From the NCBI GenBank assembly GCA_017627955.1, contig JAGAFU010000051.1, positions 1-58,170 of the forward strand: a stretch of DNA of 58,170 nucleotides, read 5' to 3'. Source of the stretch: Bacteroidales bacterium (lineage in GTDB: Bacteria; Bacteroidota; Bacteroidia; Bacteroidales; UBA932). How positions within the stretch are numbered: the first letter of the stretch is position 1; each line of letters opens with the position of its first letter. This document shows, piece after piece, positions 1 to 58,170 of the stretch. The translations under genes and the position numbers were made by a program. Under the pieces are notes generated by a model, which saw only the letters and a program-made list of their open reading frames with translations, did no database searches and was not told where the DNA came from.

Positions 1-111
1 AATGCGGCAGCAGAATCGTTCAACTCAAAGATCAAGGCCTTCCGTGCTCAACTCAGGGGCGTGTCAGATCTGCCATTCTTCATGTTCAGACTATGCAGGC
101 TCTTCGGATAG
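1..111 (+). mobile_element. C-terminal fragment of an IS transposase
   Basis: The first frame is open from base 1 and ends with a TAG at 109-111, giving 36 residues that begin NAAAESFNSKIKAFR and contain RGVSDLPFF. This matches, from memory, the C-terminal end of DDE transposases of the ISAon1/ISL3 type common in Bacteroidota, where a conserved NAxAESFN-K-K-FR block ends the DDE core. The 5' part lies outside the window. The downstream IS end is probably between 112 and about 140, where a G/C-rich stretch precedes recognisable DUF4249 sequence, but no partner inverted repeat is visible to prove it. Confidence 0.6.
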
Positions 112-1025
112 CCCCCCCACGGAAGTTTGCAGGTGAGCCCAATCTGGAGCCATTTTTCAGCGAAATCCACTCCTTCGAGTGGAACGGAGAAAGATGGCAG
201 TGTGACTTCATCCCTGATTACAATACATTGTACATTCTTGAGATAACGGTCGGTGACTTGAAGTTGAAAGCCAGGACTTATTTTCCATCCTGTATAAAGC
301 TGTTTCCGGTATATCCCGCCCTTAAAGATGATGAGGGCAATGATCTGCATGTGGATGATGTCCGTATGCCGCAGGTAGCCTATTATTTTGGCCAGTATTT
401 CGAGCATCGGAAGTTGATCGACTCTTACAAGGAAGGTTATAATACCTATAACGCCTACGATATCCTTTCCGGATATGCTCCCTACAACGGGGAACTCTAT
501 GCATGGATAAAATCAGATAATCGCCTCAGCACAGACCATCGTGACGCTGACGGCTTTAATATGATCGCGGGCACGTGGTCAGACTTGGAGCGTCCTGCCG
601 GCTATTTGGATATTACACCAGCGAGATACTTCTCTAAAGAGTATAAGAGCTATTGCTCTCAACTGCCACTGTACCAAAGTTTTATTCATATCCACCAGAA
701 GCCAGGGTTCAAGGGTACCGCTCCAGCGTCCGCATTCTTGGAGGCACAATATTACGACGGAGAAGCCAGCCAGGTTGTATCCCCGGACTTTTTCTTCCTC
801 CTGGATAGCGATAACCCTAAAGGTTATGGGCTTGGAAATGTCAAGATCTATTACGTGTCTCCGGAATATGATGCCTATCTTCGCAACCTGGCAGATGTCG
901 GTATCGTGCATGGGGAAGAGTTTTCGAGCATCTATTCAGCGGCTCCAGTCTATACCAACATCGAAGGAGGTCTCGGCATTTTCGGTGCGATGACAACAGG
1001 AGCAAGATTTCCAGGGTTCTTATAG
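93..1025 (+). pseudogene. 5'-truncated DUF4249 family gene
   Basis: The frame codes for 310 residues, but family-like sequence starts only near base 141-165. It corresponds to the part of DUF4249 with a Y-L-I-x-V beta-sandwich pattern (YILEITVGDLKLKARTYFP) and runs to the typical C-terminal motif NIEGGLGIFGA. Full-length relatives, about 380 residues, begin with a lipoprotein signal and about 70 more residues that are missing here. The frame is open upstream through the transposase tail, so the ATG at 93 is unlikely to be the native start. DUF4249 proteins are outer-membrane-associated partners of TonB receptors, and a receptor gene follows after 16 bp. The IS fragment at 1-111 most likely truncated this gene. 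Confidence 0.65.
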
Positions 1026-1041
1026 GCTCTATTCATTCTAG

Positions 1042-3120
1042 ATGATAATGAATATGTTCAGTAAAAGATGTGTTTCAGGAGCAATTCTTTTCCTGTTGCC
1101 GTTGCTTTCCCAAGCGCAGACAGTGTCTGTGACCGACACTCTTCCCGCTGCCATCAAAGAAGACACGAGGAGCGGGATGAAGACGCTCAGCGAGCGAGTG
1201 GTAAAGGTCAGTGACATTTCCGTAATGGCCACTCCCACAGGCGAAACCGACTTTGTCAAGTTCGTCCAGACCCTTCCCGGCGTGGCCGGAGGCTCTGATG
1301 GCTCATCAAGCTTTTATGTTCGCGGCGGCAACATGGGCGGTAACGTTCAGACTCTCGACGGGGTTCCCATCTACGGCACGTCCCACCTCATCGGCCTCAC
1401 ATCCGTCTATCCAGCGGAGATGATGTCTTCCGCCGAATTCCAGACCGGCGGATTCACTTCCGAGGAGGGGAATATCGGTTCCTCCCACCTCAGGTTGCGC
1501 TCGAAAGACGGCTCTTTTGATTCGTTCTCAGCGAAGGCCGACATCAGCAACTTCCTTCTTGGCGGGAGCGTCAGCGCACCGCTGCTTAAGGAACGCCTTT
1601 CGCTCAACGCATCTTTGAGGATTTCCCCCGCTGCGCTTGAATATAAGGTACTCTCCGGGATGATGGATCCGAAAGTTGTAGCCATCCAGGATGCCAAGGC
1701 GGCTATTTATGATGCTTATGCCAAGATGAAATATCGGATTGATGCCCGGAAGTCCTTGTCATTCACGGTGTTCCATAGTCTGGACAATTACAGTTTCGGC
1801 ATGGGTGACGGGTCCACCGACAATATGTCCTGGAACAATTTACTGGCCATCTTCCGCTATGATTCCCGTTGGCGGAAGAGGGGAACCAGCGCCATCACGG
1901 CATCTTTCAACCACTACGGGAACTCACAGGGAATGATCAAGCAACTCGGCAGCACGTCCAATGACCTTTTGATCAGGAGTCTGCTGAACGAGGGAATCTT
2001 GAATTGGATGGTTTCCACGAGCAACGGGAATAACCTGCGTTTCCAGTATGGCGTCAAGGCCCGCATGGCACGTTTCAAACCTGGTACGGCAAGCATACTG
2101 GAGACGGCCGGCGTTTTTCCCAAGACGAGTTCACCGCTCACGGACCGCGTGACGGACAATATAACCGGCACGGCCCATGGTCAGCTTGAATGGGGGGCAC
2201 TGGACCGCAGTATGCTTCGCCTCGCTGGCCGTATGAACTGGAATTCCGCAAACGGAATAGCCCCTGAAGCCAGCGCCCTCGTTCGGATCCGGTTGTTCAG
2301 ATTTCTAGGCGTGGAGGTCACCGGAGACTATCTTTCGCAGTTCTACCATACTCTGGAAGGAATACCTCTCGGGTGGTCTCTTGACATGATTGTCCCTCCT
2401 TCCTTCCGCCTTGTGCCAGAAAAGACTGAGCAGGCCTATGCCGGACTGTATTTCCTTGCCGGAAAGCATCGTCTCTCGGCTGGAGCTTACTACAAGGAGA
2501 TGGATAATCTCGTGTATTTCTCTGACGCGTCAAGGCTATTCACTTCTGCCATAGCTGGTTGGGAAGAAAACATAGAAGTCGGATCAGGCACTTCAAAAGG
2601 AGTCGAGACTATGTACGAAAAGACCGGAGATGTGGTATCCTGGCGAATTGCCTACACCTGGTCCAAGACCGACAGGCTCTTTCCGAACCTCAATGACGGA
2701 CTTGCTTTTCCCGCGAAATATGACCGCACGCATGTCCTGAACGCCAGTGCTTCGGGAAAGGTGCTGAACAAGGATAAGATGGCTCTGAGCATCACTTCGG
2801 CCTTTACCTACCAGTCAGGTCACGTGGAGACGGTCACTGCGGGCAGCTGGTTTGATGACAATTTCATTACAGGCCCGGTAGAGCATAATCTCTATACTTC
2901 CTTAAACAATTACCGGATGCCTCCATACATCCGTCTGGACGTAGGTGCCATGCTCGAATTCACCGGGGGAAAACATCCTCAGACTCTGAATATCGGAGTC
3001 TATAACATTCTGAACAGGCACAATCCGTTCAGCCTGTCCTACGACACTGAAACCGGCACATGGAAACAGCTTTCGCTTCTTCCGATAATGCCTAGTTTGA
3101 GATATTCGATCTCGTTCTGA
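1042..3120 (+). CDS. TonB-dependent receptor (plug and beta-barrel)
   Basis: This 692-residue protein has a signal peptide (residues 1-26, ending in SQAQ) and no N-terminal CarboxypepD-like domain. The plug region (about 50-170) carries the typical VRGG-N sequence followed by LDGVPIYGTSHLIGL. The rest is beta-barrel ending in an aromatic C-terminus (SLRYSISF), as outer-membrane barrels do. ATG codons at 1042, 1048 and 1054 are all possible; 1042 or 1048 gives the best signal peptide. It should import a ligand across the outer membrane using TonB energy. The substrate cannot be told. It starts 16 bp after the truncated DUF4249 gene, so the two were probably one operon. It ends 9 bp from the convergent regulator gene. 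Confidence 0.85.
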   Translation: MIMNMFSKRCVSGAILFLLPLLSQAQTVSVTDTLPAAIKEDTRSGMKTLSERVVKVSDISVMATPTGETDFVKFVQTLPGVAGGSDGSSSFYVRGGNMGGNVQTLDGVPIYGTSHLIGLTSVYPAEMMSSAEFQTGGFTSEEGNIGSSHLRLRSKDGSFDSFSAKADISNFLLGGSVSAPLLKERLSLNASLRISPAALEYKVLSGMMDPKVVAIQDAKAAIYDAYAKMKYRIDARKSLSFTVFHSLDNYSFGMGDGSTDNMSWNNLLAIFRYDSRWRKRGTSAITASFNHYGNSQGMIKQLGSTSNDLLIRSLLNEGILNWMVSTSNGNNLRFQYGVKARMARFKPGTASILETAGVFPKTSSPLTDRVTDNITGTAHGQLEWGALDRSMLRLAGRMNWNSANGIAPEASALVRIRLFRFLGVEVTGDYLSQFYHTLEGIPLGWSLDMIVPPSFRLVPEKTEQAYAGLYFLAGKHRLSAGAYYKEMDNLVYFSDASRLFTSAIAGWEENIEVGSGTSKGVETMYEKTGDVVSWRIAYTWSKTDRLFPNLNDGLAFPAKYDRTHVLNASASGKVLNKDKMALSITSAFTYQSGHVETVTAGSWFDDNFITGPVEHNLYTSLNNYRMPPYIRLDVGAMLEFTGGKHPQTLNIGVYNILNRHNPFSLSYDTETGTWKQLSLLPIMPSLRYSISF

Positions 3121-3129
3121 GCCAGATGC

Positions 3130-3936
3130 TTACTTAGGGAGAATTGAGCCTCCTTCGAGAGCCTTGAAAAGATTCTCCTGGTAGGTTTCGCCGATAGGGA
3201 TGCGGTCCTTGCCGATTATGATATGGGACCGCTCTATGGCCTCGATCCTGGACAATTGGACTATGTAGGATTTCTGGACCCTGATAAATCGGTCGGAGGG
3301 TAGTTGCTCCTCAAGGTTCTTCATCCGCATAAGTGACAGGACCGGGTCTGAGCCGTCGGCCAGATGGATTTTGACATAGTCTTTCAGGCCCTCGATGAAG
3401 GTTATGTTGTCCAGGTCGATCTGCTGCAAGCGATATTCCGTCTTCACGAAGATGCTCCGTACGCCTTGCGCCCTATCCGGGTAAATGTCCGCCTCGCCGA
3501 GTCGCCCCTCCGCAGCGGACCATGAGCGGAGTCGAAGGGTGCGGCCGGGCCCGGACGGCTGTCCGGAAATGTCCGGCGTCAGAGTCTTTAAGGCATGCTT
3601 GGCGGAGGCGAGGAAGTCGTCGTAAGAGATGGGCTTGAGAAGATAGTCAAGGGCGTGGACCTTGAACCCCTCGATGGCATATTGGCTGAAGGCGGTAGTG
3701 AATATGACTTTGGTCTCCTCCGGGATCATCTTGGAGAGGTCGATCCCGCTCAGGTCCGGCATCTGGATGTCGCAGAACATCAGTTCCACAGGATTGTCCT
3801 GAAGAAATGCGAAAGCTTCCTTCCCGTTGGTGAAAGATCCTTTCAGCTCGAGGAAGGGAGTTTTCCGGACATAGGATTCCATCAGCTGGACGGCCAGCGG
3901 CTCGTCATCTATGACTATGCAACTTATCGTATTCAT
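3130..3936 (-). CDS. LytTR family response regulator
   Basis: The 268-residue protein has a receiver domain (about 3-115) with acidic pair D10/D11, phosphoacceptor D56 in MFCDIQMPD, T80 and K101 in YLLKPI. A linker of about 55 residues follows, then a LytTR DNA-binding domain (about 170-263). It is the last gene of the minus-strand operon and starts 2 bp after the kinase gene stops, so the two form a two-component pair, probably sensing envelope stress or a peptide and controlling the efflux genes upstream. The linker DNA (about 3501-3545) contains TGAGCGGAGTCGAAGG, a GC-rich word resembling the palindromic repeats found in other genes of this window. Confidence 0.9.
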   Translation of the reverse strand: MNTISCIVIDDEPLAVQLMESYVRKTPFLELKGSFTNGKEAFAFLQDNPVELMFCDIQMPDLSGIDLSKMIPEETKVIFTTAFSQYAIEGFKVHALDYLLKPISYDDFLASAKHALKTLTPDISGQPSGPGRTLRLRSWSAAEGRLGEADIYPDRAQGVRSIFVKTEYRLQQIDLDNITFIEGLKDYVKIHLADGSDPVLSLMRMKNLEEQLPSDRFIRVQKSYIVQLSRIEAIERSHIIIGKDRIPIGETYQENLFKALEGGSILPK

Positions 3937-3938
3937 AT

Positions 3939-5225
3939 TCAGGTGTTTTCAGTCTTGATTCTGAGAAAGCTCCTATAGAATCCTTGTGTCTCGCCATATT
4001 CGAAAGAGTGCTGTCCCGGATAGAGCATGTCGAGTCTCCTTTGGAGATTCTTCACTCCTATTCCGGAGCCGCTGCGGTCGGAGTCGTTCTTCGGGAAAGA
4101 AGTGTTCTCGACAAGGAAGGACACATATTCACCTTCTTCCTTCAATTCGATCTTGATAGACGAGGGCTCGCTCGTGGAGATCCCGTGCTTGAAAGCGTTC
4201 TCCACGAGAGGGATGAAGAGAAGGGGAGCCACTTGCTTGTCGGAACCGGTCTCGGGCAGTGAGACATCCAGGGTGACATTGGAAGAGCATCTCATGCTCA
4301 TCAATTTAATGTAATCCTTCAGGAAGCCGGTCTCTTTGGACAGAGGTACAGACGGCTTCTCACTGTCGTATAGGACATACCGGAGCATTCCGCTGAGGTC
4401 ATGTACGGCCTCCTGCGCCTTGTCCTGGTCGATCTGGATCAATGAATATATGTTGTTCAGGGTGTTGAAGAGGAAATGCGGGTTGACCTGGCTTTTGAGG
4501 GCGACAAGCTCGGCCTCAGTGGCGGCTTTCTCCATCTCATTCCGCCTCTTCTCATCGCGGTACCATCTTTCGGTCATCCTCACTGCTACTGCCAAACCGA
4601 TGACTCCGAGGTAGATGATGACATTTCTGGAGATGAACTCCATGTTGTCCAGCCATGGCCTTGGCCCCGGCCTTCCTTGTGCCCTGGGCCTTCCTTCCGA
4701 CCCTAGTCCCGGCCTGCCATGGCCTCCTGGCCCGAAATCGGGATTCCCGGTCCCACCAGCCGGCCCGCCTGCGCCTCCGGGCCCGAAATCGGGGTTTCCG
4801 GTCCCACTAGCCGGCCCGCCTGCGCCTCCGGGCCCGAAATCAGGACTTCCGGTCCCACTAGCCGGCACGCCTGCGCCTCCGGGCCCGCCACCATCGAAAT
4901 CGGGCCGGAAACTATCCTGAACAGGCAGGAAGCCGTTCCTGAAGAACAGATGCACGGCCAGTCCGGCAAGTGCAACAAGCAGGATATTCCAAAGGATGAA
5001 CCCGGTGAGCTTCTTCTCGTACAAGTATTTCTTGATAAGGAAGAAGTAGTTGACATAGAACACAATGAAAAAGGAAACCAGCGGTACCGCGAACCTGGAG
5101 TAATCCACCCCTCCATGAAGAGGATGCCCCGGCCTTGGAGAGAAGAACGGCATGCCGAACAACACCACCCAGATGGCGATGTGCAGCAGCCATGTGTAGT
5201 TTCTTGTGCCTTTGTTCTTTCCCAT
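3939..5225 (-). CDS. LytS/YehU-type sensor histidine kinase with repeat-derived extracytoplasmic loop
   Basis: From the start at 5225 (MGKNKGTRNY) it is 428 residues; an ATG at 5252 overlapping the permease stop is an alternative. It has four membrane segments (about 10-28, 44-63, 75-95, 190-208). The PF06580-type kinase domain holds NPHFLFNTLNNIYSL with the phosphoacceptor His near residue 240. A HATPase domain follows with N-box VENAFKHG and G-box GSGIGVKNLQ. Between segments 3 and 4, predicted to be outside the membrane, residues about 107-183 are a Gly/Pro-rich stretch of 17-residue repeats (GTGNPDFGPGGAGGPAG). The DNA behind these repeats is a tandem hairpin array. Its partner is the LytTR regulator 2 bp downstream. 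Confidence 0.88.
   Translation of the reverse strand: MGKNKGTRNYTWLLHIAIWVVLFGMPFFSPRPGHPLHGGVDYSRFAVPLVSFFIVFYVNYFFLIKKYLYEKKLTGFILWNILLVALAGLAVHLFFRNGFLPVQDSFRPDFDGGGPGGAGVPASGTGSPDFGPGGAGGPASGTGNPDFGPGGAGGPAGGTGNPDFGPGGHGRPGLGSEGRPRAQGRPGPRPWLDNMEFISRNVIIYLGVIGLAVAVRMTERWYRDEKRRNEMEKAATEAELVALKSQVNPHFLFNTLNNIYSLIQIDQDKAQEAVHDLSGMLRYVLYDSEKPSVPLSKETGFLKDYIKLMSMRCSSNVTLDVSLPETGSDKQVAPLLFIPLVENAFKHGISTSEPSSIKIELKEEGEYVSFLVENTSFPKNDSDRSGSGIGVKNLQRRLDMLYPGQHSFEYGETQGFYRSFLRIKTENT
4729..4906. repeat. 51-bp tandem hairpin repeat inside the kinase gene
   Basis: Four 25-bp palindromes lie at 4729-4753, 4780-4804, 4831-4855 and 4882-4906, exactly 51 bp apart. Each starts GGCCCG; the first three end GGTCC and the fourth CGGGCC. 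The 26-bp spacers are also nearly identical. Because 51 is divisible by three, the array keeps the kinase frame open and codes 17-residue units. Architecture and arm sequence match the arrays next to the RAYT gene (11325-11451 and 12445-12573). A CRISPR is excluded because the spacers repeat. Confidence 0.9.
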
Positions 5226-5244
5226 ACTTCGCGAAGATAAGAAA

Positions 5245-6465
5245 TTATTCATAGCGGAGCGCTTCAATGGGGTCCAGGTTGGAGGCTTTTCGGGCGGGGT
5301 ACCATCCGAAGAATATCCCGATCACGGTGCAGACCGCGAATGACAGGATTATGCTTCCTGTGGATATGGCAATCGGGTAGCTCAGAAGAACCTTCACTAC
5401 ATAAGCGGCGATGATTCCGGCCAGGACTCCGATCAGGCCTCCGACTACGCTTAGGAGAGTGGCCTCGATCAGGAATTGCGCAAGGATGTCCCTGCTCTTC
5501 GCTCCGATGCTCATCCTCAGGCCGATCTCCCTGGTCCTCTCGGTTACGCTGACATACATGATATTCATGATGCCTATTCCACCGACAATCAGGGAGATGG
5601 CGGCGACAGCCGCAAGCAGCGTGCTCATCATGTCGCTGGTGCTGGTCATCATCGAGGAGAGTTCTTGCTGGGAGCGGATGTTGAAGTCGTCGGCGGCATC
5701 ATCCTTGAGTTTGTGGTTGTCTCTGAGCACGGCGGTGATCTCTTCGATCGCCTTGTCGGTGTATTCCTCACTTAAGGCCGAGCATGTTATTCCCTGGAGG
5801 TAAGTGACAGCCTGGATGCGCTTCATGACTGTCGTGTAGGGAGCGAACATCAGGTTGTCCTGGTCTTGGCCCATGCTGTTGGTCCCCTTGCTCTCCAGCA
5901 CACCCACGATCCTTAATGGGATGCTGCCGAAGCGGATTACCTTTCCGACAGGGCTTTCACCATCCGGAAACAGCTCATCCACAACGGTTTTGCCGACCAC
6001 GCAGACCTTGGCGGAAGTGTGGATGTCCTGGTCTGAGAATATGTCCCCGTCCTTGACCTTGTAGCCGCGGATGTCGAGGTAGTCCCGGGTCACTCCTGTA
6101 ACTGATGTCGGGGTGTTGTTGGCTCCATAGACAGCCTGACCTGAGGCATTGACGGTAGGGGAGGCGAGAGTGATGTACTTGCAGTTATTTAGAATGTCCT
6201 CGAAGTCCTTGACTTTCAATGTCTGCATGTCCTCTGCGCTCATCCTCACGCCGCCTCTTCTCTCCGCTCCCGGAGAGATCATTATCATGTTCGAGCCCAT
6301 CTCGCTGATCTCGGCCTGGATGCTCTTCTTCGAGCCTTGGCCGATTGCGAGCATCGTGATCACGGAGCCGACTCCGATGATGATGCCGAGCATCGTGAGA
6401 AATCCTCGGAACTTGTTGTTGCTGAGCGCTTTGAGCGCAATCCTGAAAAGGTTGGCGAAATTCAT
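5245..6465 (-). CDS. MacB-like ABC transporter permease
   Basis: The 406-residue protein has the MacB/FtsX plan: one membrane helix at about 18-40, a large periplasmic MacB_PCD domain (about 45-245), then three helices in the C-terminal FtsX domain (about 285-400), with the family sequence NIMYVSVTERTREIGLRMSIGA. Such permeases work with a separate ATPase, a periplasmic adaptor and a TolC channel to push peptides, macrolides or other substrates through the envelope. The ATPase gene ends 5 bp upstream and the kinase gene begins at or just inside its 3' end, so all belong to one operon. No ATPase domain is fused, unlike E. coli MacB. Confidence 0.92.
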   Translation of the reverse strand: MNFANLFRIALKALSNNKFRGFLTMLGIIIGVGSVITMLAIGQGSKKSIQAEISEMGSNMIMISPGAERRGGVRMSAEDMQTLKVKDFEDILNNCKYITLASPTVNASGQAVYGANNTPTSVTGVTRDYLDIRGYKVKDGDIFSDQDIHTSAKVCVVGKTVVDELFPDGESPVGKVIRFGSIPLRIVGVLESKGTNSMGQDQDNLMFAPYTTVMKRIQAVTYLQGITCSALSEEYTDKAIEEITAVLRDNHKLKDDAADDFNIRSQQELSSMMTSTSDMMSTLLAAVAAISLIVGGIGIMNIMYVSVTERTREIGLRMSIGAKSRDILAQFLIEATLLSVVGGLIGVLAGIIAAYVVKVLLSYPIAISTGSIILSFAVCTVIGIFFGWYPARKASNLDPIEALRYE

Positions 6466-6470
6466 GTCCT

Positions 6471-7214
6471 TTAATCTTTCTCTACTGGCAGGGCGGAAAG
6501 GGCTTCAGCGGCGTCAAGAACATTATGGTTGTACTCGTCACTTGTGACCTTCCCGTCCCTCAAGGTTATCGTGCGTGTGCTGTAGGAGGCGATCTCCGGG
6601 TTATGCGTCACGAATATGATTGTCCTACCCTCGGAATGTAGTTTCTGGAACAGTACCAGGACCTCGAAACTTGTGCGGGTGTCGAGGTTCCCGGTGGCCT
6701 CGTCTGCCAGGATGACGGCCGGGTTGTTCACCAGAGCCCTGGCGATCGCTACCCTCTGCATCTGTCCTCCTGACATCTGGTTGCTCTTGTGCTCGAGCCT
6801 GTCTCCGAGGCCTACCGCTTTCAGGGCCTCCACGGCCATCTCCTGACGCTCTTTCTTTGAATACTTGGGATTATACAGCAGCGGCAGCTCGACATTCTCG
6901 ATGGCCGTCGTCTTGGCGAGCAGGTTGTAGTTTTGGAACACAAAGCCGATCTTCCTGTTCCTGAGCGTGGCCCTCTGGTCCTTGTTCATCGACCGTACGG
7001 AGACCCCGTCAAGGTAGTATTCCCCGGAGGTGGGCGTGTCCAGGCATCCCAAGGTGTTGAGCAAAGTGGACTTTCCTGAACCGGAGGTCCCCATGATGGT
7101 CACGAACTCGCCTTCCGTTATGCTGAAGGAGATTCCGCGAAGGGCATGGACCACCTCGGAACCCACCTTGAAGTCCCGCTTGATGTTCTCGAGCCTTATT
7201 ACCTCTTTCTCCAT
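6471..7214 (-). CDS. ABC transporter ATP-binding protein (MacB/LolD type)
   Basis: Chosen start 7214 (MEKEVIRLENIKRDF) gives 247 residues and avoids the overlap with the adaptor gene that the ATG at 7238 would need. Walker A is GTSGSGKST, the signature is SGGQMQRVAIARAL, and Walker B is VILADEATGNLD; a switch His lies in FVTHNPE. It is the cytoplasmic motor for the permease encoded 5 bp downstream. The adaptor gene stops 4 bp upstream of this start. The order adaptor, ATPase, permease is the usual one for tripartite MacAB-like exporters in Bacteroidota. Confidence 0.94.
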   Translation of the reverse strand: MEKEVIRLENIKRDFKVGSEVVHALRGISFSITEGEFVTIMGTSGSGKSTLLNTLGCLDTPTSGEYYLDGVSVRSMNKDQRATLRNRKIGFVFQNYNLLAKTTAIENVELPLLYNPKYSKKERQEMAVEALKAVGLGDRLEHKSNQMSGGQMQRVAIARALVNNPAVILADEATGNLDTRTSFEVLVLFQKLHSEGRTIIFVTHNPEIASYSTRTITLRDGKVTSDEYNHNVLDAAEALSALPVEKD

Positions 7215-7218
7215 AGTT

Positions 7219-8400
7219 TTATCTTCTGTTCTGGCCACCTCTCGGCCCTGGGGCGAAGGGACTTCTTTCCACGGTCTCCTGTTTCTTCGGAGCTTCGGTT
7301 GTCAAACCTGTGACGACTTCGTCCCCGTCTTCAAGATTCCCCCTGATTCCTGTGCGATCGCCGCTTGTGTTGCCGGCGGAGACCTGGACCGGGGATATGG
7401 TGTCTCCGTTCCTGACCCACACCGTCTTAGTGGAGTCGCTCCTCGACGGCTCTCCTTTTATCGTGATCCCCAGCTCTCTCACGATCTCGGGATCCGGGTT
7501 GAACCTCAGTGCCTTCGTCGGCACAGAAAGCACATCATCTTCCTCGAGGGTATAGATCGTGATGGTTGCGGTCAGCCCGGGTTTCACCTTGAGGTCGGGG
7601 TTCGGAGCGTTGATCACTACCTCATAAGTCACCACATTGGAGGTAGTCGTCGCCTCCAGCCTGACTTGCCTGACCCTGCCCTCGAACACATCGTCAGGAT
7701 AGGCGGCCACTGTGTAGGTGACTCTTTGTCCCTCCTTTACTTGCCCGATGTCCGCTTCGTCCACATTGGCGACCACTTGCATGTCCGTAAGGTCCTTGGC
7801 AATGGTGAAGAGTGTCGGGGTTGAGAAACCCGCGGCCACGGTCTGTCCCTCCTCAACGGCCTTGCTGATCACGACCCCGTCGATAGGGGAGGTTATGGTC
7901 GCGTAGGAGAGGTTCCTTTTCACCTTCGTGTAGGAGGCCTGGGTCTGGGAATACGCGTTCCTGGCGCTCTGGTACTGGTACTGCGCCTGGTCGAACTCGG
8001 AGTCGCTGACCAGCTCCTTGTCGTGGAGGGTCTTAATCCGGTTATATTCCTTCTCCTGGTATTCGAACTCGGTCTTTGCCGTGGCGAGTTGGGCGTTGGC
8101 AGCAGACAACTCCGCCTGGAGATTGACCTTGTCCATCTCGGCGATCACCTGTCCGGCCTTGACGACATCATTGTAATCCACGTATAGCTTGCTGATTATT
8201 CCGGACACCTGTGTGCCTACCTCGACCTTGGTGACCGGCTCGACGGTCCCGGTCGCGGTGACAGAACTGGATATGTCAATCCTCTCAACTCTGGCGGTTT
8301 CGAGGGTTACGCGCTCTTTTCTTGACGGGCGTAATACCAGAAAGAGTACCGATGCCGCGGCAATGATTCCGATAATAACCCACAATGTCTTCTTTTTCAT
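7219..8400 (-). CDS. MacA/HlyD-type periplasmic adaptor
   Basis: The 393-residue protein has an N-terminal membrane anchor (about 6-22), a biotinyl-lipoyl-like half motif (VEVGTQVSGIISKLYVDYND), a coiled-coil hairpin (about 95-165, rich in A/Q/E/Y with KTLHDKELVSDSEFDQAQYQY), a second lipoyl half, and beta-barrel plus membrane-proximal domains. The C-terminus is a short Pro/Arg-rich tail. It bridges the inner-membrane permease and the outer-membrane channel. The tolC-like gene ends 4 bp upstream and the ATPase gene starts 4 bp downstream, so a single transcript is very likely. Confidence 0.92.
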   Translation of the reverse strand: MKKKTLWVIIGIIAAASVLFLVLRPSRKERVTLETARVERIDISSSVTATGTVEPVTKVEVGTQVSGIISKLYVDYNDVVKAGQVIAEMDKVNLQAELSAANAQLATAKTEFEYQEKEYNRIKTLHDKELVSDSEFDQAQYQYQSARNAYSQTQASYTKVKRNLSYATITSPIDGVVISKAVEEGQTVAAGFSTPTLFTIAKDLTDMQVVANVDEADIGQVKEGQRVTYTVAAYPDDVFEGRVRQVRLEATTTSNVVTYEVVINAPNPDLKVKPGLTATITIYTLEEDDVLSVPTKALRFNPDPEIVRELGITIKGEPSRSDSTKTVWVRNGDTISPVQVSAGNTSGDRTGIRGNLEDGDEVVTGLTTEAPKKQETVERSPFAPGPRGGQNRR

Positions 8401-8404
8401 GTCT

Positions 8405-9760
8405 TTATCCGTTAATATTCATTTTTCCTTGGTAAATGTCAAGCAGGATGTTCCCCAGCATGGCGCTGTATTTGGCCTGAAGGAGGGACACCCTTGCGCC
8501 CAGCAAGTTGTTCTGGGCGTTTATCACCTCGACCGTGTTTTTCTTTCCGACCTTGAAAGCCTCGGAGGTATATTCATAGCTCTGCTCGGCGTATCTGGCC
8601 TGCTCTTTAGCCGCCAAGTACTGGGAGCGCGCCGAAATGGCATCAAGATAGGCGTTCTCGACTTCTTTCAGCAGTGCTTTCTCGGCGCTGAGTTGTTGGA
8701 GCCTTGTGTTCTCGGCGGAGATCCTTGCCTTATTTACAGCTGTCTTTGCCCTCCTGCCTTGAAGGATCGGGATACTCAGGTTGAGGCCTATGCTCTCGCT
8801 GAAATTCTTCTCAATCTGGCTCGCGATGGAGGAACTGGACCCCGAGATGTTCGTAGTGCTGATTCCGGCGCTGGCGGAAAGTGAAGGAAGTCCGTTGGAT
8901 TTCGCCTGCCTGATGGCCAGGTCGGCGGCGTCAACACTCAGACCCGCCATCTTGATCTCCGGCATGGCCTCAAGTGCGGCATCATAGATCTCCTCTTTTG
9001 CCGGAAGGAGTCTAAGGATCTCAGCCTCCTCATCTTCAGGTGAGGCAAGTGTTATCTCATCGCTGATTCCCAGTTCCAGAAGCTGCTTTAGCTGCAGCAG
9101 GCTGTTGTCCAGATTGACTTTCGATGAGGTTATCTGGTACACATCACTCGCATGCTGGCTCTCGAGCTGGGCCACATCCACTTTGCTGAGCTCACCGGCG
9201 TTTTTCATTTCGACAGCTCTGTCAAGGGCTGCTTTCGACGCTTTCTCGTTACTCTCGCTGACGGCTACCGCATCTTTGGCGTATAGGCATTGGACATAGG
9301 CTTGGGCGATCGCTATAACAATGTTGTTGGCGGTCTCCTCAACGGCCAGGGAGTCGATCGAATTCTGGACCCTCTGCTGCTTCAGGGCGGTCCTGAGGCT
9401 GCCTCCATTCCATAGTGTCATTCCGGCGTTGACCCCGTAGTTCCCGGAGTAACTGGTTGATTTCGAGGTGTTGTAAACATTAGATCCGACGACCGAACTG
9501 GTCCCGGTGTCTGAAAATGGCCTGTTGGAGAGGCCTTGGCTGGTCGAGGCGCTGACCGACGGGAGCATCGCCGCTTTCGCCTGGTAGGTGTCCTCGAGAC
9601 CGGATAAAAAACTGTTCCTGCTCTGTTGGAGGGAAATGTTGTTGTCGATAGCGTATTCGATGCAATCCTGCAGCGTCCACACTTTTGTCTGGCCATGAAT
9701 GGCCGCTCCAAGTAACAGGACAGGAACAGTCGTTGTCAATAATTTCCAATAACTCATCAT
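8405..9760 (-). CDS. TolC family outer-membrane efflux channel
   Basis: The 451-residue protein has a signal peptide (about 1-23, ending AAIHGQ) and two outer-membrane efflux repeats with long heptad-rich helices. It begins with VWTLQDCIEYAIDNNISLQQS, the usual N-terminal pattern of TolC-like proteins in Bacteroidota, and ends with a second helix pair (YEYTSEAFKVGKKNTVEVINAQNNL). It is the first gene of the six-gene minus-strand operon ending with the LytTR regulator. Two ATGs in tandem (9760, 9757) could both start. A TAnnTTTG promoter element lies 27 bp upstream. Confidence 0.92.
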   Translation of the reverse strand: MMSYWKLLTTTVPVLLLGAAIHGQTKVWTLQDCIEYAIDNNISLQQSRNSFLSGLEDTYQAKAAMLPSVSASTSQGLSNRPFSDTGTSSVVGSNVYNTSKSTSYSGNYGVNAGMTLWNGGSLRTALKQQRVQNSIDSLAVEETANNIVIAIAQAYVQCLYAKDAVAVSESNEKASKAALDRAVEMKNAGELSKVDVAQLESQHASDVYQITSSKVNLDNSLLQLKQLLELGISDEITLASPEDEEAEILRLLPAKEEIYDAALEAMPEIKMAGLSVDAADLAIRQAKSNGLPSLSASAGISTTNISGSSSSIASQIEKNFSESIGLNLSIPILQGRRAKTAVNKARISAENTRLQQLSAEKALLKEVENAYLDAISARSQYLAAKEQARYAEQSYEYTSEAFKVGKKNTVEVINAQNNLLGARVSLLQAKYSAMLGNILLDIYQGKMNING

Positions 9761-9786
9761 GTTTCATTTTTTATCCTATGCTTTGC

Positions 9787-9794
9787 CAAAGCTA
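9787..9794 (-). promoter_or_regulatory. Candidate -7 element for the efflux operon
   Basis: Read on the minus strand this is TAGCTTTG, a perfect TAnnTTTG. About 19-20 bp further upstream is only a T-run (GTTTTTA), a weak -33 match. The predicted transcript would have a leader of about 20 nt before the tolC-like ATG. Confidence 0.45.
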
Positions 9795-9956
9795 CTATTA
9801 AAGCGGATCTTTAAAAACTATAATCGACCAAGCGGTTTTTTCCCCCGACGAAAAAGCTTTTAGATGAGAATGCCAATATGAAATAAGAAAAGACCCGGAT
9901 CAACTTCCGCGGAAGATCAGGGCCGACTCTATCAAAGTCTATCAGCGAAAAGAAGA

Positions 9957-10406
9957 TTAGGCGAGCAGGCGCTTGACGACTGTGGAGATGGTACGTCCGT
10001 CCGACTGGCCGGCGAGGGCCTTGTTGGCGGCACCCATGACCTTGCCCATGTCCTTGATGGACGTCGCTCCGACTTCGGCTATTATAGCCTTGATCTTCTC
10101 CTCGACCTCAGCCTCGGAAAGCTGTTTGGGAAGATATTTCTCCATCACCGCTGCCTCCGCTAGCTCATTGTCAGCCAGTTCCTGACGGCCTGCGGCGGTG
10201 AACTGTTCCGCTGACTCCTTGCGCTGCTTGATCAGCTTTTGAATCATCTTAAGTATATCACCATCAGAGACTTCCTTGCTTCCTCCCTCGGAGGTTTTGA
10301 AAAGGAGAATCTCGCCTTTGATGGCTCTTGTGGCGGCAGTCGCCACGGCATCCTTGGCCTTCATCGCGGTCTTGATGTCTTCCTGGATCTGTTGTTCGAG
10401 TGCCAT
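9957..10406 (-). CDS. GatB/YqeY domain protein
   Basis: The 149-residue protein is a stand-alone YqeY domain: an N-terminal helical part (MALEQQIQEDIKTAMKAKD) and the C-terminal tail domain with EKYLPKQLSEAEVEE and a conserved MGKVMGAANKALAGQSDGR segment. It resembles the tail of the GatB subunit of tRNA amidotransferase, which contacts tRNA. The role of the free-standing form is not settled. The EEP-family gene ends 9 bp upstream on the same strand. The spacer to the next gene has a CTTCCGCGGAAG palindrome (9904-9915) before a T-rich stretch on the minus strand, possibly a weak terminator. Confidence 0.9.
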   Translation of the reverse strand: MALEQQIQEDIKTAMKAKDAVATAATRAIKGEILLFKTSEGGSKEVSDGDILKMIQKLIKQRKESAEQFTAAGRQELADNELAEAAVMEKYLPKQLSEAEVEEKIKAIIAEVGATSIKDMGKVMGAANKALAGQSDGRTISTVVKRLLA

Positions 10407-10415
10407 GATAAAATA

Positions 10416-11276
10416 CTATTTGATTGTTACTATTGCCAGTACAGGGCAGTGGTCGGAAGAGTACTGCCTGTCCTTGATGTCATCGTCTATGCATGCGTAT
10501 GAGTGTACGACAGCGTCTTTGGGAACGAATATGTAATCGCCCCTGTCACTGTCAGGCCTATCGAAATCGAAGGCGTAGTACGGACTCTTGCGGCCGGTCG
10601 GAGCGGTCTCGCTGGAGGTGTAGCTGTCCTTGACGAGCTCATTGTCGGAGAGGATGGCTATGGCCTCTGTCTGGGAACTAGTGTTGAGGTCTCCGGTGAA
10701 GAACACGGGAAGGTCGTCATGGAGTTCCCTCGCTTTCTCGAGAAGGATCTTTGCTGCCTCTGTCCGGGAGACAGGACCCCGGTGATCGAAATGGGTGTTG
10801 ATGTAGAAGAACTTCTTTCCTGTCACCTTGTCCTTGAACTTTGTCCATGTGGCGATCCGCTCCTGAGAAGCGTCCCAATCCTTGCTTCCGGGTACATCTG
10901 GAGTCTTTGAAAGCCAGAAACTTCCCCAATCAAGAAGCTCGAAGCGGGCTGTCTTGTAGAATATGGGAGTCCCTTCGCCCTTGCGGTCCGCGCGGCGTCC
11001 TTCGCCGACAACGGAATAGGTGTCTTTGAGATCTTCCGCCAAAGCGGCTTTCATCTCGTCATCGACTTCCTGGGCTCCGATCATGTCGAAGTCATGGTCG
11101 GCGATTCTCTTGAGAATGAAAGGTTTACGTTGGTAAAAGTCTCTTTCAAGGCTGTCTCGGCTCATGATGACTCTCATGTTGTAGTTGCAGAAGCGGATAG
11201 GTGTGTCCTTCTTTCCGCATGATGCCAGTGCCAGAATGGCCAGCCCGGCGATGATGATTCCCTTAAGTGTTCTCAT
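10416..11276 (-). CDS. Exported endonuclease/exonuclease/phosphatase family lipoprotein
   Basis: Start 11276 gives 286 residues with a lipoprotein signal (MRTLKGIIIAGLAILALASC, Cys 20). The EEP fold is recognisable by FCNYNMRV near the N-terminus, DMIGAQEV (metal-binding Glu), YINTHFDHRGP, VFFTGDLNTS and a C-terminal SSDHCPVLA with the catalytic His. In Bacteroidota such exported proteins are annotated as phosphatases or sphingomyelinase/nuclease-like enzymes; the substrate cannot be read from the sequence. It is anchored facing the periplasm or outside. YqeY follows 9 bp downstream. Confidence 0.87.
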   Translation of the reverse strand: MRTLKGIIIAGLAILALASCGKKDTPIRFCNYNMRVIMSRDSLERDFYQRKPFILKRIADHDFDMIGAQEVDDEMKAALAEDLKDTYSVVGEGRRADRKGEGTPIFYKTARFELLDWGSFWLSKTPDVPGSKDWDASQERIATWTKFKDKVTGKKFFYINTHFDHRGPVSRTEAAKILLEKARELHDDLPVFFTGDLNTSSQTEAIAILSDNELVKDSYTSSETAPTGRKSPYYAFDFDRPDSDRGDYIFVPKDAVVHSYACIDDDIKDRQYSSDHCPVLAIVTIK

Positions 11277-11324
11277 GATGTGATTGGCTATTGCACGTAA
11301 ATATAGCAAAAATCTCGGTAATGC

Positions 11325-11451
11325 GGCCCAGGAAAGCTATTTCTGGGCCGGGGGCTTATGGTATGCCCTTCATTGGGCCCGGGAAAGCTATTTCTGGGCC
11401 GGGGGCTTATGGTTTGCCCATCATTGGGCCCGGGGACGCCATTTCTGGGCC
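11325..11451. repeat. REP-like hairpin array (3 x 51 bp) at the RAYT 3' end
   Basis: Three 25-bp palindromes lie at 11325-11349, 11376-11400 and 11427-11451, each 51 bp from the next. Copies 1 and 2 differ at one base. The arms are GGCCCAG/CTGGGCC; in copy 1 the stem extends to 11 pairs (11324-11334 with 11340-11350, one G-T wobble) closing a 5-base loop. The 26-bp spacers are also nearly identical. The last palindrome ends 2 bp before the RAYT stop codon. It lies between the 3' end of RAYT and the start of the EEP gene. Confidence 0.92.
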
Positions 11452-11453
11452 GG

Positions 11454-12377
11454 TCAATACTTCTGCGGGAACATGGTTGAGAGAACTGAGGCATTGAGAC
11501 TTATCATCCTTTGAATCTGTTTGTTACTAGCATTATATTCATTGTGGAGAATAAGGGCGAGTTCCTGTTTGGCAGACGCAGGTAGCAATGCGGTTTTCTG
11601 TCCGTCGAACTTTTCCTGACAAAAGGACCGCACTATTCCGAAAAGCTCATCATCCGTGTAAAAGATGCTCTCACCAATTTCCCTGGCTATCTTTTTCTGC
11701 GACTCGATATTCCGTGAAATCTCCCTGAAATAGTGTGAGGCGCATCGGAACATGCTTTCTCCTAACGCTATGTCACAGAATCCCATAGGACAGGCATACC
11801 CGTCGACAGTGACAATCGACCTTGTCAGTTTGTCCGAATCATGTGAGTGGATTAACGATCTCCTGTCTCTCTTATGAAGGATCAGCCTGGCTTCTTGGTA
11901 CCTGGCTTTTGCTGAATCGTTGAAATAATATGAGTTAGCTCCCCATGGATAAGTGAAAGGTGTCTGATCTGGATTCACAACGTAGCCGTTCCTGTTGTTG
12001 TACGTGACAACATTCCGTAAGTCCTGAAGATTTTCCAGCTGGCGAGGCTTGACATCAGGGAAATGAAGATTAGCTGTTAATCCCTTGGCCTTCAGATACT
12101 TTGACAGGAACTTTATGAACATGCGGAACAATCTCATAAGAGCTTCCTTAGTCCCTGCGGATGTGAGATGCAGGTGATTGGTCATCAGCTGAAACGTGAT
12201 GATGATGGCTTCTGGAACAAGTCTGGAGCAGATCGCGAGGATACTCATCGCTGCCATGAAGGTCTCTTTGTCTGGCAGGAAAACAGGGTGGTCCTCCGGA
12301 GTCCACAGGTGCCAGTATGGACCATTAGTGTTAAATGAGAGAGAGCATATTCCCTCTAGTTCAGAAAAAGTCTTCAT
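11454..12377 (-). CDS. REP-associated tyrosine transposase (RAYT, Y1 family)
   Basis: The 307-residue protein carries the HUH metal-binding motif in ITFQLMTNHLHLTSAG and the catalytic-Tyr region in NVVTYNNRNGYVV, the equivalent of YIHxNP-type motifs in RAYT/IS200-like proteins. A C-terminal helix-turn-helix (KQELALILHNEYNASNKQIQRM by position, about 265-295) may bind DNA. RAYTs are domesticated single-strand transposases that cleave and move REP hairpins, and they are normally flanked by such hairpins. Here hairpin arrays lie immediately downstream (11325-11451) and upstream (12445-12573). The gene appears intact. It lacks inverted repeats of a conventional IS. Confidence 0.88.
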   Translation of the reverse strand: MKTFSELEGICSLSFNTNGPYWHLWTPEDHPVFLPDKETFMAAMSILAICSRLVPEAIIITFQLMTNHLHLTSAGTKEALMRLFRMFIKFLSKYLKAKGLTANLHFPDVKPRQLENLQDLRNVVTYNNRNGYVVNPDQTPFTYPWGANSYYFNDSAKARYQEARLILHKRDRRSLIHSHDSDKLTRSIVTVDGYACPMGFCDIALGESMFRCASHYFREISRNIESQKKIAREIGESIFYTDDELFGIVRSFCQEKFDGQKTALLPASAKQELALILHNEYNASNKQIQRMISLNASVLSTMFPQKY

Positions 12378-12407
12378 AATTCAAGTCTCGGGAATAGACC
12401 CGATGGA

Positions 12408-12415
12408 CAAATATA
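12408..12415 (-). promoter_or_regulatory. Candidate -7 element for RAYT
   Basis: On the minus strand this reads TATATTTG, a perfect TAnnTTTG, 30 bp upstream of the RAYT start. No clear TTTG -33 element is present at the right spacing. The expected leader is about 23 nt. Confidence 0.4.
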
Positions 12416-12444
12416 ACTAAAAATATTCGTGGTTGTGCTTTGTG

Positions 12445-12573
12445 GCCCAGGATCGCCATTTCTGGGCCGGGGGCTGGATAATCCTGATTTCTCGGACCAG
12501 AATCGTCTGTTTAGGGCCTGGCGGGACTGAGAAAAAACAATTCGGGACCGAAATCAGAAGATCCGGTCCCGAA
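12445..12573. repeat. REP-like hairpin array upstream of RAYT
   Basis: A 25-bp palindrome at 12445-12469 has the same GGCCCAG/CTGGGCC arms as the array on the other side of RAYT and the same orientation, including the following GGGGGCT. A degenerate second copy (12494-12518, GGACCAG...GGGCC) and a third, strongly base-paired copy (12541-12573) follow at spacings of 49 and 51 bp. The third serves as the stem of the pckA terminator. Confidence 0.8.
12531..12573 (-). terminator. Rho-independent terminator of pckA
   Basis: On the minus strand, TTCGGGACCG (12573-12564) pairs perfectly over 10 bp with CGGTCCCGAA (12550-12541) around a 13-base loop and is followed by TTGTTTTTT. It begins 19 bp after the pckA stop codon. 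The hairpin resembles the kinase-gene repeat units (CCGAAATCAG ... TCCGGTCCC). Confidence 0.85.
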
Positions 12574-12592
12574 GAGAAGTGATATTCAAGGA

Positions 12593-14197
<1,605 letters not shown>

Positions 14198-14253
14198 AAT
14201 AAATAAATTAAAATTTTATTGAGTTAAACATTAATCTGTTTTTAAATGTTTCG

Positions 14254-14285
14254 CGAATTTAAGTAAAAAACGCGCATTACTCAAA
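14254..14285 (-). promoter_or_regulatory. Candidate pckA promoter
   Basis: Minus strand: TTTG (14285-14282), 20-bp spacer, TAAATTCG (14261-14254). This matches the Bacteroidota consensus TTTG / TAnnTTTG with one mismatch. The predicted start is near 14247, giving a leader of about 50 nt that is very A/T-rich. Confidence 0.6.
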
Positions 14286-14305
14286 CCTGTTGGCGATTAT
14301 TTTCG

Positions 14306-14313
14306 TACATTTG
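14306..14313 (+). promoter_or_regulatory. Candidate -7 element for recQ
   Basis: TACATTTG is a perfect TAnnTTTG, 83 bp upstream of the recQ ATG, in the spacer shared with the divergent pckA promoter. The -33 position lacks a clear TTTG. Confidence 0.4.
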
Positions 14314-14396
14314 TAAAAGCAAGTTTTTTCCCTGCAAATTATTTGCCAAGGATGCTCGCAAATAGTTGTGATAAAACGATTTAAAATTTTTATAAA

Positions 14397-16115
14397 ATGA
14401 ATCCGGCGGATGTGTTGAGGGAATACTGGGGGTACGATAGTTTCCGGCCTATGCAGGAGGAGATCATACGTGCCGCCATTGAGGGAAAAGATGTGTTGGC
14501 GATCATGCCCACCGGAGGAGGCAAGTCCGTTTGCTTCCAGGTGCCCGGTTTGATGGCCGAGGGGGTGACACTGGTGGTGACGCCGCTGATTGCCCTCATG
14601 AAGGACCAGGTCAAGAACCTCTCCGACAGGGGAGTGAGGGCTCTGGCCATCCATGCCGGAATGTCCCGCCATGAGGTGGACCTGGCTTTGAACAACACCG
14701 CCTACGGCGACTACAAATTCCTCTATCTCTCTCCGGAGCGTCTGGGCACACGCCTATTTCAGTCTTATCTGGATGTCTTGAATATCAGCTACATAGTCGT
14801 AGATGAGGCTCACTGCATTTCCCAATGGGGATATGACTTCCGGCCCGACTACCTGAAGATCGGGGAACTTCGGGAGAGAGTAGGCGCCCCTGTCATCGCC
14901 CTGACAGCGACGGCGACCCCGAAGGTTGCGGATGACATCATGGACAAGCTGGCTTTCAGGGAGAAACTCGTCTTGAAGGCAGGGTTCGAGAGGCCAAATC
15001 TAAGCTATATCGTACGTCATGTCGAGGACAAGAACTCCCAGATTCTCGGAATATGCCGGGGCGTCCCCGGGAGCGGGATTGTATACGCCAGAGGCCGGCG
15101 GAAGTGCGAGGAACTCGCTTCTCTGCTGAAGGCTTCAGGGATCAGCGCCGAGTATTACCATGCCGGGCTCGGCACGGCGACTCGTTCCGCCCGGCAAGAG
15201 GCCTGGAAGGAAGGAAAGATCCAGGTCATGGTCTGCACCAACGCTTTCGGGATGGGAATAGACAAGCCCGACGTGCGTTTCGTCGCCCATTTCGACCTCC
15301 CGGACAGCCCGGAGGCATATTTCCAGGAAGCCGGAAGGGCCGGCAGGGACGGCAAGCGCTCATTCGCTTTGCTCCTTTGGAACGGGACTGACCTTCGGCG
15401 CCTCTCCCAAGTCGAGAGAGTCACCTTCCCCCCGCTCGATTATATAGGGGATGTGTACCAGAAACTCCACGCTTTCTTTGAGATCCCTTACGACACCGGG
15501 ATGGGAAGGCAGCTGAAATTCCCGATCGAGGACTTCTGCAAGGCTTTCGGGCTGCAGAGAGCTCCGGTGTTCCATTCCCTGAAATATCTTGAGAGGACCG
15601 GGCACCTGACTTACTCCGAGGAGGTGGACATTGCCACCAGAGTCCGTATCTCGGTTGACCGCAAGGCGCTCTACGACATCGACTTGCCCAGCGAGGACAT
15701 GGTCTCTTTGCTGGACATCCTGATGAGGACTTACACGGGAATATTCTCGTTCCCGCAGACGATTGACGAGGAATATGTGGCCGGGCGTCTCGGGACGACC
15801 GTCCCGCAGCTTCGCCAGATCTTGTATTCATTGTCCCTGGAGCATGTGATCAATTATGTTCCTACGGCCCATTCGGATGTCGTATTCCTGCATCACGACC
15901 GTTTGAGGCCGGGAAATATCGACCTGATGCCGGACAGGTTCGCCATGCTGCATGAGAATTATGTCCAGCGCTCAGAGGCTATGAACGGTTATGCTTCCGA
16001 GACGGATGAGTGCCGCTCACGCTACCTTCTGCGCTACTTCGGGCAGACCGAAACCTGTGATTGCGGCACATGTGACGTCTGCCGGGCCAGAGCGTCAGCC
16101 GAGGCTGGCAATTAA
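14397..16115 (+). CDS. recQ: RecQ family ATP-dependent DNA helicase
   Basis: The 572-residue protein has all SF2 helicase motifs: Walker A AIMPTGGGKS (residues 36-44), DEAH at 136-139 followed by the RecQ aromatic-rich loop CISQWGYDFRPDY, TATATP, and the motif VI segment EAGRAGRDG. It unwinds recombination and stalled-fork DNA 3'-5'. The Cys cluster (CRSRYLLRYF...CDCGTCDVC) sits at the extreme C-terminus (about 538-566), after a winged-helix-like stretch, rather than directly behind the helicase core as in E. coli RecQ. No HRDC domain follows. This order fits a second RecQ type seen in Bacteroidota. The GH92 gene follows after 27 bp. Confidence 0.93.
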   Translation: MNPADVLREYWGYDSFRPMQEEIIRAAIEGKDVLAIMPTGGGKSVCFQVPGLMAEGVTLVVTPLIALMKDQVKNLSDRGVRALAIHAGMSRHEVDLALNNTAYGDYKFLYLSPERLGTRLFQSYLDVLNISYIVVDEAHCISQWGYDFRPDYLKIGELRERVGAPVIALTATATPKVADDIMDKLAFREKLVLKAGFERPNLSYIVRHVEDKNSQILGICRGVPGSGIVYARGRRKCEELASLLKASGISAEYYHAGLGTATRSARQEAWKEGKIQVMVCTNAFGMGIDKPDVRFVAHFDLPDSPEAYFQEAGRAGRDGKRSFALLLWNGTDLRRLSQVERVTFPPLDYIGDVYQKLHAFFEIPYDTGMGRQLKFPIEDFCKAFGLQRAPVFHSLKYLERTGHLTYSEEVDIATRVRISVDRKALYDIDLPSEDMVSLLDILMRTYTGIFSFPQTIDEEYVAGRLGTTVPQLRQILYSLSLEHVINYVPTAHSDVVFLHHDRLRPGNIDLMPDRFAMLHENYVQRSEAMNGYASETDECRSRYLLRYFGQTETCDCGTCDVCRARASAEAGN

Positions 16116-16142
16116 GTGACTGAATATTAAAATAAAGATAAT

Positions 16143-19100
16143 ATGATGAAATTCAACCTGTTGACTGCGAGCGCTACCATCATTCTGGCGTTGGTTTCCT
16201 GCTCTACCCCAAAAGGTCCTTCCTGGAACGACAGTAACGTCGAGTTGGCCCAGGCTATCCTGGCCGACAAGACACTTGACAAGGTCGAGACGATGGGTAA
16301 AGAGTTGTTGTCGAAAGGCTACAACGCCGGGAGTGGATATTCCGAGGTCTGGATCAGGGACATGAACACCTTCATCGAGACATCCCTCGAGGTGGTGGAA
16401 CCCTCGGACGTCAAGAATGCCCTCAGCTATTTTTTATTGTTGCAGCAGCCTAACGATGAGATAATTGACGGGTATGTCCTGAAGGGAAGGGTTGATTGGT
16501 ACGACCCGAATCAATATTATTCCGACAACGATCCGGACCATGTCGGCTTCAAAAACACGGTTGAGACTGACCAGGAGACATCCCTGGTCCAAGCGGTCCG
16601 GAAATATGTCGAGATGACAGGCGACACCGGTTTCCTCTCTGAGGATATGGCCGGGAAGACCGTTTACCAGAGGCTTAAAGCGGCTATGGAGTACCTCCTT
16701 AGGGAGAAATACGACAGTAAATACGGTCTTTTGACAGGCGCGCTGACAGCGGACTGGGGTGATGTGGAGAACGATCCTGAGAACTGCGTTGACATCGGGC
16801 CAGAATCCACGGTGACGATCGACATCTATGACAACGCCATGATGGTCATCGCGCTTCGGGACCTTCAGGCTCTAACTGACGATCCAGCGGAGGACGCCTA
16901 TTGGAAGGAACTTCAGGACAGATTCTCCAGGAATATCCGGAAATATCTCTGGGACAAGAAGAACCAGCGTTTCATCACGCATCTTTACCCCGATGGGAAG
17001 CCGGATGATGTCGACTTTGACGAGAGTCAGATTTACTATCATGGTGGCACCGCGATTGCCATCGAAGCCGGCCTGCTGACAAAGGAGGAGATCGCGAAGG
17101 TCAACTCTGACATGCTGGATAACGTCAAGGCCTCCGGAATGCCTTCAATAGGGCTCACGGTCTATCCGCCCTATCCGTATGGCTTCTTCCCCGGTTTTTA
17201 TCCCGGCGGCATGGCTAATCCTTACAACTATCAGAACGGAGGCGACTGGACCTGGTTCGGCGGCAGGATGATCCAGCAGCTTGTAAGGAACGGATTTGTC
17301 GCGGAGGCGTATCAGGAAATCCGCCCTATGATCGACAGGGTTATAGTCAATGGTGACTTTTATGAGTGGTATGCCCAGGGCAATGTGCCCAGCGGGTCAG
17401 CCGCTTTCAAGGGCTCGGCCGGGGTGCTTTGCAAGGCCATCAAGTTTTTGAGGGCATGGGCGGTGGAGCATGTCGGGAGCGGGGAAGAGAATCTCTCGCA
17501 ATATGTCAACCCCTTGATAGGCAGCGCCCATTGCCGCTGGTTCCATGTGGCTCCGGGAGCCCTGCCTTTCGGCCTCGCGAAACCCGGCCCCTCGACTAAC
17601 GGCAGCTACGGCAACAAATCCGGATGGGAAGCCACCGGTTACGACTACCGCCACACTTCGATCGAAGGTTTCCCTTGCCTCCACGAGTTCCAGGTCGGTG
17701 GAATCGTCCTGATGCCGACGACAGGTGCCCTGAAAACTATCCCTGGTACCTTGGATGGCTCCGTGGATGGCTACCGCTCGGCGTTCAGCCACGACAATGA
17801 GACCGCCGCTCCCGGCTACTATTCCGTTTGGCTGGACGACTACGGGATCAAGGCTGAGGTCACGGCTACCAAGAGGGTGGCTTACCAGCGTTTCACTTTC
17901 CCCGGCGGGAAGACTGCCAATCTGCTTTTCGACATCGGCAACCGCCAGGGCGAGAGCGGTCCGGCCCAGGACTCGGAAGTTCTTATCCGTGAGGACGGTA
18001 CAATCGAGGGCTGGGTGCGTACCCTGCCCGTCTACAGTGCGAAATACCAGGACGGCGCGACAGTGACAATGTACTTCTCGGCTGACCTCGACAATAAGCC
18101 GTCCATGTCAGGTACCTTCCTGGGCAAGAAGGTTTTCGCGGGTGCGAAATCGGTCAAGGGTGTAGGAGCGGGAGCTTATCTTACCTTCCCGGAAGGGACA
18201 AGGACGGTCACTGCCAGGGTCGGCCTTTCATACACCTCAATAGAGAATGCCCGCCTGAACCTCGAGACCGAGACGGAGGGGGGCAATCTGGATTTCGAAG
18301 AGGCCCGGTCCAGGTCCGCCCGGACATGGGAGTCTTATCTTGGGAGAATACGTGTGAAGACCGCCTCGGTCGAGGATAAGGTCAAGTTCTACACGGGGCT
18401 CTATCACGCTGTCCTCGGCAGGGGACTGGCCAGCGACGTGAACGGGGATTACCCGACTCATGACGGCGGGATCGGACATCTGCCGAAAGGCGAGAACGGC
18501 AATCCGGCTTTCTCCTATGTCAACACAGACGGGATCTGGGGAGGCCAGTGGAACTTGACGCAGGTCTGGGCGCTGGCTTATCCGGAATATCTGTCTGACT
18601 TTGTCAATACACATATTCAGGTGTATAAGGATTCAGGGTGGCTCGGCGACGGGATCGCATGCGGGCGATATGTCTCCGGAGTCGGCACCAACCAGCTTGG
18701 AAACACCATCGCCGCGGCCTACATGAGGGGGATCAGGACCTTTGACGTGGAGGCCGGATACGCCGCGGCCCGGAAGAACGAGCTCGACGGAGAGAACCGT
18801 CCGATGGGCGCCGGGAAGATGGACACGGACCAGTTTGTCAAGCTCGGATTTGTCCCCCACAAGGACTCGGGGCCTTGGCCGGACGAGGCGTGGATGTTCT
18901 CCGCCTCCCACACTCTGGAATATTGCTTCGGGGCCTACGCTGTCGCCCAGATGGCCAAGGAACTCGGTAAGACTGAGGACTATGACCGCCTCATGGAACT
19001 CTCTAAGGGATGGGAGAATATCTATGATGATAAGGAGAATCTCATCCACCCCAAGTGGGAGAACGGCGAGTTCATCGGCGACTTCAACCCGATGCAGGTC

Positions 19101-19757
19101 TGGAGGGGATTCCAGGAAGGCAACGCCTATCAGTACACCTTCTATGTGCCTCACGATCCCAAGGGCTTGATAGCGAAGATGGGAGCCGAGGAGTTCTCCG
19201 CCCGTCTCGACAGCATCTTTGCCCGCTCTGAGGCCAACATATTCAGTGGAGGAAAGACCATCGATGCCTTCGCTGGGCTTCAGACTTACTACAACCAGGG
19301 GAACCAGCCATGCCTTCACATCCCGTGGCTTTTCAACCAGGCTGGCCGCCCCTCCCTTACCCAGAAATGGGTCAGGGCCATCCTCGACGACTTCTACGGC
19401 ACTGACGGCATCCATGGCTACGGCTATGGTCAGGATGAGGATCAGGGTCAGCTCGGCGCCTGGTACGTGATCTCATCCCTGGGGCTTTTCGATGTCGCCG
19501 GCCTGTGCGACAAGGACGCCGCCTTCGCCTTGGGAAGCCCCAAGTTCGACGAGGTGACTATCACTCTTGACAAGAACTATTACCCCGGGGGGACATTCAC
19601 GATCGTGACCAGGGACAATTCCGGGATTAATAAATATGCCCAAAGCTATGTCCTTAATGGACAGGAACTTCACTCGCCGTTCATTCCTTTCGACAAGGTC
19701 GTCTCCGGAGGGAGGCTCGAGGTCGGAATGGGAATGTCCCCAAAAGACAGTTATTGA
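16143..19757 (+). CDS. Two-domain glycoside hydrolase lipoprotein: six-hairpin glycosidase fused to GH92
   Basis: The 1204-residue protein starts with a lipoprotein signal (lipobox LVSC, Cys near 20). Residues about 28-435 look like an (alpha/alpha)6 glycosidase domain with GYSEVWIRDMNTFIE and FYEWYAQGNVPSGSAAFKGSAG; the family cannot be assigned. From about 447 a complete GH92 domain runs to the end (SQYVNPLIGS, WNLTQVW, GAWYVISSLGLF). GH92 enzymes are Ca-dependent exo-alpha-mannosidases. The acidic pair in GYGQDEDQG, expected to act as base, is present. The usual general-acid Glu of the GNEP-HH motif is Gln here (Q1055 in YNQGNQPCLH). As far as I recall, the same exchange occurs in GH92 enzymes that cleave mannose-1-phosphate-6-mannose. 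It probably acts at the cell surface. Confidence 0.85.
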   Translation: MMKFNLLTASATIILALVSCSTPKGPSWNDSNVELAQAILADKTLDKVETMGKELLSKGYNAGSGYSEVWIRDMNTFIETSLEVVEPSDVKNALSYFLLLQQPNDEIIDGYVLKGRVDWYDPNQYYSDNDPDHVGFKNTVETDQETSLVQAVRKYVEMTGDTGFLSEDMAGKTVYQRLKAAMEYLLREKYDSKYGLLTGALTADWGDVENDPENCVDIGPESTVTIDIYDNAMMVIALRDLQALTDDPAEDAYWKELQDRFSRNIRKYLWDKKNQRFITHLYPDGKPDDVDFDESQIYYHGGTAIAIEAGLLTKEEIAKVNSDMLDNVKASGMPSIGLTVYPPYPYGFFPGFYPGGMANPYNYQNGGDWTWFGGRMIQQLVRNGFVAEAYQEIRPMIDRVIVNGDFYEWYAQGNVPSGSAAFKGSAGVLCKAIKFLRAWAVEHVGSGEENLSQYVNPLIGSAHCRWFHVAPGALPFGLAKPGPSTNGSYGNKSGWEATGYDYRHTSIEGFPCLHEFQVGGIVLMPTTGALKTIPGTLDGSVDGYRSAFSHDNETAAPGYYSVWLDDYGIKAEVTATKRVAYQRFTFPGGKTANLLFDIGNRQGESGPAQDSEVLIREDGTIEGWVRTLPVYSAKYQDGATVTMYFSADLDNKPSMSGTFLGKKVFAGAKSVKGVGAGAYLTFPEGTRTVTARVGLSYTSIENARLNLETETEGGNLDFEEARSRSARTWESYLGRIRVKTASVEDKVKFYTGLYHAVLGRGLASDVNGDYPTHDGGIGHLPKGENGNPAFSYVNTDGIWGGQWNLTQVWALAYPEYLSDFVNTHIQVYKDSGWLGDGIACGRYVSGVGTNQLGNTIAAAYMRGIRTFDVEAGYAAARKNELDGENRPMGAGKMDTDQFVKLGFVPHKDSGPWPDEAWMFSASHTLEYCFGAYAVAQMAKELGKTEDYDRLMELSKGWENIYDDKENLIHPKWENGEFIGDFNPMQVWRGFQEGNAYQYTFYVPHDPKGLIAKMGAEEFSARLDSIFARSEANIFSGGKTIDAFAGLQTYYNQGNQPCLHIPWLFNQAGRPSLTQKWVRAILDDFYGTDGIHGYGYGQDEDQGQLGAWYVISSLGLFDVAGLCDKDAAFALGSPKFDEVTITLDKNYYPGGTFTIVTRDNSGINKYAQSYVLNGQELHSPFIPFDKVVSGGRLEVGMGMSPKDSY

Positions 19758-19762
19758 CATAA

Positions 19763-19777
19763 TGCAACCAGGTTGCA
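19763..19777. promoter_or_regulatory. Operator-like palindrome upstream of the TonB/HMA operon
   Basis: TGCAACCAGGTTGCA is a perfect inverted repeat with 7-bp arms and one central base. It lies 45 bp before the receptor start and overlaps the place where the -33 element would fall for the -7-like TATATTAG (19790-19797), a good position for a repressor. The metal-binding gene in the operon suggests a metal-responsive regulator, which is inference. Confidence 0.55.
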
Positions 19778-19821
19778 CGCGGTTCTCATTATATTAGCGG
19801 GCTTTTTAGAAACAATCGCTT

Positions 19822-21846
19822 GTGAACAGACCATTGTCATTGTTAATCGGGATTTTTCTCGCCGCGCCTGTTTTCGCCCAGACCATAGGGGACAGTAAGG
19901 ACAGGCAGGACACGTTGAGCGCCACCGTTTTCACTTCCCGGCGCCATGCCGGGGGACTGTCGAAAGGGAAGGATCTCCGTACTGAGGTGATTACCTCCGC
20001 CGGACTCATGAAACTCGCCTGCTGCAACCTCGCGGAGAGTTTCGAGAACTCGGCAAGCGTCACGGTCGGATATTCCGACGCCGTGACCGGAGCCCGCCAG
20101 ATCCGCCTTTTGGGTCTTTCCGGTGTTTATCTCCAGATGCTGGAGGAGAACCGTCCCGTGATGCGGGGACTGAGCTCCCCGTTCGGGCTTTCCTTTGTCC
20201 CCGGCCCATGGATGGAGAGCATCCAGATAGCCAAAGGCTCACCTTCAGTCATCAACGGAACGGAGTCCATGACCGGCCAGATCAACACCGAGTTCCGCAA
20301 GCCTACTGACGAGATCCCGCTGTTCATCAATGTGGTGGGCATGTCCGACACCAAGACCGATTTCAACCTCGCGTCGTCGCTCCAGTTCGGAGACAAACTA
20401 TCCACGGTTACACTTGCCCATGCGGAAGGCAATTTCAAGTCCCATGACATGAATATGGACGGTTTCCTGGACGACCCGATGCGAAAGCAGGTCAACCTGG
20501 GCAGCCGGTGGCTGTGGTACACCCCCCAGCTGATGATCCATTGGGGAGCGAGCGCCCTGTACGACTCGAGGATAGGAGGACAGGAACAAGGCTGGAAGTC
20601 AGACATCTCCAACAAGAGAGTCAACGCCTACTTCAAAATCGGACATCCTTTCCGGGAGGACAATTCATCGAGTCTGGCGTTCATAGGCGACTATACTTTC
20701 AATGACATGGACGCCGGCTTCGGACCTGCCCTTTATGCCGGTCGGCAGCACTCTGGCTTCCTGAACCTGATGTTCAGGGACGCTTTCGCCGAGCGCCACG
20801 ACCTTACCGTTGGTCTCAGCTCCACCCTGGACGGATATTCAGAGAGCCTCAGCAGGAAACTTACCCCGGAGGTGGACAACTCTTTCGACGCCCTTAATAC
20901 CAATCTGATTGATCTGAGGGCCTATGGGGAATACACCTACCATGTTGATGATAAGTTCAGCGCGATCCTGGGCCTTAATGGGGACTGGTTCAAGGGCTAT
21001 GGATTCCGGTTTTCGCCAAGGATTACCATGAAATACCAGCCCTTCGAGGCGGTCATCCTCAGGGCTAACGGGGGCAGGGGACTCAGGAACGCCCTTCCGT
21101 TGATAGACAATTTCGGAGTATTCTCCACCGGCAAGGCATTCCTCGGAGACTACCTTACCCATCCTTTGGAGGACTCGTGGACCTTCGGCGGCAATGCCAC
21201 TTTCTACATCACTGAGAGCAACTATTTGAGCCTGGATTATTTCTCCACCCGTTTCACCGACCAGCTGGTCGTCGATAGGGAGCGGCGGCCAGGTGAGATA
21301 GCTTTCTATCCTCTGGACGGCAAGTCGTTCAGCGACAGCTACCAGGCTGATATTCACATCGAGCCGTCGTCCCAATTTACTGTGGACCTGACAGCGAGGT
21401 ACACCGACGCCAGGACTACCTACAGCTCATCCGGACTTCGGGAGATCCCTCTCGCAAGCCGTTTCAAGGGAGTTCTTAACCTTCAGTACAAAACCAATCT
21501 CGGCAAGTGGGTTTTCGATCTTACAGGTTCGGTCAACGGATCAGCCAGGGTATATGACTTCATGCTCGACCTCAAAGACGAGGACGGAAAGATTCTGTAT
21601 CCCGAGGGAAGGACTCCGGCCTATCCTCTCCTATATGCCCAGGTGACGCGTAGGTTCAAGGGTTTTGATGTATATCTCGGCGGGGAAAACCTTACAGGAT
21701 TCCGCCAGAAAAATGTTATTCTTGGCACGAGAATGGCAGACGGAATGGTGGACACAGGAACCCTCGACTTCGACGCCAGCGCTGTCTGGGGTCCCCTTAT
21801 GGGTGCGACGGTTTATGCCGGGATTCGTGTGACAATTTGGAAATAA
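19822..21846 (+). CDS. TonB-dependent receptor, probable metal/metallophore uptake
   Basis: The 674-residue protein starts at a GTG (19822); no ATG gives a signal peptide, and this start yields a clean one ending VFAQ. The plug region (about 45-160) includes SVTVGYSDAVTGARQIRLLGLSG by position and the SPSVINGTESMTGQIN segment typical of BtuB/FecA-like plugs. The barrel ends in VTIWK. The downstream HMA protein gene starts 17 bp later, so the receptor may handle copper, another heavy metal or a chelate. An operator-like palindrome precedes it. No DUF4249 or SusD partner is present. Confidence 0.85.
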   Translation: MNRPLSLLIGIFLAAPVFAQTIGDSKDRQDTLSATVFTSRRHAGGLSKGKDLRTEVITSAGLMKLACCNLAESFENSASVTVGYSDAVTGARQIRLLGLSGVYLQMLEENRPVMRGLSSPFGLSFVPGPWMESIQIAKGSPSVINGTESMTGQINTEFRKPTDEIPLFINVVGMSDTKTDFNLASSLQFGDKLSTVTLAHAEGNFKSHDMNMDGFLDDPMRKQVNLGSRWLWYTPQLMIHWGASALYDSRIGGQEQGWKSDISNKRVNAYFKIGHPFREDNSSSLAFIGDYTFNDMDAGFGPALYAGRQHSGFLNLMFRDAFAERHDLTVGLSSTLDGYSESLSRKLTPEVDNSFDALNTNLIDLRAYGEYTYHVDDKFSAILGLNGDWFKGYGFRFSPRITMKYQPFEAVILRANGGRGLRNALPLIDNFGVFSTGKAFLGDYLTHPLEDSWTFGGNATFYITESNYLSLDYFSTRFTDQLVVDRERRPGEIAFYPLDGKSFSDSYQADIHIEPSSQFTVDLTARYTDARTTYSSSGLREIPLASRFKGVLNLQYKTNLGKWVFDLTGSVNGSARVYDFMLDLKDEDGKILYPEGRTPAYPLLYAQVTRRFKGFDVYLGGENLTGFRQKNVILGTRMADGMVDTGTLDFDASAVWGPLMGATVYAGIRVTIWK

Positions 21847-21863
21847 TTGATAGTTAAAGTGAT

Positions 21864-22199
21864 ATGAAAAAAGTTCTTATTTCTATTCTGTCCGCGTTTC
21901 TTCTTGCGGCCCCTGCCGCGGTCTCCGCTTCTGAGCCAGCGGCCTCATATTCCCTTGACAAGAAGAAAACAAATTCTGTCACAGTGACTTACAATGTTAA
22001 TATGCACTGCGAGAACTGTGTCAAAAAGATCAAGGAGAACATATCCTTCATGAAAGGGGTTGAGGACCTGAAGGTTTCCCTTGACGAGAAGACGGTGGTG
22101 ATAAAATACAATCCCGCCAAGACGGACGAGCCCACTCTCGTGAAGGCCATTGAGAAGTGCGGATATACTGTGGAAAAAGTGGAGAAAGTGGACAAATGA
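21864..22199 (+). CDS. Exported heavy-metal-associated (HMA) domain protein
   Basis: The 111-residue protein has a signal peptide (about 1-22) and one HMA domain (about 38-107) with the metal-binding motif MHCENC and the ferredoxin-like pattern ending in EKCGYTVEKVEKV. Such domains bind Cu(I) or similar soft metals through the two Cys. Being exported, it is a periplasmic carrier rather than a P-type ATPase fragment. It lies between the TonB receptor (17 bp upstream) and the S66 peptidase gene, whose ATG overlaps its stop codon. Confidence 0.9.
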   Translation: MKKVLISILSAFLLAAPAAVSASEPAASYSLDKKKTNSVTVTYNVNMHCENCVKKIKENISFMKGVEDLKVSLDEKTVVIKYNPAKTDEPTLVKAIEKCGYTVEKVEKVDK

Positions 22200-23350
22200 G
22201 GTTTCGCTGCCTTTTAGCCGTTCTCTTAGTATGGGCGGCTTTTTTAACATCTTGCTCCAAGGACAATAAGTTGATGCCTGTCAGTCTGAGCTGCCAGGCT
22301 CCGTCTTTCTTGTCGCCGGGCGACAAGGTCGCCCTGCTTTCCCCATCATATTATCTTCCTGAATCAAAGGTGGATAGCGCTGCGGCGGTCATCCGCTCCT
22401 GGGGATATGAGCCGGTCATCGGCCCGAATGTCGGGAAGGAATATCTCGGCAAATACGCCGGGACTCCCGAGGAGCGTGAGTCAGACATACTCTGGGCTCT
22501 GCATGATCCTGAAATAAAGGCTATTATCTGCAACAGGGGAGGCTACGGGACCATCCGTTTCGTGGACAGGCTCAATCTGGATGAATTGCGGCGCTATCCC
22601 AAATGGCTGGTCGGGTTCAGCGACATCACGACTCTCCACGAGATGGAGACTATGGCCGGGGTGATGAGTGTTCACGGCACTATGGGCTCTTTCCTGGCGA
22701 AGACTGGAGGCACTGACCGGTCGAGCCTCCTGGTAAAGGATATCCTTTCCGGAACCATACCGCATTATGAGATCTCAGCGCATCCGTGCGATATTCCCGG
22801 CAAGGCTACCGGGGTGCTCGTCGGTGGCAATCTTTGTACTTTCTCACCGATCCTGGGCACGGAGGCGGACGCCACCCGCGGTAAGGACATCATCCTTTTC
22901 ATCGAGGAGGTCGAGGAGGACATGAGCCATATTGACAGGCTCATCAACACCTTGGCTCTCAATGGGGTTTTCAACCGTTGCAAGGGTGTTGTCCTGGGTG
23001 AGTTCACGGATTGCGGTGCCAATCTTGATTTCAGCAGCGTTGAGGAGATGATTTGCTCTTATCTCAAGGACTACAATATCCCGGTCTGCTGCGGCTTCCC
23101 GGCTGGGCATGATGACGTGAACCTTCCTCTTGTGATGGGTTCCGTCGTGACATTGGATGTTTCCGAGTCCGGATCCTCGCTGTCTTTCAATGTGGGTGGG
23201 GCCGACAAGTGGGTCCATGTGGCCGATGCCCTCACGGTGTCTGACACGACAAAGACTGTCGCGGGAGACATGGAATTCCCGGAAAAGAAGCAATCGGAGA
23301 TCGTCCGGGCATTCAATTTCGCCCGCTATTACAAAGGCGTCAGGAAATAG
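22196..23350 (+). CDS. S66 family LD-carboxypeptidase lipoprotein
   Basis: Start 22196 (ATGA overlap with the HMA stop) gives 384 residues with lipobox FLTSC (Cys 20). The S66 triad is visible: Ser142 in LVGFSDITTLH, Glu in FIEEVEEDMSHIDR, and His in GFPAGHDDVNLPL. The family removes the terminal D-residue from murein tetrapeptides (LdcA) or cleaves related amide bonds (MccF). Lipidation puts it in the periplasm, so it probably acts on peptidoglycan stem peptides. Why it is coupled to a metal-uptake operon is unclear. Its last 11 bases overlap a minus-strand gene remnant. Confidence 0.9.
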   Translation: MRFRCLLAVLLVWAAFLTSCSKDNKLMPVSLSCQAPSFLSPGDKVALLSPSYYLPESKVDSAAAVIRSWGYEPVIGPNVGKEYLGKYAGTPEERESDILWALHDPEIKAIICNRGGYGTIRFVDRLNLDELRRYPKWLVGFSDITTLHEMETMAGVMSVHGTMGSFLAKTGGTDRSSLLVKDILSGTIPHYEISAHPCDIPGKATGVLVGGNLCTFSPILGTEADATRGKDIILFIEEVEEDMSHIDRLINTLALNGVFNRCKGVVLGEFTDCGANLDFSSVEEMICSYLKDYNIPVCCGFPAGHDDVNLPLVMGSVVTLDVSESGSSLSFNVGGADKWVHVADALTVSDTTKTVAGDMEFPEKKQSEIVRAFNFARYYKGVRK

Positions 23351-23465
23351 GTTCCCAGTTGAAGTTTGCCGCGTCGTCCTCCTGCTTGCTTGCGCCCACG
23401 TTGCAGGTGGCCCATTTTATTCTCTTTCCGCCGACGGTAATGCCCAGGTCAACGTACTCGCGCAT
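23340..23465 (-). pseudogene. Remnant of a Fibrobacter-succinogenes-paralogous-domain gene
   Basis: A 41-residue frame reads MREYVDLGITVGGKRIKW then ATCNVGASKQED and stops after NWEPIS. The pattern YVDLGL...KWATCNVGA-PED is characteristic of the repeated surface domain called Fib_succ_major in Bacteroidales lipoproteins. Normally a further 100 or more residues (YFAWGE...) follow. Here the frame ends inside the S66 gene, so only the start of one domain survives. No signal peptide or promoter is seen. Confidence 0.6.
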
Positions 23466-23519
23466 CTTTAGGAGCGTATGTGTGTATTTTGGAATCTGCT
23501 AATAGCCAACAATTTATGG

Positions 23520-23550
23520 AAAACGCGTAGCTTGTTAGACTACGCGTTTT
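23520..23550. terminator. Bidirectional hairpin between convergent genes
   Basis: AAAACGCGTAG (23520-23530) pairs perfectly over 11 bp with CTACGCGTTTT (23540-23550) around a 9-base loop. The ends are A/T tracts, so it can terminate from both sides. It lies 170 bp after the S66 stop. Confidence 0.65.
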
Positions 23551-23752
23551 ATGTAACTGCTTAATTTACAGGTATTTCCTAATAGGGTCTCTCGCAATCC
23601 GGCAGTATGGTCTATTGGAGCGATATCAGCTTCGATCCCTTTCCCCGGTTTTGAGCCGGGATGCCAGGCGCGGCTTCTTGTCGCATGTGGCGCTGGCAGG
23701 TAAAGGGCTGAATTACAAAACCCGCAAGCTGCCTGTCTCGTTCGTATGGTGT

Positions 23753-23865
23753 TCCTCTCGTCCCGTGAGTAGGGACGTGGGGAGCATTGTCAGCTGAATT
23801 TGCTCCTTTCGTCCCTGTTTTTGGGACGAGAGGAGCAGGAGATTCTTCGCTTCGCTCAGAATGAC
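23753..23865. repeat. Palindromic intergenic repeat cluster
   Basis: The gap 23466-23876 has no intact gene. TCCTCTCGTCCC (23753-23764) is mirrored by GGGACGAGAGGA (23823-23834), with alternative inner hairpins (GGAGCA/TGCTCC; CGTCCC/GGGACG). It is followed by TTCTTCGCTTCGCTCAGAAT (about 23842-23861), a word I recognise as a widely dispersed intergenic repeat in Bacteroidota. An additional small hairpin (CCCGG/CCGGG) lies near 23643-23661. Confidence 0.7.
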
Positions 23866-23876
23866 AGATTATCAGC

Positions 23877-25043
23877 CTATTCAATAACGAGGCCGTCGTA
23901 GGCTGGCTGGACCACCGAGTGGATGTTCCGCTCGGCGCATAGGCGTTTCAGTTCCTGGCTGAACTGCTCGTGGACGGGGAATGAGTGAGAGAGGTGGGTG
24001 AGCCAGGTGAACTGGGGGCGGATGCGGTCGGCGAGGGCGAGGGTTTCGTCGAGGCTGAAGTGGGAGTGGTGGGGTTTGTAGCTCACCGTGTTGAGTGTCA
24101 GGTGTTTCAGTCCTTCCAGTTTGGCGAATTCACTTTCCGGGATAGAGCTCATGTCGGTAATATACGCTATGTCCCCGAACCGGAACCCCAGCACCGGTAA
24201 TTTATCATGCAGCCCCCGTATAGGGGTCACTATCGTTCCCCCTGATACGGGGACTGAATCAACCCCCCTGCGCCCCCTAGGGGGACTGAGGGGCGTTCCC
24301 CTCAGACTCCCTGCGTCGCTTCGCTCCGAGTCGCTGGAGGGAGCGGTAGCTGCCAGTCTGGCAGGCTCAACCCATGCCACCCTCGGCACTGTAAGAGGGG
24401 GGACCGGAGCGGAACGAAGTGAAGCGAGCGGTGGGGCCGAGCGGAGCGAGGCGGTTGAGCCGTCAGAGCTGGCAGCTACCGCTTTAGGGGCTTCGTCGAT
24501 CATATCGTCAAGCGAGCGGGCGGTGGGGATGAGCTGGCCGTCGGGAAGGCGGTAGTGATAGCCGACGTCGTGGACCCAGACGAGTTCCTTGTCGGAAGAA
24601 TCTTTGCGGATGATAAACGGCCTCTCATCGATCACATGGAGCATCCACTCGGGCGCCCCCGGATACTTCGGAAACTTGAAGACATAGGGATATTCCCGGA
24701 TCAGGTCCTCCAGGACACTTCTCTCGCAATATATCTCCGCAGCACGACGATCCACATAGTTCAGCGAACGCACATCATCCAGCCCGCCAGTATGGTCCTT
24801 GTGGTTGTGCGTCAGTAAGATAGCGTCGAGATGGCTGATCCCGAGCCGGAGCATCTGCATCCTGAAATCGGGCCCGGCGTCCACCAGAATCGTCAACCCC
24901 TCATATTCAACTAGCGCGGATGCCCTGAAACGCTTGTCACGCTCGTCTTTCGAACGGCACACCTCACACTTGCAGCCGATGATCGGCACTCCTTGCGAAG
25001 TCCCGGTCCCAAGAAAAGTCAATCTGGCCCTGCCTCCTGTCAT
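23877..25043 (-). CDS. MBL-fold metallo-hydrolase (PhnP-like) with inserted repeat
   Basis: Start 25043 overlaps the mtaB stop (ATGA) and gives 388 residues. Metal-binding HNHKDH is at 79-84; the N-terminal pattern LTFLGTGTSQGVPIIGCKC and the later AYITDMSSIP, LNTVSYKPHHSHFS and LTHLSHSF segments fit the PhnP/ElaC-like branch, usually about 255 residues. The substrate is unknown; relatives are phosphodiesterases. Residues about 187-270 (Ser/Pro/Ala/Arg-rich) are extra and are coded by palindromic repeat DNA at 24233-24485. The insertion lies before VTPIRGLHDKLPVLGF, probably in a surface loop. It is the last gene of the minus-strand operon. Confidence 0.85.
   Translation of the reverse strand: MTGGRARLTFLGTGTSQGVPIIGCKCEVCRSKDERDKRFRASALVEYEGLTILVDAGPDFRMQMLRLGISHLDAILLTHNHKDHTGGLDDVRSLNYVDRRAAEIYCERSVLEDLIREYPYVFKFPKYPGAPEWMLHVIDERPFIIRKDSSDKELVWVHDVGYHYRLPDGQLIPTARSLDDMIDEAPKAVAASSDGSTASLRSAPPLASLRSAPVPPLTVPRVAWVEPARLAATAPSSDSERSDAGSLRGTPLSPPRGRRGVDSVPVSGGTIVTPIRGLHDKLPVLGFRFGDIAYITDMSSIPESEFAKLEGLKHLTLNTVSYKPHHSHFSLDETLALADRIRPQFTWLTHLSHSFPVHEQFSQELKRLCAERNIHSVVQPAYDGLVIE
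24342..24483. repeat. 142-bp palindromic element (type A), copy 1, inside the MBL gene
   Basis: Ends are a perfect 15-bp inverted repeat, AGCGGTAGCTGCCAG (24342-24356) and its complement (24469-24483), with a second inner pair GGCTCAAC/GTTGAGCC (24364-24371, 24454-24461). A core with a 44-bp identical stretch and GAGCG/AAGCG-rich sequence is shared with 44154-44295. It is read in frame as coding sequence of the MBL gene. Just outside, 24233-24320 holds further hairpins: CCCCCTAGGGGG, and CTGAGGGG/CCCCTCAG with a CGTT loop. Confidence 0.9.
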
Positions 25044-26497
25044 AGTACAATGTCCTCTATAGTGTTTACCCTCGAAGGGTCCCAAGGCCTCTCGACCCTG
25101 ATGTAATTGCCTGAATATCCGCCCATCATCCCATCCTTTACGTCCGACTCCCAAAGCACCTGGGAAAGCCGTCCCCGGTTCTTCTGAACGAACTCCTCGT
25201 GGAGGCTTTCGCAAAGGCCCTCAAGCCTCGCCACCCGTTCGGTCTTGATGGAATCCCTGACCTGGTCCTTCCAGCCCGCGGCGACTGTTCCGGGCCTGCG
25301 GGAATAGGGAAACACATGGATAAACGCCGGTTTCACCCTATCTTTCAGGAATGAATATGTCTTCTCGAATAGCTCGTCCGTCTCACCAGGAAGGCCGGCG
25401 ATCACGTCTATCCCGAAGAAGACGTAAGGCTTGAGGTTGCCCTCTGGCTCTCCGGGCCTGGGGTCCATCACGGAGCGGATGTAGTCAATCCTCTCGGCGA
25501 AGAATTCAGTCGTGTAACGCCTCCTGACCCTTTGGAGGATCTCGTCGGCGCCGGATTGGAGGGGAATATGGAAATGTGGCTGGAACTTCGTCCCGGAGGC
25601 GATCCAGTCCACTATCTCTTCTGTGATGAGGTTCGGTTCTATTGATGAGATCCTGTATCTTTCAATGCCTTCCACGTCATTGAGACGCTTGAGCAGTTCA
25701 AGGAAGGTCTCGCCGGTTGTCCTTCCGAAGTCGCCGGTGTTGACTCCGGTGATGACTATTTCCTTAACTCCTGTTGAGGCGATTGCCTTGGCTTGGGCGA
25801 TGGCGTCGGCGATGGGGATGTTGCGGGATAGGCCGCGGGCGTAGGGGACTGTGCAGTAGGCGCAGAAGTTGTCGCAGCCGTCTTGTACCTTCAGGAATGA
25901 CCGGGTGCGTTCTTCTGAGGAGTACGCCTCGAGAATGGTGGTTCGGCTCCGCTCACCAACCATGGTTCGACTCCGCTCACCAACCGCTTTGTCTGAGTCG
26001 GCGGGAGGTATTGCCCCCGCCGGGCCTGGCCGCCCGTGGCCAGGTGAGCGGGAGGGGCCCAGATCGCCGGAGGGGAAGGGAAAACTTGTTTTCACTGACT
26101 CTCCAAGAGATGGGAGGGATTTACCCGCCGGGGACAATACCTCCCTCCGACTACCAACGCCAAGAAGGGCGAGCGTGTCGGGGACGACGCGGGTTTTGTC
26201 GGCGGCACCAAACACAAGCGCCACACCCTCAATGGCTTCCAAATCCTCCCGCCGAAGCTGCGCATAGCATCCCGTCACCACGATCCGAGCCTCAGGAGAC
26301 ACCCGATGGACCTTGCGGATGACATTGCGGCACTTCTTCTCGGCCCGCTCTGTCACCGAGCAAGTGTTGACCAGATACACATCCGCCTTATCCTCCCACT
26401 GGACAACCTCGAGACCAGCGGCCACGAAACCCCGCTCGTAAGTGGAAGTCTCGGCGTAATTGAGCTTGCAGCCAAGTGTGAGGAAGGCTATTTTCAT
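25040..26497 (-). CDS. mtaB: tRNA threonylcarbamoyladenosine methylthiotransferase MtaB
   Basis: The 485-residue protein is a radical-SAM methylthiotransferase that converts t6A37 to ms2t6A37 in tRNA. The N-terminal cluster ligands are C10 (LTLGCKLN), C46 (VNTCSVT) and C77 (VTGCYAQ). The radical-SAM cluster is C208/C212/C215 in QDGCDNFCAYC, after the family motif ERTRSFLKVQDG. GLPGETDE and a short C-terminal TRAM-like domain follow. Relatives are about 430-440 residues; the excess is residues about 116-187, a Pro/Gly/Ser/Arg-rich stretch between the N-terminal and radical-SAM domains, coded by repeat DNA at 25936-26152. FolB is 2 bp upstream. Confidence 0.93.
   Translation of the reverse strand: MKIAFLTLGCKLNYAETSTYERGFVAAGLEVVQWEDKADVYLVNTCSVTERAEKKCRNVIRKVHRVSPEARIVVTGCYAQLRREDLEAIEGVALVFGAADKTRVVPDTLALLGVGSRREVLSPAGKSLPSLGESVKTSFPFPSGDLGPSRSPGHGRPGPAGAIPPADSDKAVGERSRTMVGERSRTTILEAYSSEERTRSFLKVQDGCDNFCAYCTVPYARGLSRNIPIADAIAQAKAIASTGVKEIVITGVNTGDFGRTTGETFLELLKRLNDVEGIERYRISSIEPNLITEEIVDWIASGTKFQPHFHIPLQSGADEILQRVRRRYTTEFFAERIDYIRSVMDPRPGEPEGNLKPYVFFGIDVIAGLPGETDELFEKTYSFLKDRVKPAFIHVFPYSRRPGTVAAGWKDQVRDSIKTERVARLEGLCESLHEEFVQKNRGRLSQVLWESDVKDGMMGGYSGNYIRVERPWDPSRVNTIEDIVL
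25937..26145. repeat. Palindromic repeat insertion (type B plus short element) inside mtaB
   Basis: Imperfect 22-bp inverted arms lie at 26003-26024 and 26124-26145 (two mismatches), bounding 143 bp. Inside, 26051-26118 matches 44364-44431 at 60 of 68 bases without gaps and contains GAAAACTTGTTTTCAC. Next to it, 25937-25961 is identical over 25 bp to the complement of 41961-41985 in the M64 gene, and a variant copy of that unit follows at about 25964-25986. Confidence 0.85.
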
Positions 26498-26499
26498 CG

Positions 26500-26922
26500 T
26501 CAGAATGTCTCGTTGATGCCGTTGTTTTCAAGAATATCAGCGCCGGAAGTCGCCGTGACCCTAGACCAGGCGCACACACCTCCCACCGGCGGATTCTTTT
26601 TCGAGACCCTCACCTGGACGAACCAGAAGCCCAGCCCGGCGGCTTCGATGGCATCCACGATCCTTGCGGCGACATTCTCCAGCAGATTTGATGGCTTGGC
26701 CATCTCGGCCGCCACAATCTCATAGATTTTGCTGTAGTCCGCGGTCTTGGAGAGGTCATCAGTCTTCGCGGCCTTCTTGGCGTCCACCTTGCCACGGAAA
26801 TCCACCACAAAGGTGTTTCCTTCCTTCCGCTCGCTCTCAAGGCAGCCATGGAAGGCATGGAACTCCATTCCGGTCAGCTCTATCGTAAAGTCTCTATCTA
26901 TCAACATATTCCTGAATATCAA
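26500..26922 (-). CDS. folB: Dihydroneopterin aldolase FolB
   Basis: The 140-residue protein is a compact FolB. The N-terminal motif is GMEFHAFHGCLESERKEG, including the catalytic Glu, and the C-terminal VRVSKKNPP supplies the active-site Lys. It converts dihydroneopterin to 6-hydroxymethyl-dihydropterin and glycolaldehyde in folate synthesis, acting in the cytoplasm as an oligomer. The start at 26922 directly abuts the stop of the methylase gene; 26907 (MLIDRDFTIEL) is possible too. mtaB follows 2 bp downstream. A C-terminal tail of about 20 residues goes beyond the usual end. Confidence 0.92.
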   Translation of the reverse strand: MIFRNMLIDRDFTIELTGMEFHAFHGCLESERKEGNTFVVDFRGKVDAKKAAKTDDLSKTADYSKIYEIVAAEMAKPSNLLENVAARIVDAIEAAGLGFWFVQVRVSKKNPPVGGVCAWSRVTATSGADILENNGINETF

Positions 26923-27645
26923 CTATTTCGCCAGTATGAGGAAAACGCAGGGCCTCTTGCCGATGGTCGGCGGGGACGTTCTCCATTCCTTGACGGTCCT
27001 GGTCAAGATCATCTCGTCGGGCTGGGTGATGTTGACCGCCACGCAAAGCCTGGTTGAAGGCTGGAGAGTCGCGAGCAAATCGCTCATCATCGAGTCGTTG
27101 CGGTAAGGAGTCTCAATGAAAATCTCCGTCTGACGGATCCTGGCGGAGTCTTTCTCAACCTCCCTTATGGCCTTTTTCCTATCTTCCGGCTTGGCGGGGA
27201 GATATCCCCTGAAAGCGAAACTCTGCCCGTTGAGACCGGAAGCCATAAGAGCAAGCATCAAGGACGACGGTCCGACAAGCGGAACCACTTGAATACCATG
27301 ACGATGGCAGGCCTCTACAAGCAGTGCGCCAGGGTCCGCCACGGCGGGCAGTCCGGCCTCGGAGATGAGGCCCACGTCACACGGCATCCCGTCCGGAGAT
27401 GAGAACATATCAAGAAGCGAATCGACCTCCTCAGGCCTTGTGTGCTCGTTGAGTTCCCTGAACTCCAGCTCACCGATATGTCCTTTCAGACCGGCCGAGG
27501 AAAGATACCTGCGGGCGGTCCTGGTCTCTTCGACGACATATTTCCGGATAGTCCCAAGACGATCAAGAACCGGCTGGGGGATCACCTCCGCCGGTTCACC
27601 CTCACCAAGAGGGGAAGGGATCAGATAAAGCTTGCCATTTGCCAT
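26923..27645 (-). CDS. RsmI-like SAM-dependent (tetrapyrrole-type) methyltransferase
   Basis: Start 27645 (MANGKLYLIPSPLGEG) gives 240 residues and removes an overlap with the gene upstream. The fold is of the tetrapyrrole methylase/RsmI type: ISEAGLPAVADPGALLVEACH is the classic RsmI segment, and PLVGPSSLMLALMASGLNGQSFAFRGYLP follows. RsmI 2'-O-methylates C1402 of 16S rRNA. This shorter branch, common in Bacteroidota, starts differently (YLIPSPLGE in place of YVVATPIGN) and may have another target. The upstream gene ends 17 bp before, and folB starts immediately after. Confidence 0.85.
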   Translation of the reverse strand: MANGKLYLIPSPLGEGEPAEVIPQPVLDRLGTIRKYVVEETRTARRYLSSAGLKGHIGELEFRELNEHTRPEEVDSLLDMFSSPDGMPCDVGLISEAGLPAVADPGALLVEACHRHGIQVVPLVGPSSLMLALMASGLNGQSFAFRGYLPAKPEDRKKAIREVEKDSARIRQTEIFIETPYRNDSMMSDLLATLQPSTRLCVAVNITQPDEMILTRTVKEWRTSPPTIGKRPCVFLILAK

Positions 27646-27662
27646 TCTACTGGCAAATATAC

Positions 27663-28901
27663 TCAATTTCTCTCACTCCTCCGTACAATTCTGCCGATAG
27701 CCTTGTCAAGACTCTCGGAAGGTTCGATGATGTTGTAGTCTTTCCAGAACTCCGGATCGAAATTCTTGTCGGCCTTTTCGGAGAGAATGTCCCTTTCGCC
27801 GAATGATTCTTTCTTGGGTATGATCTCGACATTCTCGGTGTGGAGACCTGTTGTCACAAGCTCGCTGATGGCTGTGTAGTCTGTCTTGAGAAGCCGTTTC
27901 TTCCAGTCGCACTTGAAGCGGATCATTGTTCGCACATAGCTGACTCTCGAAACCCCATTGTCGAGGGAATAGTCGTATCTGATGGCGACCTGGGTAGGGG
28001 TGAACTTGAGGCCGGCTGGCTTGCGGTACAGGATGGACTTTATGACCTTATCCTTGTCTGTCATGTCGTACTCGAGGTCGAACCGGGTGAAGGCGTAAGT
28101 CTCCCGGTCGATGTAGATGACACCTTTGTAGAGAGGATAGTCCGCGGACCATCTAGGAATCATCCGGATAGCGTATTGCAGCCTGTCGCCGATAGTCTGG
28201 GGGAGCTCCATGCGCAGCTCGTAATGGGATAGCTCCTCCTTCGTGAGGAGCTCATTGTTCTTGACGATGTCCAGCTGAACGGCCTGGACAGGACCTCCTA
28301 CCACCTTGATAGAGAGGGTGTCTTTCAGGTCGGGGCTGACAAGCACCCGGCTCTTGTCCAAGGCCACCCTGTCTCCGATGGTGGTCCTGCGGGAGTACGA
28401 AGACTTGAACATCCGGGACACGGCCTCTGTGATGAATATGTAGCGCTGGCGTTTCTGGACAGTCTCCCGGTAGAAGCAGTCGAAGAGTTCGGGCTGTAAC
28501 GGATAATTGTCATTGATCCTGGCGATGGCTCTCTCCAGCACACTGTAGGGGTCGGCAATGATGAATGCCTCTTCAAGGGTCATCGTGCCGCGGGGCATCC
28601 TTACCGTGACCGGGGAACCGTCTTTCGGGAACAGAACCCTGACGTTCTTGTAGCCGAGGAGGGTGAAATCCACGGATTCGGGCTCTGAATCCGACTTGAG
28701 GATAAAACCTCCGTCCGAGTTGGACACGGTGGCATATTTCTGCCCTGTGAAAGACACTCCGACGTATTGGAGGGGCTTGCCTGATTCGGCATCAACTACG
28801 GTTCCGCTCACAACGAATGGGAGCGTCCGCGAGTCAGTTTGTGAATATGATAAGAAACTGACCAGCAAAAAGATGGGGAGGATGAACGCTTTCAGTCTCA
28901 T
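27663..28901 (-). CDS. Exported CarboxypepD_reg-like domain protein
   Basis: From 28901 (MRLKAFILPIFLLVSFLSYSQ) it has 412 residues with a clear signal peptide. Residues about 28-110 form a carboxypeptidase-regulatory-like beta-sandwich (VSGTVVDAESGKPLQYVGVSF, then TVSNSDGGF). The remainder is the beta-rich domain usual in such Bacteroidota proteins, with YRETVQKRQRY and a C-terminal DFDPEFWKDYNIIEPSE-type ending. The domain pair is frequent, but its function is not known; an outer-membrane or surface role is likely. It is the first gene of the minus-strand operon leading to MtaB and MBL, and is divergent from the alkaline phosphatase gene. Confidence 0.78.
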   Translation of the reverse strand: MRLKAFILPIFLLVSFLSYSQTDSRTLPFVVSGTVVDAESGKPLQYVGVSFTGQKYATVSNSDGGFILKSDSEPESVDFTLLGYKNVRVLFPKDGSPVTVRMPRGTMTLEEAFIIADPYSVLERAIARINDNYPLQPELFDCFYRETVQKRQRYIFITEAVSRMFKSSYSRRTTIGDRVALDKSRVLVSPDLKDTLSIKVVGGPVQAVQLDIVKNNELLTKEELSHYELRMELPQTIGDRLQYAIRMIPRWSADYPLYKGVIYIDRETYAFTRFDLEYDMTDKDKVIKSILYRKPAGLKFTPTQVAIRYDYSLDNGVSRVSYVRTMIRFKCDWKKRLLKTDYTAISELVTTGLHTENVEIIPKKESFGERDILSEKADKNFDPEFWKDYNIIEPSESLDKAIGRIVRRSERN

Positions 28902-28972
28902 GGTTTTGTCTCTTTTCCGCAATTTACGAAAAATCCGGTTTTTTTATTATTTTCGCACAAATTATTGCAATC

Positions 28973-30058
28973 ATGAGGAAAATACTGATCTCTATCCTGG
29001 CTCTGGCAATCCCGTTTGCCCAGTCCTTCGCGGCCGACAAGGCACCCAAAAACGAAAAAGTCAAGAACGTTATTCTAATTATCGGTGATGGAATGGGTCT
29101 CGCAGCCGCCGGCTCATGGATGATCGATAACGCTTATGCCCCGACCTGCTTCGACAGGGCTCAGTTTGTCGGGTTCAGCAAGACATATTCAGCCAACAGC
29201 AAGGTCACTGATTCTGCCGCTTCCGGTACAGCCATGGCATGCGGTGTGAAGACGGACAACAGTATGCTCGGGCAGCTTCCCGACGGGACCCATGTCCCCA
29301 GCCTCGCCACCCTGGCCAAGGAAAAAGGCCTGTCTACCGGGATAGTCGTGACCTCCCATGTGTGCGACGCCACTCCTTCCGCTTTTTATGCCCATGTGCC
29401 CAAGAGGGGAATGAGCACCGAGATCATCCAGGACATGATCAAGGCGAAGTTCGATGTCGTCGCCGGGGGCGGACGCAAGTATTTCACTGATCCAGAGAAA
29501 GTCTCTGAGAATATGATAGATAAGGCCGTCAGCGAGGGCTTCACCTATTGTTCTACTCCTGAAGAGTTCTACCAGACAAAGGCTACTCCTATCCTGGGAC
29601 TCTTCTCCGACGGCAGCTTCCCGATGGCCATCGAGCGCGACACGGACTTCCTCAAGGATGCCGCTATGCACACCCTGGACATTCTCGACGACAACAAGAA
29701 GGGTTTCTTCGCGATGTTCGAGGGATCGCACATCGACCACGCCGAGCACGCCAACAATGCCGAGCAGATGACCTTCGAGATGGAGGAGTTCGATAAGTTG
29801 GTCAACGCCGCCTTTGACTATGCGGACACTCACAAAGGAACTCTCGTTGTGATCACTGCCGACCATGAGACCGGTGGAGTAACCCTCCTTGGTAGCAAGG
29901 ATTCCCCGACCGGAATCGCTGTCAATTTCGCGACAACCGGACATTCTGGCATTCCCGTTCCCGTCTATGCCTACGGAGCCTCCGCATGGCAATTCGGTCA
30001 GGTTATTGAGAACACGGAGATATTCGCGAGGATCAAGGCCCTGCTGATCGGCAAGTAG
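28973..30058 (+). CDS. Alkaline phosphatase
   Basis: The 361-residue protein has a signal peptide (about 1-20) and the alkaline phosphatase fold: metal ligand D39 in IIGDGMG, nucleophile S81 in VTDSAASGTAMACG, EGSHIDHAEHANNAEQM (Asp/His ligands), TADHETGG and a final TGHSG His ligand. It hydrolyses phosphomonoesters in the periplasm using two Zn and one Mg. It is shorter than E. coli PhoA (about 450 residues after processing) and lacks its insertions, as is common in Bacteroidota. It stands alone on the plus strand, 71 bp from the divergent start of the CarboxypepD-like gene. It ends 3 bp from the convergent amidase gene. No pho-box can be identified. Confidence 0.93.
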   Translation: MRKILISILALAIPFAQSFAADKAPKNEKVKNVILIIGDGMGLAAAGSWMIDNAYAPTCFDRAQFVGFSKTYSANSKVTDSAASGTAMACGVKTDNSMLGQLPDGTHVPSLATLAKEKGLSTGIVVTSHVCDATPSAFYAHVPKRGMSTEIIQDMIKAKFDVVAGGGRKYFTDPEKVSENMIDKAVSEGFTYCSTPEEFYQTKATPILGLFSDGSFPMAIERDTDFLKDAAMHTLDILDDNKKGFFAMFEGSHIDHAEHANNAEQMTFEMEEFDKLVNAAFDYADTHKGTLVVITADHETGGVTLLGSKDSPTGIAVNFATTGHSGIPVPVYAYGASAWQFGQVIENTEIFARIKALLIGK

Positions 30059-30061
30059 CCT

Positions 30062-33000
30062 TTATCGCTCCATAGCGGAAAGTATCGAGGCCAGGAGGAT
30101 GTCGATGTCACCCTGGCTTTTCATTACCTCGATAGGGAAGCCGAGGCTGACGGCCCTGTAGGTCCCCGCGTCGAAGATTATCCCGGAGGTGATCCCGGTG
30201 TCTCCATACTTGAGGAAAGGGGTTGAGGTGACATTGGCCGGAGCCAGGCCGTCCGGTGTCTCCACATTGTAAACCATCGGGTTACGCTTAATCCAGAACT
30301 CATTGGTGACCAGTTTTCCCTTCAAGGGGAGAACGTTGTTCCGCACCGGGCGGATCGTCCCTATCCTTGAGGCGAAATTGCCTGCCCACCTGTAGCCTAA
30401 TACGCTCTCGACAAATAGCTTGGCATCTTCCGCATCAGGTTGATCCTTTTTGATCGGGAATACTTTGTCCCACACGTCGGTGCCGATATTGGCCCCTGAA
30501 ACAATAATGTTGCCTCCCGCGGCCGAGAACTTTTTGAGGGACTCCCTCAACGGTTTCGGGAACACCTGGAAACGGATTCCCGCCGCGCCGCTGCCGATGG
30601 GGGTGGTAGCCTGCTTCCCGCAGATTACGTCCGCGGCAAAATAACCGTCACGGACGTTCCCGGCGGAGAAAGCGTCGACTCCCGCGGAACTGACGGCGTA
30701 GCCCGCACCAAGGATCGATCTGCCATGGACAGCGGCGAAATCGAAGGTGTTTCCGGGGATAATGGTCCCGGCATGATCGCTGAAAGAAGCTCCGAATCCG
30801 GGATTGTCGTCGTCGATCCACGGAAGCTCACGGCGAATCTGGTACTGGTCTCCGATGTAGTTGATCTCCCGGATGTAGGGGACTCCGGCGTCGAGGTTGT
30901 TAAGGAACCCGGCGTATTCGGGAGTGTCGAACCATGCGGGAGGGGAGACTCTTGTGAAGTTGTTGACGACCAGGACCGACTTCATCGGGCCGTTACCTTC
31001 GGGAATACCGGCGCACAAGGTCTCGGAAGGGAAGCCGAGGCCTCCGTCATTGAAGGCTATTATCCTGAAACTGTACAACTTCCCGGGCTCGATCTCAACT
31101 TCGTGGAAGTGTCTTTCCCCGTCGACGCTGAATTCTATCTTTCGGCCTTTGTCAAAGGTCCCGTCATCAATCCTGGTCTGGAGGATGAAGCCGGTCGGAA
31201 CCGCGGTAGGCTCGAGGGAGTCCGTCTGGGGAATCCAGCTTAAAGAGACCTTGGCTCGGGTGCTGTCAGTGGGGAGGACGGTCTCCGCGGCGAAAGATCC
31301 TACCGGAAGCGGCTGCACGGCATATTCATGTCCGTACCGGGCGCTCAAAAACTTCAGGATGCCCTTGTAGGCGGCCCTGCTCACTGTGAAGCGGAACGAG
31401 GGATCGAGTCCGTATTTCATGTCCTCGAAATTCTGGTGGGAGAGGGATTCGAGGATCATCCCGGGAACCGTTGTGGTCCTGGATTCGCTGTAGGAGCGGT
31501 CCCAGAGCCCTCTTCTGGTCCATCTTGGGTTAAAGGACTTGCGGATGTCCTCGACGATCTGGGTCTGGACGAAATCCGCCAGCAAACGTCCCTGCCACCT
31601 GCTCTCGCCGTTTGGAAGCTTGTCTTTCCCGTCGCACATGAGGGTGTAGATGGCGAGGGTTCCGACGATCGAGTCGTCGGGGAATGTACCCGCGTCGGAG
31701 TGGAATGCGAAAGACATGTCCACGGGGATGCCCAGCCCGCTTTTCTGCGGGTTGGTCCTGGAACCTCCTGACATCCAGTCCACCCAGGCTCCGCGCTCGC
31801 CGAAGTCGGCGGTGTAGTCGCCCTCGTGAAGATCCAGGAGAGTCGAGTCCGCGCCTGCCCATTGCGTCCAGTAATATGAGCCCTCGGCGAAGGAGGGGAG
31901 GCCGGAGAGGGTATATTCGGAAGGATCCGCATCCTTCGGGCCTCTCGCGACCTTACCCATTCCGCCGCCGAATCTCACGGCGTCGGCGGTCACGACAGTA
32001 TTCTTCTCAAGGTGATGTCCGTCCGGAACCTCGTTGTCCAGGATCACATAGCCCGCGGTTCCCTTGTCGAACTCGAAGGTCCCGAGGTAAATCCAAGTGC
32101 CTCCTCCCATCTTCTGATTGACGATGAACTCGCTCTCGCCTCCGAGGTGGCGCACCGTGTAATGCGCGGCCTCAGTGCTGTTGGGAAGGGATTTGTAGGA
32201 GATATAGACCGCGTACTCGCCCCTTTGTGGGATTTCCGGAGTCCATCTGACCTCGGAGCGGTCGGTCTCCTCGTCATCAAAGCAGACGGCTTGCCGGGCA
32301 GTGCCTGCCCTGAAAGGGTTGTCCCTCCCGGTGTAGATGGCCTTGAAGTCGGCGAACCCTGTCCCGGCGTCGTGCCAAGAGCCTGTCTCTTGGTAGAATC
32401 CGGAAGTCCGCACCCCTTCGCCCCGGCCAGCCTTGAACGCCGGATCGTTGTCCGAGATGATCTCATGGATCTGAGGATCCCTTTCCCTGGGAGTCATCAC
32501 GTAGGCGCCAGCGTTCTCGAGCATGGGCATCAGGAAAGGCAGCACGAAGCTCTGGGTGTACATGTCCTCGACGGTCTGGAACAGCGGGGCCCGCTGCCAT
32601 TTCCAGCGGCCGGTCTTCTCGTCATAGTACCTCCCGTGGCTTTGCCACAGGGCTATATTCCTGCCAGTCAGTCCTTTGGGGAAGACCGGCTCTCCAACCC
32701 TCGTGATGAACCTGCCTTGGTCCTTGCGGTCCTTTGTCCTGTACATCGCTGTCCTCGGCTTCCCGCTGTTGTTAGTGAGCGGCATCACGTAGGAGTCGAT
32801 CTTGTTGTTGCCCACATAGATGTCACCGACTTCGCAAGATGCCCATTCGGCCGGGAAAAGGTCTTTGAGAGTCTTGCGGAACCACTTCACGTCGGAGTCT
32901 CTCCAGGGGTAGTCTCCGAAAGTGTTGGTGAAATGGAAATCCAAGGTGGACTCCCGCTTTATCACCTTCTTCGCCTTGACCTGCGAGTGGACGGTTGTCC

Positions 33001-33121
33001 TCTCCCGGAGGAGAGTCTGGACCGAGTCGAGCGCCGCCTTGAAGTCCTGGACTTTCTGGGCGTGGATGGCGATCGGGAAAAGAAGTGGGAGGACGATCAG
33101 AAACAGGGATTTGCGGGACAT
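30062..33121 (-). CDS. N-acetylmuramoyl-L-alanine amidase-like protein with golvesin-type insert (often called xanthan lyase)
   Basis: The 1019-residue protein has a signal peptide ending IHAQ. The amidase_3 core is split. H162 in IALWQSHGR, E185 in VEDMYTQSFVLPFL, H474 in MSFAFHSDAG and E558 in VPGMILESLSHQN align with the three Zn ligands and the catalytic Glu of LytC/AmiC amidases. Between E185 and H474 sits a golvesin/CBM-like beta domain (about 270-390; TVVTADAVRFGG). A fibronectin-III-like domain follows (about 620-720), then a C-terminal domain of unknown type (VVNNFTRVSPPAWF onward). It probably cuts peptidoglycan in the periplasm. It is last in an operon of envelope genes. Confidence 0.8.
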   Translation of the reverse strand: MSRKSLFLIVLPLLFPIAIHAQKVQDFKAALDSVQTLLRERTTVHSQVKAKKVIKRESTLDFHFTNTFGDYPWRDSDVKWFRKTLKDLFPAEWASCEVGDIYVGNNKIDSYVMPLTNNSGKPRTAMYRTKDRKDQGRFITRVGEPVFPKGLTGRNIALWQSHGRYYDEKTGRWKWQRAPLFQTVEDMYTQSFVLPFLMPMLENAGAYVMTPRERDPQIHEIISDNDPAFKAGRGEGVRTSGFYQETGSWHDAGTGFADFKAIYTGRDNPFRAGTARQAVCFDDEETDRSEVRWTPEIPQRGEYAVYISYKSLPNSTEAAHYTVRHLGGESEFIVNQKMGGGTWIYLGTFEFDKGTAGYVILDNEVPDGHHLEKNTVVTADAVRFGGGMGKVARGPKDADPSEYTLSGLPSFAEGSYYWTQWAGADSTLLDLHEGDYTADFGERGAWVDWMSGGSRTNPQKSGLGIPVDMSFAFHSDAGTFPDDSIVGTLAIYTLMCDGKDKLPNGESRWQGRLLADFVQTQIVEDIRKSFNPRWTRRGLWDRSYSESRTTTVPGMILESLSHQNFEDMKYGLDPSFRFTVSRAAYKGILKFLSARYGHEYAVQPLPVGSFAAETVLPTDSTRAKVSLSWIPQTDSLEPTAVPTGFILQTRIDDGTFDKGRKIEFSVDGERHFHEVEIEPGKLYSFRIIAFNDGGLGFPSETLCAGIPEGNGPMKSVLVVNNFTRVSPPAWFDTPEYAGFLNNLDAGVPYIREINYIGDQYQIRRELPWIDDDNPGFGASFSDHAGTIIPGNTFDFAAVHGRSILGAGYAVSSAGVDAFSAGNVRDGYFAADVICGKQATTPIGSGAAGIRFQVFPKPLRESLKKFSAAGGNIIVSGANIGTDVWDKVFPIKKDQPDAEDAKLFVESVLGYRWAGNFASRIGTIRPVRNNVLPLKGKLVTNEFWIKRNPMVYNVETPDGLAPANVTSTPFLKYGDTGITSGIIFDAGTYRAVSLGFPIEVMKSQGDIDILLASILSAMER

Positions 33122-33131
33122 CTGCTGGAGG

Positions 33132-33527
33132 TTATTCTCTTTTTATGAATATGAGTATCGCGATAAGAAAGATGGTGGACACAGCCAGTCCGGCCGCGTC
33201 AGCCACGAAATCCATCATGTCTCCGGTACGGTAGCTTGTCAGGGACTGGCCGACTTCGGTCGCCATAGCCATGAGGGCGCCTGCGAGCAGGCAGACCGTG
33301 ATGAGAAGGAAAACGTGAATAGGCTTTCGGGCGAGATGATCGAATGACAGGTAGCAGAGGAACACGAACGGGAGGAACATGACGAAATGTACCAACTTGT
33401 CGGTCGGGATCCCGAAGAACTCATTTTGGACATCAGGCAGGCTCTGGAAACTGCCGAAGCAGCAGAACAGCACCAGCCCCAGATAGAGCAGGAACAGGAT
33501 CAGGAATATGATGTTCCGTATTCTCAT
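33132..33527 (-). CDS. VanZ family membrane protein
   Basis: The 131-residue protein has about four membrane segments (roughly 5-22, 47-63, 72-92, 105-126). The VanZ signatures are DKLVHFVMF, with an Asp-Lys-x-x-His at the membrane edge, and TEVGQSLTSYRTGDMMDFVADAAG near the last helix. VanZ gives teicoplanin resistance in enterococci, but chromosomal relatives have no firm role. Placed between a CBM9-like gene (2 bp upstream) and the amidase gene (10 bp downstream), it probably takes part in envelope upkeep. Confidence 0.9.
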   Translation of the reverse strand: MRIRNIIFLILFLLYLGLVLFCCFGSFQSLPDVQNEFFGIPTDKLVHFVMFLPFVFLCYLSFDHLARKPIHVFLLITVCLLAGALMAMATEVGQSLTSYRTGDMMDFVADAAGLAVSTIFLIAILIFIKRE

Positions 33528-33529
33528 CT

Positions 33530-34186
33530 TTATCTGAGGATCAATTCACCGAAAAACTCCGGCTTGTGGAAATCCGGTTTCGGGATCGGGATGGGGTTCC
33601 AGCTCAGGAAATGAGGGTGGGCCGTCAGGTCACCGCATTTGTAGAAATTGGCCCTGACGCTGACAGGAAGGTTGTCCGGGTCTATTCCGATCAGCTCGAA
33701 CGGGATCAGCATGGCGACTGTCCAGCCGATGATCTGTCCTGTGATCACGATCGGCCTGCGCTCGAGGGAGCTGTGGCGGATGACCCTGGTCAGGAGGGCC
33801 GGATCCATGGCCTGCCGGTCCTGCCTGCCGGTACCTTTGGCCGCGAGGAGGCTGCCGACGCATGTCAACTCGAAGTTGTAGTAAGAGCCGTCAAAAGGAT
33901 CCGACACGAAAAACTCGCAGCAGCTGTCCTCCCAGCTCCTGCCGTTGTCCTCCATTTCGGTCGCGCGCAGGTCCAGGCCGCGCACATGGTAGATCACGGC
34001 CAAATGGGTCTTGCTTCTCGCGACCGCTCCGTTGCAGTCGGGGGTGTAAGGGGCTTCCTTTGGCCAATTGCACTCGCAGATGGCCACTTTGGCGGCCTTT
34101 TCTTCCATAATGAGGTCGAGTTCGGAAAGACTCATCCTCTCGAGCCCCTCGATCACGGGGACCTTTATTTTCTTGATTATCTTCAT
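33530..34186 (-). CDS. CBM9-like domain protein
   Basis: The 218-residue protein lacks a signal peptide. It has the carbohydrate-binding family 9-like pattern: a central WEDSCCEFFVSDPFDGSYYNFELTC and the C-terminal signature PHFLSWNPIP then KPDFHKPEFFGEL. In Bacteroidota this domain occurs alone or on exported enzymes, and sugar binding is presumed from the family, not proven. With no export signal it may be cytoplasmic, unless the start is misplaced, which seems unlikely because the ABC transporter gene ends only 5 bp upstream. VanZ follows 2 bp downstream. Confidence 0.82.
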   Translation of the reverse strand: MKIIKKIKVPVIEGLERMSLSELDLIMEEKAAKVAICECNWPKEAPYTPDCNGAVARSKTHLAVIYHVRGLDLRATEMEDNGRSWEDSCCEFFVSDPFDGSYYNFELTCVGSLLAAKGTGRQDRQAMDPALLTRVIRHSSLERRPIVITGQIIGWTVAMLIPFELIGIDPDNLPVSVRANFYKCGDLTAHPHFLSWNPIPIPKPDFHKPEFFGELILR

Positions 34187-34191
34187 GTTAT

Positions 34192-36048
34192 TTAAAGCGC
34201 TTGCATGTCATGGAGTTTGCGGTAATGCCCGTTGAGGGCGAGAAGTTCCTCGTGGGTACCACGCTCGACGATCTTACCCTCGTCCAGGACGATGATCTCG
34301 TTGGCGCCCCTGATGGTGGAGAGCCTGTGGGCTATGGCGACTGTGGTCCTCGCCGACATCAGCCTGTCGAGAGCTTCCTGGACAGTCTTCTCCGATTCTG
34401 TGTCCAGAGACGCCGTGGCCTCGTCCAGAATAAGGATGGGCGGGTTTTTCAGGATAGCCCTCGCGATGCTGATCCTCTGCCTCTGGCCGCCGGACAGCTT
34501 CACGCCCCGGTCTCCGATCACGAAGTCGTAGCCTCCCTCTTTCTCCATGATGAACTCATGGGCATTCGCTATCTTGGCAGCCTCGATTACACGCTCGAGG
34601 GAGGCGTTCTCAACTCCGAAGGCTATATTGTTGAAAATCGTGTCGTTGAAGAGGATTGACTCTTGATTGACATTCCCGATCAGGTTCCTCAAGTCAGCGA
34701 TCCTGACGTCGGTCAGGGGAGTGCCGTCAATCTTTATCACGCCCTTGATCGGGTCGTAGAACCTTGGAATCAGGTCGACAAGGGTCGTCTTGCCGGCTCC
34801 GGAGGCCCCGACGATGGCTATCGTCGCGCCCTTGGGAATCTCCAGGTTGATGTCGTCCAGGATCATCTTGGTGCCATCCGGATAGCTGAAACTGACGTGT
34901 TCGAATGCGATCCTGTCATTGAAGCCGTCCAGTTTTTCGGGCTTGGAAGTCTCGGTGATGTTGTTCTCGGCATCCAGTATCTTATTGATCCTCTCCATCG
35001 AGGCCATGCCCTTGGGAATAGCGTAACTGGCTTTGGAGAAGTCCTTTATCGGGTTGATGATGCTGTAGAGGATGACCATGTAGTAGATGAATATCGGGGC
35101 ATCTATGATCGAGTGCCCTTTCAGGATCAGGGTGCCTCCGAAGAAAAGGGCTATCGTGATCAGGACCGTACCGAGGAACTCGCTGACAGGGTGGGCGAGG
35201 GCCTGGCGCATGCTGACCCTGGCGCTCTTTTTCCTCATGGCCTCGGTCACGCCCTCGAACCGGGCGGACATCTTCTTCTCAGCGATGAAGGCCTTGATTA
35301 CCCTCAAGCCTCCAAGCGTCTCCTCGACCTGGGACATGACGTCGCTCCAGAGGTTCTGGACATCCAGGGACTTCTTCTTGAGGTTCTTACCGATCACTCC
35401 CATCGCCCAGATCATCAGGGGGGCGAATATGATCGTGAACGCCGTCATCTGCCAGCTTATCACGACGAGCGCGATAAAATAGATTAGGATCAGGATCGGG
35501 TTCTTGATCAGCATCTCGAGGGATCCGGTGACGGAATTCTCGACCTCCTGAACATCACCACTCATCCTGGCGATGATGTCACCTTTCTTCTCCTCGGAGA
35601 AAAAGCCGAGGGGAAGGGCCAGGATCTTGTCGTAGATCTTTTTCCTGAGGTTCTTGACTATTCCGGTCCGGATGGGAATCATCACGGCCGACGAGCCGAA
35701 GTAGCAGGCCGTCTTCAAAGCCGTCATCAGGATGAGGAACAGGCAGAGGACCAGCAGGACCCGGATCTCGCCGTACTGGGCGATGTTGGCCTCGAGCATG
35801 TGGTAGACGTTCTGCATCACGCTGGCTCCCATGTCCTTGAACGGAAGGTGCCAGACCTCGTTCCACGGGGTGAACGCGTAAGTCTGGTCCGTCATCCGGA
35901 ACAGGATGCGGAGCATCGGCACGATCATGGCGAACGAGAAGATGTTGAACACCGCGGAAAGGATGTTCAACCCCACCGATCCCCAAAGGTATTTCTTGAA
36001 AGGCGCGATGTAGCGCCTCATCATATTCATGAACTCTCTCATCGTCAA
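34192..36048 (-). CDS. MsbA-like ABC exporter (fused membrane and ATPase domains)
   Basis: The 618-residue half-transporter has six membrane segments in residues about 15-335 and a C-terminal ATPase: Walker A GASGAGKTTLVDLI, signature LSGGQRQRISIARA, Walker B ILILDEATASLD and H-loop AHRLSTI. By similarity it is of the MsbA/lipid A exporter type; other lipids or drugs are possible. An unusually long first periplasmic loop (about 60-105) is common in the Bacteroidota branch. Its start overlaps the M28-like gene stop by 4 bp (36045-36048), so the two are co-translated or at least co-transcribed. Confidence 0.92.
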   Translation of the reverse strand: MTMREFMNMMRRYIAPFKKYLWGSVGLNILSAVFNIFSFAMIVPMLRILFRMTDQTYAFTPWNEVWHLPFKDMGASVMQNVYHMLEANIAQYGEIRVLLVLCLFLILMTALKTACYFGSSAVMIPIRTGIVKNLRKKIYDKILALPLGFFSEEKKGDIIARMSGDVQEVENSVTGSLEMLIKNPILILIYFIALVVISWQMTAFTIIFAPLMIWAMGVIGKNLKKKSLDVQNLWSDVMSQVEETLGGLRVIKAFIAEKKMSARFEGVTEAMRKKSARVSMRQALAHPVSEFLGTVLITIALFFGGTLILKGHSIIDAPIFIYYMVILYSIINPIKDFSKASYAIPKGMASMERINKILDAENNITETSKPEKLDGFNDRIAFEHVSFSYPDGTKMILDDINLEIPKGATIAIVGASGAGKTTLVDLIPRFYDPIKGVIKIDGTPLTDVRIADLRNLIGNVNQESILFNDTIFNNIAFGVENASLERVIEAAKIANAHEFIMEKEGGYDFVIGDRGVKLSGGQRQRISIARAILKNPPILILDEATASLDTESEKTVQEALDRLMSARTTVAIAHRLSTIRGANEIIVLDEGKIVERGTHEELLALNGHYRKLHDMQAL

Positions 36049-37049
36049 AGAACTTTCTCCAACCAGTGGAAGATCAGGAATATCCTCCTTTTGAACACAT
36101 TGTAATTAAGACTCAGGGCATTGTCCTCGACCTTGTTGGTCTTCATCGTAATGCCTGAGGTGAACACGGCGCATGGGGCTCCGGCCCTCGAGAACACGCC
36201 CTGGTCCCCGATCCTCGAGAGGAACATCTCGGTGAACCCCTCGCTTCCGTAATAGTCGAACCCGAGGTCCAGGTTGAGCCCGTCGGCATTGTTGGCGCTG
36301 ATCAGCTGGTACTTGTACCCGGCCCCGCCAAGCATTATAAGGTAGTCCTTACGCCCTTTTGTGAGGGGGGACAGCGAGCTGCCAAGTATGTCAAGCACAA
36401 CAACATTCTGGATCTTCGAGGGAGTCACCGTCTCCCCGCTGACCGGGTCCTTGAGCTTCCCGGAAGCGATGTCGCTCCAAAGAGCCTCCGCTCCCAGCGA
36501 GTTCCGCTCCCTGGCGTCAGTCGCCACGAAGATCAGGTTCTTCCCGTAAGACCGTCCCAGTTCCTTCATCCTGGCGAACATGTCGGCGATGTTGACCATC
36601 GCGACTAGCCCGGAGGCGTTGCTGTCCGCTCCGGGATAGACCGTCCCCGCGATCTTCCCGTGGTTGTCGTAGTTGGCGGTCACGATGACATACCCTTCCT
36701 TGAGGCCGCTTCTCTTGCCAGGCATGAAGCCCATGATGTTGTGTCCCGCCTTGCCGGCGACCTCGAAGGAGCGGCTCCATTTGCCGCCCATCTTCATCAG
36801 TCCGGCCTTCCTGAACCTTCTGGCGACCCAGAACGCGGCCTCGTTAGCTCCGGAAGTACCGGTGCCCCTTCCGTTGAACAAGGTGTCGCAGAGAAACTCA
36901 ACCTCCTGCTGCAACTTCTCAACTTTGATTATCCTCTCGGCGTTCTTGCCGGATGGGATCATTTTGGGCCCGGAAGTCTGAGCCAGAATGGCTTCAGGTA
37001 CGACAGCCAGAAATATGATGAAGAAAAAATAGCGTAAATTCGTTTTCAA
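36045..37049 (-). CDS. M28-family peptidase homologue lacking key active-site residues
   Basis: No ATG gives an N-terminus before the fold. TTG at 37049 yields 334 residues with signal peptide KTNLRYFFFIIFLAVVPEAILAQ in pieces; TTG 37082 is the alternative. The M28 fold is clear (GHNIMGFMPGK, VTANYDNHG, GADSNASGLVAMVNIADMF, LDILGSS). Against the Streptomyces aminopeptidase pattern, the first His ligand is Asn (ANYDNHG for AHxD), the catalytic Glu is Arg (DARERNSLG for GAEExGLxG), and the last His ligand is missing (AVFTSGITMK). The bridging Asp, one Glu and the later Asp remain. It is therefore probably not a peptidase but a binding or scaffold protein. First gene of the ABC exporter operon. 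Confidence 0.75.
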   Translation of the reverse strand: MKTNLRYFFFIIFLAVVPEAILAQTSGPKMIPSGKNAERIIKVEKLQQEVEFLCDTLFNGRGTGTSGANEAAFWVARRFRKAGLMKMGGKWSRSFEVAGKAGHNIMGFMPGKRSGLKEGYVIVTANYDNHGKIAGTVYPGADSNASGLVAMVNIADMFARMKELGRSYGKNLIFVATDARERNSLGAEALWSDIASGKLKDPVSGETVTPSKIQNVVVLDILGSSLSPLTKGRKDYLIMLGGAGYKYQLISANNADGLNLDLGFDYYGSEGFTEMFLSRIGDQGVFSRAGAPCAVFTSGITMKTNKVEDNALSLNYNVFKRRIFLIFHWLEKVL

Positions 37050-37072
37050 GGCACGATAAATGTTTATCTTTG
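37043..37072 (+). promoter_or_regulatory. Candidate promoter of the TPR gene
   Basis: TATCTTTG (37065-37072) is a perfect TAnnTTTG; 18 bp upstream a TTTT (37043-37046) stands where TTTG is expected. The leader would be about 38 nt and very A-rich just before the ATG, which is typical for translation initiation in Bacteroidota. It overlaps the start region of the divergent M28-like gene. Confidence 0.5.
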
Positions 37073-37117
37073 CAACTGACAAAAATAGGAATTTTAGACC
37101 TTATAATAAAATAAAAA

Positions 37118-39148
37118 ATGAAGCGGCTCGCTATTTCCCTGTTACTTTTCTTGTCTTTGGCTGTGGTCTCTTTGGCCCAGTACGACAAGGATGTGTTTAT
37201 GTTCAGGGGGCGGCAGGCCCTCTCGGACGGGAAATACGCTGAGGCTATCAGCCAGTTCAACATTCTCTCGAGGCTTGACACTACCGACTGCTGGGTGTTC
37301 TTCTACAGGGGAATCGCCAAGTACAATCTCGGAGACATCAGAGGAGCCCAAAGCGACTTCGATCATTCCGTCAGGCTTAATCCCGTGTTCACCAACGGCT
37401 ACCACTTCAGGGCTATAACCTTAAGCCGTTCAGGTAAATACGATGAGGCGTTGAAGGATTTCGACAGGGCGATGGAGCTTCGCCCCGGCCTGATCGGCCT
37501 TTATTTCAGCCGCGGCGTCACCTACTTCCTCGCTCAGAGATTCGAGAACGCCGTCGAGGATTTCGACCGCTACATCACCAAGGAGCCGAAAGACCCCTCG
37601 GCCTATCTCAACAGGGGAGCCTGCTATCTCTTCCTGAGCGACACGACGAAGGCCATTTCGGACTACAACAAGGCGATCTCGCTGGATCGCTTCGATCCGG
37701 AAGGTTATGTCCGTAGAGGACGCGTTTTCGCCATCCAGAAAAAGTTCAAGGACGCCATCCAGGACATGGACAAGGCGATCTCGCTGGACACCACCAACAC
37801 TTTCGCCTATTTCAACCGCGCCTTGATGTACTACGAGTCCAACGACTACAACAAGGCGATGGCGGATCTCAACAGGGTGCTCCGCGACGAGCCCGGCAAC
37901 GCTCTGACCCTCTACAACAGGAGTCTAATCAGCGCCCAGGTGGGTAACTTCGAGGATGCCTTGGACGACATGGACCGGGTCATCAACATCAATCCGGACA
38001 ACGTCCTGGCCTACTACAACCGGGCCTCATATTTCGTCCAGATGGGACGTTGGCTGGACGCTCTTGACGACTACGACAAGGCTATCGAGCTCTATCCGGA
38101 CTTCGCCAAAGCCTACCTGAACAGGTCTTACGTCAAGAATATGCTCGGCCGTACCAAGTCTTCAAAGCAGGACTACGACACGGCGCAGCGCAAGGTGCGG
38201 GAGTACCGCTCAAAGACCTCCAACGAGCAGGCGTCCTTTGCCGACACAACCAAGAAATACAGCTCGCTGATCGCCCTCGACGCGGATTTCGCCAAGAAAG
38301 GATTCGACAACGAGCTTCTGCAGAACCGTGACATCAACATCCGTCTCAAGCCTCTGTACAAGTTCAGTCTCTCCGCCAGCCGGGACATCCAGACTGTCGC
38401 ACTTCGTCATAGATATGAGAACCTGTTGATAGATAAGTTTATAGCTGATTCACCGATCAGCATGGCCATCTCCAATTCGGACTCTATTCCCAGGCCCAGG
38501 TTCGAGCAGGGAATCGATGCCTCCATCTATGGCGACTCCTATCTCGCGGCCGGCGACCCGAAGAGTCTCACGGAAGCGGACAGGCAATTCATCCGGGGAC
38601 TTTACAGCGTCCAGTCAAAGCAGTTCTCAACCGCTCTGAACCAGTTCGACGCGGCTGTCAACTCGGAGCCTGAAGGAAGATATTCGGAATATTACAAAGC
38701 GTTCTATTATCTCAACAGGGGAGTCCTCCGCGCGGAGATGATCGACTTCATCTCCTCGATCGAGAATAATGTCCAGACACTTACGATGGACGACCAGGGC
38801 GCCACTAGGGCCAGGGTACGTGACCAGGTCAGCCGCACTTATGACTATTCCGAGGCGATTGACGACATGCTTGCGGCCGACAAGCTCCTTCCTGGAGTCC
38901 CTTACATCTATTTCAACCTTGGCAACCTTTACTGCCTCTCCTCCAAGTTCGTCGAGTCGGTCGACAACTACACGAAGGCGATCGAGGTGTTCCCTTACAT
39001 GGGAGACGCCTACTACAACAGAGGTCTTGTCCTCATCTACCTGAAAGACAAGGAGAAAGGTTGCATCGACCTGTCCCGGGCCGGAGAGCTTGGGGTAGGT
39101 GACGCCTACAGCGTGATCTCAAAGTATTGCGAGGAGGGAGAGAAGTGA
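37118..39148 (+). CDS. Exported tetratricopeptide repeat protein
   Basis: The 676-residue protein has a signal peptide ending SLAQ and about ten consecutive TPR units (residues about 25-370; repeated AYxNRG...Y-A--D--KAI-L-P pattern). A less regular middle follows, then further TPRs at about 490-530 and 610-670. TPR arrays bind other proteins; the partner is unknown. Being exported, it works in the periplasm or at the outer membrane. The YycJ-like gene overlaps its stop by one base. No enzymatic domain is present. Confidence 0.88.
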   Translation: MKRLAISLLLFLSLAVVSLAQYDKDVFMFRGRQALSDGKYAEAISQFNILSRLDTTDCWVFFYRGIAKYNLGDIRGAQSDFDHSVRLNPVFTNGYHFRAITLSRSGKYDEALKDFDRAMELRPGLIGLYFSRGVTYFLAQRFENAVEDFDRYITKEPKDPSAYLNRGACYLFLSDTTKAISDYNKAISLDRFDPEGYVRRGRVFAIQKKFKDAIQDMDKAISLDTTNTFAYFNRALMYYESNDYNKAMADLNRVLRDEPGNALTLYNRSLISAQVGNFEDALDDMDRVININPDNVLAYYNRASYFVQMGRWLDALDDYDKAIELYPDFAKAYLNRSYVKNMLGRTKSSKQDYDTAQRKVREYRSKTSNEQASFADTTKKYSSLIALDADFAKKGFDNELLQNRDINIRLKPLYKFSLSASRDIQTVALRHRYENLLIDKFIADSPISMAISNSDSIPRPRFEQGIDASIYGDSYLAAGDPKSLTEADRQFIRGLYSVQSKQFSTALNQFDAAVNSEPEGRYSEYYKAFYYLNRGVLRAEMIDFISSIENNVQTLTMDDQGATRARVRDQVSRTYDYSEAIDDMLAADKLLPGVPYIYFNLGNLYCLSSKFVESVDNYTKAIEVFPYMGDAYYNRGLVLIYLKDKEKGCIDLSRAGELGVGDAYSVISKYCEEGEK

Positions 39149-39975
39149 TGCTGCGTTTCGTGAGTTTCTCGAGCGGGAGTTGCGGCAATTGTTATTTTCT
39201 CCATGACGGGACAGCCGGCCTCGTGATCGACGCCGGGATCAGTCTTCGTCGGCTTAAGAAATATCTGACAGAGAGGGGTTTCGGCCTCGACTCATTCCAG
39301 GCCGTTCTCGTGACCCATGACCATCTTGACCATATCCGTCATCTGGGCGCCTGGTGCAAGCACCTTGGGAAGCCGGTCTACGCCACGAGAACTCTTCATG
39401 ACGCGCTTTCCAGGCATACTTTCACCCGGGACTGGATAGCTCCCTGCCGGAAGATCCTGGGAGAGGGAAGCACTGTCCTGCCTATCCGTCCGGAGCCGGA
39501 GCTTTGCCCCTCAGTTACTTCTTTCGTCGTTCCTCATGACGCCACCCAGACGGTCGGGTTCTACATCGAATGGGGAGGGCACCGCTTTTTCCTCATGACC
39601 GACGCGGGCAGGGTGACTCCGGAAGCTCTTGAATATGCCTCAAAAGCGGACACCGTGGTCTTCGAATCCAACTACGACACGGAAATGCTGATCGGCGGGC
39701 CTTATCCTCACGATCTGAAGATGAGAATATGCAAAGGCAACGGTCACCTTTCTAACGACGAGTGCGCCGTGGCCGTGCGGCGGTTCTGGCATCCGGGGCT
39801 GAGGCACATATTCCTTTGCCACCTCAGCGAGAACAATAACACCCCCGCTCTCGCTTTCGAGGCGACCGCTGAGGCTCTCCGTTTGATTGACGCTGGCAAT
39901 GGCCACACGGCCAAGGACGTTACCAATCTCCAGACACTCCACCGTTCCTCTCCCTCGCAGGTCTATATTCTTTAG
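39148..39975 (+). CDS. YycJ/WalJ-like MBL-fold exonuclease homologue
   Basis: Start 39148 (TGATG overlap with the TPR stop) gives 275 residues. The N-terminus MLRFVSFSSGSCGNCYFL is diagnostic for the YycJ/WalJ branch (SxSSGSxGNxY). HDHLDH carries the metal-binding motif, with later VVPHDA, MTDAGRV, FESNYD and LCHLSENN. In Firmicutes YycJ/WalJ is encoded in the walKR operon and links to DNA repair or replication-cell division coordination. Here it follows a TPR gene. It is cytoplasmic. Confidence 0.9.
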   Translation: MLRFVSFSSGSCGNCYFLHDGTAGLVIDAGISLRRLKKYLTERGFGLDSFQAVLVTHDHLDHIRHLGAWCKHLGKPVYATRTLHDALSRHTFTRDWIAPCRKILGEGSTVLPIRPEPELCPSVTSFVVPHDATQTVGFYIEWGGHRFFLMTDAGRVTPEALEYASKADTVVFESNYDTEMLIGGPYPHDLKMRICKGNGHLSNDECAVAVRRFWHPGLRHIFLCHLSENNNTPALAFEATAEALRLIDAGNGHTAKDVTNLQTLHRSSPSQVYIL

Positions 39976-40039
39976 ATGCGCCCCTTGCTGGAAGGTACAT
40001 AATTTGCAGTGGAGAAGTGGCTTAATAATACCGAAAAGA

Positions 40040-40648
40040 ATGAGACTTAACAATCTGGTGGCGGTCGTGGCCGCTATTGCGATCTCGGCGACTATGAGCG
40101 CCCAGAGCATTTATGACATCAAGGTCAAGGACATGGACGGAAAGGAAGTGTCCCTGTCGGAGTACAAAGGCAAGGTCCTGCTGATCGTCAACACGGCGAC
40201 CAAGTGCGGCTTTACCCCTCAGTATGAGGAGCTTCAGGAGATGTACGACAAGTACAAGGACAAGGGGCTCGTGATCCTTGATTTCCCCTGCAACCAGTTC
40301 GGTGAGCAGGCTCCCGGCGACATCGCCTCGATCCACGAGTTCTGCACAGAGAAGTACTCGACGACCTTCCCCCAGTTCGACAAGATCGATGTCAATGGCG
40401 AGAATGAAAGTCCTCTGTTCGCTTATCTCAAGTCCAAGCAAGGATTCAAGGGCTTCGGCAACGGCGCCCAGGCCAAGTTCATGGACGAGATGATGAAAAA
40501 GCGCGACCCGGACTATGCCTCGAAGCCTGACGTCAAGTGGAACTTCACCAAGTTCCTGGTCGACTCCAAAGGTGAGGTGGTCGCGCGTTTCGAGCCCACG
40601 GTCAGCATGAACTTCGTCAGCACCGTTGTGAGCTCCAAGCTCTTCTAA
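40040..40648 (+). CDS. Exported glutathione peroxidase family thiol peroxidase
   Basis: Start 40040 gives 202 residues with a signal peptide ending MSAQ. The GPx fold shows peroxidatic Cys56 in VNTATKCGFTP, Gln in FPCNQFGEQAPG (where a second Cys lies) and Trp/Asn in DVKWNFTKFLVD. It reduces peroxides, in such non-selenium bacterial forms probably with thioredoxin-like donors rather than glutathione. The signal peptide puts it in the periplasm. It stands alone after the YycJ gene (64 bp) and overlaps the convergent M64 gene end by 4 bp. Confidence 0.92.
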   Translation: MRLNNLVAVVAAIAISATMSAQSIYDIKVKDMDGKEVSLSEYKGKVLLIVNTATKCGFTPQYEELQEMYDKYKDKGLVILDFPCNQFGEQAPGDIASIHEFCTEKYSTTFPQFDKIDVNGENESPLFAYLKSKQGFKGFGNGAQAKFMDEMMKKRDPDYASKPDVKWNFTKFLVDSKGEVVARFEPTVSMNFVSTVVSSKLF

Positions 40649-42045
40649 TCCAGCTCCTTCGTGTAGAAATCTATCATGTACCTGATCGCCTCACGGCAGA
40701 CAGGACAGAATGACGGGTAAGAGTTGGTCAGCATCCGGCAGTCCGGAAAACCTCTCCAAACCCCTTTGCTCTGATAGCCGCCGCCCTCGTAAAGGTCGAC
40801 GGCTGTTTTTTTGCCCACCGGCTTCTTGCCCTTCCAGTTGATGGAAGTGTCATCACTGCCGAATTCCTGTCCCTTCAGGCTTCTCCATTTCGAATCGAAA
40901 TCCTTCATGGTCGTGATGTTACGCTCCCAAGGCTCGACATCGGGGTAGTAGTACTCCGAATACTGGTCGTCGTAGTAATACTCGTCGGCGAGGCCGGCGA
41001 AACTGTGGCCGAACTCATGGACCACCACGGGGCGGAAACCCGAGTGATGGGCGGTCGTCAGGGTGTAGGAATTGTAGATTCCACCTCCGCCGTAAGTGTC
41101 TGTGTTGGCGAGGATTATGATGTGCTCGTAGGGGATTCCGGCCAGTACATCGTGGAGTTGGAAGAGGTGCAGGGTAGTGAGGTATCTCTCGGTGTAGAAA
41201 GAATCGAAGTTCGAGCCGACCGCTGTCTCCTTCCAGAGGCCCTCTCTCGGCACGCTGACTCCGCTGTCTCTCGAGGGAGCCTTGACGCAGACCAGGTTGA
41301 ACCTATCCTTCATCGACCTGAACGGCTCGTGGGCCCAGAGGCTGGCCATAGCCTCCCGGGCATCGGCCATAAAGGTGTCCATCTCCTCCTGGGTGTACCC
41401 TTCGGCCACGATCGCCACATCGATCCGCTCATCGCTCTTGGGGTCAGAATCCAGGTCCTCGCCGCCTTTCCAGATCCATTCGTGGGGAGTGGGATTCATT
41501 CCGACAGGCCTAATGAGGATGTCCGCGGGATCGACGATGTGGGAATATGAGCACGACACATGGCCGTCCCTGAAGTCGAACAGTTCCACGGTGATCTTGG
41601 CTTCCTCGGATGGCATGGGCACGAGGAACACGTTCTCGAAGCCTTTTGCCAGTTTGGTCGCCTCTTCGGTTGGCTGCCATTCCTGGAACAGTGTTGAGAA
41701 GGAGGTGGCATAGATAACTTTGTCGTAGTCAGCGCCTTCCGCAGATTTTACCCGCATTGTGATCTGGCCGTTTCCCCGGAGGGGGACTTTGTCGAGGTTG
41801 ACTCGTTTTCCGGCCCAGCCGTCGATCGAGCATAGTTCGGCGAGGGTGATTGACTGGGTTTTGTCTGTGCCGCTGAAGATGTAGTTGAGACGGAGAGTCT
41901 TGGTGAAGTCCAACCGCCCTTCGGCTCCGCTCAGGGACCGGTTGGTGAGCGGTAATGCCCGGTTGGTGAGCGGAGCCGAACCACCGGCCAAAGACAGGTT
42001 AAGCGACATGGCAATCAACGCTGCCAAAGAAACTAACCTTTTCAT
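40645..42045 (-). CDS. Exported M64 (IgA peptidase) family metalloprotease
   Basis: Start 42045 (MKRLVSLAAL) gives 466 residues. The Zn-binding HEFGH begins at H343 (VVVHEFGHSFAGLADEYY), with an Asp/Glu-Tyr-rich third-ligand region, and upstream there is the typical RIDVAIVAEGYTQEEMDTF (split in two). The N-terminal propeptide-like domain is about 48-150. M64 enzymes of gut bacteria include IgA-cleaving and broader proteases; substrate here is unknown. Residues about 23-45, right after the signal peptide (GGSAPLTNRALPLTNRSLSG), are coded by a 61-bp palindromic insert. The gene follows the PatB-like gene by 6 bp. Confidence 0.9.
   Translation of the reverse strand: MKRLVSLAALIAMSLNLSLAGGSAPLTNRALPLTNRSLSGAEGRLDFTKTLRLNYIFSGTDKTQSITLAELCSIDGWAGKRVNLDKVPLRGNGQITMRVKSAEGADYDKVIYATSFSTLFQEWQPTEEATKLAKGFENVFLVPMPSEEAKITVELFDFRDGHVSCSYSHIVDPADILIRPVGMNPTPHEWIWKGGEDLDSDPKSDERIDVAIVAEGYTQEEMDTFMADAREAMASLWAHEPFRSMKDRFNLVCVKAPSRDSGVSVPREGLWKETAVGSNFDSFYTERYLTTLHLFQLHDVLAGIPYEHIIILANTDTYGGGGIYNSYTLTTAHHSGFRPVVVHEFGHSFAGLADEYYYDDQYSEYYYPDVEPWERNITTMKDFDSKWRSLKGQEFGSDDTSINWKGKKPVGKKTAVDLYEGGGYQSKGVWRGFPDCRMLTNSYPSFCPVCREAIRYMIDFYTKELD
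41920..41980. repeat. 61-bp palindromic insert behind the M64 signal peptide
   Basis: TTCGGCTCCGCTCA (41920-41933) and its exact complement (41967-41980) bound two direct copies of GGTTGGTGAGCGG (about 41939-41952 and 41961-41973). Bases 41961-41985 are identical to the complement of 25937-25961 in mtaB, so the same unit is translated in opposite orientation and into different peptides in the two genes. Confidence 0.85.
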
Positions 42046-42051
42046 CGCCAA

Positions 42052-43299
42052 CTATTTAAGAAGCCTCTTGAAACCCTTGGCAATACGTTTGACAGCCTCC
42101 TCGAACCTTGCCCTCGGGCAAGCCATATTGATCCTCATGAAGCCGTCGAGGCCGTACATCTCTCCACCGTTGATCCAGACCTTCTCATTCTCGATCAGGC
42201 TCTTCTCGATCTCCATCGAAGGCATATTGATCGCGCTGACATCGACCCAGGCCAGATAAGTACCCTCGACTTTGGTGACAGGGAACCGCGGCACCTCGCG
42301 CTCGAAATATTCAAGCATGAACCTGTAATTGCTCTGGAGATATTCCATAAGCTCCTTGATCCACGGCTCACCCTCATTGTAGGCGGCCTGGAGGGCGATA
42401 ACTCCGAACGGATTCATGTCGCAATGCTCCCAGATGTTGATGACCCTGTCGATCTGCTTTCTCCAGTCGGGATTGTTGGTTATCAGGTTGGAGATCCCGA
42501 GTCCGGCGATGTTGAAAGACTTGCTTGGGGAGTTCATCGTGATGGTGTTGTCCTGGTCGATCACCGCCATGGGGGTGAAGTGGTAGCCGGGCATCTCCAG
42601 CTCGCAGTGGATCTCGTCGCTGACGATGACCACTCCGTTGCGACGGCATATTTCCGCAACTTTCTGAAGGTCTTCCTTCGGCCATACTCTTCCGCAGGGG
42701 TTGTGAGGGTTGCAGAACAGCAGGACCTTTGCCATCGGGTCGGCGGCCTTTCTCTCAAGGTCCTCGAAATCAATGTACCAGGTGGCCTGGTCGCCCTCGG
42801 TGTCGTAGATCAGCTTGTTGAGGGAGAGCTCGCATCCGACGTTCCGGATCGAGGAGAAGAAGCAGTTGTAGGCGGGGGATTGGATGATCACTTTAGGGAG
42901 TTCTCCGTTGGGGCCTTTGCCGCCGTTGGGTTTCTCCGCGACCTTGCCTTCGGCGTTGATCTCATACTTGGTCAGGGCAGTGACGACGACTGACATTCCG
43001 GGGACAATCCCGTCGATGGGAATGTACCAGTCCCTCTCTGTGTGCCAGCCGCGGCGACGCTGCCACCAGCCTATCGCGGCCTCATAGTAGCTTTCCGGAA
43101 TATGGGTGTATCCGAAAATCTCGTGGTCCACCCTGCGGCGGAGCGCGTCGGTGATCGCCGGCGCGACCTTGAAGTCCATGTCAGCCACCCAAAGGGGAAT
43201 CACATCTTCGCCGATCGGGCCAGCGGGGCTGTCGGCATCCCATTTCACGCAGTTTGTGCCGCGTCTAACTGTCATCGCATCGAAATCGTACTTTCCCAT
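42052..43299 (-). CDS. PatB/MalY-type PLP-dependent aminotransferase or C-S lyase
   Basis: The 415-residue protein is a fold-type I PLP enzyme: NPHNPCGRVW (the Asn region), VSDEIHCELEM (cofactor-binding Asp, followed by the EIHCEL typical of MalY/PatB), and SPSKSFNIAGL with the PLP Lys. PatB/MalY proteins mostly act as cystathionine beta-lyases, making homocysteine, pyruvate and ammonia. A stretch of about 15 residues (KVAEKPNGGKGPNGELP) before the usual VIIQSPAYNCF is longer than normal and Gly/Lys-rich. The binding-protein gene ends 14 bp upstream. Confidence 0.9.
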   Translation of the reverse strand: MGKYDFDAMTVRRGTNCVKWDADSPAGPIGEDVIPLWVADMDFKVAPAITDALRRRVDHEIFGYTHIPESYYEAAIGWWQRRRGWHTERDWYIPIDGIVPGMSVVVTALTKYEINAEGKVAEKPNGGKGPNGELPKVIIQSPAYNCFFSSIRNVGCELSLNKLIYDTEGDQATWYIDFEDLERKAADPMAKVLLFCNPHNPCGRVWPKEDLQKVAEICRRNGVVIVSDEIHCELEMPGYHFTPMAVIDQDNTITMNSPSKSFNIAGLGISNLITNNPDWRKQIDRVINIWEHCDMNPFGVIALQAAYNEGEPWIKELMEYLQSNYRFMLEYFEREVPRFPVTKVEGTYLAWVDVSAINMPSMEIEKSLIENEKVWINGGEMYGLDGFMRINMACPRARFEEAVKRIAKGFKRLLK

Positions 43300-43313
43300 G
43301 TCGTTTTATTATT

Positions 43314-44837
43314 TTAATTTATCTGTCTGTAATAGATTGTCTTAAGGGCTTCGCCCTGGTTGTCGGGATGTAGGATGGCGGCCAGGTCCAGCAGCACGAG
43401 ATCCGGGCGGGCCACGCCGCTTTGCCAGATGTCGTTGCCGCCTTTGGAGTTCACCCTTTTGTTGTCGTTCCAGACCACCGGGTAGCTTCCATAGCCGAGT
43501 TCAGCGGCGTTGCTCTCGATGTTCCCGAGAATGTCCTTGAATATGGGGTTCACTCCCAGGAGGTCTTTACGGGTGTGGCACCAGCCGGTGTTGAGCCAGC
43601 AGTCGGCTTCCTGGCTTAAGGTGTAGGCTTTCTCGACCGGCATCACGCTTGAGGCCGCCTTGCCTTTCTCGCAGCCGAGGACTTCTCCGCCAGCGTCGCG
43701 GATCAGGGCGGTCAGGTAGCTGTCTTCAGAGGGGACGAACCATTGGTCGTTGTAAGGAATATTGAGGAGCACCTTCCTGGGCGCCTCTTTTCTGTCCTTG
43801 ACTTCGGCCGCTATGGTGTTGTAGCTTTTCGTCACTTCAGCGAGGATCGAGTCGGCGGCGGCCATCCGGCCGGTCAGCGCGCCGAAAAGACGGATGTAGG
43901 CGGCTCGGGCCAGCGGATGTCGCTCCAGGTGCTCGTTGACCGTAAACACCTTTATACCAAGTTGTTCCAGCTTCGTCTCAAAAGGCGACTTGGCCCCCGA
44001 AACGGCATACGTCAGCACCACATCCGGCCCCAGCCCCACGATCTTCTCATAATCCGGCGCCGCGTCGTACCCGACATCGGCTGGGGTGGATTGTGATCTG
44101 GCGGCAGGCTCTGGCAGTCCGGACTCCTCGCTTCGCTCCGAGTCTCCAGCGGCAGCTGTCGGAGCCAGCTCTGAAGGCTCGACCGCCTCGCTACGCTCGG
44201 CCCCACCGCTCGCTACGCTGCGCTCCGCTCCGGTCCCCCCTCTTACAGTGCCGAGGGTGGCATGGGTCTCGCCATCCAGACTGGCTCCGACAGCTTCTCT
44301 CTTCTCACTGGCAGTAGGCAGGTCTGGCAAGTCCGGACCGTGGACGCCCTCGTCACGCAAGAGGGAGGGGCCCATATCGAAGGAGAGGAGGTGAAAACTT
44401 GTTTTCACAGACTCTCCGAGAGATGGGAGGGGCCGAGCGAAGCGAGGAGTCCGGACTGCCAGAGCCTGCCTACTGCAGACGAGGGCGGTCGAGCCGCCAG
44501 AGCTGGTCTCGGAGGCAGTTTTGTCTGTGTAAAGATAATCGGGACCGGAGATGCCGACGATGCGGTCGGTGGCGCCGAGAGCATCGAGGAAGCCATAGTG
44601 GGAAGTGCTCATCGCGACAAGGCGACTAAAGGGCCGGTCGATGACCAGGGAATCCCTTGAGCCGTCAAAAGGGGAGACGGACACCACGGTCCATCCCCCC
44701 TCAGGCCTCTCAAATATCTCCAGGAACCGAGGCTCCGAGACATCACGACCACCGTCGCCAACCACCTTGCCACCACAGGAACACACCAAAGCCCCCAATG
44801 CGGCAAAAAGAAAAATATGGCGACGGAAGATATTCAT
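43314..44837 (-). CDS. ABC transporter substrate-binding lipoprotein (BtuF/FecB type) with large repeat-derived insert
   Basis: The 507-residue protein has lipobox VCSC. The fold is the Fe/B12 periplasmic-binding type: SRLVAMSTSHYGFLDALGATDRIVGIS opens the first lobe, then YEKIVGLGPDVVLTY, a long helix, and VPSEDSYLTALIRDAGGE in lobe 2. Relatives are about 370 residues. The excess, residues about 105-253 between GPDYLYTDK and DVGYDAAPDYEK, is Ser/Ala/Glu/Arg-rich and coded by composite palindromic DNA (44078-44525). The insert falls between two conserved fold elements, likely in a loop near the ligand site. No permease or ATPase gene is adjacent. It begins directly at the exonuclease stop. 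Confidence 0.85.
   Translation of the reverse strand: MNIFRRHIFLFAALGALVCSCGGKVVGDGGRDVSEPRFLEIFERPEGGWTVVSVSPFDGSRDSLVIDRPFSRLVAMSTSHYGFLDALGATDRIVGISGPDYLYTDKTASETSSGGSTALVCSRQALAVRTPRFARPLPSLGESVKTSFHLLSFDMGPSLLRDEGVHGPDLPDLPTASEKREAVGASLDGETHATLGTVRGGTGAERSVASGGAERSEAVEPSELAPTAAAGDSERSEESGLPEPAARSQSTPADVGYDAAPDYEKIVGLGPDVVLTYAVSGAKSPFETKLEQLGIKVFTVNEHLERHPLARAAYIRLFGALTGRMAAADSILAEVTKSYNTIAAEVKDRKEAPRKVLLNIPYNDQWFVPSEDSYLTALIRDAGGEVLGCEKGKAASSVMPVEKAYTLSQEADCWLNTGWCHTRKDLLGVNPIFKDILGNIESNAAELGYGSYPVVWNDNKRVNSKGGNDIWQSGVARPDLVLLDLAAILHPDNQGEALKTIYYRQIN
44103..44470. repeat. Composite palindromic element inside the binding-protein gene (type A copy 2 plus type B)
   Basis: Outer arms of 36 bp (44103-44138 and 44435-44470) are exact complements. 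Inside lies the 142-bp type A element at 44154-44295, with perfect 15-bp arms AGCTGTCGGAGCCAG and its complement, in opposite orientation to the MBL-gene copy. The other half (about 44316-44470) is a type B element; 44364-44431 matches mtaB 26051-26118 at 60 of 68 bases. All of it is open coding sequence on the minus strand. Confidence 0.92.
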
Positions 44838-45824
44838 TTAAAATAATATACCACCTTGGAACTTGCCCTTGAGCCTCGCCACCGCATCATTCAGATCATC
44901 CCCCTCCAAAGGCTTGCTCGCGGCCGCCTTGCGCTCCGAGTCGAAACGCTCCCTCAGCAGGGCGAACTGGCGCTTGGTGTCCATCGTGAACTCCCCGTTC
45001 TCGATCCATGCGAAATACGCCGGCTCAGTCTCATAGACACTCCGGGCCGTCTTGCCCTTGTGCTTCCCGAAACTGATCACAGCCTCGCCGTCCGGACCCG
45101 TGATGAGCCGCCCGGCATAGTCGATCGTCCTTGGCCTTCCAGCGACCCCGGCAAGGAAGTCCACATCATTCTTCAGCGCCTGCTCATGGTACTTGTCCGG
45201 CACCTGGTACATCTCCAACTGCCCTTTCAGCACCTCGTAAGTGGCCATCGTGTCGGCCTCCGCGCTGTGCGCATTCTCAAAATCCTCGCCCCCGCAGTAG
45301 AAACGGTACGCGGCCCTGAGGTTCCGAGGCTCCATGTAGTGGTAGATCGTCTGCACATCGACCATCTGCTTTGAATGGAGGTCTATGTCCAGGGACGAGA
45401 GCATCTCACGGGCTTTCGCCTTCTTGGCCTCCGGGACCTTGGGATCGGCGATGCGGTTCTTGCAATATGCCCGGACCCTCTCGATCTCCTCCGCGAGAAG
45501 AGGAAGGTCGAACTTGGCGGAATTAAACCCTGCCAGATCGCTATCCTTAAGCCAGTCAACTACTTCCGTGACTATCTCGATGAACTTTTTCTCACCCACA
45601 AGATCCTCGTCCTTGATCCCGTTGACCTCGGAGGCCCGGGGATCCATCTTCTTCTGGGTCTGGGTGGCATAATCCCAAGGGCAGACCCTCCACGTCTTAA
45701 TCTCGTGGTGGGTGTCCGGGAAAACTTTGACGAAACTGAGCTCGACTATGCAGTCCGAGACAATATTAAGCCCCGTGCTCTCGATGTCGAAGAACAACAG
45801 GGGCCTTTTAAGAGAAAGCTCCAC
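44838..45824 (-). CDS. DEDDh 3'-5' exonuclease (DNA polymerase III epsilon-like)
   Basis: The 328-residue protein has an exonuclease domain (about 8-205) with D13/E15 in FFDIESTGL, Asp in GFNSAKFDLPLL, and the HxAxxD-type ENAHSAEADT. The C-terminal part (about 250-300; ISFGKHKGKTARSVYETEPAYFAWI) is a small domain often found behind such exonucleases in Bacteroidota. It removes 3' nucleotides and could supply proofreading or repair. It lies 15 bp downstream of dnaN on the same strand, so co-expression with the sliding clamp is likely. Confidence 0.92.
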   Translation of the reverse strand: MELSLKRPLLFFDIESTGLNIVSDCIVELSFVKVFPDTHHEIKTWRVCPWDYATQTQKKMDPRASEVNGIKDEDLVGEKKFIEIVTEVVDWLKDSDLAGFNSAKFDLPLLAEEIERVRAYCKNRIADPKVPEAKKAKAREMLSSLDIDLHSKQMVDVQTIYHYMEPRNLRAAYRFYCGGEDFENAHSAEADTMATYEVLKGQLEMYQVPDKYHEQALKNDVDFLAGVAGRPRTIDYAGRLITGPDGEAVISFGKHKGKTARSVYETEPAYFAWIENGEFTMDTKRQFALLRERFDSERKAAASKPLEGDDLNDAVARLKGKFQGGILF

Positions 45825-45839
45825 GATCGTGAATCTTTA

Positions 45840-46961
45840 TTATTGGACCATGATAGGCATCAGGATGCCGCAAATCTTCTCGCTGGCAGCGTCTTCCTCG
45901 GCAGGAATGATCAAGGCGGCCCTGCGGGCGTCGGCGAACTTCATGACGACGGTGTCGCAATTCATGTTGGACAGGATCTCGCCAAGGAAGGTCGACTTGA
46001 AGCCGATCGTCAGCTCGTCACCGTTGTAGTCGCAAGGGACCTTCTCGTAGGCGGCGATGGCGAAGCCCAGATCCTGGGCGGTGATCTCCATCTGGCCGGG
46101 CTTGAGGTCCAGCTTGATGTGGTTCGAGGCCTTGTTGGCGCAGACTGCCACGCGGCGGACCGTGTTCAGGAACAGGCTCCTGTCGATTTTCAGGACGGAG
46201 GAGTTGTTCTTGGGGATCACGTCGCGGTACTTGGGATACTTCCCGACGATCAGGCGGCAGACCATCGTGGTCCTGCCGAAGGTGAACACCACGGTGCTGG
46301 AGTCGAAAGCGATCTCGACATCCCCGTCCTCCTTGTCGACGATGGCCTTGAGGACGTTCGCCGGCTTCTTGTGGAGGATGAAGGAGCACTTCGCGGCGGC
46401 CTTCGCGTCCTTGGTCGTGTAGCAGATCAGCTTATGGGAATCCGAGGCCACGAGGGTGGTGGAATCCACATCGAAGTCAAAGAATATTCCGTTCATCGCG
46501 GGACGGATCTCATCGTCGGCGGTCGCGTAGACCGTGCTGACGATGCCCTCGATCAGGCTGGAGGCGGGGAACATGACCTTCTCGGCATCCTCGGAAGCGC
46601 CTTTGATCTCAGGGTAGTCCTCGGCGGGGAAATAGGGAAGTACGGAGTTGCCGCTCGTCCAGTCGCACTCGATCGAGCTGTCACCAGCCGTGTTGATCGT
46701 CACGGGCTGGTCCGGGAGCTCCTTGAGGAGATCGATGATGTGCCTGGCCGGGACGGCGATCCTGCCTTCCTCCTCGGTCGAGTCGACCTCGATCTCTGTC
46801 CGCAGGGTGAGCTCCGAGTCGGAAGCGGTCACCTCGAGGATGTTGCCTTTGAGGTCAAAGAGGAAGTTTTCCAGAATAGGGAGGGCCGATTTCGCCGGCA
46901 CGGCTTTGGATATATTGGTCAGCCCTTTGAGCAGCTCTGCGCTGGATACGTTGAATTTCAT
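45840..46961 (-). CDS. dnaN: DNA polymerase III beta sliding clamp
   Basis: The 373-residue protein has the usual three-domain length, beginning MKFNVSSAELLKGLTNISKA, with PILENFLFDLKG, EGRIAVPARHIIDLLKELP and a C-terminus ending GILMPIMVQ. As a ring-shaped dimer it tethers the replicative polymerase to DNA. The cleft-forming residues in the last domain are recognisable by position only. dnaN is not next to dnaA here; it heads a minus-strand series exonuclease, binding protein, PatB-like, M64. Its promoter candidate lies 22 bp upstream and is divergent from htrA. Confidence 0.97.
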   Translation of the reverse strand: MKFNVSSAELLKGLTNISKAVPAKSALPILENFLFDLKGNILEVTASDSELTLRTEIEVDSTEEEGRIAVPARHIIDLLKELPDQPVTINTAGDSSIECDWTSGNSVLPYFPAEDYPEIKGASEDAEKVMFPASSLIEGIVSTVYATADDEIRPAMNGIFFDFDVDSTTLVASDSHKLICYTTKDAKAAAKCSFILHKKPANVLKAIVDKEDGDVEIAFDSSTVVFTFGRTTMVCRLIVGKYPKYRDVIPKNNSSVLKIDRSLFLNTVRRVAVCANKASNHIKLDLKPGQMEITAQDLGFAIAAYEKVPCDYNGDELTIGFKSTFLGEILSNMNCDTVVMKFADARRAALIIPAEEDAASEKICGILMPIMVQ

Positions 46962-46982
46962 CTCATTGTGGTTTTAATATTA

Positions 46983-46990
46983 CAAATATA
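46983..46990 (-). promoter_or_regulatory. Candidate -7 element of dnaN
   Basis: On the minus strand this reads TATATTTG, a perfect TAnnTTTG. The leader would be only about 15 nt. A palindrome AGGAATATTCCT (46990-47001) overlaps its upstream side. No clear -33 TTTG is visible. Confidence 0.45.
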
Positions 46991-47064
46991 GGAATATTCC
47001 TTTAATTCTGTGGCATCTTATTTGAAAAATACCCCCTCCGGGAAAAATTATTAAAAGAAAAAAT

Positions 47065-48552
47065 ATGTCAGCAATGAAGAAAAGTATTCTCACAGTGGCT
47101 TTGTCAGTATTGCTCAGCATGCTGGCAGCCTATGGCGTGCTGAAAGCCGCCAACGTGGAAGGTTCGGACAAAATGTCAACACCTTCCACCAACGAAGTCA
47201 CCAAAACTGTCAATCTGGCACAGTCGGACTATCCTGACCTGACCTACGCCGCCGAGGCTGCCGTCGAGGCTGTCGTCTACGTCGAGGTGACCGCAACCCA
47301 GCAGTACCAGATGGACGACCCCTTCTTCCGTTTCTTCTTCGGAGAGAGCGTCCCCCAGTCAAGGCAGGTCCAGGGCAGCGGCTCGGGAGTTATCATCCGT
47401 CCCGACGGCTACATCGTGACCAACAACCATGTCGTCGCCAACGCCACCAAGATCCAGGTGACCCTCAATGACAACAAGACCTACGAAGCCACGGTGATCG
47501 GAAGCGATCCGGCCACCGATGTCGCCCTGATCAAGATCGACGCCCAGGGTCTCCCGACCCTTCCGTTCGGGGATTCCGACCAGCTCAGGCTCGGAGAATG
47601 GGTCCTCGCTGTCGGAAGCCCGATGGGCTACCAGCTCCGCGGCACAATCACCGCCGGCATCGTCAGCGCGAAGGGCCGCCAGATGGCCCATGATCCCAGG
47701 GAGAATAACACCCTCCAGATCGAGTCCTTCATCCAGACCGACGCCGCCGTGAACCCCGGCAACTCGGGCGGAGCCCTTGTCAACAAGACCGGCGAGCTCG
47801 TGGGCATCAACACCGCCATCGTCTCGCAGACCGGCTCATATTCCGGATATTCCTTCGCTGTCCCGGCCAACATCGTCAAGAAGGTTGTCGGCGACCTGAT
47901 CGACTTCGGTTCAGTCAAGCGCGCGGTCCTTGGTATCCAGATGGTTGACCTTGGTGAGGCCCTCGCCAAGATCCTCAAGTACGATTCCGTCGACGACATG
48001 TTGAAAAAAATGAAACTTTCTTCCACTGACGGCGTATATATTGATGAGGTTGTCAAAGGCGGAGCGGCCGACAAGGCCGGTGTGCAGAAGGGTGACGTGC
48101 TTGTCGCCGTCGACGGACAGAAAGTCAAGAACGGATCTGCCGTGCAGGTGAAGGTCAATTCCTACCACCCTGGCGACAAGGCCCAGCTCACGGTCATTCG
48201 TGACGGAAAGGAGAAGGCCATCGAGGTCACGCTCCAGGGCAGCAGCACGGAGAACGGAACAGTCGTGGGTGACGGTGAGATAGCGTTCTACGGGACCACC
48301 CTCAAGGAGGCTCCAAAGGATCTTCTCGAGAAGTTCGGATTGAAGAACGGTGTCCAGGTGACTTCCGTGGGCAATGGAAAGATGCTTGAGGCCGGCGCTT
48401 CCGAGGGCTTGATCATCACCTATGTCAATGACCAGCCCGTCTCCAAACCTCAGGATGTCGTTGACATCGCCAAGGCCGCCAAGAGGTCTGTCTACATCGA
48501 AGGCGTAACCGCCAACGGCAGGAAGGCATTCTTCGGCTTCGGCAAAGAATAG
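47065..48552 (+). CDS. HtrA/DegP-family serine protease
   Basis: The 495-residue protein has an N-terminal signal or anchor (about 5-29) and a trypsin-like domain with H122 in TNNHVVANA, D152 in TDVALIKID and S234 in GNSGGALVN. Two PDZ domains follow (about 290-390 and 400-490). It degrades or refolds damaged envelope proteins in the periplasm as an oligomer. ATG at 47074 could be the start instead. It is followed by its own terminator and then rpoD. The second PDZ lacks the usual carboxylate loop and is shorter. Confidence 0.93.
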   Translation: MSAMKKSILTVALSVLLSMLAAYGVLKAANVEGSDKMSTPSTNEVTKTVNLAQSDYPDLTYAAEAAVEAVVYVEVTATQQYQMDDPFFRFFFGESVPQSRQVQGSGSGVIIRPDGYIVTNNHVVANATKIQVTLNDNKTYEATVIGSDPATDVALIKIDAQGLPTLPFGDSDQLRLGEWVLAVGSPMGYQLRGTITAGIVSAKGRQMAHDPRENNTLQIESFIQTDAAVNPGNSGGALVNKTGELVGINTAIVSQTGSYSGYSFAVPANIVKKVVGDLIDFGSVKRAVLGIQMVDLGEALAKILKYDSVDDMLKKMKLSSTDGVYIDEVVKGGAADKAGVQKGDVLVAVDGQKVKNGSAVQVKVNSYHPGDKAQLTVIRDGKEKAIEVTLQGSSTENGTVVGDGEIAFYGTTLKEAPKDLLEKFGLKNGVQVTSVGNGKMLEAGASEGLIITYVNDQPVSKPQDVVDIAKAAKRSVYIEGVTANGRKAFFGFGKE

Positions 48553-48572
48553 CATCGGCTACTGATTGAACG

Positions 48573-48616
48573 TTCCCGGCAGGGCTCGATCGTGGCCTTG
48601 CCGGGAATAGTTTTTA
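48573..48616 (+). terminator. Rho-independent terminator of htrA
   Basis: TTCCCGGCAGGGC (48573-48585) pairs with GCCTTGCCGGGAA (48595-48607) over 13 positions with one G-T wobble and a 9-base loop, followed by TAGTTTTTA. It begins 20 bp after the htrA stop and separates it from rpoD. Confidence 0.88.
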
Positions 48617-48625
48617 TATTGAGAT

Positions 48626-49486
48626 ATGAGGCAACTTAAGATCACAAAATCTATCACCAACCGCGAGAGCGCTTCCCTGGACAAGTACCTCCAGGAGATC
48701 GGCCGCGAGGAGTTGGTGTCTCCAGAAGAGGAGGTCGAGCTTTCCCAGAGGATCCGCAAGGGTGACCAGGCGGCTCTCGAGAAGCTCACAAGGGCCAACC
48801 TCAGGTTTGTCGTTTCCGTCGCGAAACAGTATCAGAACCAGGGACTTAGCCTTCCTGACCTTATCAACGAGGGCAACCTTGGACTAATCAAGGCCGCGGA
48901 GAAGTTCGACGAGACCAGGGGATTCAAATTCATCTCCTACGCCGTGTGGTGGATCCGTCAGTCCATCCTCCAGGCCCTGGCCGAGCAGTCCAGGATCGTG
49001 AGGCTCCCGCTGAACCAGGTGGGTTCCCTGAACAAGATAAACAAGGCTCTTTCCCAGTTCGAGCAGAAGAACGAGAGGGCTCCTTCCAATGAGGAGCTGG
49101 CCGAGATGATCGACATCCCCCAGGACAAGATCTCCGACACCCTCCGGGTCTCCGGAAGGCACGTCAGCGTGGACGCTCCGTTCGTCGAGGGAGAGGACAA
49201 CAGTCTTCTGGACGTCATCCCCAACGACGACTCTCCGATGGCCGACAGGGGCCTCGTCAACGAGTCCCTCAGCACCGAGATCGAGCGCTCGCTCCAGATC
49301 CTCACATCCCGCGAGAGGGAGATCATCAAGAGCTTCTTCGGCATCGGCTGCCAGGAGATGACCTTGGAGGAGATAGGCGAGAGGCTTGACCTCACCCGCG
49401 AGCGCGTCCGCCAGATCAAGGAGAAGGCGATCCGCAAACTCAAGAAACCCTCCGCGAGCAAACTTCTAAAAACCTACCTTGGATAG
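48626..49486 (+). CDS. rpoD: Primary RNA polymerase sigma factor (Bacteroidota type)
   Basis: The 286-residue protein is a short group-1 sigma factor without the acidic region 1.1 and its long non-conserved insert. Region 1.2 begins [19 protein letters not shown]; region 2 has [21 protein letters not shown] by position 93-113; region 3 follows; region 4.2 has [19 protein letters not shown]. In this phylum this sigma recognises TTTG / TAnnTTTG promoters, several of which can be seen in the window. It is very short compared with E. coli RpoD (613 aa), as is normal for the phylum. argS starts 1 bp after its stop, so the two are probably co-transcribed. Confidence 0.95.
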
Positions 49487-49487
49487 A

Positions 49488-51269
49488 ATGACCCCAGACC
49501 TGTACATTGCCTCCAAGGCTTCAGAAGCCATAAAGGCGATTTATAATACAGAGATCGAGCCGTCCGCCCTTCAAGTGGGCGTGACGCGCAAGGAGTTCGA
49601 AGGCGACTACACATTGGTCGTCTTCCCTCTTTTAAGGATGTCCCATACCACTCCGGAGAACACAGGCAAGGCGATCGGCGACTGGCTGGTGGCCAACGTG
49701 CCTGAGATCAGCGGGTTCAACTGCGTGAAAGGATTCCTGAATATTCTTTTCTCCAACCTTTACTGGAACGAGCTCTTCTCGGAGATCGTCTCCACCCCTG
49801 ATTTCGGCTACCTTCCCTCCACCGGGAAGAACGTGATGGTCGAGTTCAGCTCGCCCAACACCAACAAGCCCCTCCATCTCGGGCATATCCGCAACAACCT
49901 TCTCGGAGACTCCGTCTCGAGGCTCCTGAAGGCCAGCGGCAACAACGTCATAAAGACCACCATCGTCAACGACCGAGGCATCCACATCTGCAAGTCGATG
50001 CTCGCGTGGCAGAAAGTCGGCAATGGCGCAACACCGGAGTCCTCCGGCAAGAAGGGTGACCATCTTGTTGGGGATATGTACGTGGCTTTCAACGACATAT
50101 TAAAGAAAGAAGTCGAGACTCTCGTGGCCGGGGGAATGGATGAGGAGACCGCCAAGAAAGAGGCTCCCTGCCTTAAGGAGGCCCATGAGATGCTCCGCAA
50201 GTGGGAGGCCGGCGACCCTGAGGTCCGCGACCTCTGGCAGAGGATGAACAAATGGGTGCTCGACGGTTTTGACGAGACCTACGCCGCCCTCGGGATCACC
50301 TTCGACAAGGTTTATTTCGAGAGCCAGACCTATCTTCTCGGGAAGGAATTGGTACAGAAGGGCTTGGATATGGGCGTTTTCGTCCGTGAAGCCGACGGCT
50401 CGGTCTGGTGCGACCTCACCGCCGACGGGCTCGACCGCAAGCTCCTGCTCCGCTCCGACGGAACATCCGTTTACATCACCCAAGATCTCGGAACCGCCGA
50501 GAGAAGGTTCGCCGAGTACAGCCTCGATTCGCATGTCTATGTCGTGGGCGACGAGCAGAACTACCACTTCCAGGTCTTGAAGCTCATCCTTAAGAAACTC
50601 GGCTTCTCCTGGGCCGACGCCATCTACCACCTCTCCTACGGAATGGTGGAGCTCCCTGAGGGTAAGATGAAGTCCAGGGAGGGCACTGTCGTCGACGCCG
50701 ATGACATGATCGAGAAGATGTATCAGGAGGCCAAGGCCACTTCGGAGGAGTCCGGCAAGCTGGCCGACATGGACGAGGATGAAAAGGAGAGGCTTTACAG
50801 GATGATTGGTCTCGGGGCCCTGAAGTATTTCATTATCAAGGTGGATCCCAAGAAGACCATGCTCTTCAATCCCAAGGAGTCCATCGATTTCAATGGCAAC
50901 ACTGGTCCTTTCATCCAGTATACTCACGCGAGGATCCGGTCGATTCTCCGGAAGGCTTCCGAGCGCGGGTGGTTAGGGGCCGCTTACCAGTCTGTTGAGC
51001 TGAGTGCCAAGGAGGTGCGGCTCATCAAACTTCTCAACCTCTTCCCGTCGAAGGTGGCGGAAGGCGCGGACGCGTATTCCCCGGCCATCATCGCCAATTA
51101 CGCCTTCGACCTGGCAAAGGAGTTCAACCAGTACTACCATGAGACACCGATCTTGAAGGAGGAGGATCCTCAGATGCTCCAGGCCCGCCTGGTCCTCATC
51201 GACACCCTCTCAGCCGTCCTTCGCAGGGCCATGGGCATCCTCGGGATCGAGCTCCCGGAGAGAATGTGA
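49488..51269 (+). CDS. argS: Arginyl-tRNA synthetase
   Basis: Start ATG 49488 gives 593 residues. It is a class I synthetase: an N-terminal Add-1 domain (about 1-110), the HIGH motif as HLGH in SSPNTNKPLHLGHIRNNLLG, the KMSKS equivalent GKMKSREG, and a C-terminal DALR anticodon-binding domain ending RAMGILGIELPERM. It charges tRNA-Arg with arginine in the cytoplasm. It lies 1 bp after rpoD, and its stop overlaps the radical-SAM gene start (TGATG), indicating an operon. Confidence 0.97.
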   Translation: MTPDLYIASKASEAIKAIYNTEIEPSALQVGVTRKEFEGDYTLVVFPLLRMSHTTPENTGKAIGDWLVANVPEISGFNCVKGFLNILFSNLYWNELFSEIVSTPDFGYLPSTGKNVMVEFSSPNTNKPLHLGHIRNNLLGDSVSRLLKASGNNVIKTTIVNDRGIHICKSMLAWQKVGNGATPESSGKKGDHLVGDMYVAFNDILKKEVETLVAGGMDEETAKKEAPCLKEAHEMLRKWEAGDPEVRDLWQRMNKWVLDGFDETYAALGITFDKVYFESQTYLLGKELVQKGLDMGVFVREADGSVWCDLTADGLDRKLLLRSDGTSVYITQDLGTAERRFAEYSLDSHVYVVGDEQNYHFQVLKLILKKLGFSWADAIYHLSYGMVELPEGKMKSREGTVVDADDMIEKMYQEAKATSEESGKLADMDEDEKERLYRMIGLGALKYFIIKVDPKKTMLFNPKESIDFNGNTGPFIQYTHARIRSILRKASERGWLGAAYQSVELSAKEVRLIKLLNLFPSKVAEGADAYSPAIIANYAFDLAKEFNQYYHETPILKEEDPQMLQARLVLIDTLSAVLRRAMGILGIELPERM

Positions 51270-52987
51270 TGGATTACATGTTCCCGACGTCGAAGAAGGA
51301 GGTCGAGGCCCTTGGATGGGACTACATCGACATCATCTTCTTCACAGGCGACGCCTTTGTCGACCATCCCTCCTTCGGGACGGCCTGCATCTCACGCTGG
51401 CTCCAGAAGTTCGGTTACAGGGTCGCCGTCGTCCCCCAGCCCAACTGGAGGGACGACCTTCGGGATTTCAGGAAACTCGGAGCTCCGAGGCTATATTTCG
51501 CCGTCAACTCCGGGGCCATGGACTCCATGGTCAACCATTACACCGCCGGCAAGCGCCTGCGCCACGACGACGCCTACACCCCTGAGGGGAAGGCTGGAGC
51601 CAGGCCGGACTACGCCGTCAGCGTATATTCCCGGATCCTGAAGGAACTCTATCCGGACGTGCCGGTCGTGATCGGAGGAGTCGAGGCTTCGCTGCGCCGG
51701 CTCACGCACTACGACTATTGGAAAGACGAGCTGCTGCCGTCTATTCTTGAGTGGTGTCCCGCGGACTACCTGTGCTACGGGATGGGGGAGAAGACGATGC
51801 TCAAACTCACCCAGGCCATAGAGGATCGCCGCAGCCTCCACCAGATCCGGGATATTCCGCAGATAGCCTTCAAGATGACGGGCAAACCGAAAGCCTCTTC
51901 CGAGGCGATCGTGCTTCATTCTTTCGAGGACTGCCTGGCCGACAAAAAGCTCGTGGCGGAGAACTTCCACCTGATCGAGACCAACGCCAACATGCTCCAC
52001 GCCAAGACGATAGTGGAGCCGGTCGGGGACGGGTACGTCCAAGTCAACCCGCCGGAGCCGCCGTCCACGACCGAGGAGATGGACTCATTCTGGGACCTGC
52101 CTTTTACCAAGCTGCCGCACCCGCGGTATCGGGGGAAAAGGATCCCGGCCTACGACATGATCAAGGACTCCATCATCACGCACCGCGGCTGCTTCGGAGG
52201 CTGTAACTTCTGCACCATCGCAGCCCACCAGGGAAAATTCATCCAGTCCCGCTCGAAGGAATCGATCGTGGCCGAGGTTCGCAAGCTCGCCGCGATGCCT
52301 GAGTTCTCCGGGAATATTTCCGACCTCGGGGCACCTACCGCCAACATGTACATGATGACCGGGAAAGACCCTTCGCTGTGCGCGAAATGCCGCCGGAAAT
52401 CCTGCCTTTTCCCCTCCGCTTGCGTGAATATGAACCGCTCCCACGCCAAGCTGCTGGATCTCTACAAGGCAGTCGACGCCGTGCCGGGAGTGCGTCACTC
52501 GTACATTGGCAGCGGCATCCGCTACGACTTGTTCCTTTCGGAGGACGGCTTTGTCGATTCGACTTCGAAGCCATATCTCCGTACCCTTATCCTGGATCAC
52601 ACCTCCGGGCGCCTTAAAGTGGCTCCGGAACACACCGAGGACAGGGTGCTGCAATATCTCGGGAAGCCGTCGTTCAGGCTCTTCGAGAGGCTGCGGTTCG
52701 AGTTCGACAAGATCTGTCGGGAAAACGGGCGTCGGACCGGGATAGTGCCGTATTTCATCTCGTCGCATCCGGGATGCACCATGCGGGACATGGAGAACCT
52801 TTCGAGGCATCCGGCTTTGAGGGGAATATTCATGGATCAGGTGCAGGATTTCACGCCCACTCCGATGACCACTTCGTCTGTCATGTACTACACTGGACTT
52901 GATCCGAGGACCATGCGTCCGGTGTTCGTGGAGCGGGATCCGGAGCGAAAAAAGCGGCAGAAATCATTTTTCTTCAGAAAAAAGTAG
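51269..52987 (+). CDS. YgiQ family radical SAM protein
   Basis: From ATG 51269 it is 572 residues. The N-terminal UPF0313 domain starts MDYMFPTSKKEVEALGWDYIDI by position; the radical-SAM cluster motif is GCFGGCNFC in THRGCFGGCNFCTIAAHQGK, and CAKCRRKSCLFPSAC could bind an additional cluster or metal. The family motifs VGGVEASLRRLTHYDYW-type and KVAPEH are present. The reaction catalysed by YgiQ proteins is not established. E. coli YgiQ is about 740 residues; the C-terminal basic tail here is short (ERKKRQKSFFFRKK). It is co-transcribed with argS. Confidence 0.92.
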   Translation: MDYMFPTSKKEVEALGWDYIDIIFFTGDAFVDHPSFGTACISRWLQKFGYRVAVVPQPNWRDDLRDFRKLGAPRLYFAVNSGAMDSMVNHYTAGKRLRHDDAYTPEGKAGARPDYAVSVYSRILKELYPDVPVVIGGVEASLRRLTHYDYWKDELLPSILEWCPADYLCYGMGEKTMLKLTQAIEDRRSLHQIRDIPQIAFKMTGKPKASSEAIVLHSFEDCLADKKLVAENFHLIETNANMLHAKTIVEPVGDGYVQVNPPEPPSTTEEMDSFWDLPFTKLPHPRYRGKRIPAYDMIKDSIITHRGCFGGCNFCTIAAHQGKFIQSRSKESIVAEVRKLAAMPEFSGNISDLGAPTANMYMMTGKDPSLCAKCRRKSCLFPSACVNMNRSHAKLLDLYKAVDAVPGVRHSYIGSGIRYDLFLSEDGFVDSTSKPYLRTLILDHTSGRLKVAPEHTEDRVLQYLGKPSFRLFERLRFEFDKICRENGRRTGIVPYFISSHPGCTMRDMENLSRHPALRGIFMDQVQDFTPTPMTTSSVMYYTGLDPRTMRPVFVERDPERKKRQKSFFFRKK

Positions 52988-53034
52988 TTCGGATGCGTCG
53001 CGATTAAGAAAAAAGTCTTATTATTGCACCCGAA

Positions 53035-53412
53035 ATGAGTAAGAATATGAATCCAGATTTAAGGAGAAGGCATGTTGTCAGCTACGAGAACATGTCCGAG
53101 GAGTTGGCAGCATTGTTTAACGAGAAATATCCCAAGGGTTTCAGCGATTACCTCCAGGATCTTGTCCAGTATAAGAAACCGGACGGGACTCCCTTCAACG
53201 CTGTGACGATCGAGACTCCGGATTCGATCTACCTTGTCAAGATCAAGCTTAAGACCGATGACGCCGAGGCTCTCGAGCGTTGGCTCGAGGGTGAGGAAGA
53301 CGCTGGCAACGAGGAGGTCGCGGGATCTTCCGCCGACGCTCCGGCCGATTCGACCCTTCCTGACGACAACATCTCCCAATATGGTGGAGATGATGATGGC
53401 GGCGACGCCTGA
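53035..53412 (+). CDS. Small conserved protein with acidic tail, function unknown
   Basis: The 125-residue protein starts MSKNMNPDLRRRHVVSYENM and has a compact part (about 12-85: NMSEELAALFNEKYPKGFSDY, then DGTPFNAVTIETPDSIYLVKIKL) followed by an acidic, Gly/Asp-rich tail (DDNISQYGGDDDGGDA). I recognise it as a protein conserved in Bacteroidota without a known role; the acidic tail resembles DNA-mimic or basic-protein-binding tails, but that is speculation. It has no signal peptide. It sits alone, 47 bp after the radical-SAM gene, and is followed by a strong terminator. Confidence 0.8.
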   Translation: MSKNMNPDLRRRHVVSYENMSEELAALFNEKYPKGFSDYLQDLVQYKKPDGTPFNAVTIETPDSIYLVKIKLKTDDAEALERWLEGEEDAGNEEVAGSSADAPADSTLPDDNISQYGGDDDGGDA

Positions 53413-53436
53413 TCCCGTTTTGAATTAGATAATATA

Positions 53437-53483
53437 CGTCCCGTGCCCGAATTCTCTGTTTTTCCGGCACGGGATGCTTTTTT
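53437..53483 (+). terminator. Terminator of the small acidic-tail gene
   Basis: CCCGTGCC (53440-53447) pairs with GGCACGGG (53466-53473); three more pairs below (one wobble) lengthen the stem, and TTTTTT (53478-53483) follows. It begins 25 bp after the stop codon. The hairpin is the first copy of a 51-bp repeat doublet. Confidence 0.85.
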
Positions 53484-53521
53484 ATGTGCGGCGGTGCCCG
53501 ATCGGGGCCGATTTCCGGCAC
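53443..53521. repeat. 51-bp hairpin doublet
   Basis: GTGCCCGA at 53443 and 53494, and TTTCCGGCACGGGATG at 53461 and 53512, recur exactly 51 bp apart. Each pair forms a 28-bp palindrome (53443-53470, 53494-53521). The period and the CCCGA...TTTCCGG arm style match the kinase-gene and RAYT-flanking arrays. Confidence 0.8.
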
Positions 53522-53615
53522 GGGATGGGGTTTTATGGAAATTCTTGTAACAATGCGGAAAAGATTTCGTTTATTAGATGGAAACGGTCAAGAGATTTGA
53601 TCCTAATCGGAATTA

Positions 53616-54116
53616 ATGACAAGGGAAGAGTGCATAAGGGTTTACTCGAAATATTCACGGAAGTTGTTCAACGTCAGCTTCCGGATAGTTGGGGATAGCG
53701 CGTTGGCGGAGGAGATTATGCAGGATTCTATTTTGAAGTTTATCCAGTTTGAAGGGGAGAAGGGGATCGCGGGTGAGGCCAGGGTTGGGGCGTGGCTGGT
53801 GAGGACATGCGTACGGGGTTCGATCGACGCTTTGAGAAGGATGAAGAGGGACCGGGAGTTCCTGGAGGAATATGCCGCGGAAACCGAGGAAGCGGGAAGC
53901 CCTGAAGTTGAGGTCGGGCAGATCACGATAGAGACGGTGAAGAAGGAGATGGATTCTCTTCCGGGACCGTACCGGTTGATCCTTAACTTAGTCTTGATCG
54001 AGGGACTGGATTATGAGGAGATCAGCGAGATTACCGGGGTCAAGGAAGGGGCGCTACGGACAAGGTTTTCAAGGGCGAGGAAGATGCTTGCGGACAGGCT
54101 TGGCAAGGGTCGGTAA
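53616..54116 (+). CDS. ECF-type RNA polymerase sigma factor
   Basis: The 166-residue protein has sigma region 2 (about 8-75; YSRKLFNVSFRIVGDSALAEE then MQDSILKFIQ) and region 4 (about 105-160; LPGPYRLILNLVLIEGLDYEE then ISEITGVKEGALRTRFSRAR). It directs RNA polymerase to a small regulon, usually one answering envelope signals. The next gene encodes a single-pass membrane protein probably acting as its anti-sigma factor, and a GIN-domain protein follows. This is a frequent arrangement in Bacteroidota. The start ATG is 53616. Confidence 0.92.
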   Translation: MTREECIRVYSKYSRKLFNVSFRIVGDSALAEEIMQDSILKFIQFEGEKGIAGEARVGAWLVRTCVRGSIDALRRMKRDREFLEEYAAETEEAGSPEVEVGQITIETVKKEMDSLPGPYRLILNLVLIEGLDYEEISEITGVKEGALRTRFSRARKMLADRLGKGR

Positions 54117-54140
54117 GGATGTTTGATTTGATTGTTTGAA

Positions 54141-54662
54141 ATGAATATGAATAACTTGGAGGAATACATTAGACAAAGCCGGGAAGCGTTTGACGATCAA
54201 GAACTTCCTAAGGGACATCTAGAGAGGTTCGAGGAGAGGTTGGAGGCCCTTGGAAAGGCTCAGGATGACGGTCTGGCAGGGCTGTCTGACAAGCCTCGGA
54301 AAGTGGTCCTGATGAGGTGGATGAGGCTGATCGGGATGGCGGCTGCGGCGGCTGTCGCGGCGGTCGTGATATTCATAAACCGGCCGGAGGATCGAGAGGA
54401 GGATTGGTTCGCCGGAGTCGGGAACGATCAGGTCGAAATCTGCAACGCCTACTACGAGAGAATGGCGGATCTTTATGAGTCAATCACGAGGGCGCACCCG
54501 GACGGGAGCATGGATGTCGAGGTGGCCAGCCTGGCGGAGGGAGGAGTCTCGATGATTGACCAACTTCCCGACGAATTGGGCACTGAGGAACGTGCCGCGA
54601 TATTGAAAGAATATTACGGAAATCTTCTTAATGGAATGGTTGAGATAAATAATATTAAGTAA
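54141..54662 (+). CDS. Single-pass membrane protein, putative anti-sigma factor
   Basis: Start ATG 54141 (MNMNNLEEYIRQSREAFDDQ) gives 173 residues. About 55 cytoplasmic residues contain a helical segment (ELPKGHLERFEERLEAL), followed by a membrane segment near 58-76 (LIGMAAAAAVAAVVIFI) and a periplasmic domain of about 95 residues with helical repeats (YYERMADLYESI, EYYGNLLNGMVEINNIK). There is no ZAS zinc motif (HxxxCxxC). Position directly after the ECF sigma gene (24 bp) and topology are the reasons for the anti-sigma guess; it could also be a simple membrane sensor. Confidence 0.65.
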   Translation: MNMNNLEEYIRQSREAFDDQELPKGHLERFEERLEALGKAQDDGLAGLSDKPRKVVLMRWMRLIGMAAAAAVAAVVIFINRPEDREEDWFAGVGNDQVEICNAYYERMADLYESITRAHPDGSMDVEVASLAEGGVSMIDQLPDELGTEERAAILKEYYGNLLNGMVEINNIK

Positions 54663-54674
54663 TTTTATATCAAT

Positions 54675-55583
54675 ATGAAAAAGTTAGTTGCGATTGTTGC
54701 GGCATTCCTGTTTGCCGCCACCGCTCTCCTGGCGGGAGAGAACCCTGCGGTAAAGTATGTGACCAAGGATTTTTCCTACAAGAATTTCGATGGTATCTCC
54801 GTCAGCGGGATCGTTGATGTGCACCTTGTGAAATCCAATTCCTACAAAGTGTCGGTCAATCTTCCGGAGGATGTCGAGCCTTACCTGAAGGTCACGGTCA
54901 TCAATGGGGTTCTGAAGATCAGTCTGGAGAGTATTCCTACGAGGGTTTCCCGCATCCTGCGGGACTGGCACATGACGGCCGATGTCGCTATGCCTGAGCT
55001 GAGGAGCCTGGAGATGTCTGGCGCTACCCAGTTCCACTGCGAGGATTCGTTTGACCTCGGAGACAAGGACTTCAAGGCCGAAATCAGCGGAGCCACAAAG
55101 GTTAACAAGCTGGATATCAATGCTAAAGACTTGTATGCCCAGATGTCCGGGGCGGCTGTGGCGGCGATCCATGGCGACTTTACCAATGCCATTGTCGAGA
55201 TGAGCGGGGCCTCGAAGTCTTCTCTGGTCTTTTCTGCCGACAAATTGTCGATGGAGGTTTCGGGATCCGCCAGGCCGAATCTCAACGGGGATTTCAATGA
55301 CATCAAGCTGGAGGTTTCCGGGGCGGCGGATTTTGTCTGGTCGGGGAACGCGAAGACCGCTTCGATGACCGCCGGGGGAGCCGCGAAGGTCAAGGCTTCC
55401 GGGGCTATTGTCGATGACGCGAAGGTGGAGGCCGTCGGTGCGGCGAAGTGCGATGTGAATGTGCGGAACCGTCTCTCGATTCAGGCTTCTGGCGCGTCTG
55501 ATGTGCGTTATGTCGGGTACGATGGGCTTATGCTGGACCTTGTCTCGATTGGTAGAGGGGCGTCGGTGTCGAAGACCAAATAG
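54675..55583 (+). CDS. Exported GIN domain (DUF2807) protein
   Basis: The 302-residue protein has a signal peptide (about 1-20) and a DUF2807 putative auto-transporter adhesin head domain: FDGISVSGIVDVHLVKSNSYKVSVNLPEDV in pieces near the start, then repeating short beta strands with the pattern EMSGASK, EVSGSARP, EVSGAADF, TAGGAAKV, EAVGAAKC. This repetition predicts a right-handed beta-helix. The protein probably sits at the periplasm or surface; adhesion is suggested by the family name only. It begins 12 bp after the putative anti-sigma gene and is likely a target of the ECF sigma. Confidence 0.88.
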   Translation: MKKLVAIVAAFLFAATALLAGENPAVKYVTKDFSYKNFDGISVSGIVDVHLVKSNSYKVSVNLPEDVEPYLKVTVINGVLKISLESIPTRVSRILRDWHMTADVAMPELRSLEMSGATQFHCEDSFDLGDKDFKAEISGATKVNKLDINAKDLYAQMSGAAVAAIHGDFTNAIVEMSGASKSSLVFSADKLSMEVSGSARPNLNGDFNDIKLEVSGAADFVWSGNAKTASMTAGGAAKVKASGAIVDDAKVEAVGAAKCDVNVRNRLSIQASGASDVRYVGYDGLMLDLVSIGRGASVSKTK

Positions 55584-55608
55584 GTCCGTTGAAAGTGCCT
55601 CTGGGATA

Positions 55609-55639
55609 TTTGCGATTAGGAAAAAATAGTATATTTTTG
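55609..55639 (+). promoter_or_regulatory. Near-perfect promoter of the DegT aminotransferase gene
   Basis: TTTG (55609-55612), 19-bp spacer, TATTTTTG (55632-55639) match the Bacteroidota consensus exactly. The ATG lies at 55646, only 6 bp beyond the -7 element, so transcription should begin at or next to the start codon (leaderless message). Confidence 0.75.
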
Positions 55640-55645
55640 TGAGTT

Positions 55646-56932
55646 ATGATCGCAAACAAGAGAATATACCTTTGCCTGGCGCACATGAGTGGCAGGGAAC
55701 AGGACTTCATAAAAGAGGCTTTCGACACTAATTGGGTGGCGCCTTTGGGACCGAATGTGAATGGGTTCGAAGAGGACCTGCGGGCTTATGTGACGGGGAC
55801 GGCCGGCCAGGCTAATATGGCCGGCCATGACGGCGAGGAGCGGCTTGAGAGGGAGGTTGTGGCTCTTTGTTCGGGGACCGCGGCTCTGCATCTGGCGCTT
55901 CTGGCCTGCGGAGTCGGCCCTGGCGACGAGGTGATCGCCCAGTCCTTCACCTTCTGCGCCTCCGTGAACCCGATCAAGTACATCGGCGCTGTTCCCGTCC
56001 TGGTGGACAGCGAGAAGGAGACCTGGAATATTGATCCTGACCTCATGGAGGAAGCCATCAAGGACCGCATCGCGAAGACGGGAAAGGTCCCGAAAGCGAT
56101 TGTCCCGGTGACTTTGTACGGGATGCCCTACAAGGTCGACCGCATCATGGAAATAGCTGACCGATACGGTATTCCGGTGGTCGAGGATGCGGCGGAGGGG
56201 CTCGGTTCCCGCTTCGATGGCCGCTGTATGGGCACTTTCGGCCGGTTCGGTGTCTTGAGTTTCAACGGCAACAAGATGATCACCACTTCCGGCGGCGGGG
56301 CGCTGATCTGCCCCTCGAAGGAAGAGAAGGACAAGATCATGTGGTACGCCACGCAGGCGAGGGAATCGTACCCATATTACCAGCATGAGGCCGTCGGCTA
56401 CAATTACCGGATGTCGAATGTCTGCGCCGGGATCGGCCGCGGGCAGATGTTTGTGCTGGACGAGCATGTCGCCCATCACCGGCATGTGATGGAGCTTTAT
56501 AAGGAGCTCCTGCGGGATGTGGAGGGAGTGACTCTCCATGAGGGGATGGCCGGGAGCAATTATTGGCTGAACACGGTCACCATTGATCCGGGAATCCGGG
56601 TAAAGGGGCAGGAGAATGTCTACCAGAGTGTCGTCCAGGGCGCTATCGGCGGGGCGGCCGGGGTGATCCACGTCACCGCGAATCCACGGACCGGATGCGA
56701 GCCGAACGACAATGTCGAGGCTCTCAGGGTATATCTCTCCGAAGAGGGGATTGAGGCACGTCCGCTCTGGAAGCCGATGCACCGGCAGCCTGTTTTCAAG
56801 GATGCCCCCGCCTACTTGAACGGCGTCTCCGACGCTATGTTCAAAGTCGGACTTTGCCTTCCCAGCGGTCCGTTGGTCACGGACGAGGACGTCCACCGTA
56901 TTGTCCGGACGATCCGTGAAGCGATTATCTAA
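55646..56932 (+). CDS. DegT/DnrJ/EryC1/StrS family aminotransferase
   Basis: The 428-residue PLP enzyme has the family start RIYLCLAHMSGREQDFIKEAF and TNWVAPLGPNVNGFEEDL, then SGTAALHLALLACGVGPGDEV, DAAEGLGS and the PLP-Lys motif SFNGNKMITTSGGG. It makes amino-sugars from nucleotide-bound keto-sugars, probably for surface polysaccharide or O-glycan. It is longer than usual (about 380-390): an extra stretch follows YVTGTAG, where GQANMAGHDGEERLERE separates two blocks normally adjacent. The DNA there is palindromic (55801-55826). The last third has GVSDAMFKVGLCLPSGP. No sugar-gene neighbours are visible. Confidence 0.93.
   Translation: MIANKRIYLCLAHMSGREQDFIKEAFDTNWVAPLGPNVNGFEEDLRAYVTGTAGQANMAGHDGEERLEREVVALCSGTAALHLALLACGVGPGDEVIAQSFTFCASVNPIKYIGAVPVLVDSEKETWNIDPDLMEEAIKDRIAKTGKVPKAIVPVTLYGMPYKVDRIMEIADRYGIPVVEDAAEGLGSRFDGRCMGTFGRFGVLSFNGNKMITTSGGGALICPSKEEKDKIMWYATQARESYPYYQHEAVGYNYRMSNVCAGIGRGQMFVLDEHVAHHRHVMELYKELLRDVEGVTLHEGMAGSNYWLNTVTIDPGIRVKGQENVYQSVVQGAIGGAAGVIHVTANPRTGCEPNDNVEALRVYLSEEGIEARPLWKPMHRQPVFKDAPAYLNGVSDAMFKVGLCLPSGPLVTDEDVHRIVRTIREAII
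55801..55826. repeat. 26-bp palindrome in an extra segment of the DegT gene
   Basis: GGCCGGCCA (55801-55809) pairs with TGGCCGGCC (55818-55826); the right arm is itself the palindrome ATGGCCGGCCAT. It sits in a segment of about 20 codons (GTAGQANMAGHDGEERLERE) that family members lack, so it may be another in-frame palindromic insert. Confidence 0.55.
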
Positions 56933-57303
56933 TTAAGATTTCCCTTTCGGAAGTCGCTATTTGGCGCGAAATCTTGTCAATTTGGTGAAAATAAGCCGAA
57001 ACAGGATTTCGTATTCTTATTTTATATTATTAGAACCGGATTTTTTGTTAAATTTGTGAGATTTCACCGGTCACGGAAAACGCTCTTGGATTGGAGCTTG
57101 CCGCGATCAGGAATGCCAAGTCTGACGACCGGGTCGACCCCTCGCTCAAGCAAGGGGGAGATCTGTTTTTGTCTTGGTGTGATGGAATAACGAAGTAATG
57201 ACACAGCTGTCAGATAAAGAGCGCAAGGCGCGGATGGAGGAATAATAAAGAGATATATGGTAAAGGACGAGGGGATGATTCCGAACCAGTTCACCGGCGG
57301 TGA
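56933..57303. other. Intergenic stretch and junction to accessory DNA
   Basis: No credible gene. It holds an A/T-rich piece with an orphan promoter element (57049-57056). Beyond about 57061 the base composition and content change: a tiny frame MTQLSDKERKARMEE (57198-57242) and scraps without recognisable homology. It leads into the broken nuclease gene. Confidence 0.5.
57049..57056 (+). promoter_or_regulatory. Orphan promoter element
   Basis: TAAATTTG is a perfect TAnnTTTG, but no intact gene follows within 250 bp. It may be what is left of the gene once located here. No TTTG at -33 is evident. Confidence 0.35.
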
Positions 57304-57618
57304 TGCGGCGGTGAGCGGAGCCTCGATCTTCGGGCGGCTTTCCCTGAAGCAAAGGGTTTTTCGAAGGATAACCTCTATCGCATGGGTCAGTTCTACCGGT
57401 TTTATTCCGGCCAAAATGAAATTGTGGCACAAGTTGTGCGACAATTACAACCCATTGAGAATAAGGAAAATACATTTGTGGCACAAGTTGTGCCACAAAT
57501 TAAGGACGCACTGGTTGTCGATGCCGATAGCGCACCGGTGGAAGAGTTTCCATACTTCTTGGGTATGATACCTTGGGGCAGTAGGAAGGATGCTCATTGT
57601 GAGGGTTGGTTGATTTGA
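57304..57618 (+). pseudogene. Fragment of a YhcG/DUF1016 PD-(D/E)XK nuclease gene
   Basis: After a TGA at 57301 the frame reads LDLRAAFPEAKGFSKDNLYR, MGQFYRFYSGQNEIVAQVV, and later YFLGMIPWGS. These are the core blocks of the DUF1016 N-terminal domain (L-x-DL-x-FP-x-GFS-x-NL-x-M-x-FY ... IPWGHH). The usual His-His and all of the C-terminal nuclease domain are missing; the last 20 residues (SRKDAHCEGWLI) are unrelated. The part between Q and the IPWG block is also degenerate, with two near copies of VAQVV. Such genes often accompany type I restriction systems; none is visible here. Confidence 0.65.
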
Positions 57619-57742
57619 GTGCTGGTGGTGACCGTTGTGCGGGTAGGGGTACGGCTGGGAAGCAGACTACCTGCAATAAATGGCTTTTTTGACGGTAGAC
57701 TGTCAGTCTTTTGGACCACTACCGGCGGCTTTGAGATGAAAC

Positions 57743-57759
57743 GGTAACAAATTGTTACC
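57743..57759. promoter_or_regulatory. 17-bp perfect palindrome
   Basis: GGTAACAAATTGTTACC has 8-bp arms around one base, lies about 100 bp upstream of the Bro-N remnant, and could be an operator or recombination site of former mobile DNA. The surrounding 57619-57856 stretch has no gene. Confidence 0.4.
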
Positions 57760-57856
57760 AGTTGAAATAACAAGCTCCGGTGCAAAGCTAACGAGAAAAG
57801 TAATATGGGCGTGTACGAAGATAATATCATTCCGATCAATTTAAACTTAAACAATT

Positions 57857-57994
57857 ATGACACAAAAACAACAAATTCAATTGTTCGAAGAAAAGAAAGT
57901 CCGTACGGTTTGGGACGATGAGAAGGAGGAGTGGGCTTCGTTGGAACGGAACCATCGTAGCGATGCGGATCCCGTACGAAAAATCTCATTTTAA
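57857..57994 (+). pseudogene. Internally deleted Bro-N (antirepressor-type) gene
   Basis: The 45-residue frame begins MTQKQQIQLFEEKKVRTVWD, the start of Bro-N-domain proteins (LFEDKKVRTVWDxExEEWYFSVVDV...). After DEKEEW it jumps to ASLERNHRSDADPVRKISF and stops, so the DNA-binding Bro-N core is lost. Bro-N genes are typical of phages and mobile islands. An A/T-rich leader with start codon context AAACAATTATG is intact. Confidence 0.55.
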
Positions 57995-58017
57995 TTACAT
58001 ACATTACATTGAGTAAA

Positions 58018-58170
58018 ATGAAGACAATCGATATCGCGGCGATTCTGTCGCCGGACTTGAAGAGCCGGATGCGGGCGCAGGATCTTAAACTGTTGATTGA
58101 GAACAGCGGTGCCGAAGCGGTGGAACTGGACTTCCGTAACGTGAAGTTCGCTACTCGCAGTTTCATGGAT
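58018..58170 (+). CDS. STAS-like (DUF4325) domain protein, cut by window end
   Basis: The 51 codons visible from ATG 58018 read MKTIDIAAILSPDLKSRMRA, then LLIENSGAEAVELDFRNVKFATRSFMD, and run off the window. The pattern xVxLDFxxVxxATRSFxDE is that of STAS-like DUF4325 domains, small proteins often encoded next to a histidine-kinase-like ATPase or on mobile islands. The rest of the gene and its neighbour lie outside. It is 23 bp after the Bro-N remnant. Confidence 0.6.
   Translation, partial: MKTIDIAAILSPDLKSRMRAQDLKLLIENSGAEAVELDFRNVKFATRSFMD

Follow-up and report, generated by a model that had tools for sequence, protein, structure and literature searches.

Probable mobile palindromes with a folded core in genes of one genus of uncultured Bacteroidales

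The window (the whole 58,170-nucleotide stretch of Bacteroidales DNA that was analysed) contains members of what is probably a family of small palindromic elements, mobile but non-autonomous and built round a structured core, belonging to one genus of uncultured Bacteroidales; we suspect that this genus is Cryptobacteroides. According to this explanation, template switching between the two arms during replication would re-copy one arm from the other, and the same process would occasionally flip the core in place. New copies would be made in trans by an activity recognising the folded core, and selection acting on the fold of the nucleic acid, beyond the peptide alone, would keep the core unchanged. 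Features of the MITE type are present (small size, terminal inverted repeats and no internal transposase). Palindromic elements that code for protein are familiar above all from Rickettsia and Wolbachia; the present family adds a large example from another phylum, for which host genes, orthologous sites and both orientations are available. A stronger version is put forward tentatively, as a possibility we rather doubt: a bidirectionally coding, invertible mobile element, in which the two strands carry different peptides in inversion-linked frames and the folded core is selected copy by copy, genus-wide, for a nucleic-acid function. If true, an invertible element could enter essential genes, or flip inside them, without breaking them.

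The original prediction described two 142-bp elements in unrelated genes of the window, and this observation is confirmed. Copy 1 (24342..24483, core on the plus strand) lies inside the gene of a metallo-beta-lactamase-fold (MBL) protein (23877..25214, minus strand; Pfam) and is read antisense (..STASLRSAPPLASLRSAPVPPLTVPRVAWV..). Copy 2 (44154..44295, core on the minus strand) lies inside the gene of a Peripla_BP_2 binding protein (43314..44837, minus strand; Pfam) and is read in sense (..THATLGTVRGGTGAERSVASGGAERSEAVE..). The two are therefore oppositely oriented relative to their hosts, and both are read through without stops. They align without gaps as reverse complements (86% identity) and have an identical run of 44 nt in common (ACCCATGCC...GGAGCGGA, counted by eye). 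In core orientation, their 15-nt arms (AGCGGTAGCTGCCAG/CTGGCAGCTACCGCT vs. AGCTGTCGGAGCCAG/CTGGCTCCGACAGCT) show four differences, each compensated on the opposite arm (by eye). The structural model (R1), built from 45 sequences that include these two, found copy 1 at 24345-24480 (E 5e-35) and copy 2 (E 1.3e-34). With this model the window holds four related copies and a partial match at 44541-44589. The third is a longer element of type B (166 nt, 44311..44476, plus strand; R1 66.9 bits, E 2.2e-15), which adjoins copy 2 in the same binding-protein gene with its core oppositely oriented. The fourth is a diverged relative (25998..26150, plus strand; R1 36.6 bits, E 1.4e-07) situated, by Pfam spacing, between the UPF0004 and radical-SAM domains of a protein (25040..26497, minus strand; Pfam) that we take to be MiaB-like. 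A MiaB-like gene of another genome (G114, L307:425-541) also carries a relative of the element, with the pseudoknot pair described below changed to CCCGC/GCGGG.

A covariance-model search of the genome and its relatives, as proposed with the original prediction, revealed a dispersed family in both orientations and in many host genes. In the own genome, a search with the element as query gave 15 matches at E<=1.6e-14, query included, and ten further weaker or partial ones; chance is excluded, the 14 matches following the query having E values from 4.3e-58 to 1.6e-14. The element was detected with the structural model in 143 of the 200 species sampled from the genus (up to 16 candidates scored per genome). 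Whether homologous proteins in distant taxa have the same insert was put to a weak test: of the 247 genomes sampled from the order, 4 matched, the own genome included, the other three being one of the same family and two of other families. These matches outside the genus (L160-L168, in G325, G377 and G407) represent another genus of the same family plus two further families. Eight matches were read in the three genomes, seven without a covering open frame of more than 220 aa and one in a 578-aa frame; such relatives, mostly beyond long open frames, may be an older form of the family. Among the contigs of GTDB 220, 45 stretches contain the exact 38-nt core; every one bears Bacteroidales or Bacteroidia in its title, and Rickettsiales were absent among these exact matches. 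An omasum or rumen sample is named in five of the titles, and names of the RUG/RUI type presumably indicate rumen. No prior description in Bacteroidales was found in the open-licence literature, judged by titles and the starts of abstracts.

The alignment of 45 copies gave the following order from the outside inwards: P1 (arms of about 28 nt), P2 (loop ACCCTC), a probable pseudoknot (CCCTC/GAGGG), P4 and P5. In copy 1, all on the plus strand, the left arm of P1 is at 24345..24372 (model positions 1-28) and the right arm at 24453..24480 (model positions 109-136). Between them lie the P2 hairpin CATGCC[ACCCTC]GGCA(C)TG (24373..24391; three of the six P2 pairs covary), the probable pseudoknot (24380..24399; loop CCCTC at 24380-24384 with GAGGG at 24395-24399) and, from the alignment and pairing analysis, the P4 hairpin ACCG..CGGT with a variable tip (24403..24432) and the P5 hairpin (24437..24451). 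The core is nearly invariant across copies and the arms are variable. The P1 arms differ in sequence among copies yet pair, with two-sided changes at 27 of the 28 pairs. Paired cells amounted to 86.0% in the 45 copies, compared to 70.9% after shuffling and 37.0-45.8% when the partners were slid; cells changed on both sides numbered 356 vs. 141 after shuffling. A second set, which overlaps partly with the first, consisted of 34 matches that had been fitted to the model, and in it 93.1% were paired vs. 62.0% shuffled. Thus, the further copies did not bring the non-covarying arms that would speak against the original prediction, but many more copies with covarying arms. The pseudoknot sequences were invariant in the 45 aligned copies. 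In a larger set of 153 copies, 143 had CCCTC/GAGGG, two had the compensated form CCCGC/GCGGG (both altering one and the same pair) and one had another pairing, while seven failed the strict test of P2 plus pseudoknot, some of them through a P2 mismatch. The core comprises three hairpins (P2, P4 and P5) and probably the pseudoknot, for which the argument is mainly its invariance.

The positions of the copies in genes were analysed in the own genome and seven high-scoring genomes. Among the matches listed, 118 were read, and ten of type B or aberrant were set aside (one aberrant copy has a SpoU methylase as its host, by Pfam), leaving 108 of the main type. Seventy-three of them were in genes, at 30 host sites that we assigned from long open frames and clustering, and 35 were elsewhere, a share on which the sampling of high-scoring matches from high-scoring genomes bears. 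Copies occupy intergenic DNA as well as in-frame positions that separate the conserved blocks of conserved proteins. Pfam analysis of 20 representative hosts identified RsmB/F, TrmO, IPP transferase (MiaA), AICARFT (PurH), LytB (IspH), chorismate synthase, 2-oxoacid dehydrogenase E2, GHMP kinase (presumably IspE), rRNA adenine dimethylase (KsgA), DnaX, RecQ-type helicase, semialdehyde dehydrogenase (which we take to be ArgC), FtsK, QueH and methionine synthase; the host labels Fmt and GH3 are our own assumption from the sequence. Such genes are natural experiments on how housekeeping enzymes tolerate an added segment of about 45 residues, in one version or the other.

All but one of the 73 in-gene copies use two frames, one per orientation (39 sense, 33 antisense), the sole exception being the IspE copy L295. 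The probability of this restriction is about 10^-6 if one copy is counted per site and any open frame per site is allowed. Of 82 long-frame copies, 67 had three to five of the six frames open; the use of two frames is therefore not imposed by stops alone. The two frames are related by inversion about the arms, and consequently an insertion or a flip preserves the reading frame of the host; with this design, both arm conversion and inversion are harmless to it.

Several orthologues lack the element. At TrmO, the insert is missing from genome G017, whose site reads E F S A N Q A P D S F Q, and from other orthologues, and the same is true of most aligned orthologues of the MBL and binding proteins, indicating that the element was inserted and is not ancestral. 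The empty sites in species-level relatives were too diverged for insertion boundaries or a target site duplication to be read. The MBL gene of G017 (L072) has just SSGGSTA in place of the whole insert seen in the own gene, a sequence that resembles the scar of an in-frame deletion. Orthologues that carry inserts have them at or near the same residues.

Both orientations were present at 10 of the 17 sites with at least two scored copies, and at 12 if L314 (FtsK) and L260 (GlpC) are added. The clearest case is MiaA. A variant of P2 (GTG..CCACG) occurs in 4 of 153 copies, all of them in MiaA; it is antisense in G000 and G096 and sense in G176 and in the genome of L140. A core variant restricted to MiaA and present in two orientations shows, on sequence comparison, an apparent inversion in place. 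The arms of the MiaA-variant copies (GGAGGTATAGTCCCCTC and GGGAGGTGTCCCCTC) are altered on both sides, and the alterations include a three-base difference in length. At TrmO, L002 and L044 are antisense and L028 is sense with arms in common, L028 having extra sequence. By contrast, the flipped RsmF copy of G096 has quite different arms, as have the oppositely oriented PdhC copies, and these orientation differences are possibly new insertions.

Template switching during replication best explains the matched arms together with the flips. Switching between inverted repeats homogenises arms and inverts the spacer, in coding DNA too, as reported in the accessible part of PMC8604942. Both arm matching and spacer inversion are thus known products of template switching (see also PMC8794818), and one process would explain arms and flips. 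The spacer here is about 80 nt, whereas the yeast spacer inversions presented in the accessible part of PMC8604942 are of a few bases. The original prediction left it between selection and a copying mechanism to keep the hairpin; since template switching would account for the matched arms, selection need not be invoked for them, and the part that we retain for selection concerns the core. The present case helps to part mutation from selection in the long-standing question of compensated hairpin arms: in the MiaA orthologues arm conversion is accompanied by inversion, the combination expected from template switching.

Identical cores in mixed orientations are also expected from repeated re-insertion, or gene conversion, from copies of the same genome, with no selection on single copies, and we consider this a serious but less probable account. 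The flipped RsmF copy with its different arms agrees with it, as do the P2 subtypes, which differ between genomes and, at AroC, between genomes at one site. The comparison of 59 parsed copies gave results in both directions. P4 loops were identical in 25 of 220 pairs from different sites of the same genome compared to 84 of 1422 pairs differing in both site and genome, in favour of recopying; however, they were identical in 15 of 68 same-site pairs. Inner arms were also shared more often by same-site pairs from different genomes (17 of 68) than by different-site pairs from one genome (9 of 220), with 20 of 1422 among the other pairs. Site memory and genome likeness both exist: copies within one genome are somewhat more alike than expected, and recopying is thereby allowed. 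The MiaA-only core variant, common to four species, speaks against this account.

Conservation of the core was analysed in 70 orthologue pairs, of which 18 were unscored (the core pattern failed) and two GH3 pairs at different sites (L266-L300, L267-L300) were dropped. In the remaining 50 same-site pairs, the two 52-nt cores were identical in 28 and reached an identity of 90% or more in 44, at host third-codon-position identities of 0.41-0.85; the figure for the core is biased upward, copies having been found via a conserved-core model and 18 of the 70 pairs being unscored. All six pairs below 90% involve G096. From the frame phases we deduce that, in this register, the third positions of the sense and antisense readings fall together. 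Two-strand coding would therefore not protect them, and either nucleic-acid constraint or recopying is needed. The constraint on the core exceeds what coding alone explains.

A functional structured RNA or DNA site that acts in cis in regulation, processing or chromosome organisation, with each copy under selection, would account for cores that are identical, wobble positions included, while host third positions have diverged, and for inserts kept at or near the same residues. We nevertheless regard it as unlikely, because both orientations occur in genes, Rfam gave no match over the element (the window at the gathering threshold; seven loci at E<=10) and the copies classed as intergenic have no fixed orientation to their neighbours (+/+ 15, -/- 8, +/- 7, -/+ 5 and one open; n=36). 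A cis-regulatory RNA was also sought via orientation bias, and was rejected as no clear bias appeared among these 36 copies. The preferred explanation, mobile elements with selection on the fold, has points against it as well: the seven pseudoknot failures, the IspE frame exception, and decay in L051 (without most of the right arm) and L070 (without part of the core).

The transfer of the element by a RAYT (Y1 transposase), as a REP-like element, appears improbable. Such genes are common in the genus (PF01797 in 143 of 200 species), and element and PF01797 co-occur (120 of 200 species with both, 23 and 23 with one only, 34 with neither; odds ratio 7.7, p=2.8e-9), but this statistic ignores relatedness and genome completeness, and PF01797 was the one transposase family run. 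A copy was present at only 1 of the 20 RAYT loci examined, about 0.9 kb from the gene, and no link of the element to a transposase or polymerase emerged. The flanks of the RAYT genes have other small hairpins (L234-L253) which, by eye, are unlike it. REP/RAYT systems resemble the present one in their dispersed hairpin repeats; here the element is longer, with a structured core and in coding regions, and a copy lies near just 1 of the 20 RAYT genes examined.

It is very doubtful that the arms are pre-existing target palindromes into whose loops the core alone was inserted. The arms differ between sites and some intergenic ones are terminator-like (L009), but one inner arm, TCTGGATGGCGAGA, is common to the binding-protein, TrmO, MBL and L262b sites. 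Insertion of the core into existing hairpins was not supported at TrmO, where the empty site of G017 has no palindrome by eye. An intron-like or bypassed insert, absent from the protein, is scarcely credible: conserved proteins are interrupted by a highly structured sequence, but all 73 in-gene copies have a core length divisible by three, vs. 21 of 35 others (p=1.7e-8), and frames are open in both orientations.

The original prediction compared the element to the Rickettsia palindromic elements (RPEs), and this likeness stands in part. The element appears to work like RPEs, and we liken the two by way of working, with no claim of family membership. RPEs and their Wolbachia counterpart, according to the accessible parts of PMC2229807, PMC3767692 and PMC10969869, are palindromic repeats of about 100-150 bp (105-146 bp), lying in intergenic DNA or, in frame, within conserved genes, for some RPE groups at the same site in orthologues; here too a dispersed palindrome is in frame in unrelated genes. 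The differences are the other phylum and more than a palindrome: a conserved core, a probable pseudoknot, one main frame per orientation, apparent in-place inversion and the same sites filled in both orientations in related species. In RPEs, the identity of the repeat is reported to fade with time (accessible part of PMC6649704), whereas the core is largely undecayed in the copies found here, a core-model sample biased upward. Coding palindromes of Nematomorpha mitochondria have perfect inverted arms that are kept matched in protein genes, with template switching proposed as one mechanism; they are in animal mitochondrial genes, and the accessible part of PMC6649704 describes no conserved dispersed core. 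The enterobacterial and neisserial MITEs ERIC/RU-1, YPAL/RU-2 and NEMIS are small palindromic repeats with ORFs, sometimes forming in-frame fusions, and are primarily intergenic in the account given in the accessible part of PMC2229807, whereas the in-gene copies predominate in our high-scoring sample.

Other repeats were noticed in the window. The MBL insert has, after copy 1, a second conserved stretch (24260..24332, reading DSERSDAGSLRGTPLSPPRGRRGV; limits by eye), a second dispersed in-frame repeat with two short hairpins by eye, which is also found behind the element in L039 (MBL) and L102 (the binding protein of G017). A short palindromic repeat (GGCCCAGGAAAGCTATTTCTGGGCCGG) is present in three copies with 51-nt spacing at 11325-11453, and in another copy 1 kb off (12444-12470). 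A hairpin-like sequence (TTGTGGCACAAGTTGTGCCACAA) occurs as two 32-nt copies with 54-nt spacing at 57413-57498. A perfect 25-nt inverted pair (GGTGGTTCGGCTCCGCTCACCAACC; 25937-25961 and 41961-41985, about 16 kb apart) is perhaps another small dispersed repeat.
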